Shown: positions 1 to 64,000 of the stretch, one piece after another | Position numbering within the stretch: position 1 is the stretch's first letter | Layout: every line of letters begins with the position of its first letter | Origin: Roseobacter fucihabitans | GTDB lineage: Bacteria > Pseudomonadota > Alphaproteobacteria > Rhodobacterales > Rhodobacteraceae | Direction of reading: 5' to 3' | DNA length: 64,000 nucleotides | NCBI RefSeq assembly: GCF_014337925.2 | Contig: NZ_CP143423.1 | Coordinates: 898,501 to 962,500, forward strand | Notes under the pieces: model-generated | What the model was told of the DNA's origin: nothing | What the model saw: the letters and a program-made list of their open reading frames with translations, nothing else | Databases searched by the model: none | Made by a program: the position numbers and the translations under genes

Positions 1-650
1 TCGAAACGCTCTGGAGCGACGGTATCGCCATGATGAAGGACGCCGGTGCCGAAATCGTCGATATTTCGCTGCCCCACACCAAATATGCGCTGCCCGCCTA
101 TTACGTGATCGCCCCGGCGGAGGCGTCTTCAAACCTCGCGCGCTATGATGGGGTACGCTATGGCCACCGCGCCAAGCTGGAACAGGGCGATGGCATCACC
201 GAGATGTATGAAAAGACCCGCGCTGAAGGGTTCGGCCCCGAGGTCCAGCGCCGTGTGATGATCGGCACCTATGTGCTGTCAGCAGGTTTTTATGACGCTT
301 ATTATAACCGCGCGCGCCGGGTGCGCACCCTGATTAAGCGCGATTTCGAAACCGTGTTCGACCAGGGCATCGATGCGATCCTGACGCCCGCCACGCCCTC
401 TGCCGCCTTCGGTCTGGGCGAGATGACGGATGCCGATCCGGTGGCGATGTATCTTAACGATGTTTTCACCGTGACGGTGAACCTGGCCGGGCTGCCGGGC
501 ATTGCCGTGCCCACGGGGCTGGACAAACAGGGCCTGCCGCTGGGGCTGCAATTGATCGGGCGGCCTTGGGGCGAGGCGGATCTGCTCTGTGCGGCCCATG
601 CGCTGGAATCCGCCGCCGGATTTGTGGCAAAGCCCGCGAAATGGTGGTAA
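1..650 (+). CDS. gatA: Glutamyl-tRNA(Gln) amidotransferase subunit A, C-terminal part
   Basis: The reading frame is open from the window edge to a TAA at 648-650, so only about the last 215 residues are present. GatA is the amidase subunit of GatCAB, which converts Glu-tRNA(Gln) to Gln-tRNA(Gln) in the cytoplasm. The visible part matches the GatA C-terminal domain: an [10 protein letters not shown] segment, the [15 protein letters not shown] helix, [11 protein letters not shown], and the [12 protein letters not shown] and [15 protein letters not shown] motifs. The amidase-signature serines lie upstream of the window. It ends normally before the next gene 39 bp downstream. Confidence 0.93.
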
Positions 651-689
651 TTTAACACCGCTCGACCCCAACCACAGGCAGTTTATCCA

Positions 690-1406
690 ATGACACCACG
701 CGCCATCCTCGCAGCTCTTGCACTAACGGCTCTGACCGCTTGCACGGTCCCTATTCCGGATAGCGGCAGCGCGGTCGGTTTTGACAACTCGCTCGAGGAA
801 CAGCGCCAGCGTGAAGCGGCACTTGCGCGCAACCCCTTCGCTTTGCCTGACGTCGACACGCAGCCTCTGGGGGCACCGCTGGACGGCTCGCCCGAATCCA
901 CGGCGGCAGAAACAACGCGGATATTGAACGAAACGCGCCCCGGTGCAGCGGATACAGCGCCGCTTTCAGGAAGCGCCCGCCCCGTTGAGGCCGCCCCGAT
1001 CGTGGTTGAAAATCCGGGTATTTCGGACGAAAACGATTTTGACGCGGTTGCCGAGCGCCAGACCATCGAAAGCGACGCGGCACGGATCGCCAATAACAAG
1101 GCGCAGTATGAGGTTGTCCAGCCAGAGGCGCTGCCCACGCGCTCCGGTGACAGCCAACCCAATATTGTGTCCTTCGCCCTGGAAACGAAACACCCCAAGG
1201 GTCAAAGCGTTTACGCGCGCGCCGGTTTTGGCGGTGAGAGCCGGGCCGAACGCAATTGCGCGGATTATACGTCGTCGGATCAGGCGCAGATTGACTTTCT
1301 GGAACGCGGTGGCCCCGTGCGCGACCGTCGCGGGCTTGATCCGGATGGGGATGGATATGCCTGTGGCTGGGACCCAGCGCCGTTTCGCAGGGCCTCGGGG
1401 GGTTAG
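690..1406 (+). CDS. Lipoprotein with C-terminal excalibur-like calcium-binding domain
   Basis: A 238-residue protein with a lipoprotein signal (hydrophobic residues 3-17 followed by LTAC, lipidation at Cys18), so probably anchored facing the periplasm. Residues of about 30-170 are low-complexity and rich in Ala, Glu and Pro. The C-terminus (about 185-235) has NCADY, then RGLDPDGDGYACGWDP, the DxDxDG..C pattern of excalibur domains, known as EF-hand-like and associated with the cell envelope. It lies 6 bp upstream of a cell-wall amidase gene, which fits an envelope role. The specific function is unknown. Confidence 0.8.
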   Translation: MTPRAILAALALTALTACTVPIPDSGSAVGFDNSLEEQRQREAALARNPFALPDVDTQPLGAPLDGSPESTAAETTRILNETRPGAADTAPLSGSARPVEAAPIVVENPGISDENDFDAVAERQTIESDAARIANNKAQYEVVQPEALPTRSGDSQPNIVSFALETKHPKGQSVYARAGFGGESRAERNCADYTSSDQAQIDFLERGGPVRDRRGLDPDGDGYACGWDPAPFRRASGG

Positions 1407-1412
1407 GGCAGG

Positions 1413-2072
1413 GTGCGCCAGCATCCATCGCCAAACTTCGGACCACGCCGGGACGGCCTGACCCCCTCCATAGTTGTGCTGCATTACACGGCGATGGCCA
1501 GCAGCGCGGCGGCGATTGCGCGGCTTTGTGACCCGAAGGCGCAGGTTTCGTCGCATTATGTTATCTGCAGGCGGGGCGAAGCCGTCCAACTGGTGTCTGA
1601 GGCGCAACGCGCCTGGCACGCGGGGGCAGGTGAGTGGCGCGGACAAGGCGACATCAACTCCCGCTCCATCGGAATCGAATTGGATAACGCTGGCGATCAT
1701 CCTTTCCCGGAGCCGCAAATGGCTGCGCTGGAGACGCTGTTGGCGGATATTTTGTCGCGCTGGTCGATCCCGCCGCAAAATGTGATCGGCCATTCGGACA
1801 TGGCACCGGGGCGCAAAATAGACCCAGGGTCCCGCTTTGACTGGGCACGGCTCGCGCGCCGGAAGTTGGCGGCTCAGGCGGGTGGTGGCAATAGGCACCA
1901 ACACCCGACAGCGGCGCAGCTTCGGTCCCTCGCTGTGCGTACTGGCTATACCGCCGATGTGGATCACACGACACTGCTCGCCGCAATCCGCTTGCGATTT
2001 CGTCCCTTTGCCACGGGACCTCTGGAACCCGAAGACATCGCTGTCCTGGGTCATAATGCTCCTCGGACGTAA
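1413..2072 (+). CDS. N-acetylmuramoyl-L-alanine amidase, AmpD/Amidase_2 type
   Basis: This 219-residue protein starts at a GTG 6 bp after the lipoprotein stop. Residues of about 18-150 form an Amidase_2 fold: IVVLHYTAM supplies the first zinc histidine, SSHYVICRRGE and AWHAG follow, NSRSIGIELDN holds the catalytic Glu region, and VIGHSDMAPGRKIDPG carries the remaining His and Asp ligands. Enzymes of this type cut the amide between MurNAc and L-Ala of muropeptides. No signal peptide is visible, so it is probably a cytoplasmic recycling enzyme like AmpD. The C-terminal tail (about 165-219) is an added helical region. Confidence 0.88.
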   Translation: MRQHPSPNFGPRRDGLTPSIVVLHYTAMASSAAAIARLCDPKAQVSSHYVICRRGEAVQLVSEAQRAWHAGAGEWRGQGDINSRSIGIELDNAGDHPFPEPQMAALETLLADILSRWSIPPQNVIGHSDMAPGRKIDPGSRFDWARLARRKLAAQAGGGNRHQHPTAAQLRSLAVRTGYTADVDHTTLLAAIRLRFRPFATGPLEPEDIAVLGHNAPRT

Positions 2073-2165
2073 GAGCTTTTTCATTGTTCTGAAAATATGC
2101 CCTTTTGAGACAGGGCACCTCTCTTCCATTGACCTGCACGGGAATAACGCGCATCAGGTGTCTGC

Positions 2166-2584
2166 GCGGAAGGCTGGATGGCCGCGGCACCCTTCAACCG
2201 GTGTCGAGGAAAGTCCGGACTCCAAAAAGTGACGGTGCCGGGTAACGCCCGGGCAGGGAGCGGCGGGGAAACTCACCGGGAATCTGACGGATAGCGCCAC
2301 AGAAATGAAACCGCCAAGGGGCAGGTCGGGCAACCGAAACCGCGCCGTGGCAAGGGTGAAACGGTGGGGTAAGAGCCCACCGCGGGGCTGGCAACAGCGC
2401 CGGCATGGCAAGCCCCACCGGGAGCAATGCCAAATAGGGATCGCGCGTCGCAAGACAGGGCCACTTTTGCCCCAGCAGGTCCGGGTTGGCAGCTAGAGCT
2501 GTCCGGGCAACCGGGTGGCGAGAGGAATGGTCATCGAACCGAAGGTTACTTCGGGGAACAGAATCCGGCTTATAGGCCTTCCGC
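2166..2584 (+). ncRNA. rnpB: RNase P RNA, bacterial type A
   Basis: The catalytic RNA that trims the 5' leader of tRNA precursors. The 5' conserved core GAGGAAAGTCCGGACTCC (about 2206-2223) and the 3' core ending ACAGAATCCGGCTTAT (about 2559-2574) are both present. Helix P1 closes the molecule: GCGGAAGGC at 2166-2174 pairs with GCCTTCCGC at 2576-2584. The interior has the expected GGGTAAGAGCCCACCG and GAAGGTTACTTCGGGG segments. A GCCGGGT/ACCCGGC hairpin follows at 2603-2622 without a clear U-run. Transposase remnants begin within 100 bp downstream. Confidence 0.97.
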
Positions 2585-2675
2585 GTTTATATTCAGGGGC
2601 TTGCCGGGTGTGCGTACCCGGCGATGAAGGTGACGGCGGCTGGCTGGCTGGCAGATATTCGGGCGTGATCGGGTA

Positions 2676-3074
2676 GCCACCAAAATACGCACCGTCCACT
2701 TCACCGTTGCCGGACAGAGCGCCAGCGTTCCGCGCGGCCTCTATACTTTCGCGAATCTTGTGCAGCAGAACGAAGGCTGTTTTGTAATAAACACTCAGAC
2801 CGCGGGACAACTGCAATGCGCTATAGCCCTTTGCGCCATTTATAAAGATTGCGATTGCCGCCGGAATATCACGAACCTGCAACTTGCGGCTGGCAAAAAT
2901 TGTACCGGACGTGATGCTGAACTGCTTTGCGCAGCTCCTGCACTTGTAAACCTGACGGGCTTTGAGGTCGTAGTGGTCAACGCAGCAACACGCAGGGCAA
3001 ATCGGCTCCCCTTCGGTTTCGGTCCAGCGGATTTGGCGAAACGCTGTGCGGGCTTTGTCCTCAGACATACGCAT
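2676..3074 (-). pseudogene. IS1595-family (ISXO2-like) transposase, N-terminal fragment
   Basis: About 133 residues of an ISXO2-like transposase are recognisable on the minus strand. They comprise an N-terminal helix (MSEDKARTAFRQIRW), a zinc ribbon (CPACCC then CRSCAKQF) and the start of the DDE catalytic domain at EVDGAYFGGY. Full-length relatives are around 300 residues. Here homology stops just after the first catalytic Asp, and the frame then runs antisense through rnpB, which is not coding. The missing C-terminus shows a deletion that left this fragment against the RNase P gene. Confidence 0.85.
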
Positions 3075-3245
3075 GCCGGGCCTCTGGCGTTGCTGGTCTT
3101 GCAGTTACTCATACTTATCCCGTTGGCCCGACGCATGGGGATGGAAGAAATCGCAGGAATCCTAAACGGTATCGACCTGCCCTGCCCCCCCGAAACTTCC
3201 CTCAGTTTGATGTAGGGTTTGCTCAGCCTTTGAAGGAGCAGACAA

Positions 3246-3551
3246 ATGCGACAGAGTTGTTTTACCGAGGCCCGGATTATCGGGATGATCAAAGAACAGG
3301 AAGCTGGGATGCCGACGGCAGAGGTGTGTCGCAGACATGGTCTGAGCCAATGCATCGTTCTGCAAATTCAAAGCAAAATACGGCGGCATGCGTTGCACGG
3401 CAGGGTATCGCGCAGCGATGTCCCGAGGGTGAACGTTTCTGACACCCACCGCCTCAAATCGCTGGAGGACAAGAGCGCCAAGCTGAAGCGTCTTCTGGCG
3501 GACACGATGCTCAACAACGTCATGTTGAAAGATTTGCTGGGAAAGAACTGA
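3246..3551 (+). pseudogene. IS3-family transposase OrfA, disrupted
   Basis: The N-terminus is a normal helix-turn-helix OrfA (FTEARIIGMIKEQEAG, then TAEVCRRHGLS), and the C-terminus is the leucine-zipper region LEDKSAKLKRLLADTML...LKDLLGKN. Between them, about residues 36-62 do not fit the family: one extra base shifts the frame after HGLS, and a palindromic insertion at 3391-3429 follows, after which the frame is correct again. The inserted residues (about HALHGRVSRSDVPR) replace the usual short YGGM linker. The open frame therefore survives by compensating indels, not by function. Confidence 0.8.
3391..3429 (+). repeat. Palindromic element, site 0 (in OrfA)
   Basis: The first hairpin region reads GTTGCACGGCAG. 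The second hairpin has 9-bp arms GGGTATCGC and GCGATGTCC around the loop GCA (two G-T wobbles), and the tail is CGAGGG. It is the most divergent copy of the family and is recognised by architecture and by its position as extra sequence inside OrfA. Confidence 0.65.
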
Positions 3552-3671
3552 CGGTGAGCCATTGATGCGCCATTGGTTCGAGCACGATGGCGAACGCATG
3601 TGCGACGGGCTGCGGCACGCAAGGCGATGGGAGATCATGATATCTCGCAACGTCGGGCGTGCAGGCTTGTC

Positions 3672-3707
3672 CCTCTCACACATGCAAGCATGTGTTGCCC
3701 GCCAACG
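3672..3707 (-). repeat. Palindromic element, site A (in OrfB, inverted)
   Basis: On the minus strand it reads CGTTGGCGGGCAAC, then 8-bp arms ACACATGC / GCATGTGT around TT, then GAGAGG. It interrupts OrfB between CRLV and GVGPK and adds 36 bp, so the frame is preserved through 12 foreign codons. Confidence 0.75.
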
Positions 3708-3746
3708 GGTGTCGGCCCCAAGACCATCCGGCGCGACAAACCGCCC

Positions 3747-3784
3747 ACTGCCCGGCAGTCGATACGCAGTATCGATGAGAGGGG
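3747..3784 (+). repeat. Palindromic element, site B (in OrfB)
   Basis: The flanks ACTGCCCGGCAG and GAGAGGGG match site E exactly, but the central stem is different: GTCGATAC / GTATCGAT around the loop GCA. The arms remain fully complementary apart from one G-T pair. It follows the codons for RDKPP in OrfB. Confidence 0.75.
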
Positions 3785-3826
3785 CCGGATCGGCGTGCTG
3801 TTGGAACGCAAAGGCATGATTATGAT

Positions 3827-3865
3827 ACTGTCACCCGGCAGTGCATGTTTACATGCATGAGAGGG
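3827..3865 (+). repeat. Palindromic element, site C (in OrfB)
   Basis: ACTG is separated by three extra bases (TCA) from CCCGGCAG. Arms GTGCATGT / ACATGCAT surround TT, followed by GAGAGGG. It sits between codons for ERKGMIM and HKKLYRLY and shifts the frame. Confidence 0.8.
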
Positions 3866-4024
3866 CACAAGAAGCTGTATCGTCTCTACACCGAGGAAAA
3901 GCTGGGCGTCAGGCGGCGCCGAGGCCGCAAACGAGCGCGAGGATCAGGAATACCGATGCCTGTTGCGTTACGTCCTGGTGAACGCTGATCGCTGGACTTT
4001 GTGTCTGACACGTTTGGTGCGTCC

Positions 4025-4061
4025 ATTGCCCGGCAATGCATGTTTACATGCATGAGAGGGG
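4025..4061 (+). repeat. Palindromic element, site D (in OrfB), 37 bp
   Basis: ATTGCCCGGCA, then arms ATGCATGT / ACATGCAT around TT, then GAGAGGGG. The first hairpin TTGCC/GGCAA carries a T-A pair where sites B and E have C-G. It interrupts OrfB between FGAS and RKFRMLA. The inferred empty target is TCC^CGCA. Confidence 0.88.
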
Positions 4062-4120
4062 CGCAAGTTCCGTATGTTAGCCATGAACAACGACTGCTGC
4101 CGCGAGAACCTGTGCCTCCT

Positions 4121-4164
4121 CCCGGCAGGTTTGGCTTTGCCAAATCGCCTGCCGGGCAACGGAT
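4121..4164 (-). repeat. Palindromic element, site F (in OrfB, inverted, long form)
   Basis: On the minus strand it begins CGTTGCCCGGCAGG, then TTTGGC / GCCAAA around AAA, then CCTGCCGGG in place of the usual GAGAGGGG tail. The outer arms CCCGGCAGG and CCTGCCGGG (9 bp) also pair, giving a longer nested hairpin. It interrupts OrfB between ENLCLL and ADTSITG. Confidence 0.7.
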
Positions 4165-4630
4165 GGCTGATACCAGTATCACTGGTGCGAGGGTGGCACG
4201 CGAGCTTGATGCGCTTGTGCGCGTCTATGGAAAGCCCGCCTGTATCGTCAGTGATAACGGCACGGAATTTACCAGTCGTGCGATCCTGAAACGGGCCGGT
4301 GATAACGACGTGGATTGGCATTACATCGACCCGGGCAAGCCGACGCAGAATGCCTTCATCGAAAGCTTCAATGGGAGCCTGCGAGACGAACTGCTGAATG
4401 AGGAGATCTTCGACACCTTGGATGATGCCCGTCGAAAGCTGGCCCTCTGGCGATACGATTATAATAACGTCAGACCGCATTCATCGCTGGAGAACCAAAC
4501 GCCGGCAGAAGCGCGCCGGGCGCTTGAGCAATTTGAGGGCTCCGCGCACGACGCGCTTGCCCAAACCGACGACGACGAGTACGACCGCAAACTCTCGTTA
4601 TGAATGAGGGAGCCTCGGGGGGGCAGATCA

Positions 4631-5502
4631 TTTCATTACCCTGCTTGCAGGCAAAGCAGGCAGCTAATTGGACAATAACCTTATTTGGTAATTTTGTTCC
4701 ATAATGCCGGAGTTTTTCGCCGTATCAGTCACCATCGCCTACCGCGCCCTGCAACGCCCGCCAAGCCCAGATGCGGGTAATGTCACTGGGAGGACGACCC
4801 CGGCACAGGAGCCGCGCGGCCCTGTGCGATACCATGTTTTATGTGACGAGGTGTGGTCGTTTTTTATCGGTCAACTGATGCGCGCTTCCCGGCGATTGAT
4901 CAGGATGCCCTGTCAGACCTCGCCTCGGGTGCCAGCAAGATAAAATACTCGATCTGCGCCATCACGTCATCGAACGAGGCACCAAAGGCGAGCGCCTCGG
5001 CAAGCTCCGCCATCTGATCAACGGTTCGTGCAACGGGACGGTGACGTCCCTCTCGCCCTTACCCCAGAGCTAGTGCAGCGCGCCCCCAGCCAGATTTCGC
5101 GCCTTGACCCTGCGCAGGTGACGCAGCGCCGCAAGCTTGCTCAGAAAGACCAATGCAATAAATTGAGGCAAAGGGCGCGACGTCGGGGCTGCGCAAAACC
5201 AAAGCCTGCGGAAGAAACCGCGCCAAAGGTCGGTGCAGATTATGGCTGGCATCCAGATGCTGTCGGTTTCAAGGGGACCCCGAGACCTGCGCGCCACAGC
5301 CGCGTGGTTCACACCCTGGATCGCATGGCAAAATGGCCCGGCCAACAAGGGATGCGCTGTTGTCACATCAAAGGGTTGAGGCGCTCTTATCGCGTTCAAA
5401 TCCTGCCTTTTACGGTTGACTCACCCGTGCATCCGGTTAAAAGCCAAGGTTCAGAAATTATGCGGCCCCTCACCGGAGGAAATCCGCAGCAGGAGAGTTA
5501 CC
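4631..5502. other. Gene-free stretch between the IS3 remnant and rpmG
   Basis: No complete gene is supported. A minus-strand reading at about 4905-5045 (core AELAEALAFGASFDDVMAQ) has coding-like composition but lacks a start and neighbours in frame, so it is probably a gene relic. A poly-T tract lies near 4860. The last 40 bp hold the rpmG leader and its ribosome-binding site. Confidence 0.5.
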
Positions 5503-5670
5503 ATGGCCAAGCCAACCACGATCAAGATTCGTCTGAACTCCTCGGCGGGGACAGGCCATTTCTATGTAACAAAGAAAAACGCCCGCACCATGACCGAAAA
5601 AATGGTTGTGCGTAAATATGATCCCGTCGCGCGCAAGCACGTTGAATATAAAGAAGGCAAGATCAAGTAA
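5503..5670 (+). CDS. rpmG: 50S ribosomal protein L33
   Basis: A 55-residue basic protein of the normal L33 length ([18 protein letters not shown]... to ...YKEGKIK) and a component of the large ribosomal subunit. The ATG at 5503 is preceded by an AGGAGA ribosome-binding site at about 5491-5496; upstream in-frame codons are not conserved L33 sequence and are excluded. The usual zinc-binding Cys pairs of the C+ form are absent, so this is the zinc-independent form. It is transcribed alone and followed by an intrinsic terminator. Confidence 0.97.
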
Positions 5671-5692
5671 GATCGCTCTTCTTCACGCTTGG

Positions 5693-5719
5693 AAAGCCGC
5701 GCATCACGTGCGGCTTTTT
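5693..5719 (+). terminator. Intrinsic terminator of rpmG
   Basis: AAGCCGC (5694-5700) pairs with GCGGCTT (5710-5716) over a 9-nt loop and is followed by a run of T, 23 bp after the rpmG stop. Confidence 0.85.
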
Positions 5720-5740
5720 GCGTTTGGGCGGCACGGTATG

Positions 5741-6170
5741 TCAGCCCTGAATGCCTATCGCCATGAAAATCACCCTGTCGCGGAATTGCGTCGGAAAACC
5801 TGGCGGCGCGTCAACGGATGTGACCCCGGCCTTGCGATAAATGTGATGCGGCACCAATCGCGACATGGTGCCCAACGTTATTCTGCGATGCCCTTGATCC
5901 CGCGCGCTCTCGATTAGGGCGGCAACCAGCCGTTCCGCGCGTTTCTGGCCGCGCGGGACATACATGCGCTTGAGCTCGACGCTCCCCTCGCCAATCCGGT
6001 GATCTGCGCATCAAGATTGTGAAAGGTCGGCGCATTTTCCGAGCCGGGTTCCCGTGTCAACACCCATACGGTGAAGTCTTTTACCAGCATACCCGCATCG
6101 GGAATCTCCGCCGGTGTTTTGATCCGGTGAATATCCGCTCTGGGATCGCCAGCTTTCCAAGATATGTTTC
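5741..6170 (-). pseudogene. GNAT-family acetyltransferase relic
   Basis: On the minus strand, EGSVELKRMYVPRGQKRAERLVAALIESARDQGHRRITLGT resembles the acetyl-CoA-binding core of a GNAT N-acetyltransferase (V-x-x-x-R-G-x-x-A pattern, here degraded) and ends with a short C-terminus at 5741. The core is split between frames near 5965. The N-terminal half (to about 6170, including MLVKDFTVWVLTREPGS) is not recognisably intact. I read it as a decaying gene; the substrate cannot be inferred. Confidence 0.5.
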
Positions 6171-6210
6171 AAAATGAGGACATGGGGAAAATGGTCGCTT
6201 AAAGAGGCAT

Positions 6211-6247
6211 AAAAAAAGGCCGGTCCCTTTCGGAGCCGACCTCTTTT
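6211..6247 (-). terminator. Intrinsic terminator of the Bax-inhibitor-1 gene
   Basis: On the minus strand AGGTCGGCTCC and GGGACCGGCCT form a long stem with a GAAA tetraloop followed by seven T, 18 bp after the stop of the gene at 6265. The A-run on the other side could let it work in both directions. Confidence 0.85.
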
Positions 6248-6264
6248 GAAATTTGTCGTTCAGA

Positions 6265-7044
6265 CTATTCCTGCTGACCCATGAACATCAGAAGGAACTG
6301 GAACATGTTCAGGAAGCTGATGTAGAGGCTCAAAGCGCCGTCATATGCGGCCTTGTCCAACCAGTCCTGATCGCCATGCGAGGCATGCGCCACATATGTG
6401 CTCTTGATCTCCTGCGTGTGGAAGGCCGTAAGACCGGCAAAGACCAGAACGCCGATGGCAGAGATTGCAAACATCATCGCTGGCGATTGCAGGAAAATGT
6501 TGATGACCATCGCCACCAGAAGGCCGATCACGCCCATCATCAGGAAAGTGCCCATGCCGCTCAGGTCCCGCTTGGTCGTGTAGCCGTAAAGGCTCAGGCT
6601 GGCGAAGGCGATTGCCGTCACGACAAAGGTCTGCACGATGGAAAGCGAGGTGAACATGAGAAAGATCGAGCTCATGGACAGGCCGATCAGCGCGGCGAAG
6701 CCGAAGAACGCAACCTGCACGGTCCCTGCATTTGCCCGACGCAACAGCGCGCCCCAGCCCAAAAAGATGAACGCAAGCGGTGCGAGCATAATCACCCAGC
6801 GCAGCGGCGACGTGTAGATCGCAGCGCCCAGACCGGTCAGCATCGTGCCATTTCCCATTTGCGCGGCAGCCAGCGCGGGATCGGTTGTTGTTGCCAGGCC
6901 GGAAATGGCCCAGGCGGCCAGTGCAGTGATCAACATACCCACGGACATTGTGCCGTAGACCTTGTTCATATGGGCGCGCAACCCAACATCAATCTGGGTG
7001 GCGCGGGCTCCGGTCGTTGACCGGATTGTATTCACGTCAGCCAT
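6265..7044 (-). CDS. Bax inhibitor-1 / YccA-family inner-membrane protein
   Basis: A 259-residue protein with about seven hydrophobic segments and the family C-terminal pattern TQEIKSTY...AYDGALSLYISFLNMF. The start is the ATG at 7044, preceded by GGAGG; the ATG four codons upstream has no better site. In bacteria the family includes YbhL and YccA, which modulate FtsH proteolysis or act as pH-sensitive leak channels; the role here is not determined. It is monocistronic, with its own terminator and a promoter region shared with nothing obvious upstream. Confidence 0.92.
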   Translation of the reverse strand: MADVNTIRSTTGARATQIDVGLRAHMNKVYGTMSVGMLITALAAWAISGLATTTDPALAAAQMGNGTMLTGLGAAIYTSPLRWVIMLAPLAFIFLGWGALLRRANAGTVQVAFFGFAALIGLSMSSIFLMFTSLSIVQTFVVTAIAFASLSLYGYTTKRDLSGMGTFLMMGVIGLLVAMVINIFLQSPAMMFAISAIGVLVFAGLTAFHTQEIKSTYVAHASHGDQDWLDKAAYDGALSLYISFLNMFQFLLMFMGQQE

Positions 7045-7222
7045 TAAGACCTCCAATAAAAACGTTTTTTGATCGCGCCACAGACCTTCTGAGCGCTCTG
7101 GTTAGAATATCGGTCTCCAGCGCGGGTATTTCAAGGTTTTTCACTCGGGAATTTGACAGTTTAGAGGATTTTTGAGGTCGAAGACGAAGGACGCTGTCAA
7201 ACCGATCCGTTTTTTGGCGGTA

Positions 7223-7438
7223 TTACTGGTCGCGCCAGCTCTGTGGGACATCCCAAAACGCGCGCTTGGCTTCGACATCCGCGGCGATATCGGTTACGGC
7301 GATGTCCTCCAGCGCCCGCGCATCAAGCCGTGCCAATGCCCGGCGCGAACGCCATAGGCTGAGGAAGGTTGTCAGGCGCAAAGGGCGCGTGGCGGATGTC
7401 CGTCGCGAGGATTGAAAAAACTGTTCGATCAGGGCCAT
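7223..7438 (-). CDS. DUF1127 small protein
   Basis: A 71-residue basic protein with the DUF1127 core RSRRALARLDARALEDIAVT, then a C-terminal FWDVPQSWRDQ. DUF1127 proteins are short and arginine-rich; in alphaproteobacteria some bind RNA or influence phosphate and carbon metabolism, but no specific function can be given here. An AAGGAAAAG ribosome-binding site precedes the ATG. It is transcribed divergently from the LysR gene at 7556, so the 117-bp gap may hold control sites for both. Confidence 0.85.
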   Translation of the reverse strand: MALIEQFFQSSRRTSATRPLRLTTFLSLWRSRRALARLDARALEDIAVTDIAADVEAKRAFWDVPQSWRDQ

Positions 7439-7555
7439 TGTCTTTTCCTTTCGTGAAGTGTTGGGTGGTATGCATCAATTTCCTTGATGGGTATGCCAAA
7501 GTAGGATTAATACGTAAAACGAATGTTTGTGACGCCAGCCATCAGGAATAATGAT

Positions 7556-8431
7556 ATGAGAAATCTCGATATCACGACGTTGCGCTCCTTTGTTGCTGTT
7601 GCGGATTCGGGCGGTGTGACACGGGCCGCCGGTTTTCTGCATCTGACGCAATCAGCCGTTTCGATGCAGCTGAAGCGTCTAGAGGAGTTGCTGGGTCTGG
7701 CATTGCTGGATCGATCCGGTCGTACCATCGCCTTGACCGCCTCGGGCGAACAACTTCTGGTTTACGCGCGACGTATGGTTGCGCTCAACGATGAGGTTAT
7801 TGGCCGTCTCACGGATCAGGCCTATGAGGGGGAGATCGTTCTCGGGGTGCCTCACGACATTGTGTACCCTGCAATTCCGCAGGTTCTAAAGCAGTTTCAC
7901 GCCGCATTTCCGCGCGTCAAAGTACAGTTGGTGTCATCTTATACACGCGCCTTGAAGGAGAAATTCGGACGGGGCGAGTGTGACCTGATCCTGACCACGG
8001 AAACGAGCGTTGATCCCGGTGCACAAACGCTGTGCCATAAGCCTCTGCGCTGGATTGGTGCGCCGGGTGGGGCGGCGTGGCGTCAGAAACCGCTCAAACT
8101 TGCCTTTGGTCGTCTGTGTACTTTCCGACCGCGCGTGATTGAGGCGCTTGATGCGGCCAATATTGCCTGGGATGTCATTGTCGAAACCGAAAGCGACCGG
8201 ACCATCGAGGCGACCGTCAGTGCAGATCTTGCGGTTCATACGATGATTGAGGGCACTGAACCGCCGCATCTGGAAAGGATCGAGCACGCTGGCGCGCTTC
8301 CAGATCTGGCAATGCAAATGATCAACCTCTATGGCGCACAAACGAAAAAGGGGGTCGTGCATGATACCCTGGCCGATTTTCTGCGCAGGTCTTTTTCAAG
8401 CATGGAAACAGCTCGATTGCGGGCAGGATAA
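7556..8431 (+). CDS. LysR-family transcriptional regulator
   Basis: About 291 residues. The N-terminal winged helix-turn-helix is clear (DITTLRSFVAVADSGGVTRAAGFLHLTQSAVSMQLKRLEELLG), followed by a periplasmic-binding-protein-like effector domain from about residue 90. The ATG at 7556 gives the normal LysR N-terminus. LysR proteins commonly control a divergent neighbour, here the DUF1127 gene, and themselves. The effector-domain sequence does not reveal the ligand. Confidence 0.92.
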   Translation: MRNLDITTLRSFVAVADSGGVTRAAGFLHLTQSAVSMQLKRLEELLGLALLDRSGRTIALTASGEQLLVYARRMVALNDEVIGRLTDQAYEGEIVLGVPHDIVYPAIPQVLKQFHAAFPRVKVQLVSSYTRALKEKFGRGECDLILTTETSVDPGAQTLCHKPLRWIGAPGGAAWRQKPLKLAFGRLCTFRPRVIEALDAANIAWDVIVETESDRTIEATVSADLAVHTMIEGTEPPHLERIEHAGALPDLAMQMINLYGAQTKKGVVHDTLADFLRRSFSSMETARLRAG

Positions 8432-8916
8432 AGCGCTTGAAACTGTCATGATGAGTCGGGGTATTTTGCGTCATTTTCGGGTGCGAGTGGCAAGTATCCG
8501 CCAATATTCTGCAAATAGGGTCAAAATCCGCCGATGGCTGAATTTGGGCTCTCGCGGTGTGTATTTCTCGAATTTTGGCGGTGTCTTGTAACCGGTGCCA
8601 GCTGCTGCATAAGCTCAAAATCAACCTAAAGTGGTATATTTTTCTCAAATTTTTAGCAATTAGTAAAATTTTAGACGGTAAGAATTCATAGGCTGTCATC
8701 TTGGTAAAGGCGCTGAAATCCTTGAATAAGCTGCCATCGTTTTGCCGCTTTGAACATAACTCTTATAGGATGGGCACGCGTTTGTTATTGATCGAAACCC
8801 GAATTTCACTATTGTTTGGCATCATAAGATTAATTTGTGATCGCGGCTAGGTTGTGGCACTCATTGGGCCTTTCGATAGGTCATTTTTTGACAAGGTAAG
8901 CGTAAGGAATATTAGG
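8432..8916. other. Non-coding stretch upstream of the XRE regulator
   Basis: About 480 bp, more AT-rich than its surroundings, with several oligo-T and oligo-A tracts (8635-8680). No coding frame, RNA gene or clear terminator is supported. It must hold the promoter of the downstream regulator gene. Confidence 0.5.
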
Positions 8917-9288
8917 ATGGTACATGTCGTGGATGTTCATGTGGGCAAGCGTATTCGGCAGCGCCGCTGGTTAGTTGGTATGACGCAACAAAAGCTGGCG
9001 GAATGTGTCGGCATAAAGTTTCAGCAAATACAGAAGTATGAAACAGGCGCCAACCGCGTAAGTGCCTCCAGGCTTTGGGACATTGCCGATGCGCTTGAGG
9101 TTGACGTTGCCTTTTTCTTCGAAGGGCTCAAGACCGACGAGGCGTGTAACACCACCGCCGATTCCATCCCGGCCGATATGATGGGCGACAAGGAAGCCAT
9201 GGATTTGGTGCGCTCCTATTACGCCATCCCCGAAAACCAACGTCGCCGCCTTTTCGAACTGGCACGGGTTCTGAGCGACGTCGCCTGA
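8917..9288 (+). CDS. XRE-family helix-turn-helix regulator
   Basis: A 123-residue protein with an N-terminal Cro/C1-type HTH (about residues 10-65: VGKRIRQRRWLVGMTQQKLAECVGIKFQQIQKYETGANRVSASRLWDIADAL) and a helical C-terminal tail (AMDLVRSYYAIPENQRRRLFELARVL). This type is common in Rhodobacterales as a stand-alone regulator. The ATG at 8917 is preferred because an AAGGA lies upstream and the HTH then starts at the usual position. Its targets are unknown; the next gene in the same direction is a HisN-like phosphatase 98 bp away. Confidence 0.88.
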   Translation: MVHVVDVHVGKRIRQRRWLVGMTQQKLAECVGIKFQQIQKYETGANRVSASRLWDIADALEVDVAFFFEGLKTDEACNTTADSIPADMMGDKEAMDLVRSYYAIPENQRRRLFELARVLSDVA

Positions 9289-9386
9289 GTGCTTTCATCT
9301 CGCCGCCACCCGTAACAAGGCTCGAGCCTTGTGGGTTTCGGGGCATAAGACTTGCCAATTTCCTGTACTGCTGGCACGAGTGGCGG

Positions 9387-10205
9387 ATGAACGATTTGAA
9401 CCGTGAAACCGCCGGCGTGATCGCTGATATTGATGCCACGGCGCAGCGTATGGCGGATGCGGCGCGCCAGGCTATTCTGCCTTATTTCCGGGTTATGAAC
9501 CTGCATCAGGACAACAAACTGGAGCATGGCTATGATCCGGTAACGCAGGCCGACCGCGCGGCGGAGCAGGCCATGCGCGACATCCTAGCGGCCGAACGCT
9601 CAGCGGATGCTATTCTGGGCGAAGAGTTCGGCACCAAATCCGGGACCAGTGGATTGACCTGGGTGCTGGATCCGATTGACGGCACAAGAGGGTTTGTCAG
9701 CGGCACGCCGACTTGGGGCGTTTTGATCGCGGTTTCTGATCGCCAGGGTCCATTTTACGGCTTGATTGATCAGCCCTATATCACAGAACGGTTTATCGGT
9801 GCTGCGGGACGGGCCGCGATGACTAGCGCCGCAGGCACGCATCCAATAAACACGCGAAGCACGCCCGCGCTGAGCGAGGCCGTCATTTTCACAACCTTCC
9901 CGGAAGTCGGCACGCCCCAGGAAGGGGCGGCGTTTCGCGCGGTCGCACAACAATGCAAACTGACGCGATATGGAATGGATTGTTATGCCTACGCCCTCTT
10001 GGCCGCCGGTCAGATCGACCTTGTGGTTGAGGCCGGTCTGCAAGCCTATGACATTCAGGCCCCGATCGCGCTTGTTCAGGCAGCGGGCGGTATTGTGACC
10101 GACTGGGACGGCGGTCCGGCCCATGAGGGCGGGCGGGCGCTGGCGGCGGCCAACGTCGATATTCATGCTCAGGCGCTCGATCTGTTGCGGGGTACACCAA
10201 AATGA
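9387..10205 (+). CDS. hisN: Histidinol-phosphatase, inositol monophosphatase superfamily (HisN-like)
   Basis: A 272-residue member of the IMPase fold. The metal-binding motifs are present: GEEFG at about 78, WVLDPIDGTRGFVSG at about 91-105, and YDIQAPIALVQAAGG at about 219-233. In alphaproteobacteria and actinobacteria HisN removes phosphate from histidinol-phosphate, the penultimate step of histidine synthesis. The FVSG after the DGT motif fits HisN rather than SuhB, but other sugar or inositol phosphatases remain possible. Its last codons overlap the following deaminase start by four bases (ATGA), indicating coupled translation. Confidence 0.8.
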   Translation: MNDLNRETAGVIADIDATAQRMADAARQAILPYFRVMNLHQDNKLEHGYDPVTQADRAAEQAMRDILAAERSADAILGEEFGTKSGTSGLTWVLDPIDGTRGFVSGTPTWGVLIAVSDRQGPFYGLIDQPYITERFIGAAGRAAMTSAAGTHPINTRSTPALSEAVIFTTFPEVGTPQEGAAFRAVAQQCKLTRYGMDCYAYALLAAGQIDLVVEAGLQAYDIQAPIALVQAAGGIVTDWDGGPAHEGGRALAAANVDIHAQALDLLRGTPK

Positions 10206-11542
10206 CATCGCTTTTGTTACGTGGCGCGGCGCAGGTCCTGACAATGGACGATGAGCGGCGCGAATTGAGCGGGGCGGATATCCGGATCGAAAACGGTATC
10301 ATCGCCGAGGTCGGCATGGGCCTTGAGCACGATGGGCGCGTGATCGACGTGCGCGGCTGCATTGTCACCCCGGGCCTCGTGAACACGCATCATCACCTTT
10401 ATCAATCGCTGACGCGCGCGGTGCCGGGCGGGCAGGACGCCTTGCTTTTTGGCTGGCTGCAAACGCTTTATCCGATCTGGGCGCGCTTCACGCCGGATCA
10501 TATGTTTACCTCGGCGCAGGTCGGTCTGGCGGAACTGGCGCTCTCGGGCTGCACCTTGAGCAGTGATCACCTCTATCTTTATCCCAATGGCGCACGTCTC
10601 GAAGACACGATCCACGCCGCTGCCGAGATCGGCATCCGGTTTCAACCCACACGCGGTGCCATGAGCATCGGCGTTTCCAAGGGCGGCCTGCCACCGGACG
10701 CATTGGTGGAGTCAGAAGCAGCGATTCTGCAAGATTGCATCCGTGTCATCGACGCCTTTCATGATGCCAGTCCCGGCTCGATGTGCCGCGTCGGTGTCGC
10801 GCCCTGCTCGCCTTTTTCGGTCAGCCGGGATCTGATGCGCGAGGCCGCTCTGCTGGCGCGCGACAAGGGCGTGATGATGCACACCCATCTGGCGGAGAAT
10901 GACGAAGACATCGCCTATTCGCTGGAAAAATTCGGCTGCCGCCCGGGGCAATATGCGGAAGGTTTGGGCTGGGTCGGGCCGGATGTCTGGCACGCGCATT
11001 GCGTGAAACTCGACGCCGCCGAGATCGCGTTATTTGCGCAGACCGGCACCGGCGTTGCCCATTGCCCCTGCTCCAATTGCCGTCTGGGCAGTGGCATCGC
11101 CCCGATCAAGGCGATGCGTGCGGCGGGTGTCTCCGTTGGGCTGGGTGTGGATGGATCGGCCAGCAATGACGCGGGCAACCTCGTGGCCGAAGCGCGCCAG
11201 GCGATGTTGTTGCAACGTGTGGCGCAGGGGGCAGACGCGATGAGCGCGCGCATGGCACTCGAGATTGCCACGCGGGGCGGCGCGGATGTGCTGGGACGGC
11301 CCGAATGTGGCCGCATTGCGGTCGGGGCGCGGGCTGACATCGCGGTTTGGGACGTGTCGGGGATCGAAGCTGCGGGGAGTTGGGATCCGGCGGCGTTGCT
11401 GCTTGCCGGGCCGAGCACCGTGCGCGATCTGATCGTGGAGGGGCGCGAGATTGTGCGGGACGGGCAGATTGTGACGCTTGATATGGGCGCGCTGATTGCG
11501 CGCCAGAACCGGATGGCGCACGATCTGCGCGATGGGATGTAG
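10202..11542 (+). CDS. 8-oxoguanine deaminase-type amidohydrolase
   Basis: A 446-residue metal-dependent amidohydrolase of the TrzN/AtzB/8-oxoguanine deaminase group. Metal and catalytic motifs in order are NTHHHLYQSLTRA (61-73), GVAPCSPFSVS (199-209), HTHLAEND (224-231), WHAHCVKL (259-266) and GLGVDGSASND (313-323). The HHHLYQ and CPCSN patterns favour 8-oxoguanine deaminase, which turns 8-oxoguanine into urate and ammonia; a related N-heterocycle substrate is possible. The gene is convergent with guanine deaminase, suggesting a small purine-salvage set. Confidence 0.82.
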   Translation: MTSLLLRGAAQVLTMDDERRELSGADIRIENGIIAEVGMGLEHDGRVIDVRGCIVTPGLVNTHHHLYQSLTRAVPGGQDALLFGWLQTLYPIWARFTPDHMFTSAQVGLAELALSGCTLSSDHLYLYPNGARLEDTIHAAAEIGIRFQPTRGAMSIGVSKGGLPPDALVESEAAILQDCIRVIDAFHDASPGSMCRVGVAPCSPFSVSRDLMREAALLARDKGVMMHTHLAENDEDIAYSLEKFGCRPGQYAEGLGWVGPDVWHAHCVKLDAAEIALFAQTGTGVAHCPCSNCRLGSGIAPIKAMRAAGVSVGLGVDGSASNDAGNLVAEARQAMLLQRVAQGADAMSARMALEIATRGGADVLGRPECGRIAVGARADIAVWDVSGIEAAGSWDPAALLLAGPSTVRDLIVEGREIVRDGQIVTLDMGALIARQNRMAHDLRDGM

Positions 11543-11585
11543 GGGTTTGGGGCGGTTCTGGCCGCGCCCCTGTTGTAAACCCACC

Positions 11586-12881
11586 CTATGACCGGCGTCT
11601 GTTGCCCGCGATCCAGACATCTGCGATGGCGCGATCATCGCCCATCATAATCGTGGGAAAAACGGCTTCCCAGATCGTTTCGGCCTCGTGGCTGCGCTGT
11701 GCAATAGCGGGGGTTGAGGCGAGATCGAGGATGGTCAGATCGGCATCATACCCCGCCGCCAATGTTCCAAGATGGTCGTGAAGGTGCAGGCTGCGCGCCG
11801 AACCCGCCGTTGCCAGCCAAATGAGTTGCGCCGGGTGCAGGGCCGTGCCGCGCAACTGGGCGATCTCATAGGCGGCAGCCATGGTGCGCAGCATCGAAAA
11901 CGACGACCCGCCGCCGGTATCCGTGGCCAGCCCCAGGGGGATATGCCGCGCCGCCAACCCGGCCACATCCATCAATCCCGATCCAATGAAACTGTTGGAG
12001 GTCGGACAATGCACCAAAGCCGTACCGGTTTCCGCGATCCGGTCAATTTCGCGCGGTTCGAGATGGATGGCGTGACCGAACACCGCGCGCTCCCCGATCA
12101 GCCCATGGGCCTCATAGGTGTCCAGATAATCACGCGCCTGCGGGTAAAGCCTGCGCACCCAGTCGATTTCGGTCAATTGTTCGCTCAGATGCGTTTGCAT
12201 CAGGCATTCGGGATGCTCCGCCCAGAGTGCTCCAAGGGCGACGAGCTGCTCGGGCGTGGAGGTTGGCGAAAACCGGGGTGTGATCGCGTAATGCGCGCGT
12301 CCCTTGCCGTGCCAGCGTTCCAGCAGGGATTTACTGTCGTCATAGGCCGATTGCGCGGTATCACAAAGGTCTGCGGGCGCGTTGCGATCCATGCAGGTCT
12401 TGCCCGCCACAACCCGCATACCCCGCGCGGCGGCCTGCTCGAAAAACGCCTCGACACTGATGGGATGGATCGTGGCATAGGAACACATCGTCGTGGTGCC
12501 ATGATCCAGCGCCAGATCCAGATATCGCGCCGCGATTGCGCGGGCATAGGCGGGATCCTCAAAGCGCATTTCCTCGGGAAAGGTATAGCTGTTCAGCCAG
12601 TCGATCAGCTGCTTGCCCCAACTGGCGATCATCGCGGTTTGCGGGTAGTGCACATGCGCATCAACAAAGCCGGGACAGATCAGATGCGTGCCGTAATCGA
12701 CCACCCGCGCGGCTGGATGTTCCTCGCGCAGTGCCGCCGCCGACCCGACGCGCAGAATTTTGCGGTCGTCGATCAAAACGGCACCGGTGGCATTGACCGA
12801 CACCGCGTCTCCCCAAGGCAGGGTCATCGGGTTTGCATGAGCCTCAAAAGTTTGGCCCAGAAGAAGAGTTTGGTTGTTCAT
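11586..12881 (-). CDS. guaD: Guanine deaminase
   Basis: A 431-residue amidohydrolase converting guanine to xanthine and ammonia. Diagnostic GuaD motifs are present: GFVDAHVHYPQT (71-82), DHGTTTMCSYAT, FSPTSTPEQL, QTHLSEQLTEIDWV, VFGHAIHL, VHCPTSNSFIGSGLM, and the active-site ATDTGGGSSFSML near residue 320. Length is normal for the family. It faces the 8-oxoguanine deaminase gene across 43 bp, so the two are not one operon but act on neighbouring purine substrates. Confidence 0.93.
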   Translation of the reverse strand: MNNQTLLLGQTFEAHANPMTLPWGDAVSVNATGAVLIDDRKILRVGSAAALREEHPAARVVDYGTHLICPGFVDAHVHYPQTAMIASWGKQLIDWLNSYTFPEEMRFEDPAYARAIAARYLDLALDHGTTTMCSYATIHPISVEAFFEQAAARGMRVVAGKTCMDRNAPADLCDTAQSAYDDSKSLLERWHGKGRAHYAITPRFSPTSTPEQLVALGALWAEHPECLMQTHLSEQLTEIDWVRRLYPQARDYLDTYEAHGLIGERAVFGHAIHLEPREIDRIAETGTALVHCPTSNSFIGSGLMDVAGLAARHIPLGLATDTGGGSSFSMLRTMAAAYEIAQLRGTALHPAQLIWLATAGSARSLHLHDHLGTLAAGYDADLTILDLASTPAIAQRSHEAETIWEAVFPTIMMGDDRAIADVWIAGNRRRS

Positions 12882-12999
12882 GCCACTTCTTTAGGCGCTT
12901 TGCGAGGGGGCGGCAACGGGGGGTAACCAGCGCTCGCGCTGCCATTGTATCCCGTAAGGCGCCCCCTTATGGTCCGGCCTCAAGCAGGGAGGCGCGCAG

Positions 13000-14391
13000 A
13001 TGTCTGATCAGACAGCAGAGCTTGAGATGGAGACGGACGAGGATGCCTATCTCCTCGGCCCAAAGGCGATTTCGGCCATTCTCTATGCGGTCGATATTGA
13101 TGATGCGGCCAAGCTCACGGAGCTGATGGAACCGCTGCATGCGGCGGATATCGCGGATCTTCTGGAGCAGATCAACGCCTATGACCGGTCCCGTCTGATC
13201 CGGCTCTATGGGCGTGAATTTGACGGTGAAATCCTGTCAGAACTTGACGAATCCGTGCGCGAGGAAGTGATTGCGGTGCTGACGCCGCAGGTGCTGAGCC
13301 AGGCCGTGCGCGATATGGACAGCGATGATGTTGTCGATTTGGTCGAGGACCTGGAGGATCATCAGCAAAGCGCCATTCTGGACGCATTGGAAGATGCCGA
13401 CCGGCATGCGGTGCAACGCGCATTGGGGTATCCGGAATATTCCGCTGGCCGTCTGATGCAGCGCGAGGTCGTCATGGCCCCCGAACATTGGAGCGTCGGC
13501 GAGGCGATTGATCATCTGCGCGCCACGCCCGAAGATGAATTGCCCGATCAGTTCTACCACATCGTGATCGTGGATCCGCGCCTGCATCCGGTGGGCAACG
13601 TGACGCTGGGCAAGCTGATGCGCTCCAAGCGCGTCACGAAACTCTGTGATATTACGGAGGAAACCTTTCGCGTCATCCCGGCGGTGCAGGCCGAATCCGA
13701 TGTGGCCTATGCGTTCAATCAATATCACCTGATTTCCGCCCCCGTGGTGGATGAGGAAGGGCGTCTGATCGGGATCATCACCATTGATGATGCGATGGCG
13801 GTGATGGATGAGGAGCACGAAGAGGACATCCTGCGTCTGGCCGGTGTGGGCGAGGGGTCCCTGTCGGACCGGGTGATCGAAACCACCAAGCAACGCCTGC
13901 CCTGGCTCGCGGTCAATCTGGTCACGGCCATCGCCGCGAGCCTTGTCATTGCGCAATTCGAAGTGGCGCTTGCCCAGATCGTCGCACTCGCTGTCTTGAT
14001 GCCGATTGTCGCGTCCATGGGCGGGAATGCGGGCACGCAATCGCTGACCGTGGCGGTGCGCGCGATTGCCACCAAGGACCTGACCGGCGCAAACGTCTGG
14101 CGGGTCATCCGGCGCGAGGTCCTGGTGGGGTTGGTAAACGGCGTGATATTCGCCGCGATCATGGGGATTGTCGGCGTCATCTGGTTTGGCTCGCCGGCGC
14201 TGGGCTATGTCATCGCGGCGGCTATGGTCATCAACCTTGTCGTTGCCGGGTTGGCTGGAACGGCGATTCCCGTCATTCTGGAACGGGTCGGGGTGGACCC
14301 GGCCCTGGCCTCCGGGGCCTTTGTGACGACCGTGACGGATGTGGTTGGTTTTTTCGCCTTTCTGGGTCTTGCGGCTCTGGTGCTGCTATGA
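13000..14391 (+). CDS. mgtE: Magnesium transporter MgtE
   Basis: A 463-residue MgtE with the full family layout: an N-terminal helical domain (about 25-130), two CBS domains (about 135-260), a plug helix, and five membrane helices (about 290-463). The pore signature PIVASMGGNAGTQSL is at about 335, and GAFVTTVTDVVGF near the C-terminus holds the pore Asp. The CBS domains sense intracellular Mg2+ and close the channel. The folate cyclo-ligase start overlaps its stop by four bases. Confidence 0.96.
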   Translation: MSDQTAELEMETDEDAYLLGPKAISAILYAVDIDDAAKLTELMEPLHAADIADLLEQINAYDRSRLIRLYGREFDGEILSELDESVREEVIAVLTPQVLSQAVRDMDSDDVVDLVEDLEDHQQSAILDALEDADRHAVQRALGYPEYSAGRLMQREVVMAPEHWSVGEAIDHLRATPEDELPDQFYHIVIVDPRLHPVGNVTLGKLMRSKRVTKLCDITEETFRVIPAVQAESDVAYAFNQYHLISAPVVDEEGRLIGIITIDDAMAVMDEEHEEDILRLAGVGEGSLSDRVIETTKQRLPWLAVNLVTAIAASLVIAQFEVALAQIVALAVLMPIVASMGGNAGTQSLTVAVRAIATKDLTGANVWRVIRREVLVGLVNGVIFAAIMGIVGVIWFGSPALGYVIAAAMVINLVVAGLAGTAIPVILERVGVDPALASGAFVTTVTDVVGFFAFLGLAALVLL

Positions 14392-14960
14392 GCGATCTGG
14401 CGAAGATCAAGGCCGCAGCGCGCAAGGCAGGTTTCGCACGCCGCGCGCTGGCCCATGCCAATGACCCGGGCACCGGTGCGGGGCTTTTATCGGGGCTTTT
14501 GGCGGGCCATCGCGGGGTGGCGCTGTCGGGGTATATGCCCATCCGCACCGAAATCGACCCGGTCCCGGCGATGGCCGAGGCTGCCGCCTATGGGCCGGTT
14601 GGCATTCCGGTGATCATGGGCGCGGGCAAGCCGCTTAAATTCGCACATTGGGAGCCCGACATGCCGCTGGTGGCCGGGCCATTCGGCGCGCGTATTCCCG
14701 AAAATCCGACGTTTTTCGAGCCGGAAATCCTGATTGTACCGCTGGTCGCCTTTGATGCGCAGGGCGGGCGTCTGGGCTATAGCGGCGGGTTCTATGACCG
14801 CACGCTGGAGCGTTTGCGCGCCGCGCGCGCCACATTGGCGGTTGGCTTTGCTTACGCTGGGCAAGAAGCCGATCGCCTGCCGCTTGAAGTGACGGACCAG
14901 ACACTGGATTTTCTGGTGACCGAAAATGAAGTGATGGACCTGCGCGGTGGCAGCACATGA
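14388..14960 (+). CDS. 5-formyltetrahydrofolate cyclo-ligase
   Basis: A 190-residue enzyme that uses ATP to convert 5-formyl-THF to 5,10-methenyl-THF. An N-terminal basic helix (KAAARKAGFARRAL) is followed by the substrate-binding region SGYMPIRTEIDP and the signature LGYSGGFYDRTLERL near residue 128, which binds ATP phosphate. The start is an ATGA overlap with mgtE, so translation is probably coupled. A terminator-like hairpin follows 33 bp after the stop. Confidence 0.93.
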   Translation: MSDLAKIKAAARKAGFARRALAHANDPGTGAGLLSGLLAGHRGVALSGYMPIRTEIDPVPAMAEAAAYGPVGIPVIMGAGKPLKFAHWEPDMPLVAGPFGARIPENPTFFEPEILIVPLVAFDAQGGRLGYSGGFYDRTLERLRAARATLAVGFAYAGQEADRLPLEVTDQTLDFLVTENEVMDLRGGST

Positions 14961-14993
14961 GGGCGAATGCCTCAATCCAAAAAGACCGCATCA

Positions 14994-15019
14994 GCCGCTG
15001 CGCCAAAAGCGGCGTTTTT
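14994..15019 (+). terminator. Intrinsic terminator after the cyclo-ligase gene
   Basis: GCCGCT (14994-14999) pairs with AGCGGC (15008-15013) over an 8-nt loop, then G and five T. It ends the mgtE-cyclo-ligase operon. Confidence 0.7.
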
Positions 15020-15129
15020 CTGCGCGCACAGCCCTTAGGGCAAAAATACGCCCCGCATCATGCCCAGATACAACAATTATATGTGACACGCCTCTTGCTC
15101 TGAGCGCCGCTGCGCCCTAGGCATCTGGC

Positions 15130-15942
15130 ATGAAAATCTTGTTTCTTGGCGATGTCATGGGGCGGGCCGGACGGCGCGCGATTACGGAAAACCTGCCCCG
15201 GTTGCGGGCCGAGTGGAAGCTGGATTTCATCGTCGTGAACGGTGAAAATGCGACCTCCGGCATCGGTCTTTCCGCAGCACATGCCAAAACGCTGCTGGAT
15301 GTGGGTGTGGATTGTCTGACGCTGGGCGATCATGCCTTTGATCAAAAGGACATGCTGCGTTTCATCGAGCAGGAACCGCGCATCATCCGCCCGCTGAACT
15401 TCTCAAAAACCGCACCGGGCAAGGGCGCGCGCCTGTTCACCGCCAAAAACGGGCGCAAGGTTCTGGTGGTTCAGGTCCTGGGGCAAGTCTTCATGAAACG
15501 CCCCTTTGACGATCCGTTTTCCGCCATCGAACCGGTGCTGAAAACCCATCCACTTGGCGGCATGGCGCAGGCCGTGATTGTGGATATGCATTGCGAAGCG
15601 ACCTCCGAAAAAATGGCCATGGGGCATTTTTGTGATGGCCGCGCGAGCCTTGTTGTCGGCACACATACCCATGTGCCCACGGCGGATGCGATGGTTCTGC
15701 CCGGCGGGACGGGGTATCTGACGGATGCGGGCATGTGTGGCGATTACAATTCGGTCATCGGCATGGATAAGGGCGAACCTTTACGCCGCTTCATCACCGG
15801 CATGCCGCGCGACCGCTTTACGCCCGCCAATGGCACGGCCACGCTCTCCGGCGTCTACGTTGAAACCGATGATCGCACGGGCCGTGCAACCCGCATTGCG
15901 ATGGTGCGTGACGGGGGGCTGTTGCAGGGCGCGACCCCTTGA
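15130..15942 (+). CDS. YmdB-like metallophosphoesterase (TIGR00282 family)
   Basis: A 270-residue single-domain calcineurin-like phosphoesterase. Metal ligands are visible in MKILFLGDVMGRAGRR (N-terminus), VVNGENATSGIG, TLGDHAFDQK, VDMHCEATSEK and VVGTHTHVPTAD. Bacillus YmdB, the best-known relative, hydrolyses 2',3'-cyclic nucleotides; the substrate here is not established. The family is conserved downstream of or near folate and RNA-metabolism genes in many bacteria. The DMT-exporter frame overlaps its stop. Confidence 0.9.
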   Translation: MKILFLGDVMGRAGRRAITENLPRLRAEWKLDFIVVNGENATSGIGLSAAHAKTLLDVGVDCLTLGDHAFDQKDMLRFIEQEPRIIRPLNFSKTAPGKGARLFTAKNGRKVLVVQVLGQVFMKRPFDDPFSAIEPVLKTHPLGGMAQAVIVDMHCEATSEKMAMGHFCDGRASLVVGTHTHVPTADAMVLPGGTGYLTDAGMCGDYNSVIGMDKGEPLRRFITGMPRDRFTPANGTATLSGVYVETDDRTGRATRIAMVRDGGLLQGATP

Positions 15943-16017
15943 GCGCGCCGGACGGGCGCGACACCTTGAGCCCACCGGACCCGCGCAAAGCCTCAAGCGC
16001 GCTGACCCGGCGCGATG
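15937..16017 (+). repeat. Three tandem 27-bp imperfect repeats at a gene junction
   Basis: Units at 15937-15963, 15964-15990 and 15991-16017 share CCTTGAGC..., ...CCGGACC... and ...GCGC... positions. The first unit spans the stop codon of the phosphoesterase gene. Translated in the exporter frame they give three 9-residue units, LSAPDGRDT, LSPPDPRKA and SSALTRRDA. Confidence 0.6.
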
Positions 16018-16904
16018 CCATGATCTGTAGCGCTGTGCTGATCGTCATGGGGGCGGGCTGGGGCATGACGCAACCTTTGGGTAAAATCGCGGTCTCCTCC
16101 GGCTACAAGCATTTCGGCCTGATCTTCTGGCAGTTGTTCATCGGGGCGGCGTTGATGGCGCTGATTTGTGCTTTGCGCGGGACGCGCTTACCTCGGGAGC
16201 GCAAACAACGTGCCATATGTCTGATGGTGGCCATCATCGGGACAATCATCCCCAACACCACCTCCTATCAGTCGATTGTGCATCTCCCTGCGGGCATCGC
16301 GTCCATCCTGCTCTCGATGGTGCCGATGTGGGCTTTTGCGATTGCGCTGGCGATGGGCTTGGATCGGTTTTCAGGACGCAGGGCTTTGGGTCTTTTGCTG
16401 GGTCTCTGCGGTGTGTTCCTGATCGCGGTGCCGGGCGCGTCCCTGCTCGATATCGCGGTATTCTGGGTGCTGATCAGCCTCATCAGCGGGCTGTGTTACG
16501 GGCTTGAGGGCAATCTGGTGGCCCGGTTCGGGACCGCCGGTATGGACCCGTTTCAGGTGCTTTATGGCGCGTCGCTCATCGGGACAGTGATTATGGCACC
16601 GGTGGCGGTCGCCTCCGGGCAATGGATCCCGATTGAGGCCGCCGCGACCCTTGAAGGGCAGGCGCTTATTCTGGCCTCCTTGATCCACGTGATGGTTTAC
16701 GCGGGCTATGTCTGGATGGTGGGGCGTGCGGGGGCGGTCTTTGCGGTGCAGGTCAGCTATCTGGTCACGGGGTTCGGTGTGCTCTGGGCTAAACTGATCC
16801 TGGATGAAGCCTATTCGGGCGGTATTTGGATGGCGCTGCTGTTGATGTTTGCTGGCATGTATCTGGTGCAGCCGCGCCCTAAGGCTGTGCTTGCCCCCGG
16901 TTGA
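15939..16904 (+). CDS. DMT-superfamily (EamA) transporter
   Basis: Ten predicted membrane segments in two EamA halves (first MICSAVLIVMGAGWGMTQPLG, second VFWVLISLISGLCYGLEG) mark a drug/metabolite exporter in the inner membrane. Two starts are possible. A TTG at 15939 overlaps the upstream stop (TTGA) and adds 27 soluble residues encoded by the tandem repeat. The ATG at 16020 places the start directly at the first membrane helix. I give the longer form because of the overlap, but the shorter one is equally likely. The substrate is unknown. Confidence 0.8.
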   Translation: MSAPDGRDTLSPPDPRKASSALTRRDAMICSAVLIVMGAGWGMTQPLGKIAVSSGYKHFGLIFWQLFIGAALMALICALRGTRLPRERKQRAICLMVAIIGTIIPNTTSYQSIVHLPAGIASILLSMVPMWAFAIALAMGLDRFSGRRALGLLLGLCGVFLIAVPGASLLDIAVFWVLISLISGLCYGLEGNLVARFGTAGMDPFQVLYGASLIGTVIMAPVAVASGQWIPIEAAATLEGQALILASLIHVMVYAGYVWMVGRAGAVFAVQVSYLVTGFGVLWAKLILDEAYSGGIWMALLLMFAGMYLVQPRPKAVLAPG

Positions 16905-16956
16905 GCAATCAGCGACACTGCCTTTCGATCAGACATCAAGCACAGGGTGCACCCCA

Positions 16957-18738
16957 TTGATCTCTCTCATTGACCTGTCACCTACGCTCACCGCCCTCCT
17001 GACTTTGAGTGTGGTGGCCATTATGTTCATCCTCTTTGTGCGCGAATCCTATCCGACCGAAGTAGTGGCCATTATGGGGGCCGCCCTGATGTTGTTGCTC
17101 GGCGTTTTGCCCTATGATGACGCGCTGGCTGTGCTGTCCAATCCCGCGCCCTGGACCATTGCGGCCATGTTCATGGTGATGGGCGCGCTGGTGCGCACTG
17201 GCGCGCTCGAAGTCTTGACGCAGATCGCGGAACGCTATGCAAAAACCCATCCGAAATCGGCGGTCGCAGGCGTCATTCTTTGTGTCATGGGGGCCTCGGC
17301 CATCATGAACAACACACCCGTGGTGGTGGTGATGATCCCGGTGGTGGTGCAATTGAGCCAGACCCTGGGCGCAAAGGCCTCCAAATTCCTGATCCCGCTG
17401 AGTTATGCGGCGATCATGGGCGGCTCGCTGACGCTGATCGGGACCTCGACAAACCTGCTGGTGGATGGGGTTGCGCGCGGACAGGGGCTGGAACCTTTCA
17501 CCATCTTCGAGATCATGCCCATCGGTCTGGTGGTCTGCGTCTGGGGCCTTTTGTATATGTCCATCTTTGCGCCGCGCCTGCTGCCGGATCGCGACAGCAT
17601 GGCCAATATGCTCTCGAACCGCTCCAAGATGAAGTTCTTTACCGAGGCGGTGATCCCCCCCGAAAGCAACCTGGTCGGTCGCGACGTTCTTTCTGTGCAG
17701 CTGTTCAAACGCGAAGGCGTGCGGCTCATTGACGTGATCCGGGGCGATGCCTCGCTGCGGCGCAATCTCAAGGACGTGGCCCTTCAGGTCGGGGATCGCG
17801 TGGTGCTGCGCACGCAGATGACGGAACTGCTAAGCCTTCAGGCCACCAAAGAGCTCAAACGTGTGGATCAGGTTTCCGCCGTGGAAACCTCGACCGTGGA
17901 GGTGCTGATCACACCGGGTTGCCGCATGGTCGGGCGCTTATTGGGCGCGATGCGGTTGCGCCGCCGCTATGGCGTCTATCCGCTGGCCGTGCACCGGCGG
18001 AACCAGAACATCGGGCGGCAATTGGATGAGCTGGTGGTAAAAGTCGGCGATACCCTGCTGCTGGAAGGCGCACCGGAGGATATTCAACGGTTGGCGGCGG
18101 ATATGGATATGGTCGATGTTTCCCAACCCTCCGCGCGCGCGTTTCGCCGCAGCCACGCGCCCATCGCGATCCTGGCGCTTGCAGGCATTGTCATTCTGGC
18201 CGCGTTCAACGTCGCCCCCATTTTGCTGCTGGCAGTTCTGGCGGTGGCGTTGGTGCTGGTCACGGGCTGCATTGACGCGGATGAGGCGTTTTCCTTTGTG
18301 GACGGACGCCTCCTGGCGCTGATCTTCGCGATGCTGGCGGTGGGGGCCGCCCTGCAACATTCCGGCGCGGTTGCGTTGATCGTGGATGCGGTATCGCCCA
18401 GTTTGATGAACATGCCACCCACGGTTGTCGTGCTGGTCGTCTTCGTGATGACCTCGACCTTTACGGAGGTGGTCTCCAACAACGCCGTGGCCGTCATCAT
18501 GACACCGCTGGCCATCGGCCTTGGTACAGCACTTGGGCTTGATCCGCGCCCGCTCGTGGTGGCCGTGATGATCGCAGCCTCCTGCGCCTTTGCCACGCCC
18601 ATCGGCTATCAGACCAACACGCTGGTTTATGGTCCGGGCGGATATCGGTTCACCGATTTCATGCGCATCGGCATCCCGCTCAACATCAGCATGGCATTGA
18701 TTGTATCGCTAATCATCCCGCTGATCTGGCCGCTTTGA
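16957..18738 (+). CDS. SLC13-family (DASS/CitM-like) anion permease with two TrkA-C domains
   Basis: About 593 residues. The N-terminal membrane half has ASAIMNNTPVVVVMIPVV and GGSLTLIGTSTNLLVDG, and the C-terminal half has FTEVVSNNAVAVIMTPLA and CAFATPIGYQTNTLVYGPGGY. These are the paired SNA/NNT sodium- and substrate-binding motifs of SLC13 carriers. Two regulatory TrkA-C (RCK_C) domains lie between (about 225-300 and 305-380). Substrates in this group are sulfate, dicarboxylates or related anions. The TTG at 16957 is the likely start; upstream codons lack conservation and overlap the DMT gene. It is a paralogue of the permease at 28333. Confidence 0.88.
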   Translation: MISLIDLSPTLTALLTLSVVAIMFILFVRESYPTEVVAIMGAALMLLLGVLPYDDALAVLSNPAPWTIAAMFMVMGALVRTGALEVLTQIAERYAKTHPKSAVAGVILCVMGASAIMNNTPVVVVMIPVVVQLSQTLGAKASKFLIPLSYAAIMGGSLTLIGTSTNLLVDGVARGQGLEPFTIFEIMPIGLVVCVWGLLYMSIFAPRLLPDRDSMANMLSNRSKMKFFTEAVIPPESNLVGRDVLSVQLFKREGVRLIDVIRGDASLRRNLKDVALQVGDRVVLRTQMTELLSLQATKELKRVDQVSAVETSTVEVLITPGCRMVGRLLGAMRLRRRYGVYPLAVHRRNQNIGRQLDELVVKVGDTLLLEGAPEDIQRLAADMDMVDVSQPSARAFRRSHAPIAILALAGIVILAAFNVAPILLLAVLAVALVLVTGCIDADEAFSFVDGRLLALIFAMLAVGAALQHSGAVALIVDAVSPSLMNMPPTVVVLVVFVMTSTFTEVVSNNAVAVIMTPLAIGLGTALGLDPRPLVVAVMIAASCAFATPIGYQTNTLVYGPGGYRFTDFMRIGIPLNISMALIVSLIIPLIWPL

Positions 18739-18926
18739 AGGGGGATGATAGAGCCCCTCAAGCCGCCGAAAAGGGGTCGGACACGGGCCAGGCAACTCCC
18801 GAACCGATGGGCACCGCGCCCCTTTCATTTGCAAATCCCACTTGGTGGCATGACAATCCTCAAAAGGATTACCTATAGTGAAAAACGCGATACTCATTTC
18901 GTTCCCATCTCCAAGGAAGGTTTAAC

Positions 18927-20090
18927 ATGTTTACAGGATCGATGAATTTTGACCTTGGCGAGGATGTGAATGCGCTGCGCGATATGGTGCACCGCTGGGC
19001 GCAGGACCGGGTCAAACCACTGGCATCAGATGTTGATCAGAAGAACGCGTTTCCCCATGAATTATGGGAGGAAATGGGTGAATTGGGGCTTTTGGGCATC
19101 ACGGTTCCGGAGGCGGATGGGGGTGCCGGGATGGGGTATCTGGCCCATGTTGTGGCGATTGAGGAGATCGCGCGCGCCAGTGCCAGTGTTTCGTTGTCCT
19201 ACGGCGCGCATTCCAATCTCTGCGTCAACCAGATCAAGATCAATGGCAATGCCGCGCAGAAGGCGAAATACCTGCCTGATTTGCTGTCGGGAAAAAGCGT
19301 TGGCGCTCTGGCGATGTCGGAATCGGGTGCGGGCTCGGATGTCGTAGGCATGCAGCTGCGGGCTGAAAAGCGGAATGATCGCTTCGTGCTGAATGGCAGT
19401 AAATACTGGATCACAAATGGCGGTGAGGCCACCACGGCGGTTGTTTATGCCAAGACCGACCCGGAGGCGGGCTCAAAGGGCATCACCGCGTTTGTGATCG
19501 AAAAATCCATGCCGGGGTTCAGCCAGTCGCCGCATTTTGACAAGCTGGGGATGCGGGGTTCCAACACGGTCGAGCTGGTCTTTGAGGACGTTGAAGTGCC
19601 TTATGAGAACATCCTGGGTGATGAGGGCAAGGGGGTGGCTGTGTTGATGTCCGGCCTCGATTATGAACGCGTCGTGTTATCCGGGATCGGGCTTGGCATC
19701 ATGGCCTCCTGCCTTGATGAAATCATGCCCTATATGGTCGAACGCAAGCAGTTCGGGAAATCGATCGGGACTTTCCAGCTGATGCAGGGCAAGATCGCGG
19801 ATATGTATACCAAAATGAATTCCGCGCGCGCCTATGTCTATGAGGTCGCAAAGGCTTGTGATCGGGGCGAGGTCACGCGTCAGGATGCGGCGGCTTGCGT
19901 GTTATATGCCTCCGAGGAGGCGATGGTCGTTGCGCATCAGGCGGTGCAGGCCATGGGCGGTGCGGGCTTCATGAATGACACCCCCGTTAGCCGCATTTTC
20001 CGGGATGCCAAGCTGATGGAAATCGGTGCGGGCACCTCCGAAATCCGTCGGATGCTGATTGGCCGCGAGTTGATGGGGGCGATGGTCTGA
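18927..20090 (+). CDS. ivd: Isovaleryl-CoA dehydrogenase
   Basis: A 387-residue FAD acyl-CoA dehydrogenase that oxidises isovaleryl-CoA to 3-methylcrotonyl-CoA in leucine breakdown. It has [16 protein letters not shown] and KYWITNGG (FAD/substrate region), and the late [12 protein letters not shown], whose Glu (in YER) corresponds to the unusual catalytic base of isovaleryl-CoA dehydrogenases; [11 protein letters not shown]...[10 protein letters not shown] ends the protein. An AAGGAAGG ribosome-binding site precedes the ATG at 18927. It begins the liu-type operon; the mccB start overlaps its stop by one base. Confidence 0.95.
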
Positions 20091-21697
20091 TGGCGGTTCT
20101 GACCTCCGCGATCTCGCCGAACTCCGAGAGCTTTCGTTTCAATCAAGCCGCTCATCGTGCGGCGATGGCTCCGATCCGGGCCGCGGCGGAGCGATCCCTT
20201 GAGGGGGGCGGAGAGAAGGCGCGCGAACGCCATCTGAGCCGCGGCAAGATCCTGCCCCGCGAACGCGTTGCGCGATTGCTCGATCCGGGCGCACCGTTTC
20301 TGGAAGTCGGTATGTTTGCGGCTCACGGGATGTATGAAAACGCCAGCCCCTCGGCGGGTGTCGTTGCCGGTATCGGCCGGGTGGAGGGCCGCGAGGTGAT
20401 GGTCATCTGCAATGATGCGACGGTCAAGGGCGGTACTTATTTTCCGATGACGGTCAAGAAACACCTGCGCGCACAGGAGATCGCCGAGCAGAACCATTTG
20501 CCCTGCATTTATCTGGTGGATTCGGGTGGGGCCAACCTGCCCAATCAGGATGAGGTCTTTCCCGACCGCGATCATTTCGGGCGTATCTTTTTCAATCAGG
20601 CGAATATGTCGGCCAAGGGCATCGCCCAGATCGCGGTGGTCATGGGTTCCTGCACCGCCGGGGGGGCTTACGTGCCGGCGATGTCGGATGTGACCATCAT
20701 CGTGCGCGATCAGGGCACGATCTTTCTGGCCGGCCCGCCGCTGGTCAAGGCGGCGACGGGCGAGATCGTGAGCGCCGAAGATTTGGGCGGGGGGGATGTT
20801 CACACGCGGTTGTCGGGTGTGGCGGATTATCTGGCCAATGATGATCAACATGCGCTGGCTCTGGCGCGACAGGCGGTTGCGAACCTGAATCTGCAAAAAC
20901 CAAGCCCGCTTGAGATGCGTTCCGTTGAGGCACCGCTTTATGATCCCGACGAAATCCTCGGCGTGGTACCGGCGGATTTGAAAACCCCTTATGATGCCCG
21001 CGAGGTCATTGCGCGCATAGTGGATGGCTCGCGGTTTGATGAATTCAAGGCGCGCTATGGCACGACGCTGATTTGTGGTTTTGCCCACATCATGGGGATG
21101 CCCGTCGGGATCATCGCCAATAACGGTGTGATCTTTTCCGAGGCGGCGGTGAAGGGCGCGCATTTTGTGGAGCTTTGTTCGCAACGCCAAATCCCGCTCG
21201 TGTTCTTGCAGAACATCACCGGCTTCATGGTCGGGCGGGCCTATGAAAACCGTGGGATCGCCAAGGACGGGGCCAAACTGGTGACGGCCGTGGCCACCAC
21301 CAAGGTGCCCAAGGTTACCATGCTGATCGGGGGGTCTTTTGGGGCGGGAAATTACGGTATGTGCGGGCGCGCCTACAGCCCCCGGTTGCTGTGGACCTGG
21401 CCCAACAGCCGCATTTCGGTGATGGGTGGCGCGCAGGCGGCGGGCGTTCTGGCCAGCGTGCGGCGCGACGCGATTGAGCGCAGGGGCGAGACATGGTCCG
21501 CCGCCGAGGAGGCCGCGTTCAAGCAACCCACCATCGATCAGTTCGAAGAGCAGGCCCATCCGCTTTATGCCTCCGCGCGGCTTTGGGATGACGGCGTCAT
21601 TGATCCGCGCAAAACCCGCGAGGTGCTCGCGCTCAGCCTCTCTGCGGCCCTGAATGCGCCAATTGAAGAGACACGTTTCGGCGTGTTCCGGATGTAG
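20090..21697 (+). CDS. mccB: Methylcrotonyl-CoA carboxylase, carboxyltransferase (beta) subunit
   Basis: A 535-residue carboxyltransferase with N and C crotonase-like halves. [41 protein letters not shown] and [15 protein letters not shown] (N half) and [30 protein letters not shown] and [14 protein letters not shown] (C half) are highly typical of MCC rather than propionyl-CoA carboxylase. With the alpha subunit it carboxylates 3-methylcrotonyl-CoA to 3-methylglutaconyl-CoA. It is coupled to ivd upstream; mccA starts 11 bp downstream. Confidence 0.96.
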
Positions 21698-21708
21698 GGG
21701 AGAGCGCG

Positions 21709-23712
21709 GTGTTTCATAAAATCCTGATTGCCAATCGCGGTGAGATCGCCTGCCGTGTCATCAGCACGGCGCGCCGGTTGGGCATAAAGACGGTCGCGGT
21801 TTATTCGGATGCGGACGCGCATGCAAAACATGTGGCGATGGCGGATGAGGCGGTCCAGATCGGTCCCGCGCCGGTGGCTGAGAGTTACCTCAAGGGAGCG
21901 CGGATCATCAAGGCGGCCTTGCAAACGGGCGCGCAGGCGATCCATCCCGGATATGGGTTTCTGTCGGAAAATCCCGATTTCGTACGGGCGGTGGAAGCGG
22001 CGGGTCTCATCTTCATCGGCCCATCCGCCAGTGCGATCAAGGCGATGGGGCTGAAGGATGCGGCGAAATCCTTGATGCTTGAGGCCGGGGTTCCGGTTGT
22101 GCCGGGCTATCACGGCGAAAACCAGGACCCGGATTTTCTGGCGGATGAAGCCGATAAGATCGGCTACCCCGTCCTGATCAAGGCCCGCGCGGGGGGCGGT
22201 GGCAAGGGCATGCGTCTGGTCGAAAAGCCCGCCGCGTTCAAATCGGCGCTGCAGGGCGCGCAGCGCGAGGGGCAGGCCAGTTTCGGCGATCCCGTCTGCC
22301 TGATTGAGAAATTCGTGAGCCACCCCCGCCACATCGAAATCCAGGTCTTTGGCGATGCGCATGGCAACGCCATTTCCCTGTTCGAACGGGACTGTTCGCT
22401 TCAGCGGCGCCACCAGAAGGTCATCGAGGAGGCCCCGGCCCCGGACATGCCGCAAAAAATCCGCGACGCCATGGGCAAGGCCGCCGTGGAAGCCGCCAAG
22501 ACCATTGGATATTCGGGCGCAGGCACGGTCGAATTCATCGTGGATGGCTCGGGTCCTTTGCGAGAAGACGGATTTTGGTTCATGGAAATGAACACCCGGT
22601 TGCAGGTCGAACACCCGGTTTCCGAAGCCATTACGGGGCTTGATTTCGTTGAGCTGCAATTGCGTGTGGCCTCTGGTGAGCCATTGCCCGTCACGCAGGA
22701 TGATTTGTCAATTGACGGTTGGGCCTTTGAAGCAAGGGTCTACGCGGAGGATGTGCCCAAGGGGTTCCTGCCCGCCACGGGGAGGCTGGATCATTTGTCC
22801 TTCCCGGAGGCTGCTGAATTTTCGCGCGGGGCCATCCGCATCGATAGCGGGGTCCGGCAGGGTGATGACATCTGCCCCTGGTATGATCCGATGATCGCCA
22901 AGGTGATTGTGCACGGGCCGACGCGCGGCGCGGCCCTCAATATGCTCAGTGCGGCGCTGGCGCAGTGCCATGTCGCGGGGTCCGTCACCAACCTTGAATT
23001 TCTGGGCGCGCTGTCCCGGCACGCGGGTTTCGCCAGGGGAGAGGTCGACACTGGCCTGATCGGGCGTGATCTCGATGCGCTGAGCGCGCAGGCCGCGGCG
23101 GAGCCTTACGTGCTGGCGCTGGCGGCATTGGGCGGCTTGGGTTTGCTCGGACCTGCGAAAACCGAGGGCCCTTGGGACCAGCTTATGGGCTGGCGACACT
23201 GGGACGATGCGCAGCATTTCAGTGCTCTGGGCGCAGATGAGGATCGCCTGGAGCAGCGCGTGACGATGCGCGATCAGGGGCATTTCCAAGTCGATGGAAA
23301 CGGGCACTCCGTCACCCTGGAGGTGTCCGCACTGGGCGCAACATCCTACCGTGTTCTCTGCGATGGTGCGGTGTTTTCCGCCGATGTGGTAGTTTTACCC
23401 GAAAGGGTCTGGGTCTTTGTGGAGGGGCGCAGTTTCAATTTCAGCCTGCCGGACGCCTTAGCGGATGCGCAAAGTGATCAGACGGGCGGAGATTGCATTA
23501 TCGCACCGATGCCCGGTCTGGTGAAGGTTGTGTCGGCAACAATCGGGATGACGGTTGCACAGGGTGATCCGCTCTTGATTCTGGAAGCGATGAAGATGGA
23601 GCATACGCTCACCGCGCCCCGCGATGGCGTGATCGCTGAAGTGCTGTCGTCAGTCGGCGAGCAGGTCACGGATGGCACTGTCTTGCTGACCCTGGAACCT
23701 CAAGATGACTGA
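21709..23712 (+). CDS. mccA: Methylcrotonyl-CoA carboxylase, biotin carboxylase/carrier (alpha) subunit
   Basis: A 667-residue three-part protein: a biotin carboxylase (about 1-445; KILIANRGEIACRV, GGGGKGMR ATP-grasp loop, ERDCSLQRRHQKVIEEAP, EMNTRLQVEHPVSE), a BT linker domain, and a C-terminal biotinyl domain with the biotinylation motif LEAMKMEHTL. It uses a GTG start at 21709 with GGGGAG upstream. It forms the holo-carboxylase with mccB. Its last codons overlap the following degraded HMG-CoA lyase frame by eight bases, preserving the ancestral operon junction. Confidence 0.96.
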   Translation: MFHKILIANRGEIACRVISTARRLGIKTVAVYSDADAHAKHVAMADEAVQIGPAPVAESYLKGARIIKAALQTGAQAIHPGYGFLSENPDFVRAVEAAGLIFIGPSASAIKAMGLKDAAKSLMLEAGVPVVPGYHGENQDPDFLADEADKIGYPVLIKARAGGGGKGMRLVEKPAAFKSALQGAQREGQASFGDPVCLIEKFVSHPRHIEIQVFGDAHGNAISLFERDCSLQRRHQKVIEEAPAPDMPQKIRDAMGKAAVEAAKTIGYSGAGTVEFIVDGSGPLREDGFWFMEMNTRLQVEHPVSEAITGLDFVELQLRVASGEPLPVTQDDLSIDGWAFEARVYAEDVPKGFLPATGRLDHLSFPEAAEFSRGAIRIDSGVRQGDDICPWYDPMIAKVIVHGPTRGAALNMLSAALAQCHVAGSVTNLEFLGALSRHAGFARGEVDTGLIGRDLDALSAQAAAEPYVLALAALGGLGLLGPAKTEGPWDQLMGWRHWDDAQHFSALGADEDRLEQRVTMRDQGHFQVDGNGHSVTLEVSALGATSYRVLCDGAVFSADVVVLPERVWVFVEGRSFNFSLPDALADAQSDQTGGDCIIAPMPGLVKVVSATIGMTVAQGDPLLILEAMKMEHTLTAPRDGVIAEVLSSVGEQVTDGTVLLTLEPQDD

Positions 23713-23977
23713 GGCCGTATCGATCTCTGATATGAAGCCAAGCGACGGGCTTGATGATGGCAGCAAAGTGACAAGGACGCTGGATAGGGTCTGCTTGAGA
23801 GAGACGCTTTGGCGGTATGGGTTTTCTCGGATCGAGATCACGGATTTTATCCGCTCACGGGGTGCTCCCCAGATAAGTGACGCAGCGGAGGTCATCGGTC
23901 GGTCCGCAAAGGGTTTCAGGGCCGTGATATTTTGCGATAAATCTCGTTGGATGCCAAGTCACAGGAGCGCCGCATGA
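23705..23977 (+). pseudogene. Hydroxymethylglutaryl-CoA lyase relic, N-terminal 90 codons
   Basis: The frame starts at an ATG overlapping the mccA stop and encodes VSISDMKPSDGLDD, GFSRIEITDFIR and APQISDAAEVI. These line up in order and spacing with the N-terminus of HMG-CoA lyase (family consensus VEIxEVGPRDGLQNE, GFxRIEVxSFVxP, VPQMADAxEV). The catalytic Arg of GPRDG is Ser here, QN is DD, and the remaining roughly 200 residues of the TIM barrel, including the GCP and metal His motifs, are absent. The fragment runs into the hydratase start. The last leucine-pathway enzyme is therefore not encoded here. I infer decay; a repurposed small protein is less likely. Confidence 0.7.
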
Positions 23978-24756
23978 GCTATGAAACACTCGATATCAAA
24001 CTGGATGACCGGGGGGTGGCTTATGCAACGCTGAACGTGCCCGATAAGCGCAATGCATTATCGTCCCAGATGATCGCCGAGCTGACGGATATGGCCCTGA
24101 GCCTTGGCGCACAGACTGCAACGCGCGCCATCGTCCTGTGCGGGGCGGGTAAGGTTTTCTGTGCCGGTGGCGATCTGAACTGGATGAAGGCGCAAATTGA
24201 CGCTGACCGTGAAACCCGAATGCGCGAAGCCCGCAAGCTGGCCGAAATGCTCAACGCGCTCAATGTCATGCCAACGCCGTTGATCGGGCGTATTCACGGC
24301 GGCGCATTTGGGGGTGGGGTGGGCATGGCTTGCGTGTGCGACGTCGCAATTGCCGATCAGGCCACCAAGTTCGGGTTGACCGAAACGCGGCTGGGGTTGA
24401 TCCCGGCAACAATCGGTCCCTATGTTTTGGCCAGAATGGGGGAGGGCAACGCAAGGCGGGTGTTCATGTCCGCCCGCATTTTTGAGGCCGATGAAGCGGC
24501 GGAACTTGGCATCATTGCGCGCGCTGTGCCGGGCGACATTCTGGATGAGCAGATCGAAGCCGAAGTCGCGCCCTATCTGAGGGTTGCCCCGCAGGCAGTG
24601 GGGGCTGCAAAGGCATTGGCCCGCGCGCTGGGACCGCGCATTGACGCGGAGATCATCAATGAAACGATCCGGCGTCTTGCAGACACATGGGAGGGTGAGG
24701 AAGCCGCGCATGGGATCGAAACGTTTCTGAAAAAAAGTTCTGCTCGCTGGACTTAG
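23974..24756 (+). CDS. liuC: Methylglutaconyl-CoA hydratase, enoyl-CoA hydratase family
   Basis: A 260-residue crotonase-fold enzyme. The oxyanion-hole motif GKVFCAGGDLNWMKAQ (about 60-75), the GRIHGGAFGGGVGMACVCDVAIA segment (about 108-131) and FGLTETRLGLIPATI are visible. Position at the end of an ivd-mccBA operon indicates hydration of 3-methylglutaconyl-CoA to HMG-CoA. The ATG at 23974 overlaps the end of the HMG-CoA lyase relic by four bases. The C-terminus is of normal length. Confidence 0.93.
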   Translation: MSYETLDIKLDDRGVAYATLNVPDKRNALSSQMIAELTDMALSLGAQTATRAIVLCGAGKVFCAGGDLNWMKAQIDADRETRMREARKLAEMLNALNVMPTPLIGRIHGGAFGGGVGMACVCDVAIADQATKFGLTETRLGLIPATIGPYVLARMGEGNARRVFMSARIFEADEAAELGIIARAVPGDILDEQIEAEVAPYLRVAPQAVGAAKALARALGPRIDAEIINETIRRLADTWEGEEAAHGIETFLKKSSARWT

Positions 24757-25513
24757 ATCAAAAGGCTGAATTTTGGGAACTTGCGCAAAACGGGGACAGG
24801 ATGTCCGACACGATTGACAGGCGCTTTGCGCAGAAACCGCGCGATCGCACAGGCAACGCCCCCCATAGCCGGATGACCAATCGGACCGTTGCGAAGATAT
24901 CGAAACGAAATCGACGGCGCCCCCGAACAAAAATTATCACTCCTATTGTCCGAGCGGGACCTCTTACCGGGTCAGTGCTGCGCTGAACCACAAAGGCGCG
25001 CTCTTAGGCCAGGTGCTGGCCAATCTGGCGGTAGGCCTGCGACATGGCCAAGCCCACCTGTGGCGCATTTGGTGTCGGATAACGCGACAGACCTGATGGT
25101 GCCAAGGGCGATGCCTGATCGCCGGTTTGCGATGGTGGCCGCCAATGGGGCCGCGCGGACGTGCATTTGATGCGGAATTCTCGCCTGATTGAGGTGTTGA
25201 AATCGCGGATTGGAGGTTAAGAGGGCAAATGCCGGATTGATATGTCCTCGCTGGCCGGGAAAGGAAAACTGTGGGTTGGTTTTGGAACCAAGCAAGGGTG
25301 GCGAGAAACCCTTTGGGCCTGAGAGTGCAAAGATCTGCAGCTTTATTATAACGCGTGAGACGCGGATCCTGACCGGGGCCAGCCCGCAGGTTCGAGACCG
25401 GGTCGGGTTTGGCGATTGCGCGGGAAGGTTGCTGGTTGCGTTGAGGACCCCTTTCGCATGAGAATGATTTAACATCGCCCGACCGAATGGGACGACATCC
25501 AGGAGACTAAACA
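24757..25513. other. Gene-free 757-bp stretch after the leucine operon
   Basis: No intact gene is supported on either strand; the longest frames have atypical composition and no recognisable domain. The final part holds an AGGAG ribosome-binding site at 25500-25504 for the downstream gene. The size and lack of frames suggest gene decay, consistent with the relic at 23705. Confidence 0.5.
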
Positions 25514-26464
25514 ATGGCAAAAGCATTCGCATCCCAGGGCGATTTATCCGAGAAGACAATAACCTTTGACGAGATTGGTAAGGACCTCTGGGCTTTCACT
25601 GCTGAGGGGGATCCGAACTCTGGTGTGATCATCGGCGATGAGAGCGTGATGATTATCGAGGCGCAGGCCACCCCGCGCCTGGCTCATAAGGTCATCGAAA
25701 AACTCCGCACCGTCACCGACAAGCCAATCAGCCATCTTGTACTGACCCATTATCACGCGGTGCGCGTGCTGGGGGCATCGGCTTACGGTGCGGATCAGAT
25801 CATCATGTCGGATGCAGCCCGCGCGATGGTACTGGAGCGCGGTCAGGAGGATTGGGACAGCGAATTCCAACGCTTCCCGCGCCTGTTTGAGGGCCACGAG
25901 AGCATTCCCGGCCTCACATATCCCACCACCACCTTCAGCGACGCCATGACGGTTTATCTCGGCACCCGCCGCGTGGATATCAAACACATCGGCCGCGCCC
26001 ATACCTCCGGTGACGCGATCATCCACGTGCCTGATGAGAACGTGATGTTCACCGGCGATATCGTTGAGGATCACTCCGCCTGCTATTGCGGGGATGGGTA
26101 TTTCGCCGATTGGGGGACAACGCTGGACCGGATCGCCGCCTATGATGTGGACGCCATTGCACCCGGACGGGGCGGCGCTTTGATCGGCACGGATGCGGTT
26201 GCGCGGGCCATCGCATCAACGCGCGACTTTGTGCACAGCACCTATGCGCCCGCCGCACGGGTGGCGGCAAAGGGCGGCTCGCTCAAGCAAGCATGGGATG
26301 CGGTGCGCGAGGCGTGTGATCCGAAATTCAAGGATTACGCCATCTATGAGCATTGCCTGCCCTTCAACGTCTCGCGCGCCTATGACGAGGCCCGCGGGAT
26401 TGCGTATCCGCGCATCTGGACAGATCAGCGCGATCTTGAAATGTGGGCGGCCCTGCAAGGGTGA
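25514..26464 (+). CDS. Metallo-beta-lactamase-fold hydrolase with variant metal motif
   Basis: A 316-residue MBL-fold protein. The usual HxHxDH motif reads HYHAVR at about residues 77-82, keeping the first two His but replacing the Asp and third His. Further ligands remain in GRAHTSGD (His) and FTGDIVED (Asp). This suggests a one-metal or altered site. The gene is followed 22 bp later by a FAD monooxygenase and DUF2783, a set I recall recurring in proteobacteria, probably for aromatic or related catabolism. The substrate is unknown. The ATG at 25514 follows an AGGAG site. Confidence 0.82.
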   Translation: MAKAFASQGDLSEKTITFDEIGKDLWAFTAEGDPNSGVIIGDESVMIIEAQATPRLAHKVIEKLRTVTDKPISHLVLTHYHAVRVLGASAYGADQIIMSDAARAMVLERGQEDWDSEFQRFPRLFEGHESIPGLTYPTTTFSDAMTVYLGTRRVDIKHIGRAHTSGDAIIHVPDENVMFTGDIVEDHSACYCGDGYFADWGTTLDRIAAYDVDAIAPGRGGALIGTDAVARAIASTRDFVHSTYAPAARVAAKGGSLKQAWDAVREACDPKFKDYAIYEHCLPFNVSRAYDEARGIAYPRIWTDQRDLEMWAALQG

Positions 26465-26486
26465 GCCGTCTGGGGAGGCGTTCAAA

Positions 26487-28112
26487 ATGGTTGATGTAAG
26501 GTATGATATCGCGTTCCGGCTCTACCCTTATGAAAAGGTGGCAGCCCAATCACGACCGGCGCAGCGCCATCCGGTTGTGATCGTCGGCGGTGGTCCGATT
26601 GGCATGGCAACGGCGCTTGATCTGGGCCTGAAGGGCACGCCGGTGCTTGTGCTGGATGATCATGAAGGCGTCGGGCAGGGCAGTCGCGCAATTTGCTTTG
26701 CAAAACGCACGCTTGAGATTGCCGACCGGTTGGGGGCGGGCGATGCGATGGTCGCCAAGGGCGTTACCTGGAACCTGGGTAAAGTTTTTCATGGTCATGA
26801 AAAAGTCTTTGAGTTCGATATGCAACCTGAGGAGGGCCACAAGCGGCCTGCCTTCATCAACCTGCAACAGCCCCATTTTGAGAAATGCCTGGTCGACGCC
26901 ATCCGCGCCGCACAGGCGGCAGGAGCCCCCATCGAAATCCGTGGCCGCAATGCCGTGACGGGGATGCACCAGAAGCACGGCCATGTATTGTTGGACATTG
27001 ATACGCCCGACGGTCCTTATCAGATCGAAGCCGATTGGCTCATCGCCTGTGATGGGGCGGGCTCGCCGATCCGTGCCATGATGGATCTGAGCTTTGAGGG
27101 GCGGGTGTTTGAGGATAATTTCCTGATCGCGGATGTGAAGATGACGGCGGATTTTCCAGCGGAGCGCTGGTTCTGGTTTCAACCGCCCTTCAAGAACTGC
27201 GGTGCCTCTGCCTTGCTGCACAAACAGCCCGATGACATCTGGCGCATCGATTTCCAATTGGGCTGGGATATCGACCGGGAAAAGGAGTTGAAACCCGAAA
27301 GCATCCGCGCGCGTGTTGATGCCATGCTGGGTCCGGATGTGGCATATGAACTGGAGTGGACGTCCATCTACACTTTCCAGTGTCGCCGGATGAAAGATTT
27401 CCGCCACGGCCGCGTCATTTTTGCTGGTGACAGCGCCCATCAGGTCTCGCCGTTTGGTGCGCGCGGGGCCAATTCCGGGGTTCAGGATGCGGATAACCTT
27501 GCCTGGAAACTCGACCTGGTGGTCAAGGGGCTGGCACCGGAAGCCCTGCTGGATAGCTATTCACAGGAACGCGGGTACGGGGCCGACGAAAATATTCGCA
27601 ATTCGACCCGTTCCACGGATTTCCTGACGCCCAAGAGCGAGATCAGCAAGGTTTTTCGAGATGCGGTACTGGAACTTGCCCGGACCCATGCTTTCGCCCG
27701 CCCGCTCGTCAATTCGGGGCGTCTGTCCGTGCCTTGCGTCTATGACGGCTTGTCGCTGAACGGTCCTGATGATCCGGCCCTGCCTGAGCTGACGCGCCCC
27801 GGTGCCGCTTGCGTTGATGCGCCGCTTGGCGATGGGTTTTTACTAAATAAACTGGCCGGGGTTTTCACCGTGCTTGCGATCAACACCGCCGCCCCTGCGA
27901 TCGCAGAGGTCGATGGCATACCCCTCCAGAAGTTGGAAATATCCACTCAAAATGATGATCCAAAAGGGGCGGTTTCGGCCCGTTATCTGGGGGGTGCCAC
28001 ACAGGCCGTCTATTTGATCCGGCCGGATCAGCATGTCTCGGGCCGCTGGCAGTCTGTCGCGGAGCATCAAATAAGATCGGCGTTGCGTCGATCTGTCGGA
28101 AGGGACCTTTAG
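26487..28112 (+). CDS. FAD-dependent aromatic-ring-type monooxygenase
   Basis: About 541 residues of the PHBH/MhpA class. The dinucleotide-binding GGGPIGMATALDLG is at about 36, DGAGSPIR (DG motif) at about 190, and GRVIFAGDSAHQVSPFGARGANSGVQDADNLAWKL (GD motif) at about 310. A thioredoxin-like C-terminal domain as in phenol hydroxylases is suggested from residue 430 onward. Such enzymes hydroxylate aromatic rings with NAD(P)H and oxygen. I chose the ATG at 26487, which gives a normal N-terminus; earlier in-frame codons overlap the MBL gene. The substrate is not identifiable. Confidence 0.88.
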   Translation: MVDVRYDIAFRLYPYEKVAAQSRPAQRHPVVIVGGGPIGMATALDLGLKGTPVLVLDDHEGVGQGSRAICFAKRTLEIADRLGAGDAMVAKGVTWNLGKVFHGHEKVFEFDMQPEEGHKRPAFINLQQPHFEKCLVDAIRAAQAAGAPIEIRGRNAVTGMHQKHGHVLLDIDTPDGPYQIEADWLIACDGAGSPIRAMMDLSFEGRVFEDNFLIADVKMTADFPAERWFWFQPPFKNCGASALLHKQPDDIWRIDFQLGWDIDREKELKPESIRARVDAMLGPDVAYELEWTSIYTFQCRRMKDFRHGRVIFAGDSAHQVSPFGARGANSGVQDADNLAWKLDLVVKGLAPEALLDSYSQERGYGADENIRNSTRSTDFLTPKSEISKVFRDAVLELARTHAFARPLVNSGRLSVPCVYDGLSLNGPDDPALPELTRPGAACVDAPLGDGFLLNKLAGVFTVLAINTAAPAIAEVDGIPLQKLEISTQNDDPKGAVSARYLGGATQAVYLIRPDQHVSGRWQSVAEHQIRSALRRSVGRDL

Positions 28113-28115
28113 ATC

Positions 28116-28304
28116 ATGACCCTCAATCTTGAACCCAACATCACGGATCCCGATGCATTCTATGATGAATTGCTCCAGGCGCATGAGGGTTTGGACAAAC
28201 CGCAAAGTGATGCGCTGAACGCGCGCCTGATCCTTGTGCTGGCCAATCACATCGGGGATCGCGGCGTGCTGCGCGATGCCTTGCAGGCAGCCAAGGCGGT
28301 ATGA
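28116..28304 (+). CDS. DUF2783 small protein
   Basis: A 62-residue protein (LEPNITDPDAFYDELLQAHEGLDKPQSDALNARLILVLANHIGD) matching DUF2783 throughout. It begins 3 bp after the monooxygenase stop and is almost certainly cotranscribed. The domain is of unknown function; its constant pairing with FAD monooxygenases suggests an accessory subunit or chaperone, an inference only. Confidence 0.85.
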   Translation: MTLNLEPNITDPDAFYDELLQAHEGLDKPQSDALNARLILVLANHIGDRGVLRDALQAAKAV

Positions 28305-28332
28305 AGGCGCGCAGCGGTGCGATCCCACCTGC

Positions 28333-30105
28333 CTAGAGAGGCCATACAAGCAGGATCATGGGGATGCTCACAGCAACGATGAGCACTTCCAGAGGCAAGC
28401 CCATCCGCCAATAGTCTCCAAAAGAATACCCGCCCGCAGACAGGATCAACGTGTTGTTCTTGTGGCCAATCGGGGTCAGGAAGGCGCTGGAGGCGGCGAC
28501 GGCGACGGCCATGAGAAAGGGATCGGGCGAGACGCCGAGCGATTGGGCCATCTGGATGCCGACGGGGGCGGCGACAATCGTGGTGGCGGTGTTGTTAAGC
28601 ACATCCGACAGGGTCATCGTGACGATCATCAGAACGGTGAGCACCGCCCAGGCCGGCAGCCCGCCCGTCCATGACACGAGCGCGCCCGCGATCAATTCAG
28701 TGCCCCCGGAGCTTTCCAGCGCGGCCCCCAGCGGGATCATGGAGCCGAGCAAAACAACCACGGGCCAGTTGATATGATCATAGAGCTCGCCCAGTGGCAC
28801 AATGCGTGTCAGCACATAGGCCACAACCACCAGACCAAGCGCGATGGGCAGATAAAGCAACCCGATACTGGCGGCCATCACAGCCCCGGCAAACAACCCG
28901 ATGGCCAGCCACACCTTGCTGTTTTCGGTGACGGCAAGGCCGCGATCTGCGAGCGGCAGGCACCCCAGCCAATCGGCCACATCCGGGCCGGTATCGCGCG
29001 GCACCAGCAGCAGCAGGATATCCCCCGTCTTCACCACGGTTTTGCGCAAATGCTTCGTGATCCGCGTGCCTTGGCGTGAAATGCCGAGCAACACGCTGCG
29101 TTGACGCCAGGCGAGGCCAATGGCCTGCGCGGTCTTGCCATTGATACGTGCGGTTTCGGTGACGACAACTTCGATGATTTCCACGCCCTCGCCATCCGCA
29201 CGCAGGGCTTCCTCGCGTTTGGTATCGGTCACGGCCAGATCGAGGGTGGTACGGAATTCATCCAGCGCCTCGGGGGTGGCTTCCAGAACAAGCGCGTCAC
29301 CCGCTTGCAGGGCGGTGTTGCGGGCCTGCCCATAGCGCCGCTTGCCGTCCCGGATCAGACCCAGAATGGCCACATCCGCCTTATCCGCAGCCTCGCTCAG
29401 TTCCAGAACCCGCTTGCCGATCTGTTTGCTTTTTTCAGGGACGGTCAATTCGGCGATATATTGCGAAATATCCTGCGGGTTGGTGTCCTTGTCGTCGCCT
29501 TGTGGGATCAGACGCCAACCAATCAGCGCCACGAAAATCAGCCCGGCCAGGGCTGCCGCCCCGCCGACGGGCGCGAAATCAAACATCGCAAAGGGTGCGC
29601 CCAGTGCTTCTTCGCGGATCGAGGCGATGATGATGTTGGGCGGTGTCCCGATCAGGGTCGCCATACCCCCAAGGATGGTCGCGAAACTCAAGGGCATCAG
29701 GCTGAGCCCCGGTGCGCGACCCGCTTTGCGCGCGGTCTGCATGTCCACCGGCATCAGCAGGGCGACCGCGGCCACATTGTTCATGAAGGCCGACAGCACC
29801 GCACCGATGGCCCCCATCAGAGCGATATGCGCACCCAGGCTGCGCGAGGCATCCACCAATGTGCGCGTGATCAGAAACACTGCCCCCGAGCGCACCAAGC
29901 CTGCTGAGACGACCAAAACAAGCGCCACTACGAGGGTTGCGGGATGGCCAAAGCCCGAAAACGCCTCCTGTGTTGGGACAACGCCCAATACGACGGCGAT
30001 CATCAGGGCGCAGAAGGCCACGATATCATATCGAAAACGACCCCACAGCAGCAGCCCGAAAACCGCACCAAACAGGGAAAACAGAATGATTTGTTCAGAA
30101 GTCAC
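28333..30105 (-). CDS. SLC13-family anion permease with TrkA-C domains
   Basis: A 590-residue inner-membrane carrier with two membrane halves (SAFMNNVAAVALLMPV and GGMATLIGTPPNIIIASI; later LSDVLNNTATTIVAAPVG and SAFLTPIGHKNNTLILSAGGY). They flank two TrkA-C/RCK_C domains at about 205-285 and 300-380. The layout equals that of the permease at 16957, so the window has two paralogues. Substrates in the family include sulfate, sulfonates and dicarboxylates. It is convergent with the DUF2783 operon and divergent from the hypothetical at 30160. Confidence 0.9.
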   Translation of the reverse strand: MTSEQIILFSLFGAVFGLLLWGRFRYDIVAFCALMIAVVLGVVPTQEAFSGFGHPATLVVALVLVVSAGLVRSGAVFLITRTLVDASRSLGAHIALMGAIGAVLSAFMNNVAAVALLMPVDMQTARKAGRAPGLSLMPLSFATILGGMATLIGTPPNIIIASIREEALGAPFAMFDFAPVGGAAALAGLIFVALIGWRLIPQGDDKDTNPQDISQYIAELTVPEKSKQIGKRVLELSEAADKADVAILGLIRDGKRRYGQARNTALQAGDALVLEATPEALDEFRTTLDLAVTDTKREEALRADGEGVEIIEVVVTETARINGKTAQAIGLAWRQRSVLLGISRQGTRITKHLRKTVVKTGDILLLLVPRDTGPDVADWLGCLPLADRGLAVTENSKVWLAIGLFAGAVMAASIGLLYLPIALGLVVVAYVLTRIVPLGELYDHINWPVVVLLGSMIPLGAALESSGGTELIAGALVSWTGGLPAWAVLTVLMIVTMTLSDVLNNTATTIVAAPVGIQMAQSLGVSPDPFLMAVAVAASSAFLTPIGHKNNTLILSAGGYSFGDYWRMGLPLEVLIVAVSIPMILLVWPL

Positions 30106-30159
30106 CGCTCGTTGCTCCAGACGCTTGATTTCACGATTTGTTTTGCCTCAACTGCGTTT

Positions 30160-30651
30160 ATGTCTGATTTGAACTTTATTATCACCAACGGATTTTCCAC
30201 CGCCCTGGAGGAGGCCTCGAAATTGGGCCCGCGGGCCGCTTCCAGGGCGAAACTGCGGATTTTTGGTCTGATCCGCTATCTGCGCGGGGTTGAACACAGC
30301 TGGCGGCGCGCGGATCATCTGCGCTGGAACCATGTCGAACAGGTGCGCCATATCAAGAAAGACTACCCGCCCGCCGAATTCGGTGCCTTTCTGAGCGATA
30401 TAGAAAACCCCTTTTTATTTCAGTCTGTTGAGGGACTTTCCGATCCCGACCCAGAGGGGTATTTCGCCCGGTTCCGGTCGCGCCGGTTCCAGCTTGCCTG
30501 CGTCGTGCTTTACACTGAACGCCCCGACAGGCGTCTGGCGTTCCTGTCGGTGGGTACCTTGACCGATTGCAATCGACGGCTTGGGGGTCTGCATGACGCA
30601 AAGCAAGCAAAACAGGTGATTTCACAGGTACGCGCCTTCCCAAAGCCCTAA
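30160..30651 (+). CDS. Hypothetical protein
   Basis: About 163 residues, no membrane segments or signal peptide, with several Arg/Tyr-rich patches (IRYLRGVEHSWRRADHLRWNHVEQVRHI). I do not recognise a domain. The ATG at 30160 is chosen because it clears the divergent permease by 54 bp; an upstream in-frame start would overlap that gene extensively. A short gap separates it from the XRE gene. Confidence 0.6.
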   Translation: MSDLNFIITNGFSTALEEASKLGPRAASRAKLRIFGLIRYLRGVEHSWRRADHLRWNHVEQVRHIKKDYPPAEFGAFLSDIENPFLFQSVEGLSDPDPEGYFARFRSRRFQLACVVLYTERPDRRLAFLSVGTLTDCNRRLGGLHDAKQAKQVISQVRAFPKP

Positions 30652-30747
30652 GGCAGCGGGCGTGCAAACCTTGACAGCAACCGGTATATCGCCTAGATGT
30701 TGTCTTGCAAGGCAACAATGTCACGTCCCAAACAGAGTTGGTGATCC

Positions 30748-31152
30748 ATGGCCGATATAAACGTCAATGCAGGCACGACATCCAAATCCGGCAAACGTGC
30801 GGCGACGCGCAAACCGGTGCGGACCTCGAAATCTGCTGCAAAACCCTTAGCAGTTCTGGATGAGGCAAGACATGAAGCGGCCTTTGAGGCCCTCAGCCCG
30901 GTCGAGAAAAACGCGGTGTTTCGCGATGTGGGAGAGGAATTGGCGCGCACATTGGGCGCACAGGTGGTGGCGCAGATGCTCAATGGTACGCCCATGAGCG
31001 GGCGTGAAATTGGCGCGCAACTGGGGTTTGATCACAGCGCCCTGTCGCGCATCGCGCGCGGGGAGTCCAAAACGGGACCGACGCTGTGGAAGGTGTTTGC
31101 TCTGGCCGAGGCGCTTGGCTACCGGATTGAGCTCAACGCTGTCAAAAAGTGA
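30748..31152 (+). CDS. XRE-type helix-turn-helix protein
   Basis: A 134-residue protein with a disordered basic N-terminus (about 1-35, Lys/Arg/Thr rich) and a C-terminal HTH (MSGREIGAQLGFDHSALSRIARGESKTGPTLWKVFALAEALGY). The arrangement resembles antitoxin-like or XRE regulators. It overlaps the following small membrane-protein gene by four bases (GTGA), so they form a translationally coupled pair. No toxin-like fold is visible in the partner, so a toxin-antitoxin reading is not supported. Confidence 0.8.
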   Translation: MADINVNAGTTSKSGKRAATRKPVRTSKSAAKPLAVLDEARHEAAFEALSPVEKNAVFRDVGEELARTLGAQVVAQMLNGTPMSGREIGAQLGFDHSALSRIARGESKTGPTLWKVFALAEALGYRIELNAVKK

Positions 31153-31418
31153 TTTCTGCTGGGTTGTTATCGGATGCGCTGATCCTTGGACCGGCCATAT
31201 GGGCGTGCTCTTATCTGCTGCGCTCGCGGTGGTATGAACGCCAGGCGGATCAACTGGCGGCGCAGGGTAGGGATGCGCAAACCCTCCAGTTGAAGCGCGA
31301 AGAGGCGCGTTATTTTCAGGATTTTGCTCGGGTGATGCCCAATTGGATGCTGGCGGCGTTGACCATCGGATTAGGCTTGCGGCTGGCCCTGACCGTGGCC
31401 GCAATCTGGGGCGCATAG
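31149..31418 (+). CDS. Small membrane protein, unknown function
   Basis: 89 residues from a GTG overlapping the XRE stop. There is one hydrophobic segment at each end (about 5-24 and 66-86) around a charged, helical middle (YERQADQLAAQGRDAQTLQLKREEARYFQDFARV), giving a two-pass hairpin with a cytoplasmic or periplasmic loop. No known domain is recognised. Translational coupling to the XRE protein suggests a shared process. Confidence 0.7.
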   Translation: MISAGLLSDALILGPAIWACSYLLRSRWYERQADQLAAQGRDAQTLQLKREEARYFQDFARVMPNWMLAALTIGLGLRLALTVAAIWGA

Positions 31419-31485
31419 TCAGAGGGGTTGAGCGTGGCGCGACCTGGCGGTAAACAGCGGCAAACTCAACGAATGGGAAGTTCCA

Positions 31486-32226
31486 ATGGCCGGCCACTCA
31501 AAATGGGCAAACATCCAGCATCGCAAAGGGCGCCAGGATGCTGTGCGCTCAAAGCTGTTTTCGAAATTCAGCAAGGAAATCACCGTGGCCGCCAAGATGG
31601 GTGACCCGGATCCCGACAAGAACCCGCGCCTGCGCCTGGCCATCAAAGAGGCCAAATCTCAATCCATGCCCAAGGATAATATCGACCGCGCGATCAAGAA
31701 ATCGCAGGCCGGTGACGGGGATGACTACGAGGAAATCCGCTATGAGGGTTATGGCCCTAACGGTGTGGCTGTGATCGTCGAGGCGATGACCGACAACCGC
31801 AACCGGACGGCCTCCACCGTGCGCTCCACCTTCACCAAAAATGGCGGCAACCTGGGCGAGACCGGCAGCGTGGGGTTCATGTTTGATCGCAAGGGCGAGG
31901 TCACATACAGCGCTGATGTCGGGGATGCGGATACGGTTATGATGGCCGCCATCGAGGCGGGTGCCGAGGACGTGGAGAGCACGGAAGACAGCCATGTGAT
32001 CTGGTGCGCGGATACCGACCTTAACGAGGTTGCAACGGCGCTGGAGGCGGGATTGGGCGAGTCTGAGAGCACCAAGCTGGTGTGGAAGCCAACGATCACG
32101 ACCGAGATGGACCTTGAGAGCATGCAAAAGCTGATGAAGCTGATTGACGCGCTGGAAGATGACGACGACGTGCAGCGGGTCACGACGAATTTTGACGCCT
32201 CTGATGAGGTCATGGCCGAGTTGTAA
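31486..32226 (+). CDS. yebC: YebC/PmpR-family regulatory protein
   Basis: A 246-residue protein with the YebC signature [21 protein letters not shown] at the start, the NIDRAIKK and [14 protein letters not shown] segments, and the acidic third domain. Length is typical. Members act as DNA-binding regulators and, as shown in some bacteria, as factors that help ribosomes through polyproline stretches. It stands alone, with about 67 bp upstream and 446 bp downstream to the next gene. Confidence 0.96.
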
Positions 32227-32672
32227 CGCGGTTGACCCTGGCGGTAAAATGATGCCGTTTACCATCGTCAGCGGGGTGTTTTCGCAAATGAAATGAACAT
32301 CCGCTGACAGGGCATTGAATTACGCGGCGTTGGTGCGGGCGTCGTTTTGGCCTGCAAATTGAGCCAACCGGCCTGGCGCGACGACGGCGGTAAAAAACGC
32401 TGACTGTCTGGGTTTTGGACCTTTGCGCGTTTACCCGGAAATCAAACAGAACGATGGCTTCAACGGGGCGATCCTTTAATTGGATTTGCTCCGCTGCAAA
32501 AGGCGCAAGACCGGCGTTTCATTGTCCGGTCGGCGGGGCATCCCGTTTGAGGGATCACGGTGAAGCTTTACGTATTGCGCAGAACGGACGTATAAAGTTC
32601 CAATGGCCGTCCCGCCCAGCCGACAGGGTTGTTGGGAAGCCAGATACGGGCAGTCACGTTTTGGAGGAGACG
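32227..32672. other. Non-coding stretch upstream of the AcoR-like regulator
   Basis: 446 bp without a supported gene. A CAGCGG...CCGCTG inverted repeat lies at about 32270-32306 around an A/T-rich centre. The motif GGCGGTAAA recurs at about 32240 and 32389, and also at about 31446 before yebC. A GGAGGA ribosome-binding site at 32663-32668 marks the regulator start. Confidence 0.5.
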
Positions 32673-34496
32673 ATGTCGGCAACGGATCATATCAGGGAGA
32701 TCGAAGCGGCGCTGTCTTGTGCACCGGTCGCGCGCGATGCGTTTGTGGTGGAATCCTGGCGGCGTTGTGTGGAGCAGCACGGGCTGGACCCGGCGCGCCC
32801 GTCCCCGGCCTATATCGTGCCCGAGACGCAATTGCGCGCGCATCAGGAAAGGGCGCAGCGGCTCACGTCCATCGCGCGCTCGGGCGTGGCGGAACTGTTT
32901 CGCCAGGTCGCTGGGCAGAATTATGTGCTGATGCTGACCGATGCTCAGGGCGTCACCGTCGATTTCTTTGGGGATGCGAATTTCGAGGAAGATCTGCGCG
33001 CTTCGGGTCTGTTTCTGGGCGCGGATTGGTCGGAGGCACAATCAGGAACAAGCGGGGTTGGCACCTGTTTGGCCACCGGCACCGCCGTGACCGTGCATCA
33101 GCAGGACCATTTTGATCCCCATCATATCCCGCTCAGTTGCAGCGCGGCCCCGATCCACGATCTGGACGGAAGCCTTGCGGCGGTTCTGGATGTGTCGCTG
33201 CTGCGCTCGCCGCAACCCAAGAGCACACAGGCACTGGCCTTGCATATGGTAACGTCCGCCGCGCGCCGGATCGAGCTCGCCAATCTGATGGCGGGGATGC
33301 GCAACAACTGGGTGCTGCGCTTTTCGGCGCGCCCGGAGTTTCTGGAGGTGGACCCGGAGGCGGCCTTGGGGATCGACGATTCGGGCCGTATCATTGCCGG
33401 CACGCACCATGCTTTGGCGCTGTTGGCGGGCGCTGAGGGCGCGCCTGTGTTGGGGTGCCCTGTCGGTGATTTCTTTTCCCTGGAGGTCGAGGACCTGCCC
33501 GCCTATTCCCGCGCTAGCCCGAGCGAGGAACGGCGTCTGTTCCTGGCCTCGGGTCGTTGCGTTTATGCCCATGCGATTGCGCCCCAGCCCGCCACACGGC
33601 CCCGCCCAGTGCCCATGCCGCCGCTGCCCGCGCCCCTTGCGGCCCTGCATGCGGGCGACAGTGCGGTGGCGAAAACCCTGCGCGTTGCGGCCAATCTGGC
33701 GCAGACCGATCTGCCGATCTGGATCACCGGCGCGAGTGGCACCGGCAAGGAACGGCTGGCGCGCGCGATCCATAAAGTCCGCGACGAGACCGCCCCCTTT
33801 GTCGTGCTGCAATGCGCCGACTTTCCTGAACGTGAATTGGATGACATCCTGTTTGGGGACGGGCGCGGGCAGGGCGGGCTGATCCGGGCGGCGCAATATG
33901 GCGTGCTGTTTCTCGATCAGATCGATGAATTACCGCGCAATATCCAGTCCCGGCTGGCGCGGGCCATCGGGGATGATGGCATCCGCCCGGCGCATGGCGG
34001 CGCGCCGATTGCCGTGCGGGCCAAGATCATCTCCGCCAGCGTGGTCCCGATTGCGCAGAGCGGGTTGCGCCCGGATTTGCTTTACCGGTTGTCCGGCGCG
34101 GCTCTGGCGCTGCCGGCGTTGGGGGAGCGGTCGGATTTTGACGGGCTGGTGGACCGGCTGATCCGGCGCATCACGCTTGCGATGCCCCTGAGCTATCGTT
34201 TGAGCGAGGCGGCGCGGGAGGCCCTGCGCGCGCGCATTTGGTCGGGCAATATCCGCGAACTCAAAAACACGCTTCAGGTCGCGGTGGCCATGGCGCAGGA
34301 GGGGATCATCGACCTGGACCACCTGCCAGCACCAGTGGTTGCGCCCGCGCGGACGTGTTTGCCGACAGCCCAGGGTGATCTGGAGCAGATGCTGATCCGC
34401 TCCGGCTGGAACGTCTCGCGGGTCGCACGCGCGCGCGGTGTGGATCGATCCACGCTGCACCGACAGATGAAACGGGCCGGGCTCAGGCGACCCTGA
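32673..34496 (+). CDS. AcoR-like activator with GAF and AAA+ domains, lacking GAFTGA
   Basis: About 607 residues: an N-terminal GAF-type sensor (about 60-200; GTSGVGTCLATGTAV), a linker, an AAA+ module (about 330-560) and a C-terminal Fis-type HTH (NVSRVARARGVDRSTLHRQMKRAG). Walker A is GASGTGKE and Walker B is VLFLDQID, with Gln in place of the usual second acidic residue. The loop that normally carries GAFTGA, needed for contact with sigma-54, reads LFGDGRGQGGLIRAAQYG, so sigma-54-independent activation is plausible. It probably controls the monooxygenase gene 145 bp downstream through the TGCAACA palindrome. The ATG at 32673 follows GGAGGA. Confidence 0.88.
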   Translation: MSATDHIREIEAALSCAPVARDAFVVESWRRCVEQHGLDPARPSPAYIVPETQLRAHQERAQRLTSIARSGVAELFRQVAGQNYVLMLTDAQGVTVDFFGDANFEEDLRASGLFLGADWSEAQSGTSGVGTCLATGTAVTVHQQDHFDPHHIPLSCSAAPIHDLDGSLAAVLDVSLLRSPQPKSTQALALHMVTSAARRIELANLMAGMRNNWVLRFSARPEFLEVDPEAALGIDDSGRIIAGTHHALALLAGAEGAPVLGCPVGDFFSLEVEDLPAYSRASPSEERRLFLASGRCVYAHAIAPQPATRPRPVPMPPLPAPLAALHAGDSAVAKTLRVAANLAQTDLPIWITGASGTGKERLARAIHKVRDETAPFVVLQCADFPERELDDILFGDGRGQGGLIRAAQYGVLFLDQIDELPRNIQSRLARAIGDDGIRPAHGGAPIAVRAKIISASVVPIAQSGLRPDLLYRLSGAALALPALGERSDFDGLVDRLIRRITLAMPLSYRLSEAAREALRARIWSGNIRELKNTLQVAVAMAQEGIIDLDHLPAPVVAPARTCLPTAQGDLEQMLIRSGWNVSRVARARGVDRSTLHRQMKRAGLRRP

Positions 34497-34500
34497 GCGC

Positions 34501-34519
34501 GTGCAACACTCTGTTGCAC
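34501..34519. promoter_or_regulatory. Inverted-repeat operator, probably for the AcoR-like regulator
   Basis: GTGCAACA (34501-34508) and TGTTGCAC (34512-34519) form a perfect 8-bp inverted repeat with a 3-bp spacer; a further half-site TTGCAACAG lies at 34530-34538. TGCAACA/TGTTGCA palindromes resemble AcoR-type enhancer sites. The location just upstream of the SnoaL-monooxygenase gene fits control of that gene. Confidence 0.65.
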
Positions 34520-34641
34520 TGCCACAGTTTGCAACAGCTCAAATAGGGTTTTCGACGCGGCAGCGCAGCAAATCTGTGCCCGCCCGATATGCAAAGGCGC
34601 TCTCGCGGGCGACGTTTTGATCAAATAGGGAGGAGAGAAAA

Positions 34642-36444
34642 ATGCTTGATGCAACACATGACGCAGAGGTGCAGGGGGTTCTGGACAGTCTCGGGGAGGC
34701 GCTGAGCCGCGGTGACGTCGATACCGCCGTCGCATTGTTTCAGAGCGATTCCTATTGGCGCGACCTGGTGTCTTTCACCTGGAACCTGCGCACGATGGAA
34801 GGCCCCGACGCCGTGCGGGACATGCTCAACACACAAATGGCGGCGGTCAAACCCGCCAACTGGCAGATCGCGCCGGGCGAGGTGGCCACCCATGATGGCG
34901 GTATCACCACCGCCTGGATCACCTTTGAAACCGATGTGTCGCGGGGCTATGGGCTGATCCGCATCAAGGACGGGCTGATCTGGACCTTGTTGACGTCGAT
35001 GACCGAACTCAAAGGCCATGAGGAGCCACTCGGCTATGAACGCCCGCTGGGAGCCAAGCACGGATCGGGCAAAGGCCGATTGAGCTGGCGCGAGGAGCGC
35101 GACAAGGAGATCGCGGAACTTGGCCACACGACGCAGCCCTATACGGTGATCATCGGCGGCGGTCAGGGCGGCATCGCGCTGGGGGCGCGGTTGCGGCAAT
35201 TGGGCGTGCCCACGATCATCATCGAAAAGAACGAGAAGGCGGGGGACAGCTGGCGCAATCGCTATAAATCGCTCTGCCTGCATGATCCGGTCTGGTATGA
35301 TCACTTGCCTTACATGCCGTTTCCGCCCAATTGGCCGGTGTTTGCGCCCAAGGATAAGATCGGTGACTGGCTGGAAATGTATACCAAGGTCATGGACCTC
35401 AATTACTGGACCCGCACCACCTGTAAATCCGCCAAATTCGACGAGACCACCAAGGAATGGAGCGTTGTGGTGGAGCGCGAGGGTAAGGAAATCACCCTGC
35501 GCCCCAAGCAATTGGTCATGGCCACCGGCATGTCGGGCAAGGCCAATGTGCCGAATTTTCCGGGCATGGAGAACTTCAAGGGCGATCAGCATCATTCCTC
35601 AAAACACCCCGGACCTGACGCTTACGCTGGCAAAAAGGCCGTGGTGATCGGGTCGAATAATTCCGCCCATGACATCTGTGCCGCCCTCTGGGAAGCGGGG
35701 GTGGATGTGACGATGGTGCAGCGCTCGACCACCCATATCGTGCGCTCGGAGCCCTTGATGGAATATGGCCTGGGCGATCTTTATTCCGAACGCGCGGTCG
35801 AGGCGGGCATGACCACGCAGAAGGCGGATATGATCTTTGCCTCGCTGCCTTATAAGATCCTGCATGAATTCCAGATTCCGGTCTATGAGAAGATCAAAGA
35901 GGTAGATGCGGAGTTCTATGCCGGGCTTGAAAAGGCAGGGTTTCAGCTGGATTGGGGCGCGGATGGCTCCGGTCTGTTCATGAAATACCTGCGCCGTGGG
36001 TCGGGCTATTACATCGATGTGGGCGCCAGCCAATTGGTGATTGATGGGTCCATCAAACTCAAGGCGGGACAGGTCGCGGAAATCGTCGAGGACGGTGTGA
36101 TGTTTGAGGATGGCAGCAAGCTGGAGGCGGATCTGATCGTCTATGCGACCGGATATGGGTCGATGAACGGCTGGATTGCCGATCTGATTGATCAGGACAC
36201 GGCGGATAAGGTCGGTAAATGTTGGGGCCTCGGCTCGGACACACCCAAGGATCCCGGTCCCTGGGAAGGCGAGCAGCGCAATATGTGGAAGCCGACCCAG
36301 CAGGAGGCGCTGTGGATGCACGGCGGCAATCTGCACCAGTCGCGCCATTATTCGCAGTACCTGTCCTTGCAGATCAAGGCCCGGATGGAGGGAATCGCGA
36401 CGCCGGTTTATGAGCTTCAGGAATCACATCACCTCGGTCGGTGA
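34642..36444 (+). CDS. SnoaL-like domain fused to flavin-containing monooxygenase
   Basis: A 600-residue two-part protein. Residues 1-130 are a SnoaL/NTF2-like domain (LGEALSRGDVDTAVALFQSDSYWRDLVSFTWNLRTMEG). From about 165 onward a flavoprotein monooxygenase follows: FAD-binding GGGQGGIALGARLRQLG, then GDSWRNRYKSLCLHDPVWYDHLPYMP, NADPH-binding VVIGSNNSAHDICAALWEAG (here GSNNSA rather than GxGxxG), and ATGYGSMNGW. A close match to Baeyer-Villiger or N/S-oxidising FMOs is likely, but the substrate is unknown. It sits behind an AcoR-like regulator and a TGCAACA operator, and ends at a strong terminator. Confidence 0.88.
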   Translation: MLDATHDAEVQGVLDSLGEALSRGDVDTAVALFQSDSYWRDLVSFTWNLRTMEGPDAVRDMLNTQMAAVKPANWQIAPGEVATHDGGITTAWITFETDVSRGYGLIRIKDGLIWTLLTSMTELKGHEEPLGYERPLGAKHGSGKGRLSWREERDKEIAELGHTTQPYTVIIGGGQGGIALGARLRQLGVPTIIIEKNEKAGDSWRNRYKSLCLHDPVWYDHLPYMPFPPNWPVFAPKDKIGDWLEMYTKVMDLNYWTRTTCKSAKFDETTKEWSVVVEREGKEITLRPKQLVMATGMSGKANVPNFPGMENFKGDQHHSSKHPGPDAYAGKKAVVIGSNNSAHDICAALWEAGVDVTMVQRSTTHIVRSEPLMEYGLGDLYSERAVEAGMTTQKADMIFASLPYKILHEFQIPVYEKIKEVDAEFYAGLEKAGFQLDWGADGSGLFMKYLRRGSGYYIDVGASQLVIDGSIKLKAGQVAEIVEDGVMFEDGSKLEADLIVYATGYGSMNGWIADLIDQDTADKVGKCWGLGSDTPKDPGPWEGEQRNMWKPTQQEALWMHGGNLHQSRHYSQYLSLQIKARMEGIATPVYELQESHHLGR

Positions 36445-36451
36445 TGTTACG

Positions 36452-36479
36452 CCCCGGCGGTTCAGGCCGCCGGGGTTTT
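36452..36479 (+). terminator. Strong intrinsic terminator after the monooxygenase
   Basis: CCCCGGCGG (36452-36460) pairs perfectly with CCGCCGGGG (36467-36475) over a 6-nt loop and is followed by TTTT, 8 bp after the stop. Confidence 0.92.
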
Positions 36480-36496
36480 GCGCGCGGGGAAGGGGC

Positions 36497-37378
36497 CTAG
36501 AGCACCAACCCCAGCAGAACTGGCAGCGATAAAACAGCGAGCAGCGTGGAGACCACCACCAGCCCGGCCACCGCCTGCGCATCCGCCCCGTATTTTTCAG
36601 CGATCATATAGCTGGTGACCGCGGCAGGGGCGGCCAATTGCAGCACCAGGATGCCAAAGGCGACATCGGGCAGCGCGAACCAAGTCGCGATGCCCCAAGC
36701 CAGACCTGCACAGAGGGCCAGTTTCACCAGCGCGATCCAGAGCGAGCGCCCGAGGTTGTCAGGTGTCAGACGCGCGACCGCCACGCCCAGCGTGATCAGC
36801 ATCAGCGGGATCGCCATTTGCCCCAGCAGCGACAGCGTATTGGTCACCACAAGTGGCGTTTGCCAGCTTTGCCAGAGGAACAGCGCGCCCAATAGTGTCG
36901 CCCCGACCATCGGTTCCTTGAACATCGCCAGCGGTGAATTGGAGCGCGACACCAGCCAGACGCCGACCGTGAAGGCATAGATCGCGGAAACCGCAAAGAC
37001 CACGACCGCATAGCCCAAGCCCTCGTCCCCATAGGCGAAAAACGCCAGCGGCAGGCCGATATTGCCGGTGTTGCCCATGACGATCGGGGTCAGATAGGTG
37101 CGCAAGTCCAACCGCGTGATCACCACCAGCGCCCAAGCCAAAAGCGAGGCGAGCGTATAACCGGCGATCGCGGCGAGGCTGATGCGGGAGAGATCCTCGG
37201 CGGGGATTTCGGTCTCCATCAGGGCCACGAAAATCAACGCCGGAACGGCCAGCGTCATAGATAGGCGCGTCACGAATTGAACGCGGTATTCAAAGCCCAG
37301 CTTGACCCAGACAAATCCGATGGCGGCGAGCAGGAACACCGGCGCGGTGATTTCGATGACTTTGAGCGTGAGGTCCAA
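36497..37378 (-). CDS. AEC (auxin efflux carrier)-family permease
   Basis: A 293-residue inner-membrane protein with ten predicted helices in two five-helix repeats, typical of bacterial AEC transporters. Motifs such as PIVMGNTGNIGLPLAFF and QLAAPAAVTSYMIAEKYGAD match the conserved crossing loops. AEC members export or take up organic acids such as malate or malonate. The gene is convergent with the monooxygenase, with the terminator between them. Confidence 0.9.
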   Translation of the reverse strand: MDLTLKVIEITAPVFLLAAIGFVWVKLGFEYRVQFVTRLSMTLAVPALIFVALMETEIPAEDLSRISLAAIAGYTLASLLAWALVVITRLDLRTYLTPIVMGNTGNIGLPLAFFAYGDEGLGYAVVVFAVSAIYAFTVGVWLVSRSNSPLAMFKEPMVGATLLGALFLWQSWQTPLVVTNTLSLLGQMAIPLMLITLGVAVARLTPDNLGRSLWIALVKLALCAGLAWGIATWFALPDVAFGILVLQLAAPAAVTSYMIAEKYGADAQAVAGLVVVSTLLAVLSLPVLLGLVL

Positions 37379-37583
37379 GAGGGTGTGCCTTTTTCGGGGT
37401 CACGGGTGTATCGTTGTCCTGCCTAAAGCGAAGGTGAAACCGATCCAACAGGATTATGCGCGTTTCCTGCGTGACCCCTTCAGAACAGCCCTAAATCTGT
37501 GTCGTATCGCTGAGTGCTGATGCGTTAAAAGAGGCAGGCCGCTTGCGAGCACGGCGGTTTTATACTCTACGTTACCTCGGGGA

Positions 37584-38372
37584 ATGGATCTGCGTTACAT
37601 CTCCTTTTGGTGCAGGGTCTTCGGGGGAGTGATGATGATGGCGATCCAATGGGCCCGGCTGGGCCTGCTTGTGCTGCTTGGGCCGATCTATTTCATTTAT
37701 ATCGCTTTTCTGGCCCCGATGTGTCGGGCGCGGGCTGGGTTTCGCGGCTGGTTCTGGCGGAGAGTGAAACGCGCCTGTTCGCGGATGTTGTGGTTGCTCA
37801 GCATCCGCTGTGACACAAGCGCCGCGGCGCGTGCGGCTCTGGCGGGCGATGAAAACAGCATAATTGTGGTCAATCATCGCAGCCATCTGGACGGGTTCGC
37901 GCTGATGGATGTGATCCCGGATCAGAAATGGTTCACCTTCGGTGGCAAGAAGGAATTGTTCGACTCCTTTCTGCTCAGGCGGGGCTTTGCCGGAGCCGGT
38001 CTGGTAGAGATCGACCGAAAGAGTGGTAAACTGGCCTTGGAAACGATGACACGGGCGGTGCAGGAGATGCCCGTACGCCGCTCGCTTTTGCTCTTTCCCG
38101 AAGGCACCCGCGCTGGGGGCCGAGAAATGGGCGATTTCAAACCTGGTGCAGTGCTGATCGCGCGAGCAACAGGACGCAGCATCCGGCCTATCGTCATCAT
38201 GGATGCGGATGATCTTTTGCCGCGCGACAGGGTGCTGCCCAAGGCGGGCGTGATCCGGATCGAAGTGCTTGAGGCGTTCCACTGCGACAGGGCAGACAGC
38301 GTGCAAGAGGATGTCAACCGGTTGCACGCAGCCATGCGCTCTGTGTTCGAGGGTACGGTGCCTGGTCTTTAG
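37584..38372 (+). CDS. 1-acyl-sn-glycerol-3-phosphate acyltransferase-type protein (PlsC family)
   Basis: About 262 residues: an N-terminal membrane helix (WARLGLLVLLGPIYFIYIAFLAP) and a PlsC acyltransferase domain. The catalytic NHRSHLDG (HX4D) is at about 95, the GRKEL-like loop reads GGKKELFDS, and FPEGTRAGG lies near 172. It is probably peripheral or integral on the cytoplasmic side of the membrane, acylating lysophospholipid or another acceptor. An ATG at 37584 is used; a further in-frame Met at about 37632 is possible. Confidence 0.85.
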   Translation: MDLRYISFWCRVFGGVMMMAIQWARLGLLVLLGPIYFIYIAFLAPMCRARAGFRGWFWRRVKRACSRMLWLLSIRCDTSAAARAALAGDENSIIVVNHRSHLDGFALMDVIPDQKWFTFGGKKELFDSFLLRRGFAGAGLVEIDRKSGKLALETMTRAVQEMPVRRSLLLFPEGTRAGGREMGDFKPGAVLIARATGRSIRPIVIMDADDLLPRDRVLPKAGVIRIEVLEAFHCDRADSVQEDVNRLHAAMRSVFEGTVPGL

Positions 38373-38667
38373 GGGGTGTTGGCGCGCAACCTGGTCCGGC
38401 AAAGCGCGCGGCATCAGCGGGGGCATCGCGCCGGAAAACCGTGATCCCTGCAACGTGTTCCTTTTTGCCCGTGACCCGGTGTCCGCAACCCCGCCGCTCA
38501 GAGCAACGGCCCGCCGCGCGGTCATGCTCTCGATGGATGCGCGTGACTGGGGGCTTATCGAGATCAGCTCATGCATGCCCGCGACGGCATTCGCAAAGAC
38601 CTGTGCCGCACAAAATGCCATGGGAAGCCGCCGTTATGTGCCGCCCGTTGGGATGCAGGAGCCCGGA
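38373..38667. other. 295-bp gap without an intact gene
   Basis: The minus strand contains a coding-like stretch (AAQVFANAVAGMHELISIS near 38560-38620) that continues out of register and antisense into the acyltransferase gene. I cannot assign it to a family, and it is probably a relic. No terminator or RNA is evident. Confidence 0.45.
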
Positions 38668-39690
38668 TCAGATGGCGGCGCAGCTGTTGCGCAGTTTGAG
38701 GCTGATCGGGCAGTTCACGCGCGTTGTCCTTGTGTGTCCTTCAATCACCGACACCGCCAGAATATCCCCCGCCAGATGCCCTATTTTCTTAGCGGGCAGG
38801 CGCACTGTGCTCAGTGCGGGATGCATGTCTTCTGATCCCTTGAAATCCCCAATGCCCATGACCGAAACATCGCGCGGCACATTGAGCCCGATGCTTTGCG
38901 CGGCGTAGATCGTTCCCACGGCCAGCACGTCATTGCCACATAGGATCGCCGAAGGCCGATCCGGCCTGCGTAACATGTCGATCGCATGTCGCTTGGCCTC
39001 TGACAGGCTATAGGGGCTTTCCACGACCCACTCCGGGCGTAGAGAAATTCCAGCCCTTTCAAGGGTTTGCCTTACACCTGCATGACGACCCGCGCCGCGG
39101 TCATTGCCTGCGAGCGGCGGAAACATCAGCCCGATGTCGCGATGCCCGTGGTCCAGCAGGCATTGCGCCGCCAAACGCCCCGCCGCCACGTTATCCGCCC
39201 CGACGCAGGACAGGCGCGACGCGGCGTCATAGTTCCAGATCGAAATCGCAGGGGTTCGGTTGCTTTCCAACAGATGATAGGTTTCCTCAGAATGCTCCTG
39301 CCCGATCAGCGCGATGCCATCGACCCGGTGTTCCAGGAATTTGCGCGCGCTGGCGTATTCCTTCTCCAGATCATAGCCATGCGGGGCGACCAACATCGAA
39401 AACCCATGATCCTCCACCGAGCGGGCAAAAGCCTGCATCAGCTCCGAAAAGATCGCATGATCGATCGTCGGGACGATCAACCCGATGGTGCCCGAGCGGA
39501 TGCCATGCATCGTTTGCGCCGCCCGGTTGCGGATATAGCCGAGTTTGCGCACAGCCCGGTCGATCCGTTTGCGAGTCGCGGGTTTGACTTTTTGCGGATG
39601 GTTGAAGCTGCGCGAGACGGTTGAGATGGAGGTTTTGGCAGCTTTTGCAACAGCGAATATATCGACTTTTTGGTTATTTATATCAGGCAT
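38668..39690 (-). CDS. LacI-family regulator of the sulfonate/tricarboxylate-transporter cluster
   Basis: A 340-residue LacI/GalR protein with HTH VDIFAVAKAAKTSISTVSRSFNHPQKVKPATRKRI, hinge helix NRAAQTMHG, and a periplasmic-binding-protein-like effector domain ending in the dimer region. It is divergent from the TctABC-SauS-SauT-like operon, and a LacI-type palindrome lies in the shared region (39715-39742). It is therefore the probable repressor of the operon; the inducer is inferred to be sulfoacetate or its metabolite. A LacI-type gene also accompanies characterised sau clusters, as far as I recall. Confidence 0.88.
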   Translation of the reverse strand: MPDINNQKVDIFAVAKAAKTSISTVSRSFNHPQKVKPATRKRIDRAVRKLGYIRNRAAQTMHGIRSGTIGLIVPTIDHAIFSELMQAFARSVEDHGFSMLVAPHGYDLEKEYASARKFLEHRVDGIALIGQEHSEETYHLLESNRTPAISIWNYDAASRLSCVGADNVAAGRLAAQCLLDHGHRDIGLMFPPLAGNDRGAGRHAGVRQTLERAGISLRPEWVVESPYSLSEAKRHAIDMLRRPDRPSAILCGNDVLAVGTIYAAQSIGLNVPRDVSVMGIGDFKGSEDMHPALSTVRLPAKKIGHLAGDILAVSVIEGHTRTTRVNCPISLKLRNSCAAI

Positions 39691-39714
39691 TTATCCAGCC
39701 TTTGTGGGTAAAAA

Positions 39715-39742
39715 ATGAAAACATTTGCAAAACTATTTTCAT
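39715..39742. promoter_or_regulatory. LacI-type operator in the divergent region
   Basis: ATGAAAA (39715-39721) and TTTTCAT (39736-39742) form outer arms around a palindromic centre TTTGCAAA (39724-39731). The location between the LacI gene and the transporter operon suits control of both. The two centres are offset by one base, so the exact operator could be either arrangement. Confidence 0.55.
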
Positions 39743-39809
39743 TGATTACCCTAAAACGTCAATCAAATTCGGATGCGACCTGACAAGGGTCAACTCAAGG
39801 GAGAGGCAC

Positions 39810-41321
39810 TTGGAGTTCATCTTTTATTTTGGCGATGTTTTCACCCCGGTGAACTTTGCGCTTTTGCTGGTGGGCACCATCGGTGGGTTGATCCTGGGTG
39901 CCACGCCGGGCTTGTCGCCGACGATGGCGGTGGCGCTGCTCATTCCCTTTACCTTTCAACTGGAGGCGACACAGGGGCTGATCCTGCTGGGTGCCGCCTA
40001 TACCTCGACCGTGGCCGGGGGGGCGGTTTCGGCCATTCTGCTCAAGATCCCGGGCGCACCGGCCAATATCGCCACGACGCTGGACGGCCATGCCATGGCG
40101 CAAAAGGGGCAGGGGGCCAAGGCCTTGCAACTCTCTTTCCTCTCCTCCGCTGTGGGCGGTGTTTTTGGGGTCCTGCTGCTCATCTTCCTCACACCGGTGC
40201 TGGCGCAATGGGCGCTGGCCTTTGGGCCGAGCCATCTCTTTTGGCTGGCGATCTTGGGCGTCACGGTCATCGGGACGCTGGATTCCGCCTCCGTGGTCAA
40301 GGGGTTGTTGTCGGGCTGCATTGGGCTGTGGCTGGCCACCATCGGGTTTGACGACATCATGGGCGCGCAACGGTTCATCTTTCACCCCTCCCTGGGCGGT
40401 GGCATCAACATCATCGCCGCACTGATCGGCCTGTTTGCCATCCCGCAGGTGATCACGATGTTTGCTAAGGGCCGCCTTCGCGAGGATGCAGAGGTCATCA
40501 AGGTCGAAAAACACCCCATCGGCGGGGCCGTGCGGGAATTGATGCGCAGCAAGCGCGCCATGGGCATCGGCACGCTCACCGGGTCGATCATCGGTCTGAT
40601 CCCCGGTGTGGGCGGCCAGATTGCCGGGCTTGTCGCCTATGACCAGTCCAAGAAATTCAGCCCCGAGCGGGAGAAATTCGGCACCGGCCATCCCGAAGGG
40701 CTGATCGCGGCGGAATCGGCCAATAACGCCATGGTCGGCCCCTCGCTGGTGCCCTTGCTGACCCTGTCGATCCCCGGCTCCCCCACGGCGGCGGTGCTGC
40801 TGGGCGGCTTGCTGATCCATGGCATCTTCCCCGGCTCGGATCTGTTTGACAACCACCCCGATGTGGCCTGGACCTTCATCAATTCGATGCTGATCGGGCA
40901 GGTTCTGATGTGCATCTTCGGCCTCTATGTGGCCGGTCTGGCGGCGCGCATCGCAACCGTACCCCAAAGCGTCATGGCTGCTATCGTGCTGGGGTTGGCC
41001 GTTTTCGGCAGCTATTCGGTGCAATCGAGCATGGGGGACGTTTATGTCATGGCGAGCCTTGGTGTGATGATGTATTTTCTCGAACGCTTCGGCTTTTCCG
41101 CCGCCCCTTTGGTGCTGGGGCTAATCCTTGGACCCATCGCAGAATCCAATTTCATTCAGGGCAGCATGATCGCCACGGCGACTGACGGGTTGGCCCCTTA
41201 TTTCTTGGGCGGCGCGCTGAACCTTTTCCTGATCGCGGTGGTCATCGCATCGATCCTCTATTCCATCTACATGGAACTGCGCGCGCGGCGGTATACCTCC
41301 AAAGAGGAGATCATGGCATGA
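39810..41321 (+). CDS. tctA: Tripartite tricarboxylate transporter, large permease TctA
   Basis: About 503 residues with some 12 membrane helices and TctA motifs GLILGATPGLSPTMAVALLIPFTF near the start and AGGAVSAILLKIPGAPANIATTLDGH. The start is a TTG at 39810 with GGGAGAGG upstream; earlier in-frame codons run through the operator and are not membrane-like. With TctB and the periplasmic TctC it forms a secondary transporter for organic anions. The neighbouring SauS- and SauT-like genes make sulfoacetate the likely substrate. TctB overlaps it by four bases. Confidence 0.93.
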   Translation: MEFIFYFGDVFTPVNFALLLVGTIGGLILGATPGLSPTMAVALLIPFTFQLEATQGLILLGAAYTSTVAGGAVSAILLKIPGAPANIATTLDGHAMAQKGQGAKALQLSFLSSAVGGVFGVLLLIFLTPVLAQWALAFGPSHLFWLAILGVTVIGTLDSASVVKGLLSGCIGLWLATIGFDDIMGAQRFIFHPSLGGGINIIAALIGLFAIPQVITMFAKGRLREDAEVIKVEKHPIGGAVRELMRSKRAMGIGTLTGSIIGLIPGVGGQIAGLVAYDQSKKFSPEREKFGTGHPEGLIAAESANNAMVGPSLVPLLTLSIPGSPTAAVLLGGLLIHGIFPGSDLFDNHPDVAWTFINSMLIGQVLMCIFGLYVAGLAARIATVPQSVMAAIVLGLAVFGSYSVQSSMGDVYVMASLGVMMYFLERFGFSAAPLVLGLILGPIAESNFIQGSMIATATDGLAPYFLGGALNLFLIAVVIASILYSIYMELRARRYTSKEEIMA

Positions 41322-41788
41322 GTGATCTCAACCTGCCCCGCGTTCAACATATCATCGGTTCTGGGCTTGTCGCGGCGGTCGGGGTCTGGGTCACCTACGT
41401 CAGCTATACCCAGCAACCCTCCGAGGCCTTCCTGTTCCCACGGCTGATCGCCACGGTCTTTGTGATCCTGGCGTTGTGGACCTTTTTCAAGGCTTGCATG
41501 GGCTGGACCAAGGTGGGCAATGGAATCACCGTCACGCAGTTCAGGAACCTCGCGCCCGGTCTGATCGTGGCACTGGTCTATATCTTCTGGATGGCCAAGG
41601 GGTTGGGGTTTTACACCGCCACCGCAATCGCCTTTTTCATTTTATTGAGCCTTTATGATCCCGCACCTCATACGGCGCTGAAATCATGGCTCAAACGCAT
41701 CATCATCACGGCTGGTTTCATCGCTGTGATGTACGGTCTTTTCGCGCTGTTATTGAAGGTTTTCACACCGCGCGAAATTCTGTTCTGA
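41318..41788 (+). CDS. tctB: Tripartite tricarboxylate transporter, small permease TctB
   Basis: A 156-residue protein with four membrane helices (IIGSGLVAAVGVWVTYVSYT, FLFPRLIATVFVILALWTFF, LAPGLIVALVYIFWMAKGLG, ITAGFIAVMYGLFALLLKV) and the low sequence conservation typical of TctB. It starts at an ATGA overlap with TctA and precedes TctC by 42 bp, in the common order for marine Roseobacter operons. Confidence 0.9.
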   Translation: MSDLNLPRVQHIIGSGLVAAVGVWVTYVSYTQQPSEAFLFPRLIATVFVILALWTFFKACMGWTKVGNGITVTQFRNLAPGLIVALVYIFWMAKGLGFYTATAIAFFILLSLYDPAPHTALKSWLKRIIITAGFIAVMYGLFALLLKVFTPREILF

Positions 41789-41830
41789 ACCGCGCCAACG
41801 CGGCAGGGACATCATAAGGGAGGAAGAACC

Positions 41831-42799
41831 ATGAAGAGATTACTTGCAGGTGCCGCAGTGGCGCTGATGGGGCTGGGCACGTCCGTTTTGGCGGATGGCC
41901 ATGCCAATTACCCCGAACGCCCGATCATGATGATGGTCAGCTATGGCGCGGGTGGGGCCACGGATTTTCAGGCGCGCATCGTGACGATGACCGCCGGAAA
42001 TGAGGACGCGCTCGGGATGCCGGTGGCGATCCTGAATAAGCCGGGCGCGGGGGGGCGTGTCGGTTGGAACTGGCTTGCCTCACAGGCAGAGGCGGATGGC
42101 TATACGCTGGGGGCCTATAACGTGCCGCATTTCATTGCCCAATCAATCAAGGGCGGCGTTCAATACAGCACGGAATCTTTTGAGCCAATTGCCAATTGGG
42201 GTGCTGATCCAGCGGTTTTGGTTGTTGGTACAGACAGTGAATTCAATACCTTGCAGGACGTTGTTGAATTCGCCAAGGCCAATCCCGGCAAGCTGACCAC
42301 ATCCGGTGCAGGGCTGTTCGTGGGTCACCACATCGCCGCACTTCAGATGGAAAAAGCCGGTGACATGAAAATCGCCTATATCCCCACCAAGGGCGGCGGT
42401 GCGGCGGCGATGAAAGCCGTGATTGCGGGCGATGTACTGGCGGGCATCAACAACCTGTCGGATGCTTTTCGCGCGCGCGAGGCAGGCAATGTGAAAATCC
42501 TCGCCGTGGCGGATCTGGAGCGCAACGAATTCCTGCCCGATGTGCCCACGATGATGGAAAGTGGCCTCGAAGTGGACAATGCGTCGGTTAATTTTCGCGG
42601 TATCATGGTGCCCAAAGGCACACCGCAGGGCATTATCGACAAACTGGCCGAAACCGTGCCCGCGATGTTTGAGAATGGGCGCGTGAGTGGCAAGATGAAA
42701 GCGGGCGGCTCGCCGATGCGTGTGATGAACCGCGCGGAGGTCCTTGAGATGTGGGCCGCACGTGAAGTGACACTTAAAGAACTGCTCGCAGGTCTTTGA
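41831..42799 (+). CDS. tctC: Tripartite tricarboxylate transporter, periplasmic binding protein TctC
   Basis: A 322-residue Bug/TctC-type receptor with an N-terminal signal peptide (about residues 1-22, cleaved near VLADG). The family's N-terminal YPERPIMMMVSYGAGGATDFQAR and ILNKPGAGGRVGWNWLASQ are present. It collects the anion in the periplasm for TctAB. A terminator-like hairpin just after the gene separates the transporter genes from the catabolic pair and probably adjusts their ratio. Confidence 0.92.
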   Translation: MKRLLAGAAVALMGLGTSVLADGHANYPERPIMMMVSYGAGGATDFQARIVTMTAGNEDALGMPVAILNKPGAGGRVGWNWLASQAEADGYTLGAYNVPHFIAQSIKGGVQYSTESFEPIANWGADPAVLVVGTDSEFNTLQDVVEFAKANPGKLTTSGAGLFVGHHIAALQMEKAGDMKIAYIPTKGGGAAAMKAVIAGDVLAGINNLSDAFRAREAGNVKILAVADLERNEFLPDVPTMMESGLEVDNASVNFRGIMVPKGTPQGIIDKLAETVPAMFENGRVSGKMKAGGSPMRVMNRAEVLEMWAAREVTLKELLAGL

Positions 42800-42804
42800 A
42801 AACA

Positions 42805-42836
42805 AACCCTGCGTTCCGTTTTGAGCGCAGGGTTTT
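42805..42836 (+). terminator. Attenuator-like hairpin between tctC and the dehydrogenase
   Basis: AACCCTGCG (42805-42813) pairs with CGCAGGGTT (42826-42834) over a 12-nt loop, ending in TTTT. It lies between genes of one operon, so it is probably partial, reducing transcription into the enzymes. Confidence 0.65.
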
Positions 42837-42858
42837 ATCCACCAGAAGGATATTGAAA

Positions 42859-44262
42859 ATGAACGTTCAGGACGATCTGTCACAGGTTGATCTCATCATG
42901 GCGCGGGCGCGAAAAGCGCAGCTGGCCTATGAGAAAAACGGATCGCAATTGCGCTATGACCGCGCAGCACAAGCCGCTGCCTGGGCGCTCATGGAGCCTG
43001 CGCGCAACCGTCATCTGGCGGAACTGGCGGTGCAGACCACCGGCCTTGGCAATGTGGCCGATAAGATCACCAAGAACCACCGCAAGACGCTGGGTCTGAT
43101 GCGCGACATTTCGCAGGCGAAAACCTTCGGTGTCATCCGCGATGACGCGCAGAGCGGGATTATCGAAATCGCCCGCCCCATGGGTGTGATCGGAGCCGTG
43201 GTGCCCTCCACCAACCCGGCAGCTACGCCAGCCAATAACATCATCAATGCGCTCAAATGCGGCAATGCGATTGTGCTTTCGCCCTCGCCCAAGGGCGTGC
43301 CGGCCTGTGAAACGCTGATCGCATATATCCACGACGAATTTGACAAGATCGGCGAGGACCACGATCTGGTGCAGATGGTGCCCGGTGCGGGCAGTAAAGA
43401 AAAGACCCAACGCTTGCTGGAGATCAGCGATCTGATCGTCGTGACCGGCTCGCAAAATAACGTCAAACGCGCCTATACCTCCGGCACCCCGGCGCTGGCC
43501 GTGGGGGCGGGTAATGTCACCGTGATTGTGGATGAGACCTGCGATCTTGCGGCGGCGGCGCAGAAGATCACCGCCTCCAAGACCTTTGATAATGCCACCT
43601 CCTGCTCGTCAGAAAATGCGCTGGTTGTGGTGGATGCGATCTATGACGCTTTCGTTTTGGCGCTGGAAAAGGTGGGCGGGGCTTTGATCAAGGATGAGGC
43701 CGCCATTGTCGCCAAATTATGGCCTGATGGGCATCTCAACCGCTCCGTCATCGCGCAGGACGCCGATAAGATGATCGCGGCCCTTGGCCTTGAAGGACAA
43801 GTCCCGCCGGACACTGAATTCATTGCCGTTGAGACCAGCGGCATCGGTCCCGATCATCCGCTGTCGGGTGAAAAGCTATCGCGTGTCGCGGCGCTCTACC
43901 GGGCGCGGGATTTTGATCATGCGGTGCAGATCACCGATCAGATTCTGGCGCATCAGGGGGCGGGTCATTCCGTAGGCTTGCACTCGGCGCATGCGGACCG
44001 CGCGTTGCACCTTGGCACCGCCCTGCCGACCTGCCGCGTGATCGTCAACCAGGCGCATTGCTTTGCGACCGGCGGTGCGTTTAACAACGGCATGCCGTTT
44101 TCGCTTTCTATGGGCTGCGGGACATGGGGCGGCAATTCCATCGATGATAACGTCCACTGGAAACACTTCCTGCAAACCACCAAGATCATTCGTGAAATCC
44201 CGCCTCGCGAGCCAAAGCCCGAGGATATTTTCGCAGACTACTGGAAGGTCGCCGGGCAATGA
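42859..44262 (+). CDS. sauS: Sulfoacetaldehyde dehydrogenase (acylating), SauS-like
   Basis: A 467-residue CoA-acylating aldehyde dehydrogenase. The start at 42859 follows GAAGGA; the earlier Met overlaps the hairpin. Motifs: GVIGAVVPSTNPAATPANN (cofactor site), FDNATSCSSENALV with the catalytic Cys (about residue 250), and NNGMPFSLSMGCGTWGGNS, which I associate with SauS rather than acetaldehyde or ethanolamine dehydrogenases. In Cupriavidus SauS reduces sulfoacetyl-CoA to sulfoacetaldehyde. The adjoining CoA ligase (ATGA overlap) supports that step here; other short acyl-CoAs are not excluded. Confidence 0.78.
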   Translation: MNVQDDLSQVDLIMARARKAQLAYEKNGSQLRYDRAAQAAAWALMEPARNRHLAELAVQTTGLGNVADKITKNHRKTLGLMRDISQAKTFGVIRDDAQSGIIEIARPMGVIGAVVPSTNPAATPANNIINALKCGNAIVLSPSPKGVPACETLIAYIHDEFDKIGEDHDLVQMVPGAGSKEKTQRLLEISDLIVVTGSQNNVKRAYTSGTPALAVGAGNVTVIVDETCDLAAAAQKITASKTFDNATSCSSENALVVVDAIYDAFVLALEKVGGALIKDEAAIVAKLWPDGHLNRSVIAQDADKMIAALGLEGQVPPDTEFIAVETSGIGPDHPLSGEKLSRVAALYRARDFDHAVQITDQILAHQGAGHSVGLHSAHADRALHLGTALPTCRVIVNQAHCFATGGAFNNGMPFSLSMGCGTWGGNSIDDNVHWKHFLQTTKIIREIPPREPKPEDIFADYWKVAGQ

Positions 44263-45746
44263 AATTACGGCGTGATGCGTCCCCCGCCGGAACGGTGCGG
44301 GACTGGATTGATGCGCGCGCGGCGCAACGCGGTACGGCCTATGTTTTTGCCGATGGTGCCGCGCCGCTGGATTGGGCGCAGCTACAGCACGAGGCCCGCA
44401 GCGTCGCGATGGCGCTGACCGCGCAGGGGGCGCAGAAGGGCGAAAGCGTCGCGATTCTGCATCCCAATGGGCGGGCGGGCGTGCTTGCCGTGTTCGGAGC
44501 GCTTTACGGGGGCTTTCGCGCGACGCTGATCAATCTGGCAGCGGGTAAATCCGCGATTTCATATGCGCTGGAGCATTCGGAGGCGAAACTGGCGCTGGTC
44601 CATGACAGCGTGGCCGACCTGTTCGAGGCGACGCGCCCGCACACCCTGCGCCGGTTCGATCCCGCAGCGCAGCCCGCCCAAAACGATCTGCATGATCTGG
44701 GTGCGGATGACGCGGCGCTGCTCATGTATACCTCCGGTACCACCGGGCGGCCCAAGGGCGTCGTGCATACCCACGCCAGCCTGCTCGCGGGGGGCTGGAC
44801 CACGGCCATCGCGCATGAATTGACGCCGCAGGATCGCGCGCTTTGTGTCTTGCCGATGTGCCACATCAATGGGCTTTGTGTGACGATGATGGCCCCGCTG
44901 GTTTCGGGCGGATCGGTGGCGATGTGCGCCCGGTTTTCGGCTGGACAATTCTGGGACCAGGCGCGCGATTTCAAGGTCACCTGGTTTTCGGTCGTGCCCA
45001 CGATCATATCGCATCTGTTGCATGGGGATGGTACGCCGGACCCCGACACGCAGGGGCGCTTGCGCTTTGGTCGCTCGGCCTCCGCGCCGCTTGCCCCGGA
45101 TGTGCAACGCGCCTTTGAAAAGCGATTTGGCGTAGCGATTGTGGAAACCATGGGCTTGACGGAAACGGCGGCGCAGATCCTCTCCAACCCCTTGCCGCCG
45201 GGGGTGCGCAAGATCGGTTCGCCGGGCGTGGCATTTGGCAATGAGGTGGAAATCCTCAGCCGGGGGGGGCAGGTTTGCCCAGTGGGCACCGAGGGCGAAA
45301 TCGCTGTGCGCGGTCCCAATGTCATGGCGGGATACCTCAAGAACCCGGAGGCGACGCGCGAGAGTTTCGCTGGCGCGTGGCTCCTGACCGGTGATTTGGG
45401 GCGCAAGGACGTAGATGGGTATCTGTTTGTGACGGGGCGGCTCAAGGAGTTGATCATCAAGGGGGGTGAAAACATCGCCCCGCGTGAGATCGACGAGGCG
45501 CTTTATTCGCATGGTGACGTCGTTGAGGCGGCAGCTTTTGCGCGCCCCTGCAAGACCTACGGCGAGCGCATCGAGGCGGCGGTGCGCGTCAAGGAAGGGT
45601 CGGGGGTGACGGGGCAGATGCTCGTGGAAATCTGTATCGAGCGTCTGGGCGCGTTCAAATCACCCGAGCAGGTACATTTTCTTGCCGAATTGCCCAAAGG
45701 CGCCTCGGGCAAGATCCAACGCATGAAGCTGCCTGATCTGGTGTGA
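44259..45746 (+). CDS. sauT: AMP-forming acyl-CoA ligase, probable sulfoacetate-CoA ligase (SauT-like)
   Basis: A 495-residue ANL-superfamily enzyme. The P-loop LMYTSGTTGRPKGVVHTHAS is at about 154, the second signature around VETMGLTETAAQIL, the hinge GRLKELIIKGGENIAPREIDE, and the C-terminal catalytic Lys in GASGKIQRMKL. It is translationally coupled to the SauS-like gene. In characterised sulfoacetate degraders SauT activates sulfoacetate to sulfoacetyl-CoA before SauS. Specificity cannot be read from sequence; the assignment rests on the operon. Confidence 0.75.
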   Translation: MKLRRDASPAGTVRDWIDARAAQRGTAYVFADGAAPLDWAQLQHEARSVAMALTAQGAQKGESVAILHPNGRAGVLAVFGALYGGFRATLINLAAGKSAISYALEHSEAKLALVHDSVADLFEATRPHTLRRFDPAAQPAQNDLHDLGADDAALLMYTSGTTGRPKGVVHTHASLLAGGWTTAIAHELTPQDRALCVLPMCHINGLCVTMMAPLVSGGSVAMCARFSAGQFWDQARDFKVTWFSVVPTIISHLLHGDGTPDPDTQGRLRFGRSASAPLAPDVQRAFEKRFGVAIVETMGLTETAAQILSNPLPPGVRKIGSPGVAFGNEVEILSRGGQVCPVGTEGEIAVRGPNVMAGYLKNPEATRESFAGAWLLTGDLGRKDVDGYLFVTGRLKELIIKGGENIAPREIDEALYSHGDVVEAAAFARPCKTYGERIEAAVRVKEGSGVTGQMLVEICIERLGAFKSPEQVHFLAELPKGASGKIQRMKLPDLV

Positions 45747-45794
45747 CGCAGGTCGCGATTGTGTGCCAGCGTGGGCCGTGGCAGATATGCGGGC

Positions 45795-46412
45795 ATGACA
45801 CCGATCCTCTATTCCTTTCGTCGCTGTCCCTACGCGATGCGGGCGCGGCTTGCTTTGGCGGCGAGCGACACGGAAGTGGAATTGCGCGAAATCCTGTTAC
45901 GTGACAAACCTGCCGCTTTCTTGGAGGTGTCGCAAAGCGCTACGGTGCCCTGTCTGGTCACGCAGGATGGCGTGATTGACGAAAGCCTCGACATCATGAT
46001 CTGGGCCTTGCGCCGGCATGATCCCGATGGGTGGTTGACAATGCCAGAGGCGGGCTTCGATCTGATCCGCGAGGCGGATGGGCCGTTTAAACAGGCGCTG
46101 GACCGGAGCAAATATGCCACGAGGTTTCCGCAGGATGATCCGTTGGCCGCGCGTGGGCGCGCCAGTGATTTTATGAAGACGTTGGACGCGCAGATTGGGG
46201 AGTGGCTTTTTGAGGGGCCATCACTGGCGGACTATGCGATCCTGCCGTTCGTGCGCCAATTCGCCTTCATTGACAAAGCCTGGTTTGATGCGCAGGACTG
46301 GCCCGCTTTGCAACGATGGCTGGACCGGTTTCTCGACTCTGAGCGCTTTGCCGCGATCATGGTGAAATATCCAACATGGGAGGCGGGCGCGTCCGGCGTC
46401 CGTTTTCCGTGA
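45795..46412 (+). CDS. Glutathione S-transferase
   Basis: A 205-residue GST: an N-terminal thioredoxin-like domain (PILYSFRRCPYAMRARLAL, with Arg-Arg-Cys-Pro-Tyr in place of a classic CPFC) and an all-helical C-terminal domain (FLEGPSLADYAILPFVRQF-like segment near 150). The ATG at 45795 replaces an upstream in-frame codon in the intergenic region. It may be the distal gene of the preceding operon, 48 bp after it, but no sulfonate role is implied. It is convergent with the hydrolase gene. Confidence 0.88.
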   Translation: MTPILYSFRRCPYAMRARLALAASDTEVELREILLRDKPAAFLEVSQSATVPCLVTQDGVIDESLDIMIWALRRHDPDGWLTMPEAGFDLIREADGPFKQALDRSKYATRFPQDDPLAARGRASDFMKTLDAQIGEWLFEGPSLADYAILPFVRQFAFIDKAWFDAQDWPALQRWLDRFLDSERFAAIMVKYPTWEAGASGVRFP

Positions 46413-46418
46413 TTTTCC

Positions 46419-47144
46419 TTAACGCCTGGTCAGATAATCCAGCACGATCTGATTAAAAAGAAACGGTTTTTCTAGATGCACCGCATGGGCGCAATTGGGC
46501 AGAACGGCAAGCTGCGCGTCCGGGATACTAGCCCAGAGCCGTTCGATTTGTGACCAGGGGTAGGTGCGATCACCGTCCCCCCACAGAACGAGGGTTTGCG
46601 CCTGTATCGCGGCGAGGTGATCCGCGCCGGACCAGCTTTGCATGGCGTCAAGCCCTCCGGTGAAGGCTTCTGGTGCAGTCTGCTGCGCGATGGTGGCGCA
46701 GGCCTCGTATTCCGTCGCCGCTGACCCGTTCAAAAACCACGTGGCGGCAATGCGGCGCGCGGTCTTTGGGATCCCGTCGTCAAGCCCGCGCTGCTTGCTT
46801 TCTTCGATGGTCTCGAACCGCCCCGGCAAGACGCCGATTGCGCCGGTGCTATAAAGGATCAGGCGGTCTATGCGGTCTGGCACATGATGGGCCATTTGCT
46901 GCACGATCATGCCGCCCATGGAATGTCCTATCAGGTCGAATTGACCGACGCCCTGTGCGTCCAGATGGGCGATGACCCAATCGGCCATATCGGGAATGCT
47001 GCTCAGCGCAGGGGCATCGTTATTGCGCCCAAACCCCGGCAGATCGACGGCAATGACGTTGCTGTGCTGCTCGAAGGCTTTGCGTTGCAACTCCCACTGC
47101 GCACTCCCACCCATGAAGCCATGGACCAGAACGAGCGGGTTCAT
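46419..47144 (-). CDS. Alpha/beta-hydrolase
   Basis: A 241-residue alpha/beta-hydrolase with oxyanion-hole LVHGFMGGSAQWELQ, nucleophile elbow LIGHSMGGMI (Ser near 93), acid LVLWGDGDRTYPW and catalytic His in LPNCAHAVHLEKP. No signal peptide. Its start overlaps the ABC permease stop by four bases, so it belongs to the same transcript as the betaine-type transporter. Its substrate is unknown, possibly an ester of a quaternary amine delivered by that transporter, an inference only. Confidence 0.88.
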   Translation of the reverse strand: MNPLVLVHGFMGGSAQWELQRKAFEQHSNVIAVDLPGFGRNNDAPALSSIPDMADWVIAHLDAQGVGQFDLIGHSMGGMIVQQMAHHVPDRIDRLILYSTGAIGVLPGRFETIEESKQRGLDDGIPKTARRIAATWFLNGSAATEYEACATIAQQTAPEAFTGGLDAMQSWSGADHLAAIQAQTLVLWGDGDRTYPWSQIERLWASIPDAQLAVLPNCAHAVHLEKPFLFNQIVLDYLTRR

Positions 47145-48682
47145 TTGCGCTGACCCTGTACGATGCGATCCAGGATCATCGCGCAGAAGAGGATCGCGAA
47201 ACCGGCCAGGATGCCCTGACCGACGTTGGCGTATTGCAACGCCTCAAGCACGTCTTCGCCCAGACCCTTGGCCCCGATCAGCGAGGCGACAACCACCATG
47301 GCGAGTGAGAGCATGATCGTCTGGTTGATCCCGGCGCGGATTGAGGGGCTGGCCAGCGGCAGATCAACCCGCGTGAGCAGATACCATTTGCTGGCCCCGA
47401 AGGAGACCGCCGCCTCGCGCACGCTTTCGGGCACGCCGCGCAGGCCAAGCACCGTGAGGCGCACCACAGGCGTGCCGCCAAAGATCATCGTGGTGACAAC
47501 AGCGGCGGGTTTGCCGGTACCGAAAAACGCAATCACCGGGATCATGAACACAAAGGCGGGCATGGTCTGCATGAAATCCATGATCGGCTGGATGAAGGAA
47601 TAAAACCGCGGACGGCGCGCGCAGAACATGCCCAGCGGGATGCCGATCAGGATCGACAGGCAGGCCGCCGTGCCAAGCAATGCCAGCGTCGTCATGGCCT
47701 TTTCCCAAAAGCCCAGAAGCCCCATGTAGGACAGGAATGCCCCCGACCAGATGGCCATGCGGATGCCCGCCGTTAGCCATGTCAGCAGGATGATCAGGCT
47801 GGCAATCACGATCCACGGGGTGCTGACGAAAACCAGTTCCAGCGCGTCGAGGATCATGCGGATCCCATAGGTGATGAGGTCAAAGAGCGCATCGCCATTG
47901 GCCACCGCATAAGCAAAGAAGGATTCCACCCAAGCGATGCTGTTGAGGCGGTATTCGGGGTTGGTCGGGAAGTCGGTCAGCAGCGCAAACCGCCCCGGCA
48001 GCGCGTAGTGCAGCGTTGCGGCCAGCACGATCAGCACCATAAAGATCGCGCTAAAGACGATCTGTGGCACCGGCAGGCCAGAGCGGATGGTGCGATCCGA
48101 AAGCCAGTCGGAGAACCGCGCCTCCAGCGCCCAATTGGCAACCGTCGCCTGCACCGCTTTGACGGCGATCAGAATGGCCAGCCCGGTCAGCGCGATCGAG
48201 ACGCCCTGTCCGGCCAGAATGTCGGCCTCTGCGCGGATGCCCCCGATGGCGGCCTCCAGCGAGTCCACAGTGCGTTGGTAAACGTCGATTTTATCCGACC
48301 CGGTTTCGATGGCGGCGGCAAGCTGTTGTTGTCTCAGCTCCAACGTCCCCTCGATGGAGGCGATGCGGTCGCGCGCATCTGCGGCCAGATCGCCGAACAA
48401 CCCGCGCGATATCTGCACAAAGGCAAGCGCTTCGATGATCAAAAACGGCAAGGCCCAGGACCACAGGCCGCGCGCACCAAACCAGATCGGCCCAAACAGC
48501 CCGGCCATGGCGTTGAAGGTCGCGGTGAAGCGCGCACTGGCCCCGATCTTGTCAAACTGCGCGATATAGTAGTCGGGGTGCGTGCGCACGAAGGTTTCGA
48601 TGTTCTTCTTGCGCTCGGCGGCATAGGCGCGCGCGCTCTCGCTATCGGTGGCTTCCAGCGGGTTTTGCGTGGCGTCATTCAT
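47141..48682 (-). CDS. Betaine/proline-type ABC permease with a DUF2628-like N-terminal extension
   Basis: A 513-residue permease, longer than ordinary ProW proteins. Residues of about 25-100 (AYAAERKKNIETFVRTHPDYYIAQFDKIG...FNAMAGLFGPIWFGARGLWSW) look like a DUF2628-type segment, followed by a coiled coil (about 105-150). The C-terminal 300 residues are a BPD_transp_1 permease (EAA motif EAAVSFGASKWYLLTRVDLPLASPSI). It couples to the ATPase by a four-base overlap. The extension is unusual for this class and may add a regulatory or sensing part. Confidence 0.88.
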   Translation of the reverse strand: MNDATQNPLEATDSESARAYAAERKKNIETFVRTHPDYYIAQFDKIGASARFTATFNAMAGLFGPIWFGARGLWSWALPFLIIEALAFVQISRGLFGDLAADARDRIASIEGTLELRQQQLAAAIETGSDKIDVYQRTVDSLEAAIGGIRAEADILAGQGVSIALTGLAILIAVKAVQATVANWALEARFSDWLSDRTIRSGLPVPQIVFSAIFMVLIVLAATLHYALPGRFALLTDFPTNPEYRLNSIAWVESFFAYAVANGDALFDLITYGIRMILDALELVFVSTPWIVIASLIILLTWLTAGIRMAIWSGAFLSYMGLLGFWEKAMTTLALLGTAACLSILIGIPLGMFCARRPRFYSFIQPIMDFMQTMPAFVFMIPVIAFFGTGKPAAVVTTMIFGGTPVVRLTVLGLRGVPESVREAAVSFGASKWYLLTRVDLPLASPSIRAGINQTIMLSLAMVVVASLIGAKGLGEDVLEALQYANVGQGILAGFAILFCAMILDRIVQGQRK

Positions 48683-49734
48683 GACATTTCCGTCCCTTCG
48701 ACAACTGTGCGCAGGATGTCGGCGCGTGAAATCACGCCGATGTCTTTGCCCTGATCCTCGACCAGGATCGGGCTTTCGTTATCAATCGCGAGGTTGATCA
48801 ATGTGCTCAGTGTTTCGCCTTCATTCACCCGCGGGGCATCCGCCGCAATGGGTCCACGCTTTTTGATGAACTCCTGAATGTCCTGCATGACCGCATGGGC
48901 GCGCACCACCTTGAGGCGCGAAATCCCGGCCACGAATTCGGCCACGTAATCATCAGCGGGGTGCATCACGATTTGCTCGGCGGTGCCGGTCTGGACCAGC
49001 TTGCCGTCGCGCATGATGGCGATGCGATCCCCAATGCGCACGGCCTCATCCAGATCGTGGGTGATGAAAATCGTGGTCTTTTTCAGGATCTTGGACAGGC
49101 GGATAAACTCATCCTGTAACTGGCGGCGGATCAGCGGATCGAGCGCACTAAACGGTTCATCCATCAGCAACACATCCGGGTTGGCCGCCAGGGCGCGCGC
49201 GAGCCCCACACGTTGTTGCATACCGCCTGAGAGTTCATGGGCGAATTTCGCGCCCCAGGCCCCGAGCTCGACGATATCCAGGATCGCAGCGGCCTGGCGC
49301 ATCCGTTCGTTCTTGCTGATCTGACGGATTTCCAGCGGCATCGCGACGTTGTCGAGCACCGAGCGGTGCGGCATCAGCGCAAAGTTCTGAAACACCATGC
49401 CGATCTTGCGGTTGCGAAAGGTCTGCAACTCCTTCGGGCTAAGGCCCATCACATCGACGCCCTCGATCTCGATCTTGCCTGCAGTGGGTTCCAGTAACCG
49501 GTTGAAATGGCGCACCAGCGTGGATTTGCCACTGCCTGACAGCCCCATGATGCAGAAGATTTCACCGCGATTGACCGACAGGCTCACATCGGCCACGCCG
49601 ACGACAGCGTTGTGCTGGGCAAGCACCTCTGCCTTGCTCAGCCCCTCTTCGTGAATGGCGCGCAGGGCGGCTTCGGGATCGGCCCCAAAAATCTTCCAGA
49701 CGTTTGAAATTTCGATAACGGTGTCATCGCTCAT
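48679..49734 (-). CDS. Betaine/proline-type ABC transporter ATP-binding protein
   Basis: A 351-residue ATPase with Walker A GLSGSGKST, Q-loop FQNFALMPH, signature LSGGMQQRVGLARAL and Walker B LLMDEPFSALDP. It is followed by C-terminal CBS-like repeats (about 255-350) known in OpuA/ProV to sense ionic strength or cyclic-di-AMP. The start at 49734 is 35 bp from an intercistronic hairpin that separates it from the binding-protein gene. It energises glycine-betaine-type uptake. Confidence 0.93.
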   Translation of the reverse strand: MSDDTVIEISNVWKIFGADPEAALRAIHEEGLSKAEVLAQHNAVVGVADVSLSVNRGEIFCIMGLSGSGKSTLVRHFNRLLEPTAGKIEIEGVDVMGLSPKELQTFRNRKIGMVFQNFALMPHRSVLDNVAMPLEIRQISKNERMRQAAAILDIVELGAWGAKFAHELSGGMQQRVGLARALAANPDVLLMDEPFSALDPLIRRQLQDEFIRLSKILKKTTIFITHDLDEAVRIGDRIAIMRDGKLVQTGTAEQIVMHPADDYVAEFVAGISRLKVVRAHAVMQDIQEFIKKRGPIAADAPRVNEGETLSTLINLAIDNESPILVEDQGKDIGVISRADILRTVVEGTEMS

Positions 49735-49769
49735 GACGGTCCATCCCTTGGCATATCGCTTGTGGGGAA

Positions 49770-49795
49770 CGGCCGGGCGTTGTTGCGCCCGGCCG
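49770..49795 (-). terminator. Intercistronic hairpin between binding-protein and ATPase genes
   Basis: CGGCCGGGCG (49770-49779) and CGCCCGGCCG (49786-49795) form a perfect 10-bp stem with a 6-nt loop. There is no clean T-run on the minus strand, so it may stabilise the upstream mRNA or cause partial termination, favouring the binding protein. Confidence 0.6.
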
Positions 49796-49809
49796 TTAAA
49801 TGAGTTCGA

Positions 49810-50775
49810 TCAGAGACCCAACCAACCGTCAACGCGCTCAGGGTTCGCTTCGACCCATTCGCGAGCAACCTCGGCCGGGTCACGACCATTGCCGCTGATC
49901 TCAAAGGCAAAGTTGCTGACGTCATCGGCTGTCAGGGAAAAGCGCTCAAAGAACTCGGCAATGGCCGGTGAGCGGTCTGCCAAAGAGTTGGACCATGCAA
50001 TTTGTACTTCTTTCAAAGCGTCCTTGGTGGCGACATTGGATTTTTCGTACCAATCCGGGTCATCGGAGGGTTGGACCATGACATATTTTGCTTCATCAAA
50101 CGTGGGTTCGCTCAGCATTTCAACGTCGAACTGATACCAGATCGCATGCGGTTTATAGCAATAGAACGCATAGCCTTCGCCCTTGGCGATGGAATCCTTG
50201 ACCCGCGCCGTTTTCACGCTTTCTTCAGCGCGCACCGGCTCGACGAAATCGAGCAAACCATAATCGCGCACCTTGACCTCATTGACGTTGGCCGAGGCCC
50301 AACCGGGTGCGCCGATCCACATCTCGCCTTTGCCATTGCCATCGCTGTCCATCAAAGCCGCTACGTCCGGGCGCCCCAGATCGGCGATGTCGGTAATGCT
50401 GTTGGCTTTGGCGAAATCCTGGCTGACGCAGAAGCCCTGATTGCCTTGATAGGGGTTGGAGGAGAGCGTCACAGTGCCCGCACCGTCCACGTATTTCTGG
50501 GTAAAGCTCTGCTGGTTCGGTAACCAGACATCGGGGTGCACATCAATGTCGCCCTTGCCCTGATCCATCGCCTGAAAGATCGTGGCGTTATTGCCGGGCA
50601 CCATCTCCGCGGTGCCGCCGATGCGCATCTCAACCACCGCCGCAAGCAGATGCGCGATGGCCTGTGCGCCCGTCCAGGACGGCACGCCGATTTTGACCTC
50701 CTCAGAGGCGAAGGCGGGCGCGCTCAGCAGGGCAAGCGCGGTGGTTGCGGATAGAAGGGTCTTTTTCAATGACAT
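49810..50775 (-). CDS. Periplasmic betaine/choline-type binding protein (ProX/OpuAC family)
   Basis: A 321-residue protein with an N-terminal signal peptide (about 1-23, cleaved after AFA-S). The OpuAC domain follows, with EEVKIGVPSWTGAQAIAHLL, AMDQGKGDIDVHPDVWLPN and FYCYKPHAIWYQFD, whose aromatic residues could form the quaternary-amine cage. It is first in the binding protein-ATPase-permease-hydrolase operon. The exact ligand (betaine, choline, carnitine or DMSP) is not decided by sequence. Confidence 0.9.
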   Translation of the reverse strand: MSLKKTLLSATTALALLSAPAFASEEVKIGVPSWTGAQAIAHLLAAVVEMRIGGTAEMVPGNNATIFQAMDQGKGDIDVHPDVWLPNQQSFTQKYVDGAGTVTLSSNPYQGNQGFCVSQDFAKANSITDIADLGRPDVAALMDSDGNGKGEMWIGAPGWASANVNEVKVRDYGLLDFVEPVRAEESVKTARVKDSIAKGEGYAFYCYKPHAIWYQFDVEMLSEPTFDEAKYVMVQPSDDPDWYEKSNVATKDALKEVQIAWSNSLADRSPAIAEFFERFSLTADDVSNFAFEISGNGRDPAEVAREWVEANPERVDGWLGL

Positions 50776-51231
50776 GTTGTGTCTCCTTGTTGGTGATTTT
50801 TTATTTTTATGTTGTTTGATCGTGCAGATCGCCTTTCTCGCGATCGTCGAAAAGCGCCACGCACCCGCCGGGCTTTCGAGATAGGGCGGTTTTCATACCG
50901 GCGAAATCTCTCTGTCGGGTGATGTCCAACATGCTGCCAAGTGCCCTGCCAGAAGGGGCGCAATCAAACGAAATGCCCCTGCTGCGTACACGTGATTTCA
51001 CGGGCTGTTTCGTAACGTTGCCCGCCAGGCGGTTGACTGACCTGGTAGAATTTCTTTTGGTCGGCAACTGTTTGATCCGGATATCGCCAGAGGGCGTTTC
51101 CGATTTGGTCTCGATCACGGGCGTGGTCCTCCAGAAGCACGAGCCATAGCCTGCCATAGGGTCGTAAAGATAAATAGTGCTTTTTGGTTCGGCCAGTCAT
51201 ACATAAAGTATGCCTAAGCAGGAGAATTTGG
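50776..51231. other. Divergent intergenic region, no supported gene
   Basis: About 455 bp between the transporter operon and the LysR gene. Short frames exist but show no recognisable family. It must contain the promoters of both directions; an ACATAAAGTATGC near 51200 is a possible LysR half-site with weak support. Confidence 0.4.
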
Positions 51232-52125
51232 ATGGACTTGAAATGGCTGGATGATGTGTTGGTCTTGCTGGAGGAGGGTAATATGAGCCGCGCGGCAATG
51301 CGTCGCCACATCACTCAACCTGCCTTTTCGCGCCGCATCCGTAGCTTTGAGGGGTGGCTGGGCACGGATGTGTTGCAGCGGGGCGCAAATTCAGTGGAGA
51401 TCAGCCCGGCATTGCACGCGAATGAACCAGAATTGCGCGCTCTGATCGCCCGCATCCGGGATTTGCGCAGCAAGATTGCGCATTTCGATCCGGCCAGTTC
51501 AACGGTGTCCCTGGCCGCGCAACATGCGCCGGTGTTTTCGGTCTTTCCCGATATGGCCCTGCACGCACAACAAAAGTTCCCCGCGTTGAAATTCCGTCTG
51601 CGACCGGGAAACCTGCGCGATTGTGTGACGATGTTTCTGCGCGGGGATGCCAATATGTTGCTGTGTTACGAATCCGAAACTGTGGGTCCGATGCCCTTTG
51701 GCCCCCGCATCCGTCGCGCGATTTGGGGTGATGATTTTCTCGTCCCGGTGATCGGGGGCGCTTTGCGGTCTTCGCTGTGTGATGATGGGACCCTGCCGCG
51801 CAACACGCCCGCAATCATCTACCCGGAAAACAGCTATTTTGGGGAGGTGCTTAATGCCTCCGGACGCCCCTTTGCCACACGCGCCTTTTCGGAAAACCCT
51901 TTTTGTGAAACTGCTTTCTCAAGTGGCATAAAACAGTTGGTTCTGGCTGGGATGGGTGTGGGATGGCTGCCTCATTCGATGAGTTTCAGCGAAATCGAAA
52001 GTGGTGAATTGATTTCGCTGGCCCACCATCTGGGCGAAGAACAGTTGAAAATTGCGCTCTATGCGGATGTGCGTGACGCGGTCGCAATGTCGCTGCTGGA
52101 AGTATGGAGCGCGCGGGCGGTCTAA
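51232..52125 (+). CDS. LysR-family transcriptional regulator
   Basis: About 297 residues with N-terminal LysR HTH (LKWLDDVLVLLEEGNMSRAAMRRHITQPAFSRRIRSFEGWLG) and a type 2 periplasmic effector domain. The ATG at 51232 follows GGAGAA; an earlier in-frame start would add 16 unlikely residues. It is divergent from the betaine-type transporter operon 457 bp away, making that operon a candidate target. No ligand is identifiable. Confidence 0.9.
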   Translation: MDLKWLDDVLVLLEEGNMSRAAMRRHITQPAFSRRIRSFEGWLGTDVLQRGANSVEISPALHANEPELRALIARIRDLRSKIAHFDPASSTVSLAAQHAPVFSVFPDMALHAQQKFPALKFRLRPGNLRDCVTMFLRGDANMLLCYESETVGPMPFGPRIRRAIWGDDFLVPVIGGALRSSLCDDGTLPRNTPAIIYPENSYFGEVLNASGRPFATRAFSENPFCETAFSSGIKQLVLAGMGVGWLPHSMSFSEIESGELISLAHHLGEEQLKIALYADVRDAVAMSLLEVWSARAV

Positions 52126-52232
52126 AGAAACCGGATTTGACCAAATAAGGTGTTTGCCACCAGAAATCCGGGGCCTTCCAAGTAAAAACCGATGTAGGAT
52201 GCCTGAGGTCAAATTCGAACCGCTATAAGGGG

Positions 52233-52901
52233 TCAATGACCATAGAGTGCCGCATATATGCCGAAAGCGCCCACCGCGATCAGGCTCAGCGCCCAGAGCA
52301 GATCGAGGTTGAACCAGGTCTTGGACAGAAACCGCAGCCCCAGCCAGAAATAGATGACCGCCCCGATGATGCCGCCGGCGACGGTCATGGCGAAGCTATG
52401 CACAAAGGCAACGGTGAAGGCGGTCAGGATATTGCCCTGCATCAAATCCGCCGCAGCTTTGTGACCGGTATCCGCGTCAATCCCGCACAAGCCTAGAAAC
52501 AAGGGCACCAGCATCAGGCCCGCCCCATGCGCATTTGCCGCCAGAAAGGACCAGAGCGCCAGACGGGCGGGGTGGATGCGCGCGAGGATTCTTGGATGGC
52601 GGCGGTTGATCGTCAGATAGAGCCCCATAGCGATGACAAGCAGCCCCGCGCCGACGCGGATTTCCACCTCCCATTCGACCAGGACAAACATAAGCGAGAA
52701 AGGCAACAGGATCGCCAGCATCGCCAGAAAGTGACCAAGCGCGAGCAAACCTAAAGCCTTTGGCAGCGCGCGGTGGCTGCGTTCCATCAAGGCGGCGGAA
52801 ACGGCCAGTGGCCAGCCCATGCCGGGGTTGAGACCATGATAGAGGCCAGAAAAAATGACGGCCCACCAAAGGGCCGCCACCGAGGTTAATTCACTAACCA
52901 T
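52233..52901 (-). CDS. Membrane protein next to the SBP56 gene
   Basis: A 222-residue protein with about six hydrophobic helices, rich in His and Gly near the N-terminus (FSGLYHGLNPGMGWPLAVSAAL and GHFLAMLAILLPF). The HGLNPGMGW segment resembles nickel/cobalt or HupE-like membrane proteins without being a clear match. It starts directly after the SBP56 stop (TGAATG), so it is cotranscribed with that gene. A role in metal supply or in passing electrons is possible but only inferred. Confidence 0.72.
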   Translation of the reverse strand: MVSELTSVAALWWAVIFSGLYHGLNPGMGWPLAVSAALMERSHRALPKALGLLALGHFLAMLAILLPFSLMFVLVEWEVEIRVGAGLLVIAMGLYLTINRRHPRILARIHPARLALWSFLAANAHGAGLMLVPLFLGLCGIDADTGHKAAADLMQGNILTAFTVAFVHSFAMTVAGGIIGAVIYFWLGLRFLSKTWFNLDLLWALSLIAVGAFGIYAALYGH

Positions 52902-54302
52902 TCAGACCGACGGGTAACAAAAACTGTCGGTGGAACAATCGCCCCCTTCAAGCCGGATCTGATGCGCCCGAAGCCCTTTGGGGAAATCGATGTAGAAATC
53001 CTTGTCGAGCTCAAACCCACCCTGTGCACCGACGTTCGCCATGACCATCTGGCCACCTTCATCGTTGGGATAGAATTGATCGTCCCACGTGGAATAAAGC
53101 GAATTGGTCCAGTAAACCCGTTTCCCATCGCGGCTGATCTCGACCATCTGCGGTCCAAAGGCGAAATCCTTGCCATTGGGGTGTTTATGGTTGGCAACGA
53201 TCCCGCCTAATTCGACCTTACCCGCCAGAACCGGGTTCATCGGGTCCGTGACATCATATTGGTGCATCTCGCCAAGCCCCCAACAGGCGACATAGAGATA
53301 TTTGTCATCCAGGCTGAGGTCGATATCCGTGACCAGCGGCGGCACGGCCCCAAACCCTTTCAACAGGTCTGGCAGGTCGTCGGCATCTGCGGGAACGGGA
53401 TCAATTGTGATGGTCTTTTTAGACTGCCACACGCCATCGTCATCACGCCACCACGTGAAGATCGCGCCTTGCAGGTTGGTGGTGTCCACGACCACGCCGC
53501 AGAACCCATAGGATTTGGTCGGATCATGTGCCGGGCGAATTTCCAGCGCCATCTGGTAGTTCTCACCAAAGTCCATGGTCTGGATGTTCTTGCGCGCGCG
53601 CAGGTCCCAGAAATGGATTGAGTGGCCGTATTTATTGGACAGAAGGTCTTCGGGCACCACGCCGTTTTCGAACTGCGGCGGCAGGCCCCATTCAGAGCTG
53701 ACCATATAATTTTGCGGCAGATTCCACCAGAAATCATAGTGTTTGTCCTGCTTGCCGCGATCCATTTCATAGCGCCCGATGACCTCGAAGGTCTCGCAAT
53801 CCATGATGAAGATGCCGGGGGGGCCATCCGTGCCATCCTCGCCACCGCCGCCAAGGGTGGAGACATAAATGCCTTCCGGGCCGCAGTGGATTGTGTGGGG
53901 GCGTGAATAACCGGTTTTGGCGAAAATCTCTTCGGGCTCGATGGTCTTGTGGATCTTGGCTTTCAGCGGATCCTTCACGTCGATAATGTAAATCCGCGAG
54001 GACCGGATGCCCGGCACGATCAGATAACGGCGCTCCAGGAACGCGTGACCGGTGAGCGGTGAGAGCGAGGAGGAGCAGGCATTCCAGCCGAAGTGGTGAA
54101 ATTCATCGCCCTTGTTGGGGACGATCACCTGATGCACGATCTGCCCGTAAGTGTCTGATTTAGGGTTCACATCTACCACGGCGATGCCGTCTGATTGGGT
54201 GCCATCCGGGCTGAGCATGACGGTGAATGCATAGTTTTCCACCGGTGCCTGCATGGCGAGTTTGGGTGACGCGTGAAACGTCGGATCTGGCCGTAAGTTC
54301 AT
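52902..54302 (-). CDS. SBP56 / methanethiol oxidase-family protein
   Basis: A 466-residue beta-propeller of the selenium-binding protein 56 family, which includes bacterial methanethiol oxidase (MtoX). Typical motifs are HHFGWNACSSSL with the conserved Cys (about 76), HTIHCGPEGIYVSTLGGG, DFWWNLPQNYMVSSEWG, YGHSIHFWDLR, and C-terminal LRAHQIRLEGGDCSTDSFCYPS. Copper ligands are expected among the conserved His. There is no signal peptide, unlike periplasmic MtoX of Hyphomicrobium as I recall it, and the scoX and mauG partners found there are not adjacent. Methanethiol oxidation is plausible for a marine bacterium, but not proved. Confidence 0.87.
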   Translation of the reverse strand: MNLRPDPTFHASPKLAMQAPVENYAFTVMLSPDGTQSDGIAVVDVNPKSDTYGQIVHQVIVPNKGDEFHHFGWNACSSSLSPLTGHAFLERRYLIVPGIRSSRIYIIDVKDPLKAKIHKTIEPEEIFAKTGYSRPHTIHCGPEGIYVSTLGGGGEDGTDGPPGIFIMDCETFEVIGRYEMDRGKQDKHYDFWWNLPQNYMVSSEWGLPPQFENGVVPEDLLSNKYGHSIHFWDLRARKNIQTMDFGENYQMALEIRPAHDPTKSYGFCGVVVDTTNLQGAIFTWWRDDDGVWQSKKTITIDPVPADADDLPDLLKGFGAVPPLVTDIDLSLDDKYLYVACWGLGEMHQYDVTDPMNPVLAGKVELGGIVANHKHPNGKDFAFGPQMVEISRDGKRVYWTNSLYSTWDDQFYPNDEGGQMVMANVGAQGGFELDKDFYIDFPKGLRAHQIRLEGGDCSTDSFCYPSV

Positions 54303-54873
54303 GGTTTCCTCCCGTTATAAGTCTGTTGGCTCAAGGGTGCGCGGTACTCAGCACCGCCCCCGAGGCATTTTGGCGAGATGCCTCGTGCATCTCTGTTGTG
54401 TTGCAGCACTTGAAGGCACCGCCGGGGTGACGCATCAGAATGTCACCGAGTTTGAGTGTGTAGAGATTGCGTTGCTTTTGGCCCAGCGGGGATGATCCCG
54501 GCGCAGCTCATGCGTTGATGCGGTGCCATCGATTATGTCGTGTGAGGGCGCGCGCAGCATGAGCCGTATACAATCAGCGGTATCGATCTGCTTATCCTCG
54601 TATCGCTCTTGCGCCCTGTCCCGCGTCACGGGGCTGCTTGTGACAGCCGCGATCTTCAACCGCGCAATCAAAGGATCAATCTGCACCAAACACCTCTCTC
54701 ATGTGACACAGCCTGTTGAGACCCTGCGACCGGTCCGGTCTTAAAGCAAGTTTATTTTGTCGATCTGCCGCGCTACGGCAGGCGTCGCTGCGCGGCAGGG
54801 TTGTGCTGGTCGTGCCCTGATCCCCAAGTCTCATCCGGCTTTGCGCGGAATCCTTTGGGTTAGATCTTTGGCG
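54303..54873. other. Gene-free stretch upstream of SBP56, next to the second IS3 remnant
   Basis: About 570 bp. Two short overlapping frames (minus 54435-54689, plus 54523-54744) have no recognisable domain and I do not call them genes. GGGAGGAAA at 54303-54312 on the plus strand gives the SBP56 ribosome-binding site on the minus strand. The region is probably the eroded flank of the IS. Confidence 0.45.
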
Positions 54874-55687
54874 TTAGGCGGCCATTTTGTCCATCGCCTT
54901 TCTGTGCGAGAATTCCATCGGGGTCAGGTTTCCCGAGCCTGAATGTGGTCTTTGCCAGTTGTAATCCTCCTGCCATTCTTCGAGCGTTTTGCGAGCATCG
55001 CCTAAAGCACCAAACAGCGTTTCGTTGAGGCATTCATCCACTGCCCGGCAGTGCATGTTTACATGCACGAGAGGGGCGCAGCTTGCCGTTGAAGCTTTCA
55101 ATGAAACCGTTCTGCCGGGGCCTTCCGGGCGCGATGTAGTGCCAGTCAATGCCGGTATCCTGAACCCATTTGAGAGGATCGCCATGCTGGTGAACTCGGT
55201 ACCGTTGTCCGATACAATCGTCGTTGGCATGCCGCGTTCAGTAATGATCTGATCCAGTTCACGCGCGACCGTTGACCAGACAGCGACGTGTCGGCCACCA
55301 GCACCAAGTTCTCGCGGCTGAAGCCATCGACAACTGCCAAAATGCGAAACCGACGTCCATCTGTCAGCGCGTCAGACACGAAATCCAACGACCAATGCTG
55401 GTTCGGTCCGTTGGGCAATGCCATTGGCTTCCTCGTTCCCAACGCGCGCTTCCTGCCACCCCTGCGACACACCTGAAGCTTCTCTCTTCACGATAGATGC
55501 GCCGCACTTTCTTGTGGTTCACCTCAAAGCCCTCCCGCGCAATCATCACGTGGATGCGGCGGCACCCAAACCGACGTCGTTCACGAGAAACGCGTTTGAT
55601 TGCATCTCTTAGCTCAGCATCATCGCCTCGGCGCGACAGATGCGCGATTGAAGTCGTTGGTGCGGATATTATTCTACGCTCTTTCAT
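54874..55687 (-). pseudogene. Second IS3-family OrfB remnant, broken by frameshifts
   Basis: Minus-strand fragments in order are RDAIKRVSRERRRFGCRRI, HKKVRRIYREE, then after a 2-base insertion CRRGGRKRALGTRKPMALPNGPNQHWSLDFVSDAL (first Asp), DTSLSGQR. After a 1-base deletion come [16 protein letters not shown] (second Asp), and after a further 2-base insertion and palindromic element [24 protein letters not shown] and the C-terminus RPHSGSGNLTPMEF. It is a different IS3 lineage from the copy at 3178. No orfA is present. The upstream boundary lies against a truncated gene at 55690. Confidence 0.85.
55040..55076 (+). repeat. Palindromic element, site E, in the second IS3 remnant, 37 bp
   Basis: ACTGCCCGGCA, then arms GTGCATGT / ACATGCAC around TT, then GAGAGGGG. 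It splits the IS3 catalytic NGKLR / DECLNE junction. It is 37 bp like site D, and the inferred empty target TCC^CGCA is the same as for site D although the host genes differ. Confidence 0.88.
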
Positions 55688-55689
55688 CG

Positions 55690-56322
55690 GACTATAGGGT
55701 TAGTCCCATATATCGCGCGCACCAAATACTTGAAGAGATTCATAGTGCTCGATCGCACTTCACGGACTTAGAAAATGCCGCATTTCAAGACTATTTAATA
55801 TTTGAAATTTGCGAACTTTTGTCTTCCCGATATGAAAAGACGTCGAATGGTGATATTGACCTAGAAACTTCAAACTTGCTGCTTTCTGCCGCCTTGCTAC
55901 AGAGCGATCTTCTTTCACACCAACCGGTTGTTCAGGAAATTCTGCGAGATTTGGAAGCTAGGTCTGACATCGGTTATTTTTTCTTCATTACTATTATGTT
56001 CATCTACGGAAATGACCCTAATCCTAGTGGCCAGAAAATTGGCGAACTCGCCGATCTAGTCACATGGACACTTGAGAATTCAAAGGCGTCATTTTTTGAT
56101 GACTGCTCTGCGTATCTGTTACTATGCGATTTCATCAGCTGCCCGTTTGTCGATGCAAAGCTTCGTTGCGATCTTTTCAAGCGGCTCTTCCCTGGTAAAT
56201 TACTTACTGAAAACGAATTGGGAATTTTGGGCAAGAATATCGGATTTGTTGACTGGAGGGGTGCCCGGACCAGCCACTACTTAAGGCGTAAACGCTTGCA
56301 ACCTGTGTATCACGCCGTCTAG
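55690..56322 (+). CDS. Truncated hypothetical protein, C-terminal part, disrupted by the IS3 remnant
   Basis: The frame opens inside the IS remnant but has native-looking composition only from about 55690: IYRAHQILEEIHSARSHF, then SNLLLSAALLQSDLLSHQPV, then YFFFITIMFIYGND and a basic C-terminus YLRRKRLQPVYHAV. I do not recognise a domain. It is AT-rich relative to the chromosome around it, so it is probably acquired DNA. The normal N-terminus was removed by the IS event, and function is doubtful. Confidence 0.5.
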   Translation, partial: DYRVSPIYRAHQILEEIHSARSHFTDLENAAFQDYLIFEICELLSSRYEKTSNGDIDLETSNLLLSAALLQSDLLSHQPVVQEILRDLEARSDIGYFFFITIMFIYGNDPNPSGQKIGELADLVTWTLENSKASFFDDCSAYLLLCDFISCPFVDAKLRCDLFKRLFPGKLLTENELGILGKNIGFVDWRGARTSHYLRRKRLQPVYHAV

Positions 56323-56728
56323 CATGGTTATGGAAGTGGGATTCTTGCCGAAGATATGTCTGATGAGCACCCTCTTACGACGCTCATCAGACTTTACGTT
56401 TAAAGGTGACGAGCCAATATGACGGACCACACACTACTTGAGCGTATCCTGCTTCCACTTGCACCCCCTGCAATAGGAATATGCAAGAAGTTGGCACGAT
56501 CATCCAAGCAAAATTGAAACTAGTTGTTACCTGTGCGTTCGGTGCCAATGATAAAATAAAGTGTGGCCTAGTCTCTGGATCAGTCGGTAGCTATCCCAAA
56601 TGCTGCGCGACCCACAAACGGCAGCTTTGGGCCGATTGTGAAGTTTCTTATTTTGAAGTGCTTTCACCAATTGATGAACAACCAAATTAACCTCTACATT
56701 CGTATTTTCTGGGTAAGTGGCGTGAGCA
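56323..56728. other. AT-rich gap between the truncated gene and the HEPN gene
   Basis: About 400 bp. A 32-codon frame at 56419-56517 (MTDHTLLERILLPLAPPA...) has AAAGGTGACGAG upstream and may be a short peptide or the start of a lost gene; support is weak. An ATGAGC...GCTCAT inverted repeat lies at about 56361-56388 and could terminate transcription from the truncated gene. Confidence 0.4.
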
Positions 56729-58128
56729 ATGGCAAGGTCGATTATGAGCATTGGTTCTTTTGAAGAAAAGATATGGGAAGTTCGTCTTGAACTTGTTCTG
56801 AACGCTCTTGCTGATACCCAAGAGCCCTTTCTTGAGGCATACTGGCAAGCCAACGGCCGCCCGACACAAATCACGTTTAATGGTCAGAATGAGACCCCAT
56901 ATCCAAGTGAAGACGTTGGCCGCCTGTACGAAGCTGCTGAGTTTGCGAAGCACGATGGTGATCAGGAATACTTTTTACCGCTTCGAACAGCTTTGGATCA
57001 TGTAAGAGATGTAATGCGTTTACATCCGAGTTTGACCTGCGTTTCGAGCACTGTGTTTGGAGATGATGGTTTGCAGATCGGCATCCTCAATGCACGCTCG
57101 TTCACAAGTTTGAGCCGTCTGATAGTGGGACAAATGGCCCGCCGTGATGCGTCTCCTGACAAGCGATTTCGTACTTCTATCATTGAGTTGAATTCACTTT
57201 TGCAGCTATCTGGGGGCAGGCAAAGCCACCCACTCTCTAACCGTTTGGATATTGGCTATGACATCGCACTGTTTCACGGTGCTCGTATTTTAGACACGGT
57301 CGAGCTTGATGAGGGATATTCATTGGTGCCCTATTCGCGCCTACGCGAGCACGTTGATGACGAATGGTTAGAGGATGTCGCACCTGATCAGCTCCGGCAC
57401 CGCAACTGGGATTCCATTTGCGCAGTTGTGCATCATTTCCGTTGGAAGCCCGAAATTCGCCCCCCCAACTCCCATAATAATTCATTGGTCAGGAGAATGC
57501 CTCCGTCATTCGATGGGAGAGTTTCGGCTTTTGCAAACTTACTCGCCGTATCCACCGGAATGCCACATCGATGGATGATGACGATTGAGGGATGTGTGCC
57601 GCGTGCCTCAAGTGACTTGCTTGGGTTGATTCACAATAGCGGCTCTACGCGCAAAGGTCGTTCAACTGGCATTTGTTTGGTCCTTTTCGAGAGCCGCCGA
57701 TAGTTGACCCCGGGTTGGTCAAGAACGCGCGCCAACACATATTTGAGACAGATGTTGGAGCCTACGCCGAGCTTGCACCTGTAATTCAACGGTTGGCTGA
57801 GGCGCTTGGCAGAGATGGGCGATATGCACGCGAAGACAAGGTTCTTGACGTTGCCGTGTCGCTGGAGCGGCTTTTCAAGCCAACTGGCAGGCGCATCAGT
57901 TTGGATTTACAAAATGCTGTCGCAGACACTCTTGGCACCAGCGATGAATCAAAATCCCAGTTCAGAGATCAGGTGAAACATTTCTATGATGTACGGTCGG
58001 CAATCATTCATGGCCCGGTAGACGCAAAGAAAAAGCAGCTCCTGACAGAAACAGGTGAGGCCTTTCAAAATGGATTTGAATTGGCTCGCGCGTCACTCAT
58101 GAAAAAACTGAAGACGGAGCTTCTTTGA
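56729..58128 (+). pseudogene. HEPN-domain (ApeA-like C-terminus) gene split by a frameshift
   Basis: The first frame (56729-57703) encodes about 300 meaningful residues of unknown fold. Between about 57640 and 57660 the homology passes to another frame that runs to 58128 and ends in a helical domain with YDVRSAIIHGPVDAKKKQL. The RSAIIH there fits the R-x4-H ribonuclease motif of HEPN domains, as in Apea-like HEPN proteins often linked to phage defence. Joined, the protein would be about 460 residues. The break may be a true mutation or a sequencing error. The region is AT-rich and flanked by IS debris, pointing to acquisition. Confidence 0.65.
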
Positions 58129-58621
58129 TAGCATTTACTGCAACAAAAGAGACTGAATGGTCGCCCGGTTTCCACAATGCCGTCATTGGGGCAGCCGCAG
58201 CGAAAGCTCGCTTTCTCGGCATCACGTCGATGAAGCAAAAATGCTGCACGATGCTCGAACATCAGCTTTCGGGAAGCTGCGCTGCAGTGTCGATGGTCCC
58301 GGCAAATGTCCGGTATGGGCCGTTCGTGTCGCTAGCCACAGCCAAGATCGGGCGGATGCTGCGCTGCATCCGATGTCGGCTTGGAGCCGATTGTGTTGAA
58401 AAACTCAGTGTTTCGCCGTGAGTGGTCAATTTGCAAGAGTATCGTCCCGCGAATTGGTCATATCGTAAACGATGTTTGTAAAACGGTCGCATACGAGAAC
58501 GAAGTTCCAAATTTTCAATACGATTTTCCAATCGAAGAGTTTTTCAACACAATCAGCCCAGACCTACATCTTTCTGTTGCGCAGCGAATGGCGGGTTCTG
58601 GGAAATGGTAGATTGTAAACT
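58129..58621. other. Region of gene debris between HEPN and the MerR regulator
   Basis: A short plus-strand frame ending at 58611 (IGHIVNDVCKTVAYENEVPNFQYDF) looks coding but lacks a proper start. The stretch 58270-58400 resembles repeated intergenic or IS-tail DNA, and GCCGATTGTG there also occurs near 56632. I cannot assign any gene with confidence. Confidence 0.4.
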
Positions 58622-59005
58622 TCACCCAAGGTAATCGATAATGGGACAGTCAGGCATGTGGTCGCCACGGCATGATGTCACCAGATGAGCCAACTCATCA
58701 TGCAGGGACTGAAGCTCTCGCGGCTTCTCTTCGATCTCTTCCAATCGCTTAGATGCGATCCGTTTCACTTCCGAACTAGTGCGGTCCTGATCTTGATAGA
58801 GGCTAAGCAGTTCGCGGCATCCTTCGATGCTGAACCCGAACGCCCGTGATCGTCTGACGAACACCAGTTTACGCACGGTCGCATCATCATAGGTGCGGTA
58901 TCCTGCACTCGATCGGGACGGCGCTTCGACCAACTTGATGTCGGCGTAATAACGCACAGTTTTGACGGGGAGACCCGCCGCCTTTGATGCAGCAGAGATA
59001 TTCAT
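58622..59005 (-). CDS. MerR-family copper-type regulator (CueR/HmrR-like)
   Basis: A 127-residue MerR protein with N-terminal winged HTH (ISAASKAAGLPVKTVRYYADIKLVEAPSRSSAGYRTYDD), a long dimerisation helix, and C-terminal loop CRGDHMPDCPI. The two Cys spaced as in CueR (C-x7-C) bind Cu(I), Ag(I) or Au(I). The ATG at 59005 is chosen; a GTG three codons earlier is possible. It is divergent from the glutaredoxin-MauE gene, and a CueR-type promoter lies between them. Confidence 0.9.
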   Translation of the reverse strand: MNISAASKAAGLPVKTVRYYADIKLVEAPSRSSAGYRTYDDATVRKLVFVRRSRAFGFSIEGCRELLSLYQDQDRTSSEVKRIASKRLEEIEEKPRELQSLHDELAHLVTSCRGDHMPDCPIIDYLG

Positions 59006-59016
59006 AAAACTCACCC

Positions 59017-59047
59017 TTGACCTTCCAGTTACTGGAGAGATTAGGTT
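59017..59047 (+). promoter_or_regulatory. MerR/CueR-type promoter with extended 19-bp spacer
   Basis: TTGACC (-35, 59017-59022) and TAGGTT (-10, 59042-59047) are 19 bp apart, the lengthened spacer that MerR activators need. Between them CCTTCCAGT-T-ACTGGAGAG (59021-59039) is a near-perfect dyad and matches known CueR operators closely. It should drive the glutaredoxin-MauE gene under copper-type induction. Confidence 0.85.
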
Positions 59048-59113
59048 GATGATGAATGAGTTTCAAGTGTGCCATTTGTCATGGATGCCTGCACCCACAT
59101 AAGGATTTGATAC

Positions 59114-59863
59114 ATGCCCAAGGATATCGCCGCCAAAACTGCCACCCTCTATCGGATGGTAATGACCGACCACATGTGTCCCTACGGATTGAAGTCGAAA
59201 GACTTGCTGGAACGTCAGGGTTATCAAGTGGATGACCGCCACCTCACCAGCCGTGACAAGGTTGATGCGTTCAAAGCCAAGCATGATGTGAAGACGACGC
59301 CACAGGTGTTCATTGATGAAACCCGCATCGGTGGGTTCGATGACCTGAGCACACATCTAGGAAAGGTCCCCAAGTCCAAAGATGCCACGACCTATAAGCC
59401 TGTCATTGCTTTATTCACGGTCGCATTGTTGATGGCCATCGCTGTGACTTGGGTGGCGTTGGGTACCGTATTCACGGGGCGGACAGTGGAATGGTTCATC
59501 TCGATATCAATGGTGTTGCTGGGTCTGCAAAAGCTGCAAGACGTTGAGCGGTTCGCTACGATGTTCTTGAACTATGATTTGTTGGCACAGCGGTGGGTTC
59601 GCTATGGATACGTCTATCCGTTCGTTGAGACAGGGGCGGGTCTGCTCATGATGGCGGGTGTTCTCACATGGTTGTCTGCACCAGCGGCGTTGTTCGTGGC
59701 AAGCATCGGTGCTCTCAGTGTGTTCAAGGCGGTCTACGTCGATAAACGCGAGCTTAAATGCGCTTGCGTCGGTGGGGATAGCAAAGTGCCGTTGGGGTTT
59801 GTGTCGCTGACCGAAAACCTGATGATGGTTGGCATGGCGGTCTGGATGCTTTCGAAGCTGTGA
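59114..59863 (+). CDS. Glutaredoxin-like domain fused to a MauE/DoxX-type membrane domain
   Basis: A 249-residue protein. Residues of about 10-85 are glutaredoxin-like (CPYGLKSKDLLERQGY, then VKTTPQVFIDETRIGGFDDLSTH), with CPYG in place of CPYC, so a monothiol type. After about 90 there are four membrane helices with MauE/DoxX character, ending CACVGGDSKVPLGFVSLTENLMM. MauE is needed for making methylamine dehydrogenase and is thought to handle electrons or disulfides. Control by a CueR-type promoter suggests a copper-stress or copper-protein maturation role, an inference. Confidence 0.85.
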   Translation: MPKDIAAKTATLYRMVMTDHMCPYGLKSKDLLERQGYQVDDRHLTSRDKVDAFKAKHDVKTTPQVFIDETRIGGFDDLSTHLGKVPKSKDATTYKPVIALFTVALLMAIAVTWVALGTVFTGRTVEWFISISMVLLGLQKLQDVERFATMFLNYDLLAQRWVRYGYVYPFVETGAGLLMMAGVLTWLSAPAALFVASIGALSVFKAVYVDKRELKCACVGGDSKVPLGFVSLTENLMMVGMAVWMLSKL

Positions 59864-60216
59864 TAACAAATCGTTTGACCCTCCACCTACAGGAAGGCTT
59901 AGCGATATCCAAAAGGCGTAAGGGTCAGTGCTTTCAATGAAATCGATTATCGCAATTCAGGTCGGGTCAGACGAAGAATTGAACCAGATACTGGGTTTGG
60001 GTTTCTTTGGATTGATGACAATTGGCGCGCATCACCAACAGCATCATGTCATGATCGCGGCGGGGAGATCACCGCATTAACGTTGGATCGGTAGGTTTCA
60101 ACTGTGATTTAACCATCTGCCAAACTACTGTTAACGAAGCGGACCTTCGTTTAGCTATGGAACGCTTCGATACATTGAGGATTTATTTTATATAATTAAA
60201 TCAAATACTTAGATTA
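59864..60216. other. Intergenic stretch before tRNA-Tyr, no gene seen
   Basis: About 350 bp, AT-rich toward 60180-60215 with oligo-A/T runs. No frame or RNA structure is supported. Confidence 0.5.
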
Positions 60217-60300
60217 TGGTGGGCGACCCTGGAATCGAACCAGGCGTGCGTCTCCGCGAGGGAGTTACAGTCCCCTGCCACACCTTGCGGCCTGTCGCCC
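60217..60300 (-). tRNA. tRNA-Tyr (GTA anticodon)
   Basis: On the minus strand GGGCGAC at the 5' end pairs with GTCGCCC before the discriminator A and an encoded CCA. The anticodon loop ACTGTAACTC contains GTA. A long variable arm and GGTTCGATTCC T-arm mark a class II tyrosine tRNA. 84 nt including CCA. Confidence 0.96.
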
Positions 60301-60386
60301 ACAACGCTCTTGCATTGCATGAGCGGTGAAGGCGTGATTACAAGCGGTGCCAAGAAGCGTCAAGGTGAAATCAGAACCTTTTTCGC

Positions 60387-61202
60387 GTGAAAACCGAATG
60401 GACCCGAAACATGAAAAAGCCCAAGTGGGTTGTACAAAAAGAGCAGGACAGGAAAGCCGAAGGTCGCGAGACGGTTTGGTTGTTTGGCCTGCATGCGGTG
60501 CGCGATGCGCTGATGAACCCGAACCGCGAAAAGCTACGCCTGATTGTAACGTTAAATGCCCAGAACAAACTGGCCGATGCGATCGAGCACGCTGCTATCA
60601 CGCCCGAAATCGTTGATCCGCGCAAATTTTCCGCACCGCTTGATCCCGGATCCGTGCATCAGGGGGTCGCGCTGGAGGTCAAACCGCTCAATTGGGGGCG
60701 GCTTGAGGACGTATGCATCGGGCCTGCCTCGCCGCGCGTTGTGTTGCTGGACCGGGTGACGGATCCGCATAATGTGGGGGCTATTCTGCGATCAGCGGAA
60801 GTTTTGGGAGCCTCTGCGGTGATCGGCACGCGGCACCATTCTGCGCCCGAAACCGGGGCCTTGGCCAAAAGCGCGAGCGGTGCGCTGGAACGTCAGCCTT
60901 ACGTGCGGGTGCGCAACCTGGCGGATGCGATCCGCGCGCTTCAGGACATGGGGTATATCGTTCTGGGGCTGGACGGGGAGGCCTCCCAGACCATCGAGGC
61001 GGCTGTTGAGGGTCGGCGGGAACGCCCTCTCGCCCTTGTGCTCGGGGCCGAAGGGCCGGGGTTGCGTGAAAAGACAAAGGAAACCGTGGATGCATTGGTG
61101 CGCATTGACGCGGCGGGGCAATTTGGCTCGCTGAACGTCTCGAATGCCGCCGCGCTCGCCTTATATGCCAGTAAAGCGCCGGGTGAGAGCGCGGCGCGCT
61201 GA
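60387..61202 (+). CDS. rlmB: SpoU-type RNA 2'-O-methyltransferase (RlmB family)
   Basis: A 271-residue SPOUT enzyme with substrate-binding N-domain (WLFGLHAVRDALMNPNREKL) and catalytic knot: LLDRVTDPHNVGAILRSAEVLGA (motif 1), LVLGAEGPGLREKTKETVD (motif 2) and IDAAGQFGSLNVSNAAALALY (motif 3, SLNVSNAA). RlmB methylates G2251 of 23S rRNA. The GTG at 60387 is used; an ATG at 60411 after the basic stretch is the alternative. tRNA-Tyr lies 86 bp upstream on the other strand. Confidence 0.93.
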   Translation: MKTEWTRNMKKPKWVVQKEQDRKAEGRETVWLFGLHAVRDALMNPNREKLRLIVTLNAQNKLADAIEHAAITPEIVDPRKFSAPLDPGSVHQGVALEVKPLNWGRLEDVCIGPASPRVVLLDRVTDPHNVGAILRSAEVLGASAVIGTRHHSAPETGALAKSASGALERQPYVRVRNLADAIRALQDMGYIVLGLDGEASQTIEAAVEGRRERPLALVLGAEGPGLREKTKETVDALVRIDAAGQFGSLNVSNAAALALYASKAPGESAAR

Positions 61203-61212
61203 GGGGAGCGAG

Positions 61213-61527
61213 ATGGCCTATTCGACGAAAATCGCGACATGCTGTTATTGTGGCACCCGCGCGGCCCTTGTGCTGGGGAGATCCCGGCACGAATTGGCCT
61301 GTTCAAGCTGTGGGGCACCCTTGCATGATCTCAAACGGCTACCGCGCGAGCATCCGGGCAAAACCGAATTGGTACGCCCCTCCGCGGTGCGCAGATTTCC
61401 CCAAGCGCAAAGCCCATATGCTCCCCACCGGAATGCGCCTGTCAAACGGCGCAAGAAGAAGCGCAAGGGCTTCATGAAGCATCTTCTCGAAGAGGCTTTC
61501 GACGTCATCGAGGATATTTTCGATTGA
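61213..61527 (+). CDS. Small zinc-ribbon-like protein
   Basis: A 104-residue protein with CCYCGTRAAL and ELACSSCGAPLHDLKR, a CxxC-x(n)-CxxC zinc-ribbon pattern, followed by a basic middle (RRKKKRKGF) and acidic C-terminus (EEAFDVIEDIFD). It begins 10 bp after rlmB and is probably cotranscribed. Conserved among Rhodobacterales as far as I recall; the function is unknown but a nucleic-acid or ribosome link is plausible. Confidence 0.75.
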   Translation: MAYSTKIATCCYCGTRAALVLGRSRHELACSSCGAPLHDLKRLPREHPGKTELVRPSAVRRFPQAQSPYAPHRNAPVKRRKKKRKGFMKHLLEEAFDVIEDIFD

Positions 61528-61683
61528 CCCCCGGAAATGCCGTCTTTCGGTCAGTTTTTAACTTTTCGTTCACAGAATTGCGAGACAGTCTGGATAAGCA
61601 CTTCTTCGTGCTTATGTACTTGTCATGTCAGCGGGCCCGGAACGCCTGTTGAACTCATGACTGTCCCTCGTTCCGTACCTTTC

Positions 61684-61721
61684 AGCGCCCATGCTAATAC
61701 AGCATCGGGCGCTCTTTTTTT
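61684..61721 (+). terminator. Intrinsic terminator in the gap after the zinc-ribbon gene
   Basis: AGCGCCC-ATGCT (61684-61695) pairs with AGCAT-C-GGGCGCT (61701-61713), one bulged C, followed by a run of seven T (61715-61721). It lies about 160 bp past the stop; the DNA between holds another hairpin (ATAAGCAC/GTGCTTAT), so the transcript end may belong to a small RNA instead. Confidence 0.85.
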
Positions 61722-61749
61722 CTGCCGTTCAGGCCTATAGACAGGTCAT

Positions 61750-62217
61750 ATGAATTATTCCGACGCTCTGCTCAAAGACATCCTGACGCGCACGCGGCGC
61801 ATTGCGGTGGTTGGCGTGTCCCTCAACCCGGTCCGCCCGAGTTATTATGTCGCGCGCTATTTGACGCTCAAGGGATTTAATGTCGTGCCTGTGAACCCGG
61901 TGCATGAAGGCAAACAGCTGTTTGGCCAGACCGTGCGGGGCGCACTCAGCGATATCGACGGCCCCGTGGATATGGTGGATATTTTCCGCCGTTCCGAGGC
62001 CGTGCCGCCCATCGTCGATGAGGCCTTGGCGCAGTTTCCACAGCTGCAAACCCTCTGGATGCAAATCGGGGTTGAACATCCGGAGGCCGCCAGCAAGGCC
62101 GAAGCGCGCGGCGTCACCGTCATCCAGAACAGATGCCCCAAGATCGAGTATCAGCGCCTGTTCGGCGAATTGCGCATGGGTGGCTTTGCGACGGGTGTTA
62201 TTTCGTCGAAACTCTAG
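61750..62217 (+). CDS. CoA-binding-domain protein (YccU-like)
   Basis: A 155-residue protein with Rossmann-type CoA-binding fold: RRIAVVGVSLNPVRPSYYVARYL near the start, VPVNPVHEGKQLFGQTV and IGVEHPEAASKAEARGVTVIQNRCPKIEYQRL. Homologues are single-domain CoA-binding proteins with unclear function. The stop abuts the hisE stop on the other strand (overlap of four bases), so the genes are tail to tail. Confidence 0.9.
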   Translation: MNYSDALLKDILTRTRRIAVVGVSLNPVRPSYYVARYLTLKGFNVVPVNPVHEGKQLFGQTVRGALSDIDGPVDMVDIFRRSEAVPPIVDEALAQFPQLQTLWMQIGVEHPEAASKAEARGVTVIQNRCPKIEYQRLFGELRMGGFATGVISSKL

Positions 62218-62522
62218 GAACGCGCGGCTTTTTCCGCGATGCCGGATTGGGCCTGCCGGCTTTCAAGCTCCGCCAGAACATCCGCGAGCGTCACATCCCG
62301 CGCGGCCAGCATGACCATGAGGTGGTAGAGCACATCTGCCGCTTCCGACGTCAGCCCTGCCTTGTCACCCTTCACCGCTTCGATGATGGCCTCAATGGCT
62401 TCCTCACCGAATTTTTCGGCGCATTTTTCGGGACCCTTCGCCAAGAGCTGCGCGGTCCAGCTGCTTTTTGGATCCGCGACCTTGCGCGCCTGAATGGTGT
62501 CGAAAAGATCGTTCAGTGTCAT
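62214..62522 (-). CDS. hisE: Phosphoribosyl-ATP pyrophosphatase
   Basis: A 102-residue enzyme of histidine synthesis hydrolysing PR-ATP to PR-AMP. The MazG-like helices are clear: [21 protein letters not shown] and [20 protein letters not shown], with the metal-binding EExxE and ExxD patterns. Normal length. Its ATG overlaps the hisF stop by four bases, typical of coupled translation in the his operon. Confidence 0.96.
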
Positions 62523-63280
62523 ATCAGCCTCATCGGTATACCGGCGGCGGCCATGTGGTCCTTGGCCTGGCGGATGGTGAAGTCGCCAAAATGAAAAATC
62601 GACGCGGCCAGAACCGCCGAGGCACCGCCCTCTGTCACGCCCTCGACCAGATGATCGAGCGTGCCGACCCCGCCAGAGGCGATCACCGGCACATGCACCG
62701 CGTCGGAAATGGCGCGTGTGAGCGGCAGGTTGAAACCCGCGCGGGTGCCGTCGCGGTCCATGGAGGTCAGCAGGATTTCACCCGCACCTTTTGCAACGAC
62801 GGTCCGCGCGAATTCGACCGCGTCAATGCCGGTGGGTTTGCGCCCGCCGTGCGTGAAGATTTCCCATTTGCCGGGGCTGACCGTCTTGGCGTCGATGGCG
62901 ACCACGATGCATTGGCTGCCGAATTGATCCGCCGCTTGCGCGACAACATCCGGGTTGGCGACGGCTGCCGAGTTGAATGAGACCTTATCCGCGCCCGCCA
63001 GCAGCAAAGCGCGCACATCCGCAGGCGTGCGCACGCCACCCCCGACCGTCAGCGGGATGTAGCAATGTTCCGCCGTGCGGGTGACGACATCGAACATGGT
63101 CGCGCGGTTTTCATGCGTCGCGGTGATGTCGAGGAAACATAATTCATCCGCACCCGCGGCGTCATAGGCGATGGCGGCATCGACCGGGTCGCCCGCATCG
63201 CGCAGATCGACGAAATTCACGCCCTTGACCACGCGGCCATCGGCGACGTCAAGGCAGGGGATGATGCGGGTTTTCAGCAT
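62519..63280 (-). CDS. hisF: Imidazole glycerol phosphate synthase, cyclase subunit
   Basis: A 253-residue TIM barrel. The start at 63280 gives the invariant [12 protein letters not shown] with the catalytic Asp; an earlier in-frame start is rejected. Other markers are [52 protein letters not shown] (second catalytic Asp) and [11 protein letters not shown]. With HisH it makes imidazole glycerol phosphate and AICAR. hisE follows with an overlap. Confidence 0.97.
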
Positions 63281-63287
63281 GCCGGAC

Positions 63288-63782
63288 TCATTCCAGGAGA
63301 GGGAATTTCTGCCCCGGTTGCGCGCCACGTGCAACACGCCCCAACGCATTTCGCGCGATCAGGATGTGAAACGGCAGAATGACCCTGAGATAGGCGCGCC
63401 CGCCGATGTTATGGGGGCGCACCCAAGTGGCCAGATGGATGTAGTTTTGCTCTGCCAGAACGCTCACGCGGAAATCGAGGTGGCGGTCGTTGAAACCGGC
63501 AATCACCTCGGTGTCACAGGACGATTCGACCGGAAAGAGGCCCAATTTCTGTTTGGACTCGGGTCCATCCGTCCTCAGGCCAAAGGGCGCGGTGAGCAGA
63601 TTGCGCAAAGCCACAAGATTTTTCGCCCAGCCCGGAAAATCCACGATGATTTCTGCGGCCTCTGGCGCGTTCAGATCACTGGCAACCTTGTAGCAGTCCA
63701 GAAAATCCTGCGCCTTGCGCCGCGCGTGCAGCGGGCTGCTCGATGGCAATGCGCTCTTTGTGACCCGCGCGGGCATATCCAT
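63288..63782 (-). CDS. DUF2867-domain protein embedded in the his operon
   Basis: About 164 residues matching DUF2867 ([13 protein letters not shown], then [38 protein letters not shown]). The ATG at 63782 overlaps the hisA stop (TGATG); a GTG one codon earlier is possible. Location between hisA and hisF means it is transcribed with the pathway, but no histidine function is known for the family. Some DUF2867 proteins follow reductase domains in other bacteria. Confidence 0.82.
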
Positions 63783-64000
63783 CACTCCTTCAGGGCTGAA
63801 AGCGCCGCTTTCAGATCAATCGCCCCATCATAGAGCGCGCGTCCCGAAATTGCGCCATTCAAATCTGCGCCACAATCGCGCAGGGCGATGAGGTCTTGCA
63901 GGGAGGAAACCCCCCCCGATGCGATCACCGGGATCGACACCGCGCGGGCAAGCACCGCCGTGGCCTCGATGTTGGGACCGCCCATCGCCCCATCACGCAG
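63782..64000 (-). CDS. hisA: Phosphoribosylformimino-AICAR-phosphate isomerase, C-terminal part
   Basis: The last 72 residues of HisA, open to the window edge: [35 protein letters not shown], then [17 protein letters not shown], the C-terminal phosphate-binding barrel strands. HisA isomerises ProFAR to PRFAR just before HisF/HisH. The stop overlaps the start of the DUF2867 gene. Confidence 0.93.

Follow-up and report, generated by a model that had tools for sequence, protein, structure and literature searches.

Short palindromic inserts in an IS3 element of Roseobacter fucihabitans appear to belong to a family dispersed in Rhodobacterales

An IS3-family element in a 64,000-nucleotide stretch of the Roseobacter fucihabitans genome (hereafter the window) carries six short inserts, and a seventh lies in a second IS3 of the same stretch. 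We think it rather probable that these inserts are short mobile palindromes of Rhodobacterales, most of them 37 or 41 nt long, and that they are mobilized in trans, their mobility being suggested by how they are distributed. Comparisons across genomes support the view that they belong to a palindromic family dispersed in this order. The literature searched, few subscription journals among it, gave no name or description for the family, in agreement with the original prediction, which had recognised no named family.

Seven inserts in two IS3 elements

The features discussed are listed with their position in the window, their strand and the evidence for each.

3188..4622, + strand: IS3-family element of the orfA/orfB type with six inserts inside; ends approximate, read by eye
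3391..3431, + strand: element 1, 41 nt; absent in both relatives; family model 54.2 bits, E 1.8e-10
3671..3707, - strand: element 2, 36-37 nt, antisense to the gene; alignment to relatives and pattern; missed by the 41-nt model
3746..3783, + strand: element 3, 38 nt; alignment to relatives; family model 38.2 bits
3829..3865, + strand: element 4, 37 nt, with a decayed 5' end; alignment and pattern; model match at 3832-3865, 15.7 bits, E 0.12
4024..4060, + strand: element 5, 37 nt; alignment to relatives; family model 29.5 bits
4117..4161, - strand: element 6, 44-45 nt, antisense; alignment; family model 20.6 bits, E 0.0091
55039..55075, + strand: element 7, 37 nt, antisense in the second IS3; stem-plus-tail match, relative L089, model 35.4 bits

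That six inserts interrupt the orfA/orfB homology, with a seventh in another IS, had been read correctly from the start, and only their edges shift, by 1-4 bases. Two uninterrupted relatives of the window IS3 (L132, with an orfA of 87 aa and an orfB of 294 aa, and L133, with 87 aa and 289 aa) are 68-70% identical to it, and in the alignment all six segments are missing from both. The same segments in intact relatives had been named beforehand as the sign that they are native parts of the IS3; this sign was sought and not found in L132 and L133. A native origin would account for the same positions in identical copies of the IS3, but it agrees neither with the two intact relatives nor with the occurrence of such elements in some ten further IS families, and we give it practically no weight.

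A family model (R1) recovered six of the seven window inserts at E ≤ 0.12, missing 3671-3707, and three more matches in the window (E 0.35-0.55) are at chance level. The stem plus tail of element 5 (25 bases), with up to three mismatches, occurs three times in the window, itself included, versus none in 100 shuffles; the short motif YTGCCNGGCAR alone is a weak signal, found four times versus a mean of 0.76 expected by chance. An Rfam search across the window IS3 gave no match at E ≤ 1. About 600 bp upstream of the IS3, at 2166-2588, lies a class A bacterial RNase P RNA (262 bits).

The window IS3 is a non-autonomous copy. Its terminal repeats are imperfect and, in our own reading of the alignment to the relatives, about 65 bp of host sequence (orfB) is lost beside element 3 and one extra base is present at element 4. 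Its earlier description as a remnant holds insofar as it is disabled, but it does not stand alone: in the same genome three further copies match it at 100% (rounded) along 1422-1432 bp, and two more match in part. Three identical copies, despite defects beyond the inserts, suggest movement with outside help, in trans. A different IS3 unit (L085), with at least four elements and the end of orfB lost, is present at five further loci over 87-100% of its length and at >99% identity, and in parts at two loci. We infer mobilization in trans for the copies of both units.

Across ten copies of one IS3 family, the matches listed show at least a dozen exact sites that hold an element, and the same single IS sites in different genomes carry elements with quite different stems, which points to independent insertion events. 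In L074, another copy of the window IS3, the element 3 site is occupied by an element whose stem differs, with host-like sequence behind it, and at the element 5 site a diverged IS3 (L192) of Roseobacter sp. GAI101 carries a nearly identical element. Besides carrying element 7, the second window IS3 has three gaps of 1-2 bases against its relative L089; the two are 85% identical, yet the element is identical in both, which would fit a recent independent insertion or copying rather than descent. In another IS3 (L223), one script found nine elements and another found eight.

Shape, insertion and target of the palindromes

Structure was analyzed in a set of 209 sites (137 distinct sequences) from which weaker matches had been dropped. 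Lengths of 37 nt (85 sites) and 41 nt (69 sites) dominate, and the consensus consists of CAYTG-CCC-GGCA and GAGA-GGG with a freely varying stem. In 28 distinct 37-mers, positions 14-19 are paired with their partners in all 28, with two to four pair types each, and when the right halves of the stems were re-dealt the mean energy was -4.84 kcal/mol, versus -9.28 kcal/mol for the real pairing. In 30 aligned 41-mers, one long hairpin together with a C1-G5 pair has 98.9% of its cells paired, two-sided changes occur in 8 of the 12 pairs of this structure, and its covariation score is 0.392, compared with 0.123 when shuffled and at most 0.073 when slid. The CCC/GGG foot shows few changes, one of them two-sided.

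Minimum-energy RNA folds of 139 distinct elements close with CCC/GGG in 121 cases, form the first hairpin in 5 and fold otherwise in 13. As single-stranded DNA, the long hairpin was obtained for three of four sequences (two copies, one on both strands), and insert 3746-3783 folded into a two-hairpin form. The original prediction had proposed an architecture of two hairpins; the long hairpin does covary, but the proposed first one (YTGCC-C-GGCAR) shows no two-sided change and no covariation in the aligned copies. Covariation and folds together therefore make one imperfect hairpin, its internal loop formed by GGCA/GAGA, the likely shape.

Compared with uninterrupted relatives, most sites have no bases duplicated or missing, inserts 3 and 4 being the exceptions, and insertion looks seamless and without target duplication; the two antisense elements of the window IS3 (2 and 6) fit best with one base fewer than the insertion rule gives. 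As to features of MITEs moved by a DDE transposon, no target-site duplication was seen at sites compared with uninterrupted relatives or read across. The profile match of an IS3 gene (L112) covers positions 175-281 on one side of its insert and resumes beyond it at 282-368. Behind an integron-type integrase gene, an IS91 transposase (L110, genome G383) holds three elements with frames otherwise open, and by our own reading it continues exactly across all three.

With the element disregarded, the frame is kept at 24 of the 32 sites (of 171) that are clearly coding on both sides, where chance would give one third; this comparison replaced an earlier one with 120-nt flanks, in which 52 of 118 strand views were in frame and the excess was on the antisense only. 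When the elements were omitted from 14 IS stretches, the longest open frame became longer in seven, shorter in six and unchanged in one (for L089 and L110 a chance match was cut out along with the elements), the largest gains being in L062 and in L223, where the frame grew from 180 to 313 aa over seven junctions. Carriers range from L223, with nine elements and no other break (its 3' end is missing), to L064 and L121, with several other breaks, and both orientations of the element occur, also within one gene.

Mitochondrial double-hairpin and bypassing elements are short folded mobile inserts, some of them within genes, and the Roseobacter palindromes could similarly be tolerated in IS if they were excised from the transcript or if the ribosome bypassed them. 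The exact boundaries, the strong folding and the 313-aa frame of L223, with its up to nine elements, are what such a mechanism would produce. It is difficult to reconcile, however, with both orientations in the same gene, with the other disabling changes in the window IS3, the element 7 IS3 and the eight-locus L085 unit, or with the fact that no element-carrying host gene was found, and we regard it as improbable. Unlike the mitochondrial elements, the Roseobacter palindromes are bacterial, occur in both orientations and show no sign of bypass.

Rickettsia palindromic elements likewise lie within genes of alphaproteobacteria and are read through in frame in host genes (in part PMC3733652). Here, the length is a multiple of 3 in 17 of the 209 elements and the carriers are mainly transposase genes, and thus the likeness first drawn to these elements does not extend to in-frame insertion.

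The four bases upstream of the element are CATC at 62 and CGTC at 16 of the 209 sites; CRTC fits exactly at 78 and YRTY at 114, and CRTC upstream is a preference. Because CRTC-like bases are also present in the uninterrupted relatives, they belong to the host sequence and not to the element. Over 244 distinct sites, bases 1 and 5 of the element are C-G in 204, T-A in 13, T-G in 3, C-A in none and other in 24. The host base behind is C after 11 of the 13 T-A elements, and after the 204 C-G elements it is C in 4 and G in 157 (Fisher 1e-13, a value that is too small since some dependence exists between sites).

In a stricter set of 198 sites, a host C stands behind 11 of 12 T-A elements versus 1 of 180 C-G elements; the T-A elements of this set have ten different stems and are therefore not one clone. 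In uninterrupted relatives at T-A sites, as far as read, the base behind is also C. From these sequence comparisons, the switch at bases 1 and 5 may be read as a rule by which element and target recognize each other.

Spread of the family and residence in insertion sequences

A strict pattern (TGCCCGGCA-N(10-30)-GAGAGGG) has 96 matches in the R. fucihabitans genome (4.85 Mb) and none when reversed. A covariance model, built on 30 of 60 distinct 41-nt copies and thus under-representing those of 37 nt, finds at least 139 copies, a floor because 150 of 4094 candidates were scored; the 96 and the 139 overlap. The pattern is present in 133 of 394 genomes of the bacterial family, part of them by chance, as 10 of 30 loci inspected had no qualifying hairpin, and the reversed control is present in 17 of 394 by our own count. 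These counts support the original view of a dispersed family of palindromes, foreign to the window IS3.

With a slightly tighter pattern, 83 of 244 genomes of the order match, and 2 match the reversed control. At the level of the class, 6 of 385 genomes match, and since G000 and three family members are among the six, two lie outside the family. G652 and G730, from other families of the class, hold two palindrome-like copies each, perhaps acquired by gene transfer. One subfamily has 67 named places, whose titles are nearly all from Rhodobacterales, the other titles being Cohaesibacter marisflavi (L183), a Robiginitomaculum MAG (L180, L195) and an Alphaproteobacteria-labelled MAG (L229). The genome G476 holds 86 copies of the palindrome.

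A plasmid search with one window element as query gave no match, and one with a 42-nt query gave 186 places in 98 records; Dinoroseobacter shibae is among the carriers. Among 50,697 phage records, one 42-nt query found two partial matches, and in viral contigs 50 stretches (L243-L292) fit a loose pattern, perhaps partly by chance. The counts reported here were drawn from stricter sets than our set of 305 sites, which holds chance matches in plain IS coding sequence (L140, L144, L148, L151 and L160, for example). A subfamily with the stem GGCGATTTTTCGCAGAAAAATCTGCC was noted at five places in G377 and at L111; the L111 copy is intergenic by our own reading, near a nucleoside diphosphate kinase gene.

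To locate the elements, flanks were searched with profiles, in scans that tally fragments and not sites. In the R. fucihabitans genome, 73 distinct sites (77 found, 4 weak ones dropped) yielded 146 fragments, which match transposases or general HTH/ATPase models among the 25 of 54 Pfam and 25 of 39 NCBIfam families listed. Of ten fragments from unclear sites, two match transposases and eight match nothing; judged by eye on sequence motifs, most of these sites look like IS.

Classification site by site covered 24 elements from 20 other genomes (30 loci, 10 of them dropped for lack of a qualifying hairpin): 19 lie in IS by tool, two (L119 and L126) lie in IS by our own reading of the translations, and three (L111, L114 and L122) lie outside IS, also by our own reading. 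The 133 fragments from 67 named and 5 plasmid loci match mainly transposases among the 25 of 184 NCBIfam and 25 of 27 Pfam families listed, with single non-IS matches to an ABC transporter, RadC, a T6SS phospholipase family and an AAA model. At L217, a chimeric ABC/RadC fragment adjoins the element.

In G476, 91 fragments (23 distinct sites of 30 loci) match mainly transposases, together with one efflux protein and a few weak others, and 4 of 10 fragments scanned singly have no match. By our own reading, three G476 loci (L295, L309 and L313) are IS110-like units that hold several degenerate palindrome copies; all three units share a conserved stretch, and one copy lies immediately upstream of it. 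On plasmids, an annotated feature lies under the best place in 5 of the 60 records listed (98 matched), namely three transposases and two hypothetical proteins; one record is without annotation and the gene table omits pseudogenes. The carrier families assigned are IS3, IS5, IS1182, IS21, IS66, IS110, IS30, IS256, IS91, IS6 and IS200, and in the sites classed and flanks scanned no intact host gene was found interrupted by an element.

The same mobile family could have reached this distribution by random insertion at its target bases, with selection alone concentrating it in IS as hits in host genes were purged and those in IS did no harm or even helped. In favor of this explanation, many of the carrier IS are already defective, a few copies are found outside IS, and the copying of IS multiplies the elements they carry. 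However, it predicts many copies in dispensable accessory genes, host pseudogenes and intergenic DNA, and the flank families listed are mainly transposases; in G478, moreover, all seven strict matches fall in two stretches (C6:4124-5075 and C8:4780-4920). We hold selection alone to be a less probable alternative, and lean toward preferred targeting as the more likely source of the bias because, in counts unscaled for the amount of such DNA, no copy was found in dispensable host genes or host pseudogenes.

A bolder reading, which we consider unlikely although worth stating, is that of a Rhodobacterales system that preferentially writes frame-breaking palindromes into transposase genes, hitting numerous IS families without mutual relationship, frequently with more than one palindrome in an IS, and following a readable element-to-target code, and which would be either a transposon-directed gene-breaking system or a hyperparasite of IS.

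Candidate mobilizers and known systems

REP elements are imperfect palindromes of 20-40 nt that are dispersed, thought to be mobile and without a gene of their own, and the Roseobacter palindromes fall within their size range. Miniature elements derived from IS200/IS605 insert seamlessly after a short target, have folded ends and a target choice tied to element bases; unlike for these, no Y1 gene with matching ends was seen, and the 86-copy genome has no Y1. Movement as a REP family by a RAYT/Y1 transposase, suggested originally along with a Y1 gene flanked by copies, would agree with small imperfect palindromes, seamless insertion and a likeness to IS200/IS605 target choice. Elements are also in mild excess in Y1-bearing genomes, at 12 of 23 versus 71 of the 221 others, taking both draws of 244 order genomes, 23 of which have a Y1 match, as the same genomes.

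Within 1.5 kb on each side, however, none of the ten Y1 loci of the R. fucihabitans genome is bracketed by copies, one (L173) having one degenerate motif copy nearby; G476 has no match to PF01797 (Y1) despite its 86 copies, most element-bearing genomes are without a Y1 match, and the palindromes reside in genes and not between them. We therefore rejected Y1/RAYT as the mobilizer, and a REP family moved in this way has little likelihood.

The printed descriptions differ as well. In the parts of PMC3733652 available to us, REPs are mostly intergenic and GTAG- or CGTC-tagged, whereas the Roseobacter palindromes are mainly in IS genes (with 19 of the 24 in IS by tool, two by our own reading and three outside), have CRTC-like upstream bases that belong to the host instead of a GTAG or CGTC tag within the repeat, and have no Y1 partner that we found. 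The nearest kind in the same text is that of CGTC-tagged REPs, mostly alphaproteobacterial, with no known transposase, CGTC beside the palindrome and some copies intragenic; in them the stem measures 8-9 bp and starts with AT, and in most a CCA tail follows at the end (PMC3733652, in part). The Roseobacter palindromes differ from these in stem, tail and location, and their consensus has neither an AT-starting stem nor a CCA tail.

Reverse transcriptase (PF00078) was also considered and rejected, as its absence from the element-rich genomes G476 and G490 indicates that it is not required. No mobilizing enzyme was found for the family among the Y1 and reverse transcriptase candidates checked. 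With no Y1 in the 86-copy genome and no reverse transcriptase in two rich genomes, we propose a trans-acting strand-transfer enzyme. The folded single strand would be the substrate of this putative enzyme, which would read the CCC-GGCA/GAGA-GGG foot together with the target. Each insertion would usually break its gene, after which other transposases acting in trans, together with gene transfer, would spread the disabled, element-bearing IS.

If this explanation is correct, it would add a short mobile family without a known enzyme that combines seamless insertion, a target code and a bias to transposase genes. Two questions would become testable: by what means non-coding palindromes such as the CGTC REPs are mobilized when no transposase is known for them, and whether insertion serves bacteria or hyperparasites to disable IS. 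Part of the frameshifted transposase pseudogenes of Roseobacters would be accounted for as well. According to PMC3646047, Octadecabacter genomes are rich in IS and have many IS-linked pseudogenes, and the words 'palindrom' and 'repeat' do not occur in its text.

As a minor observation, three loci (L169-L171, at G000:C1:436639, 3626497 and 3701079) hold an IS200-type Y1 gene that is itself interrupted by an element, in each case behind GCCATC.
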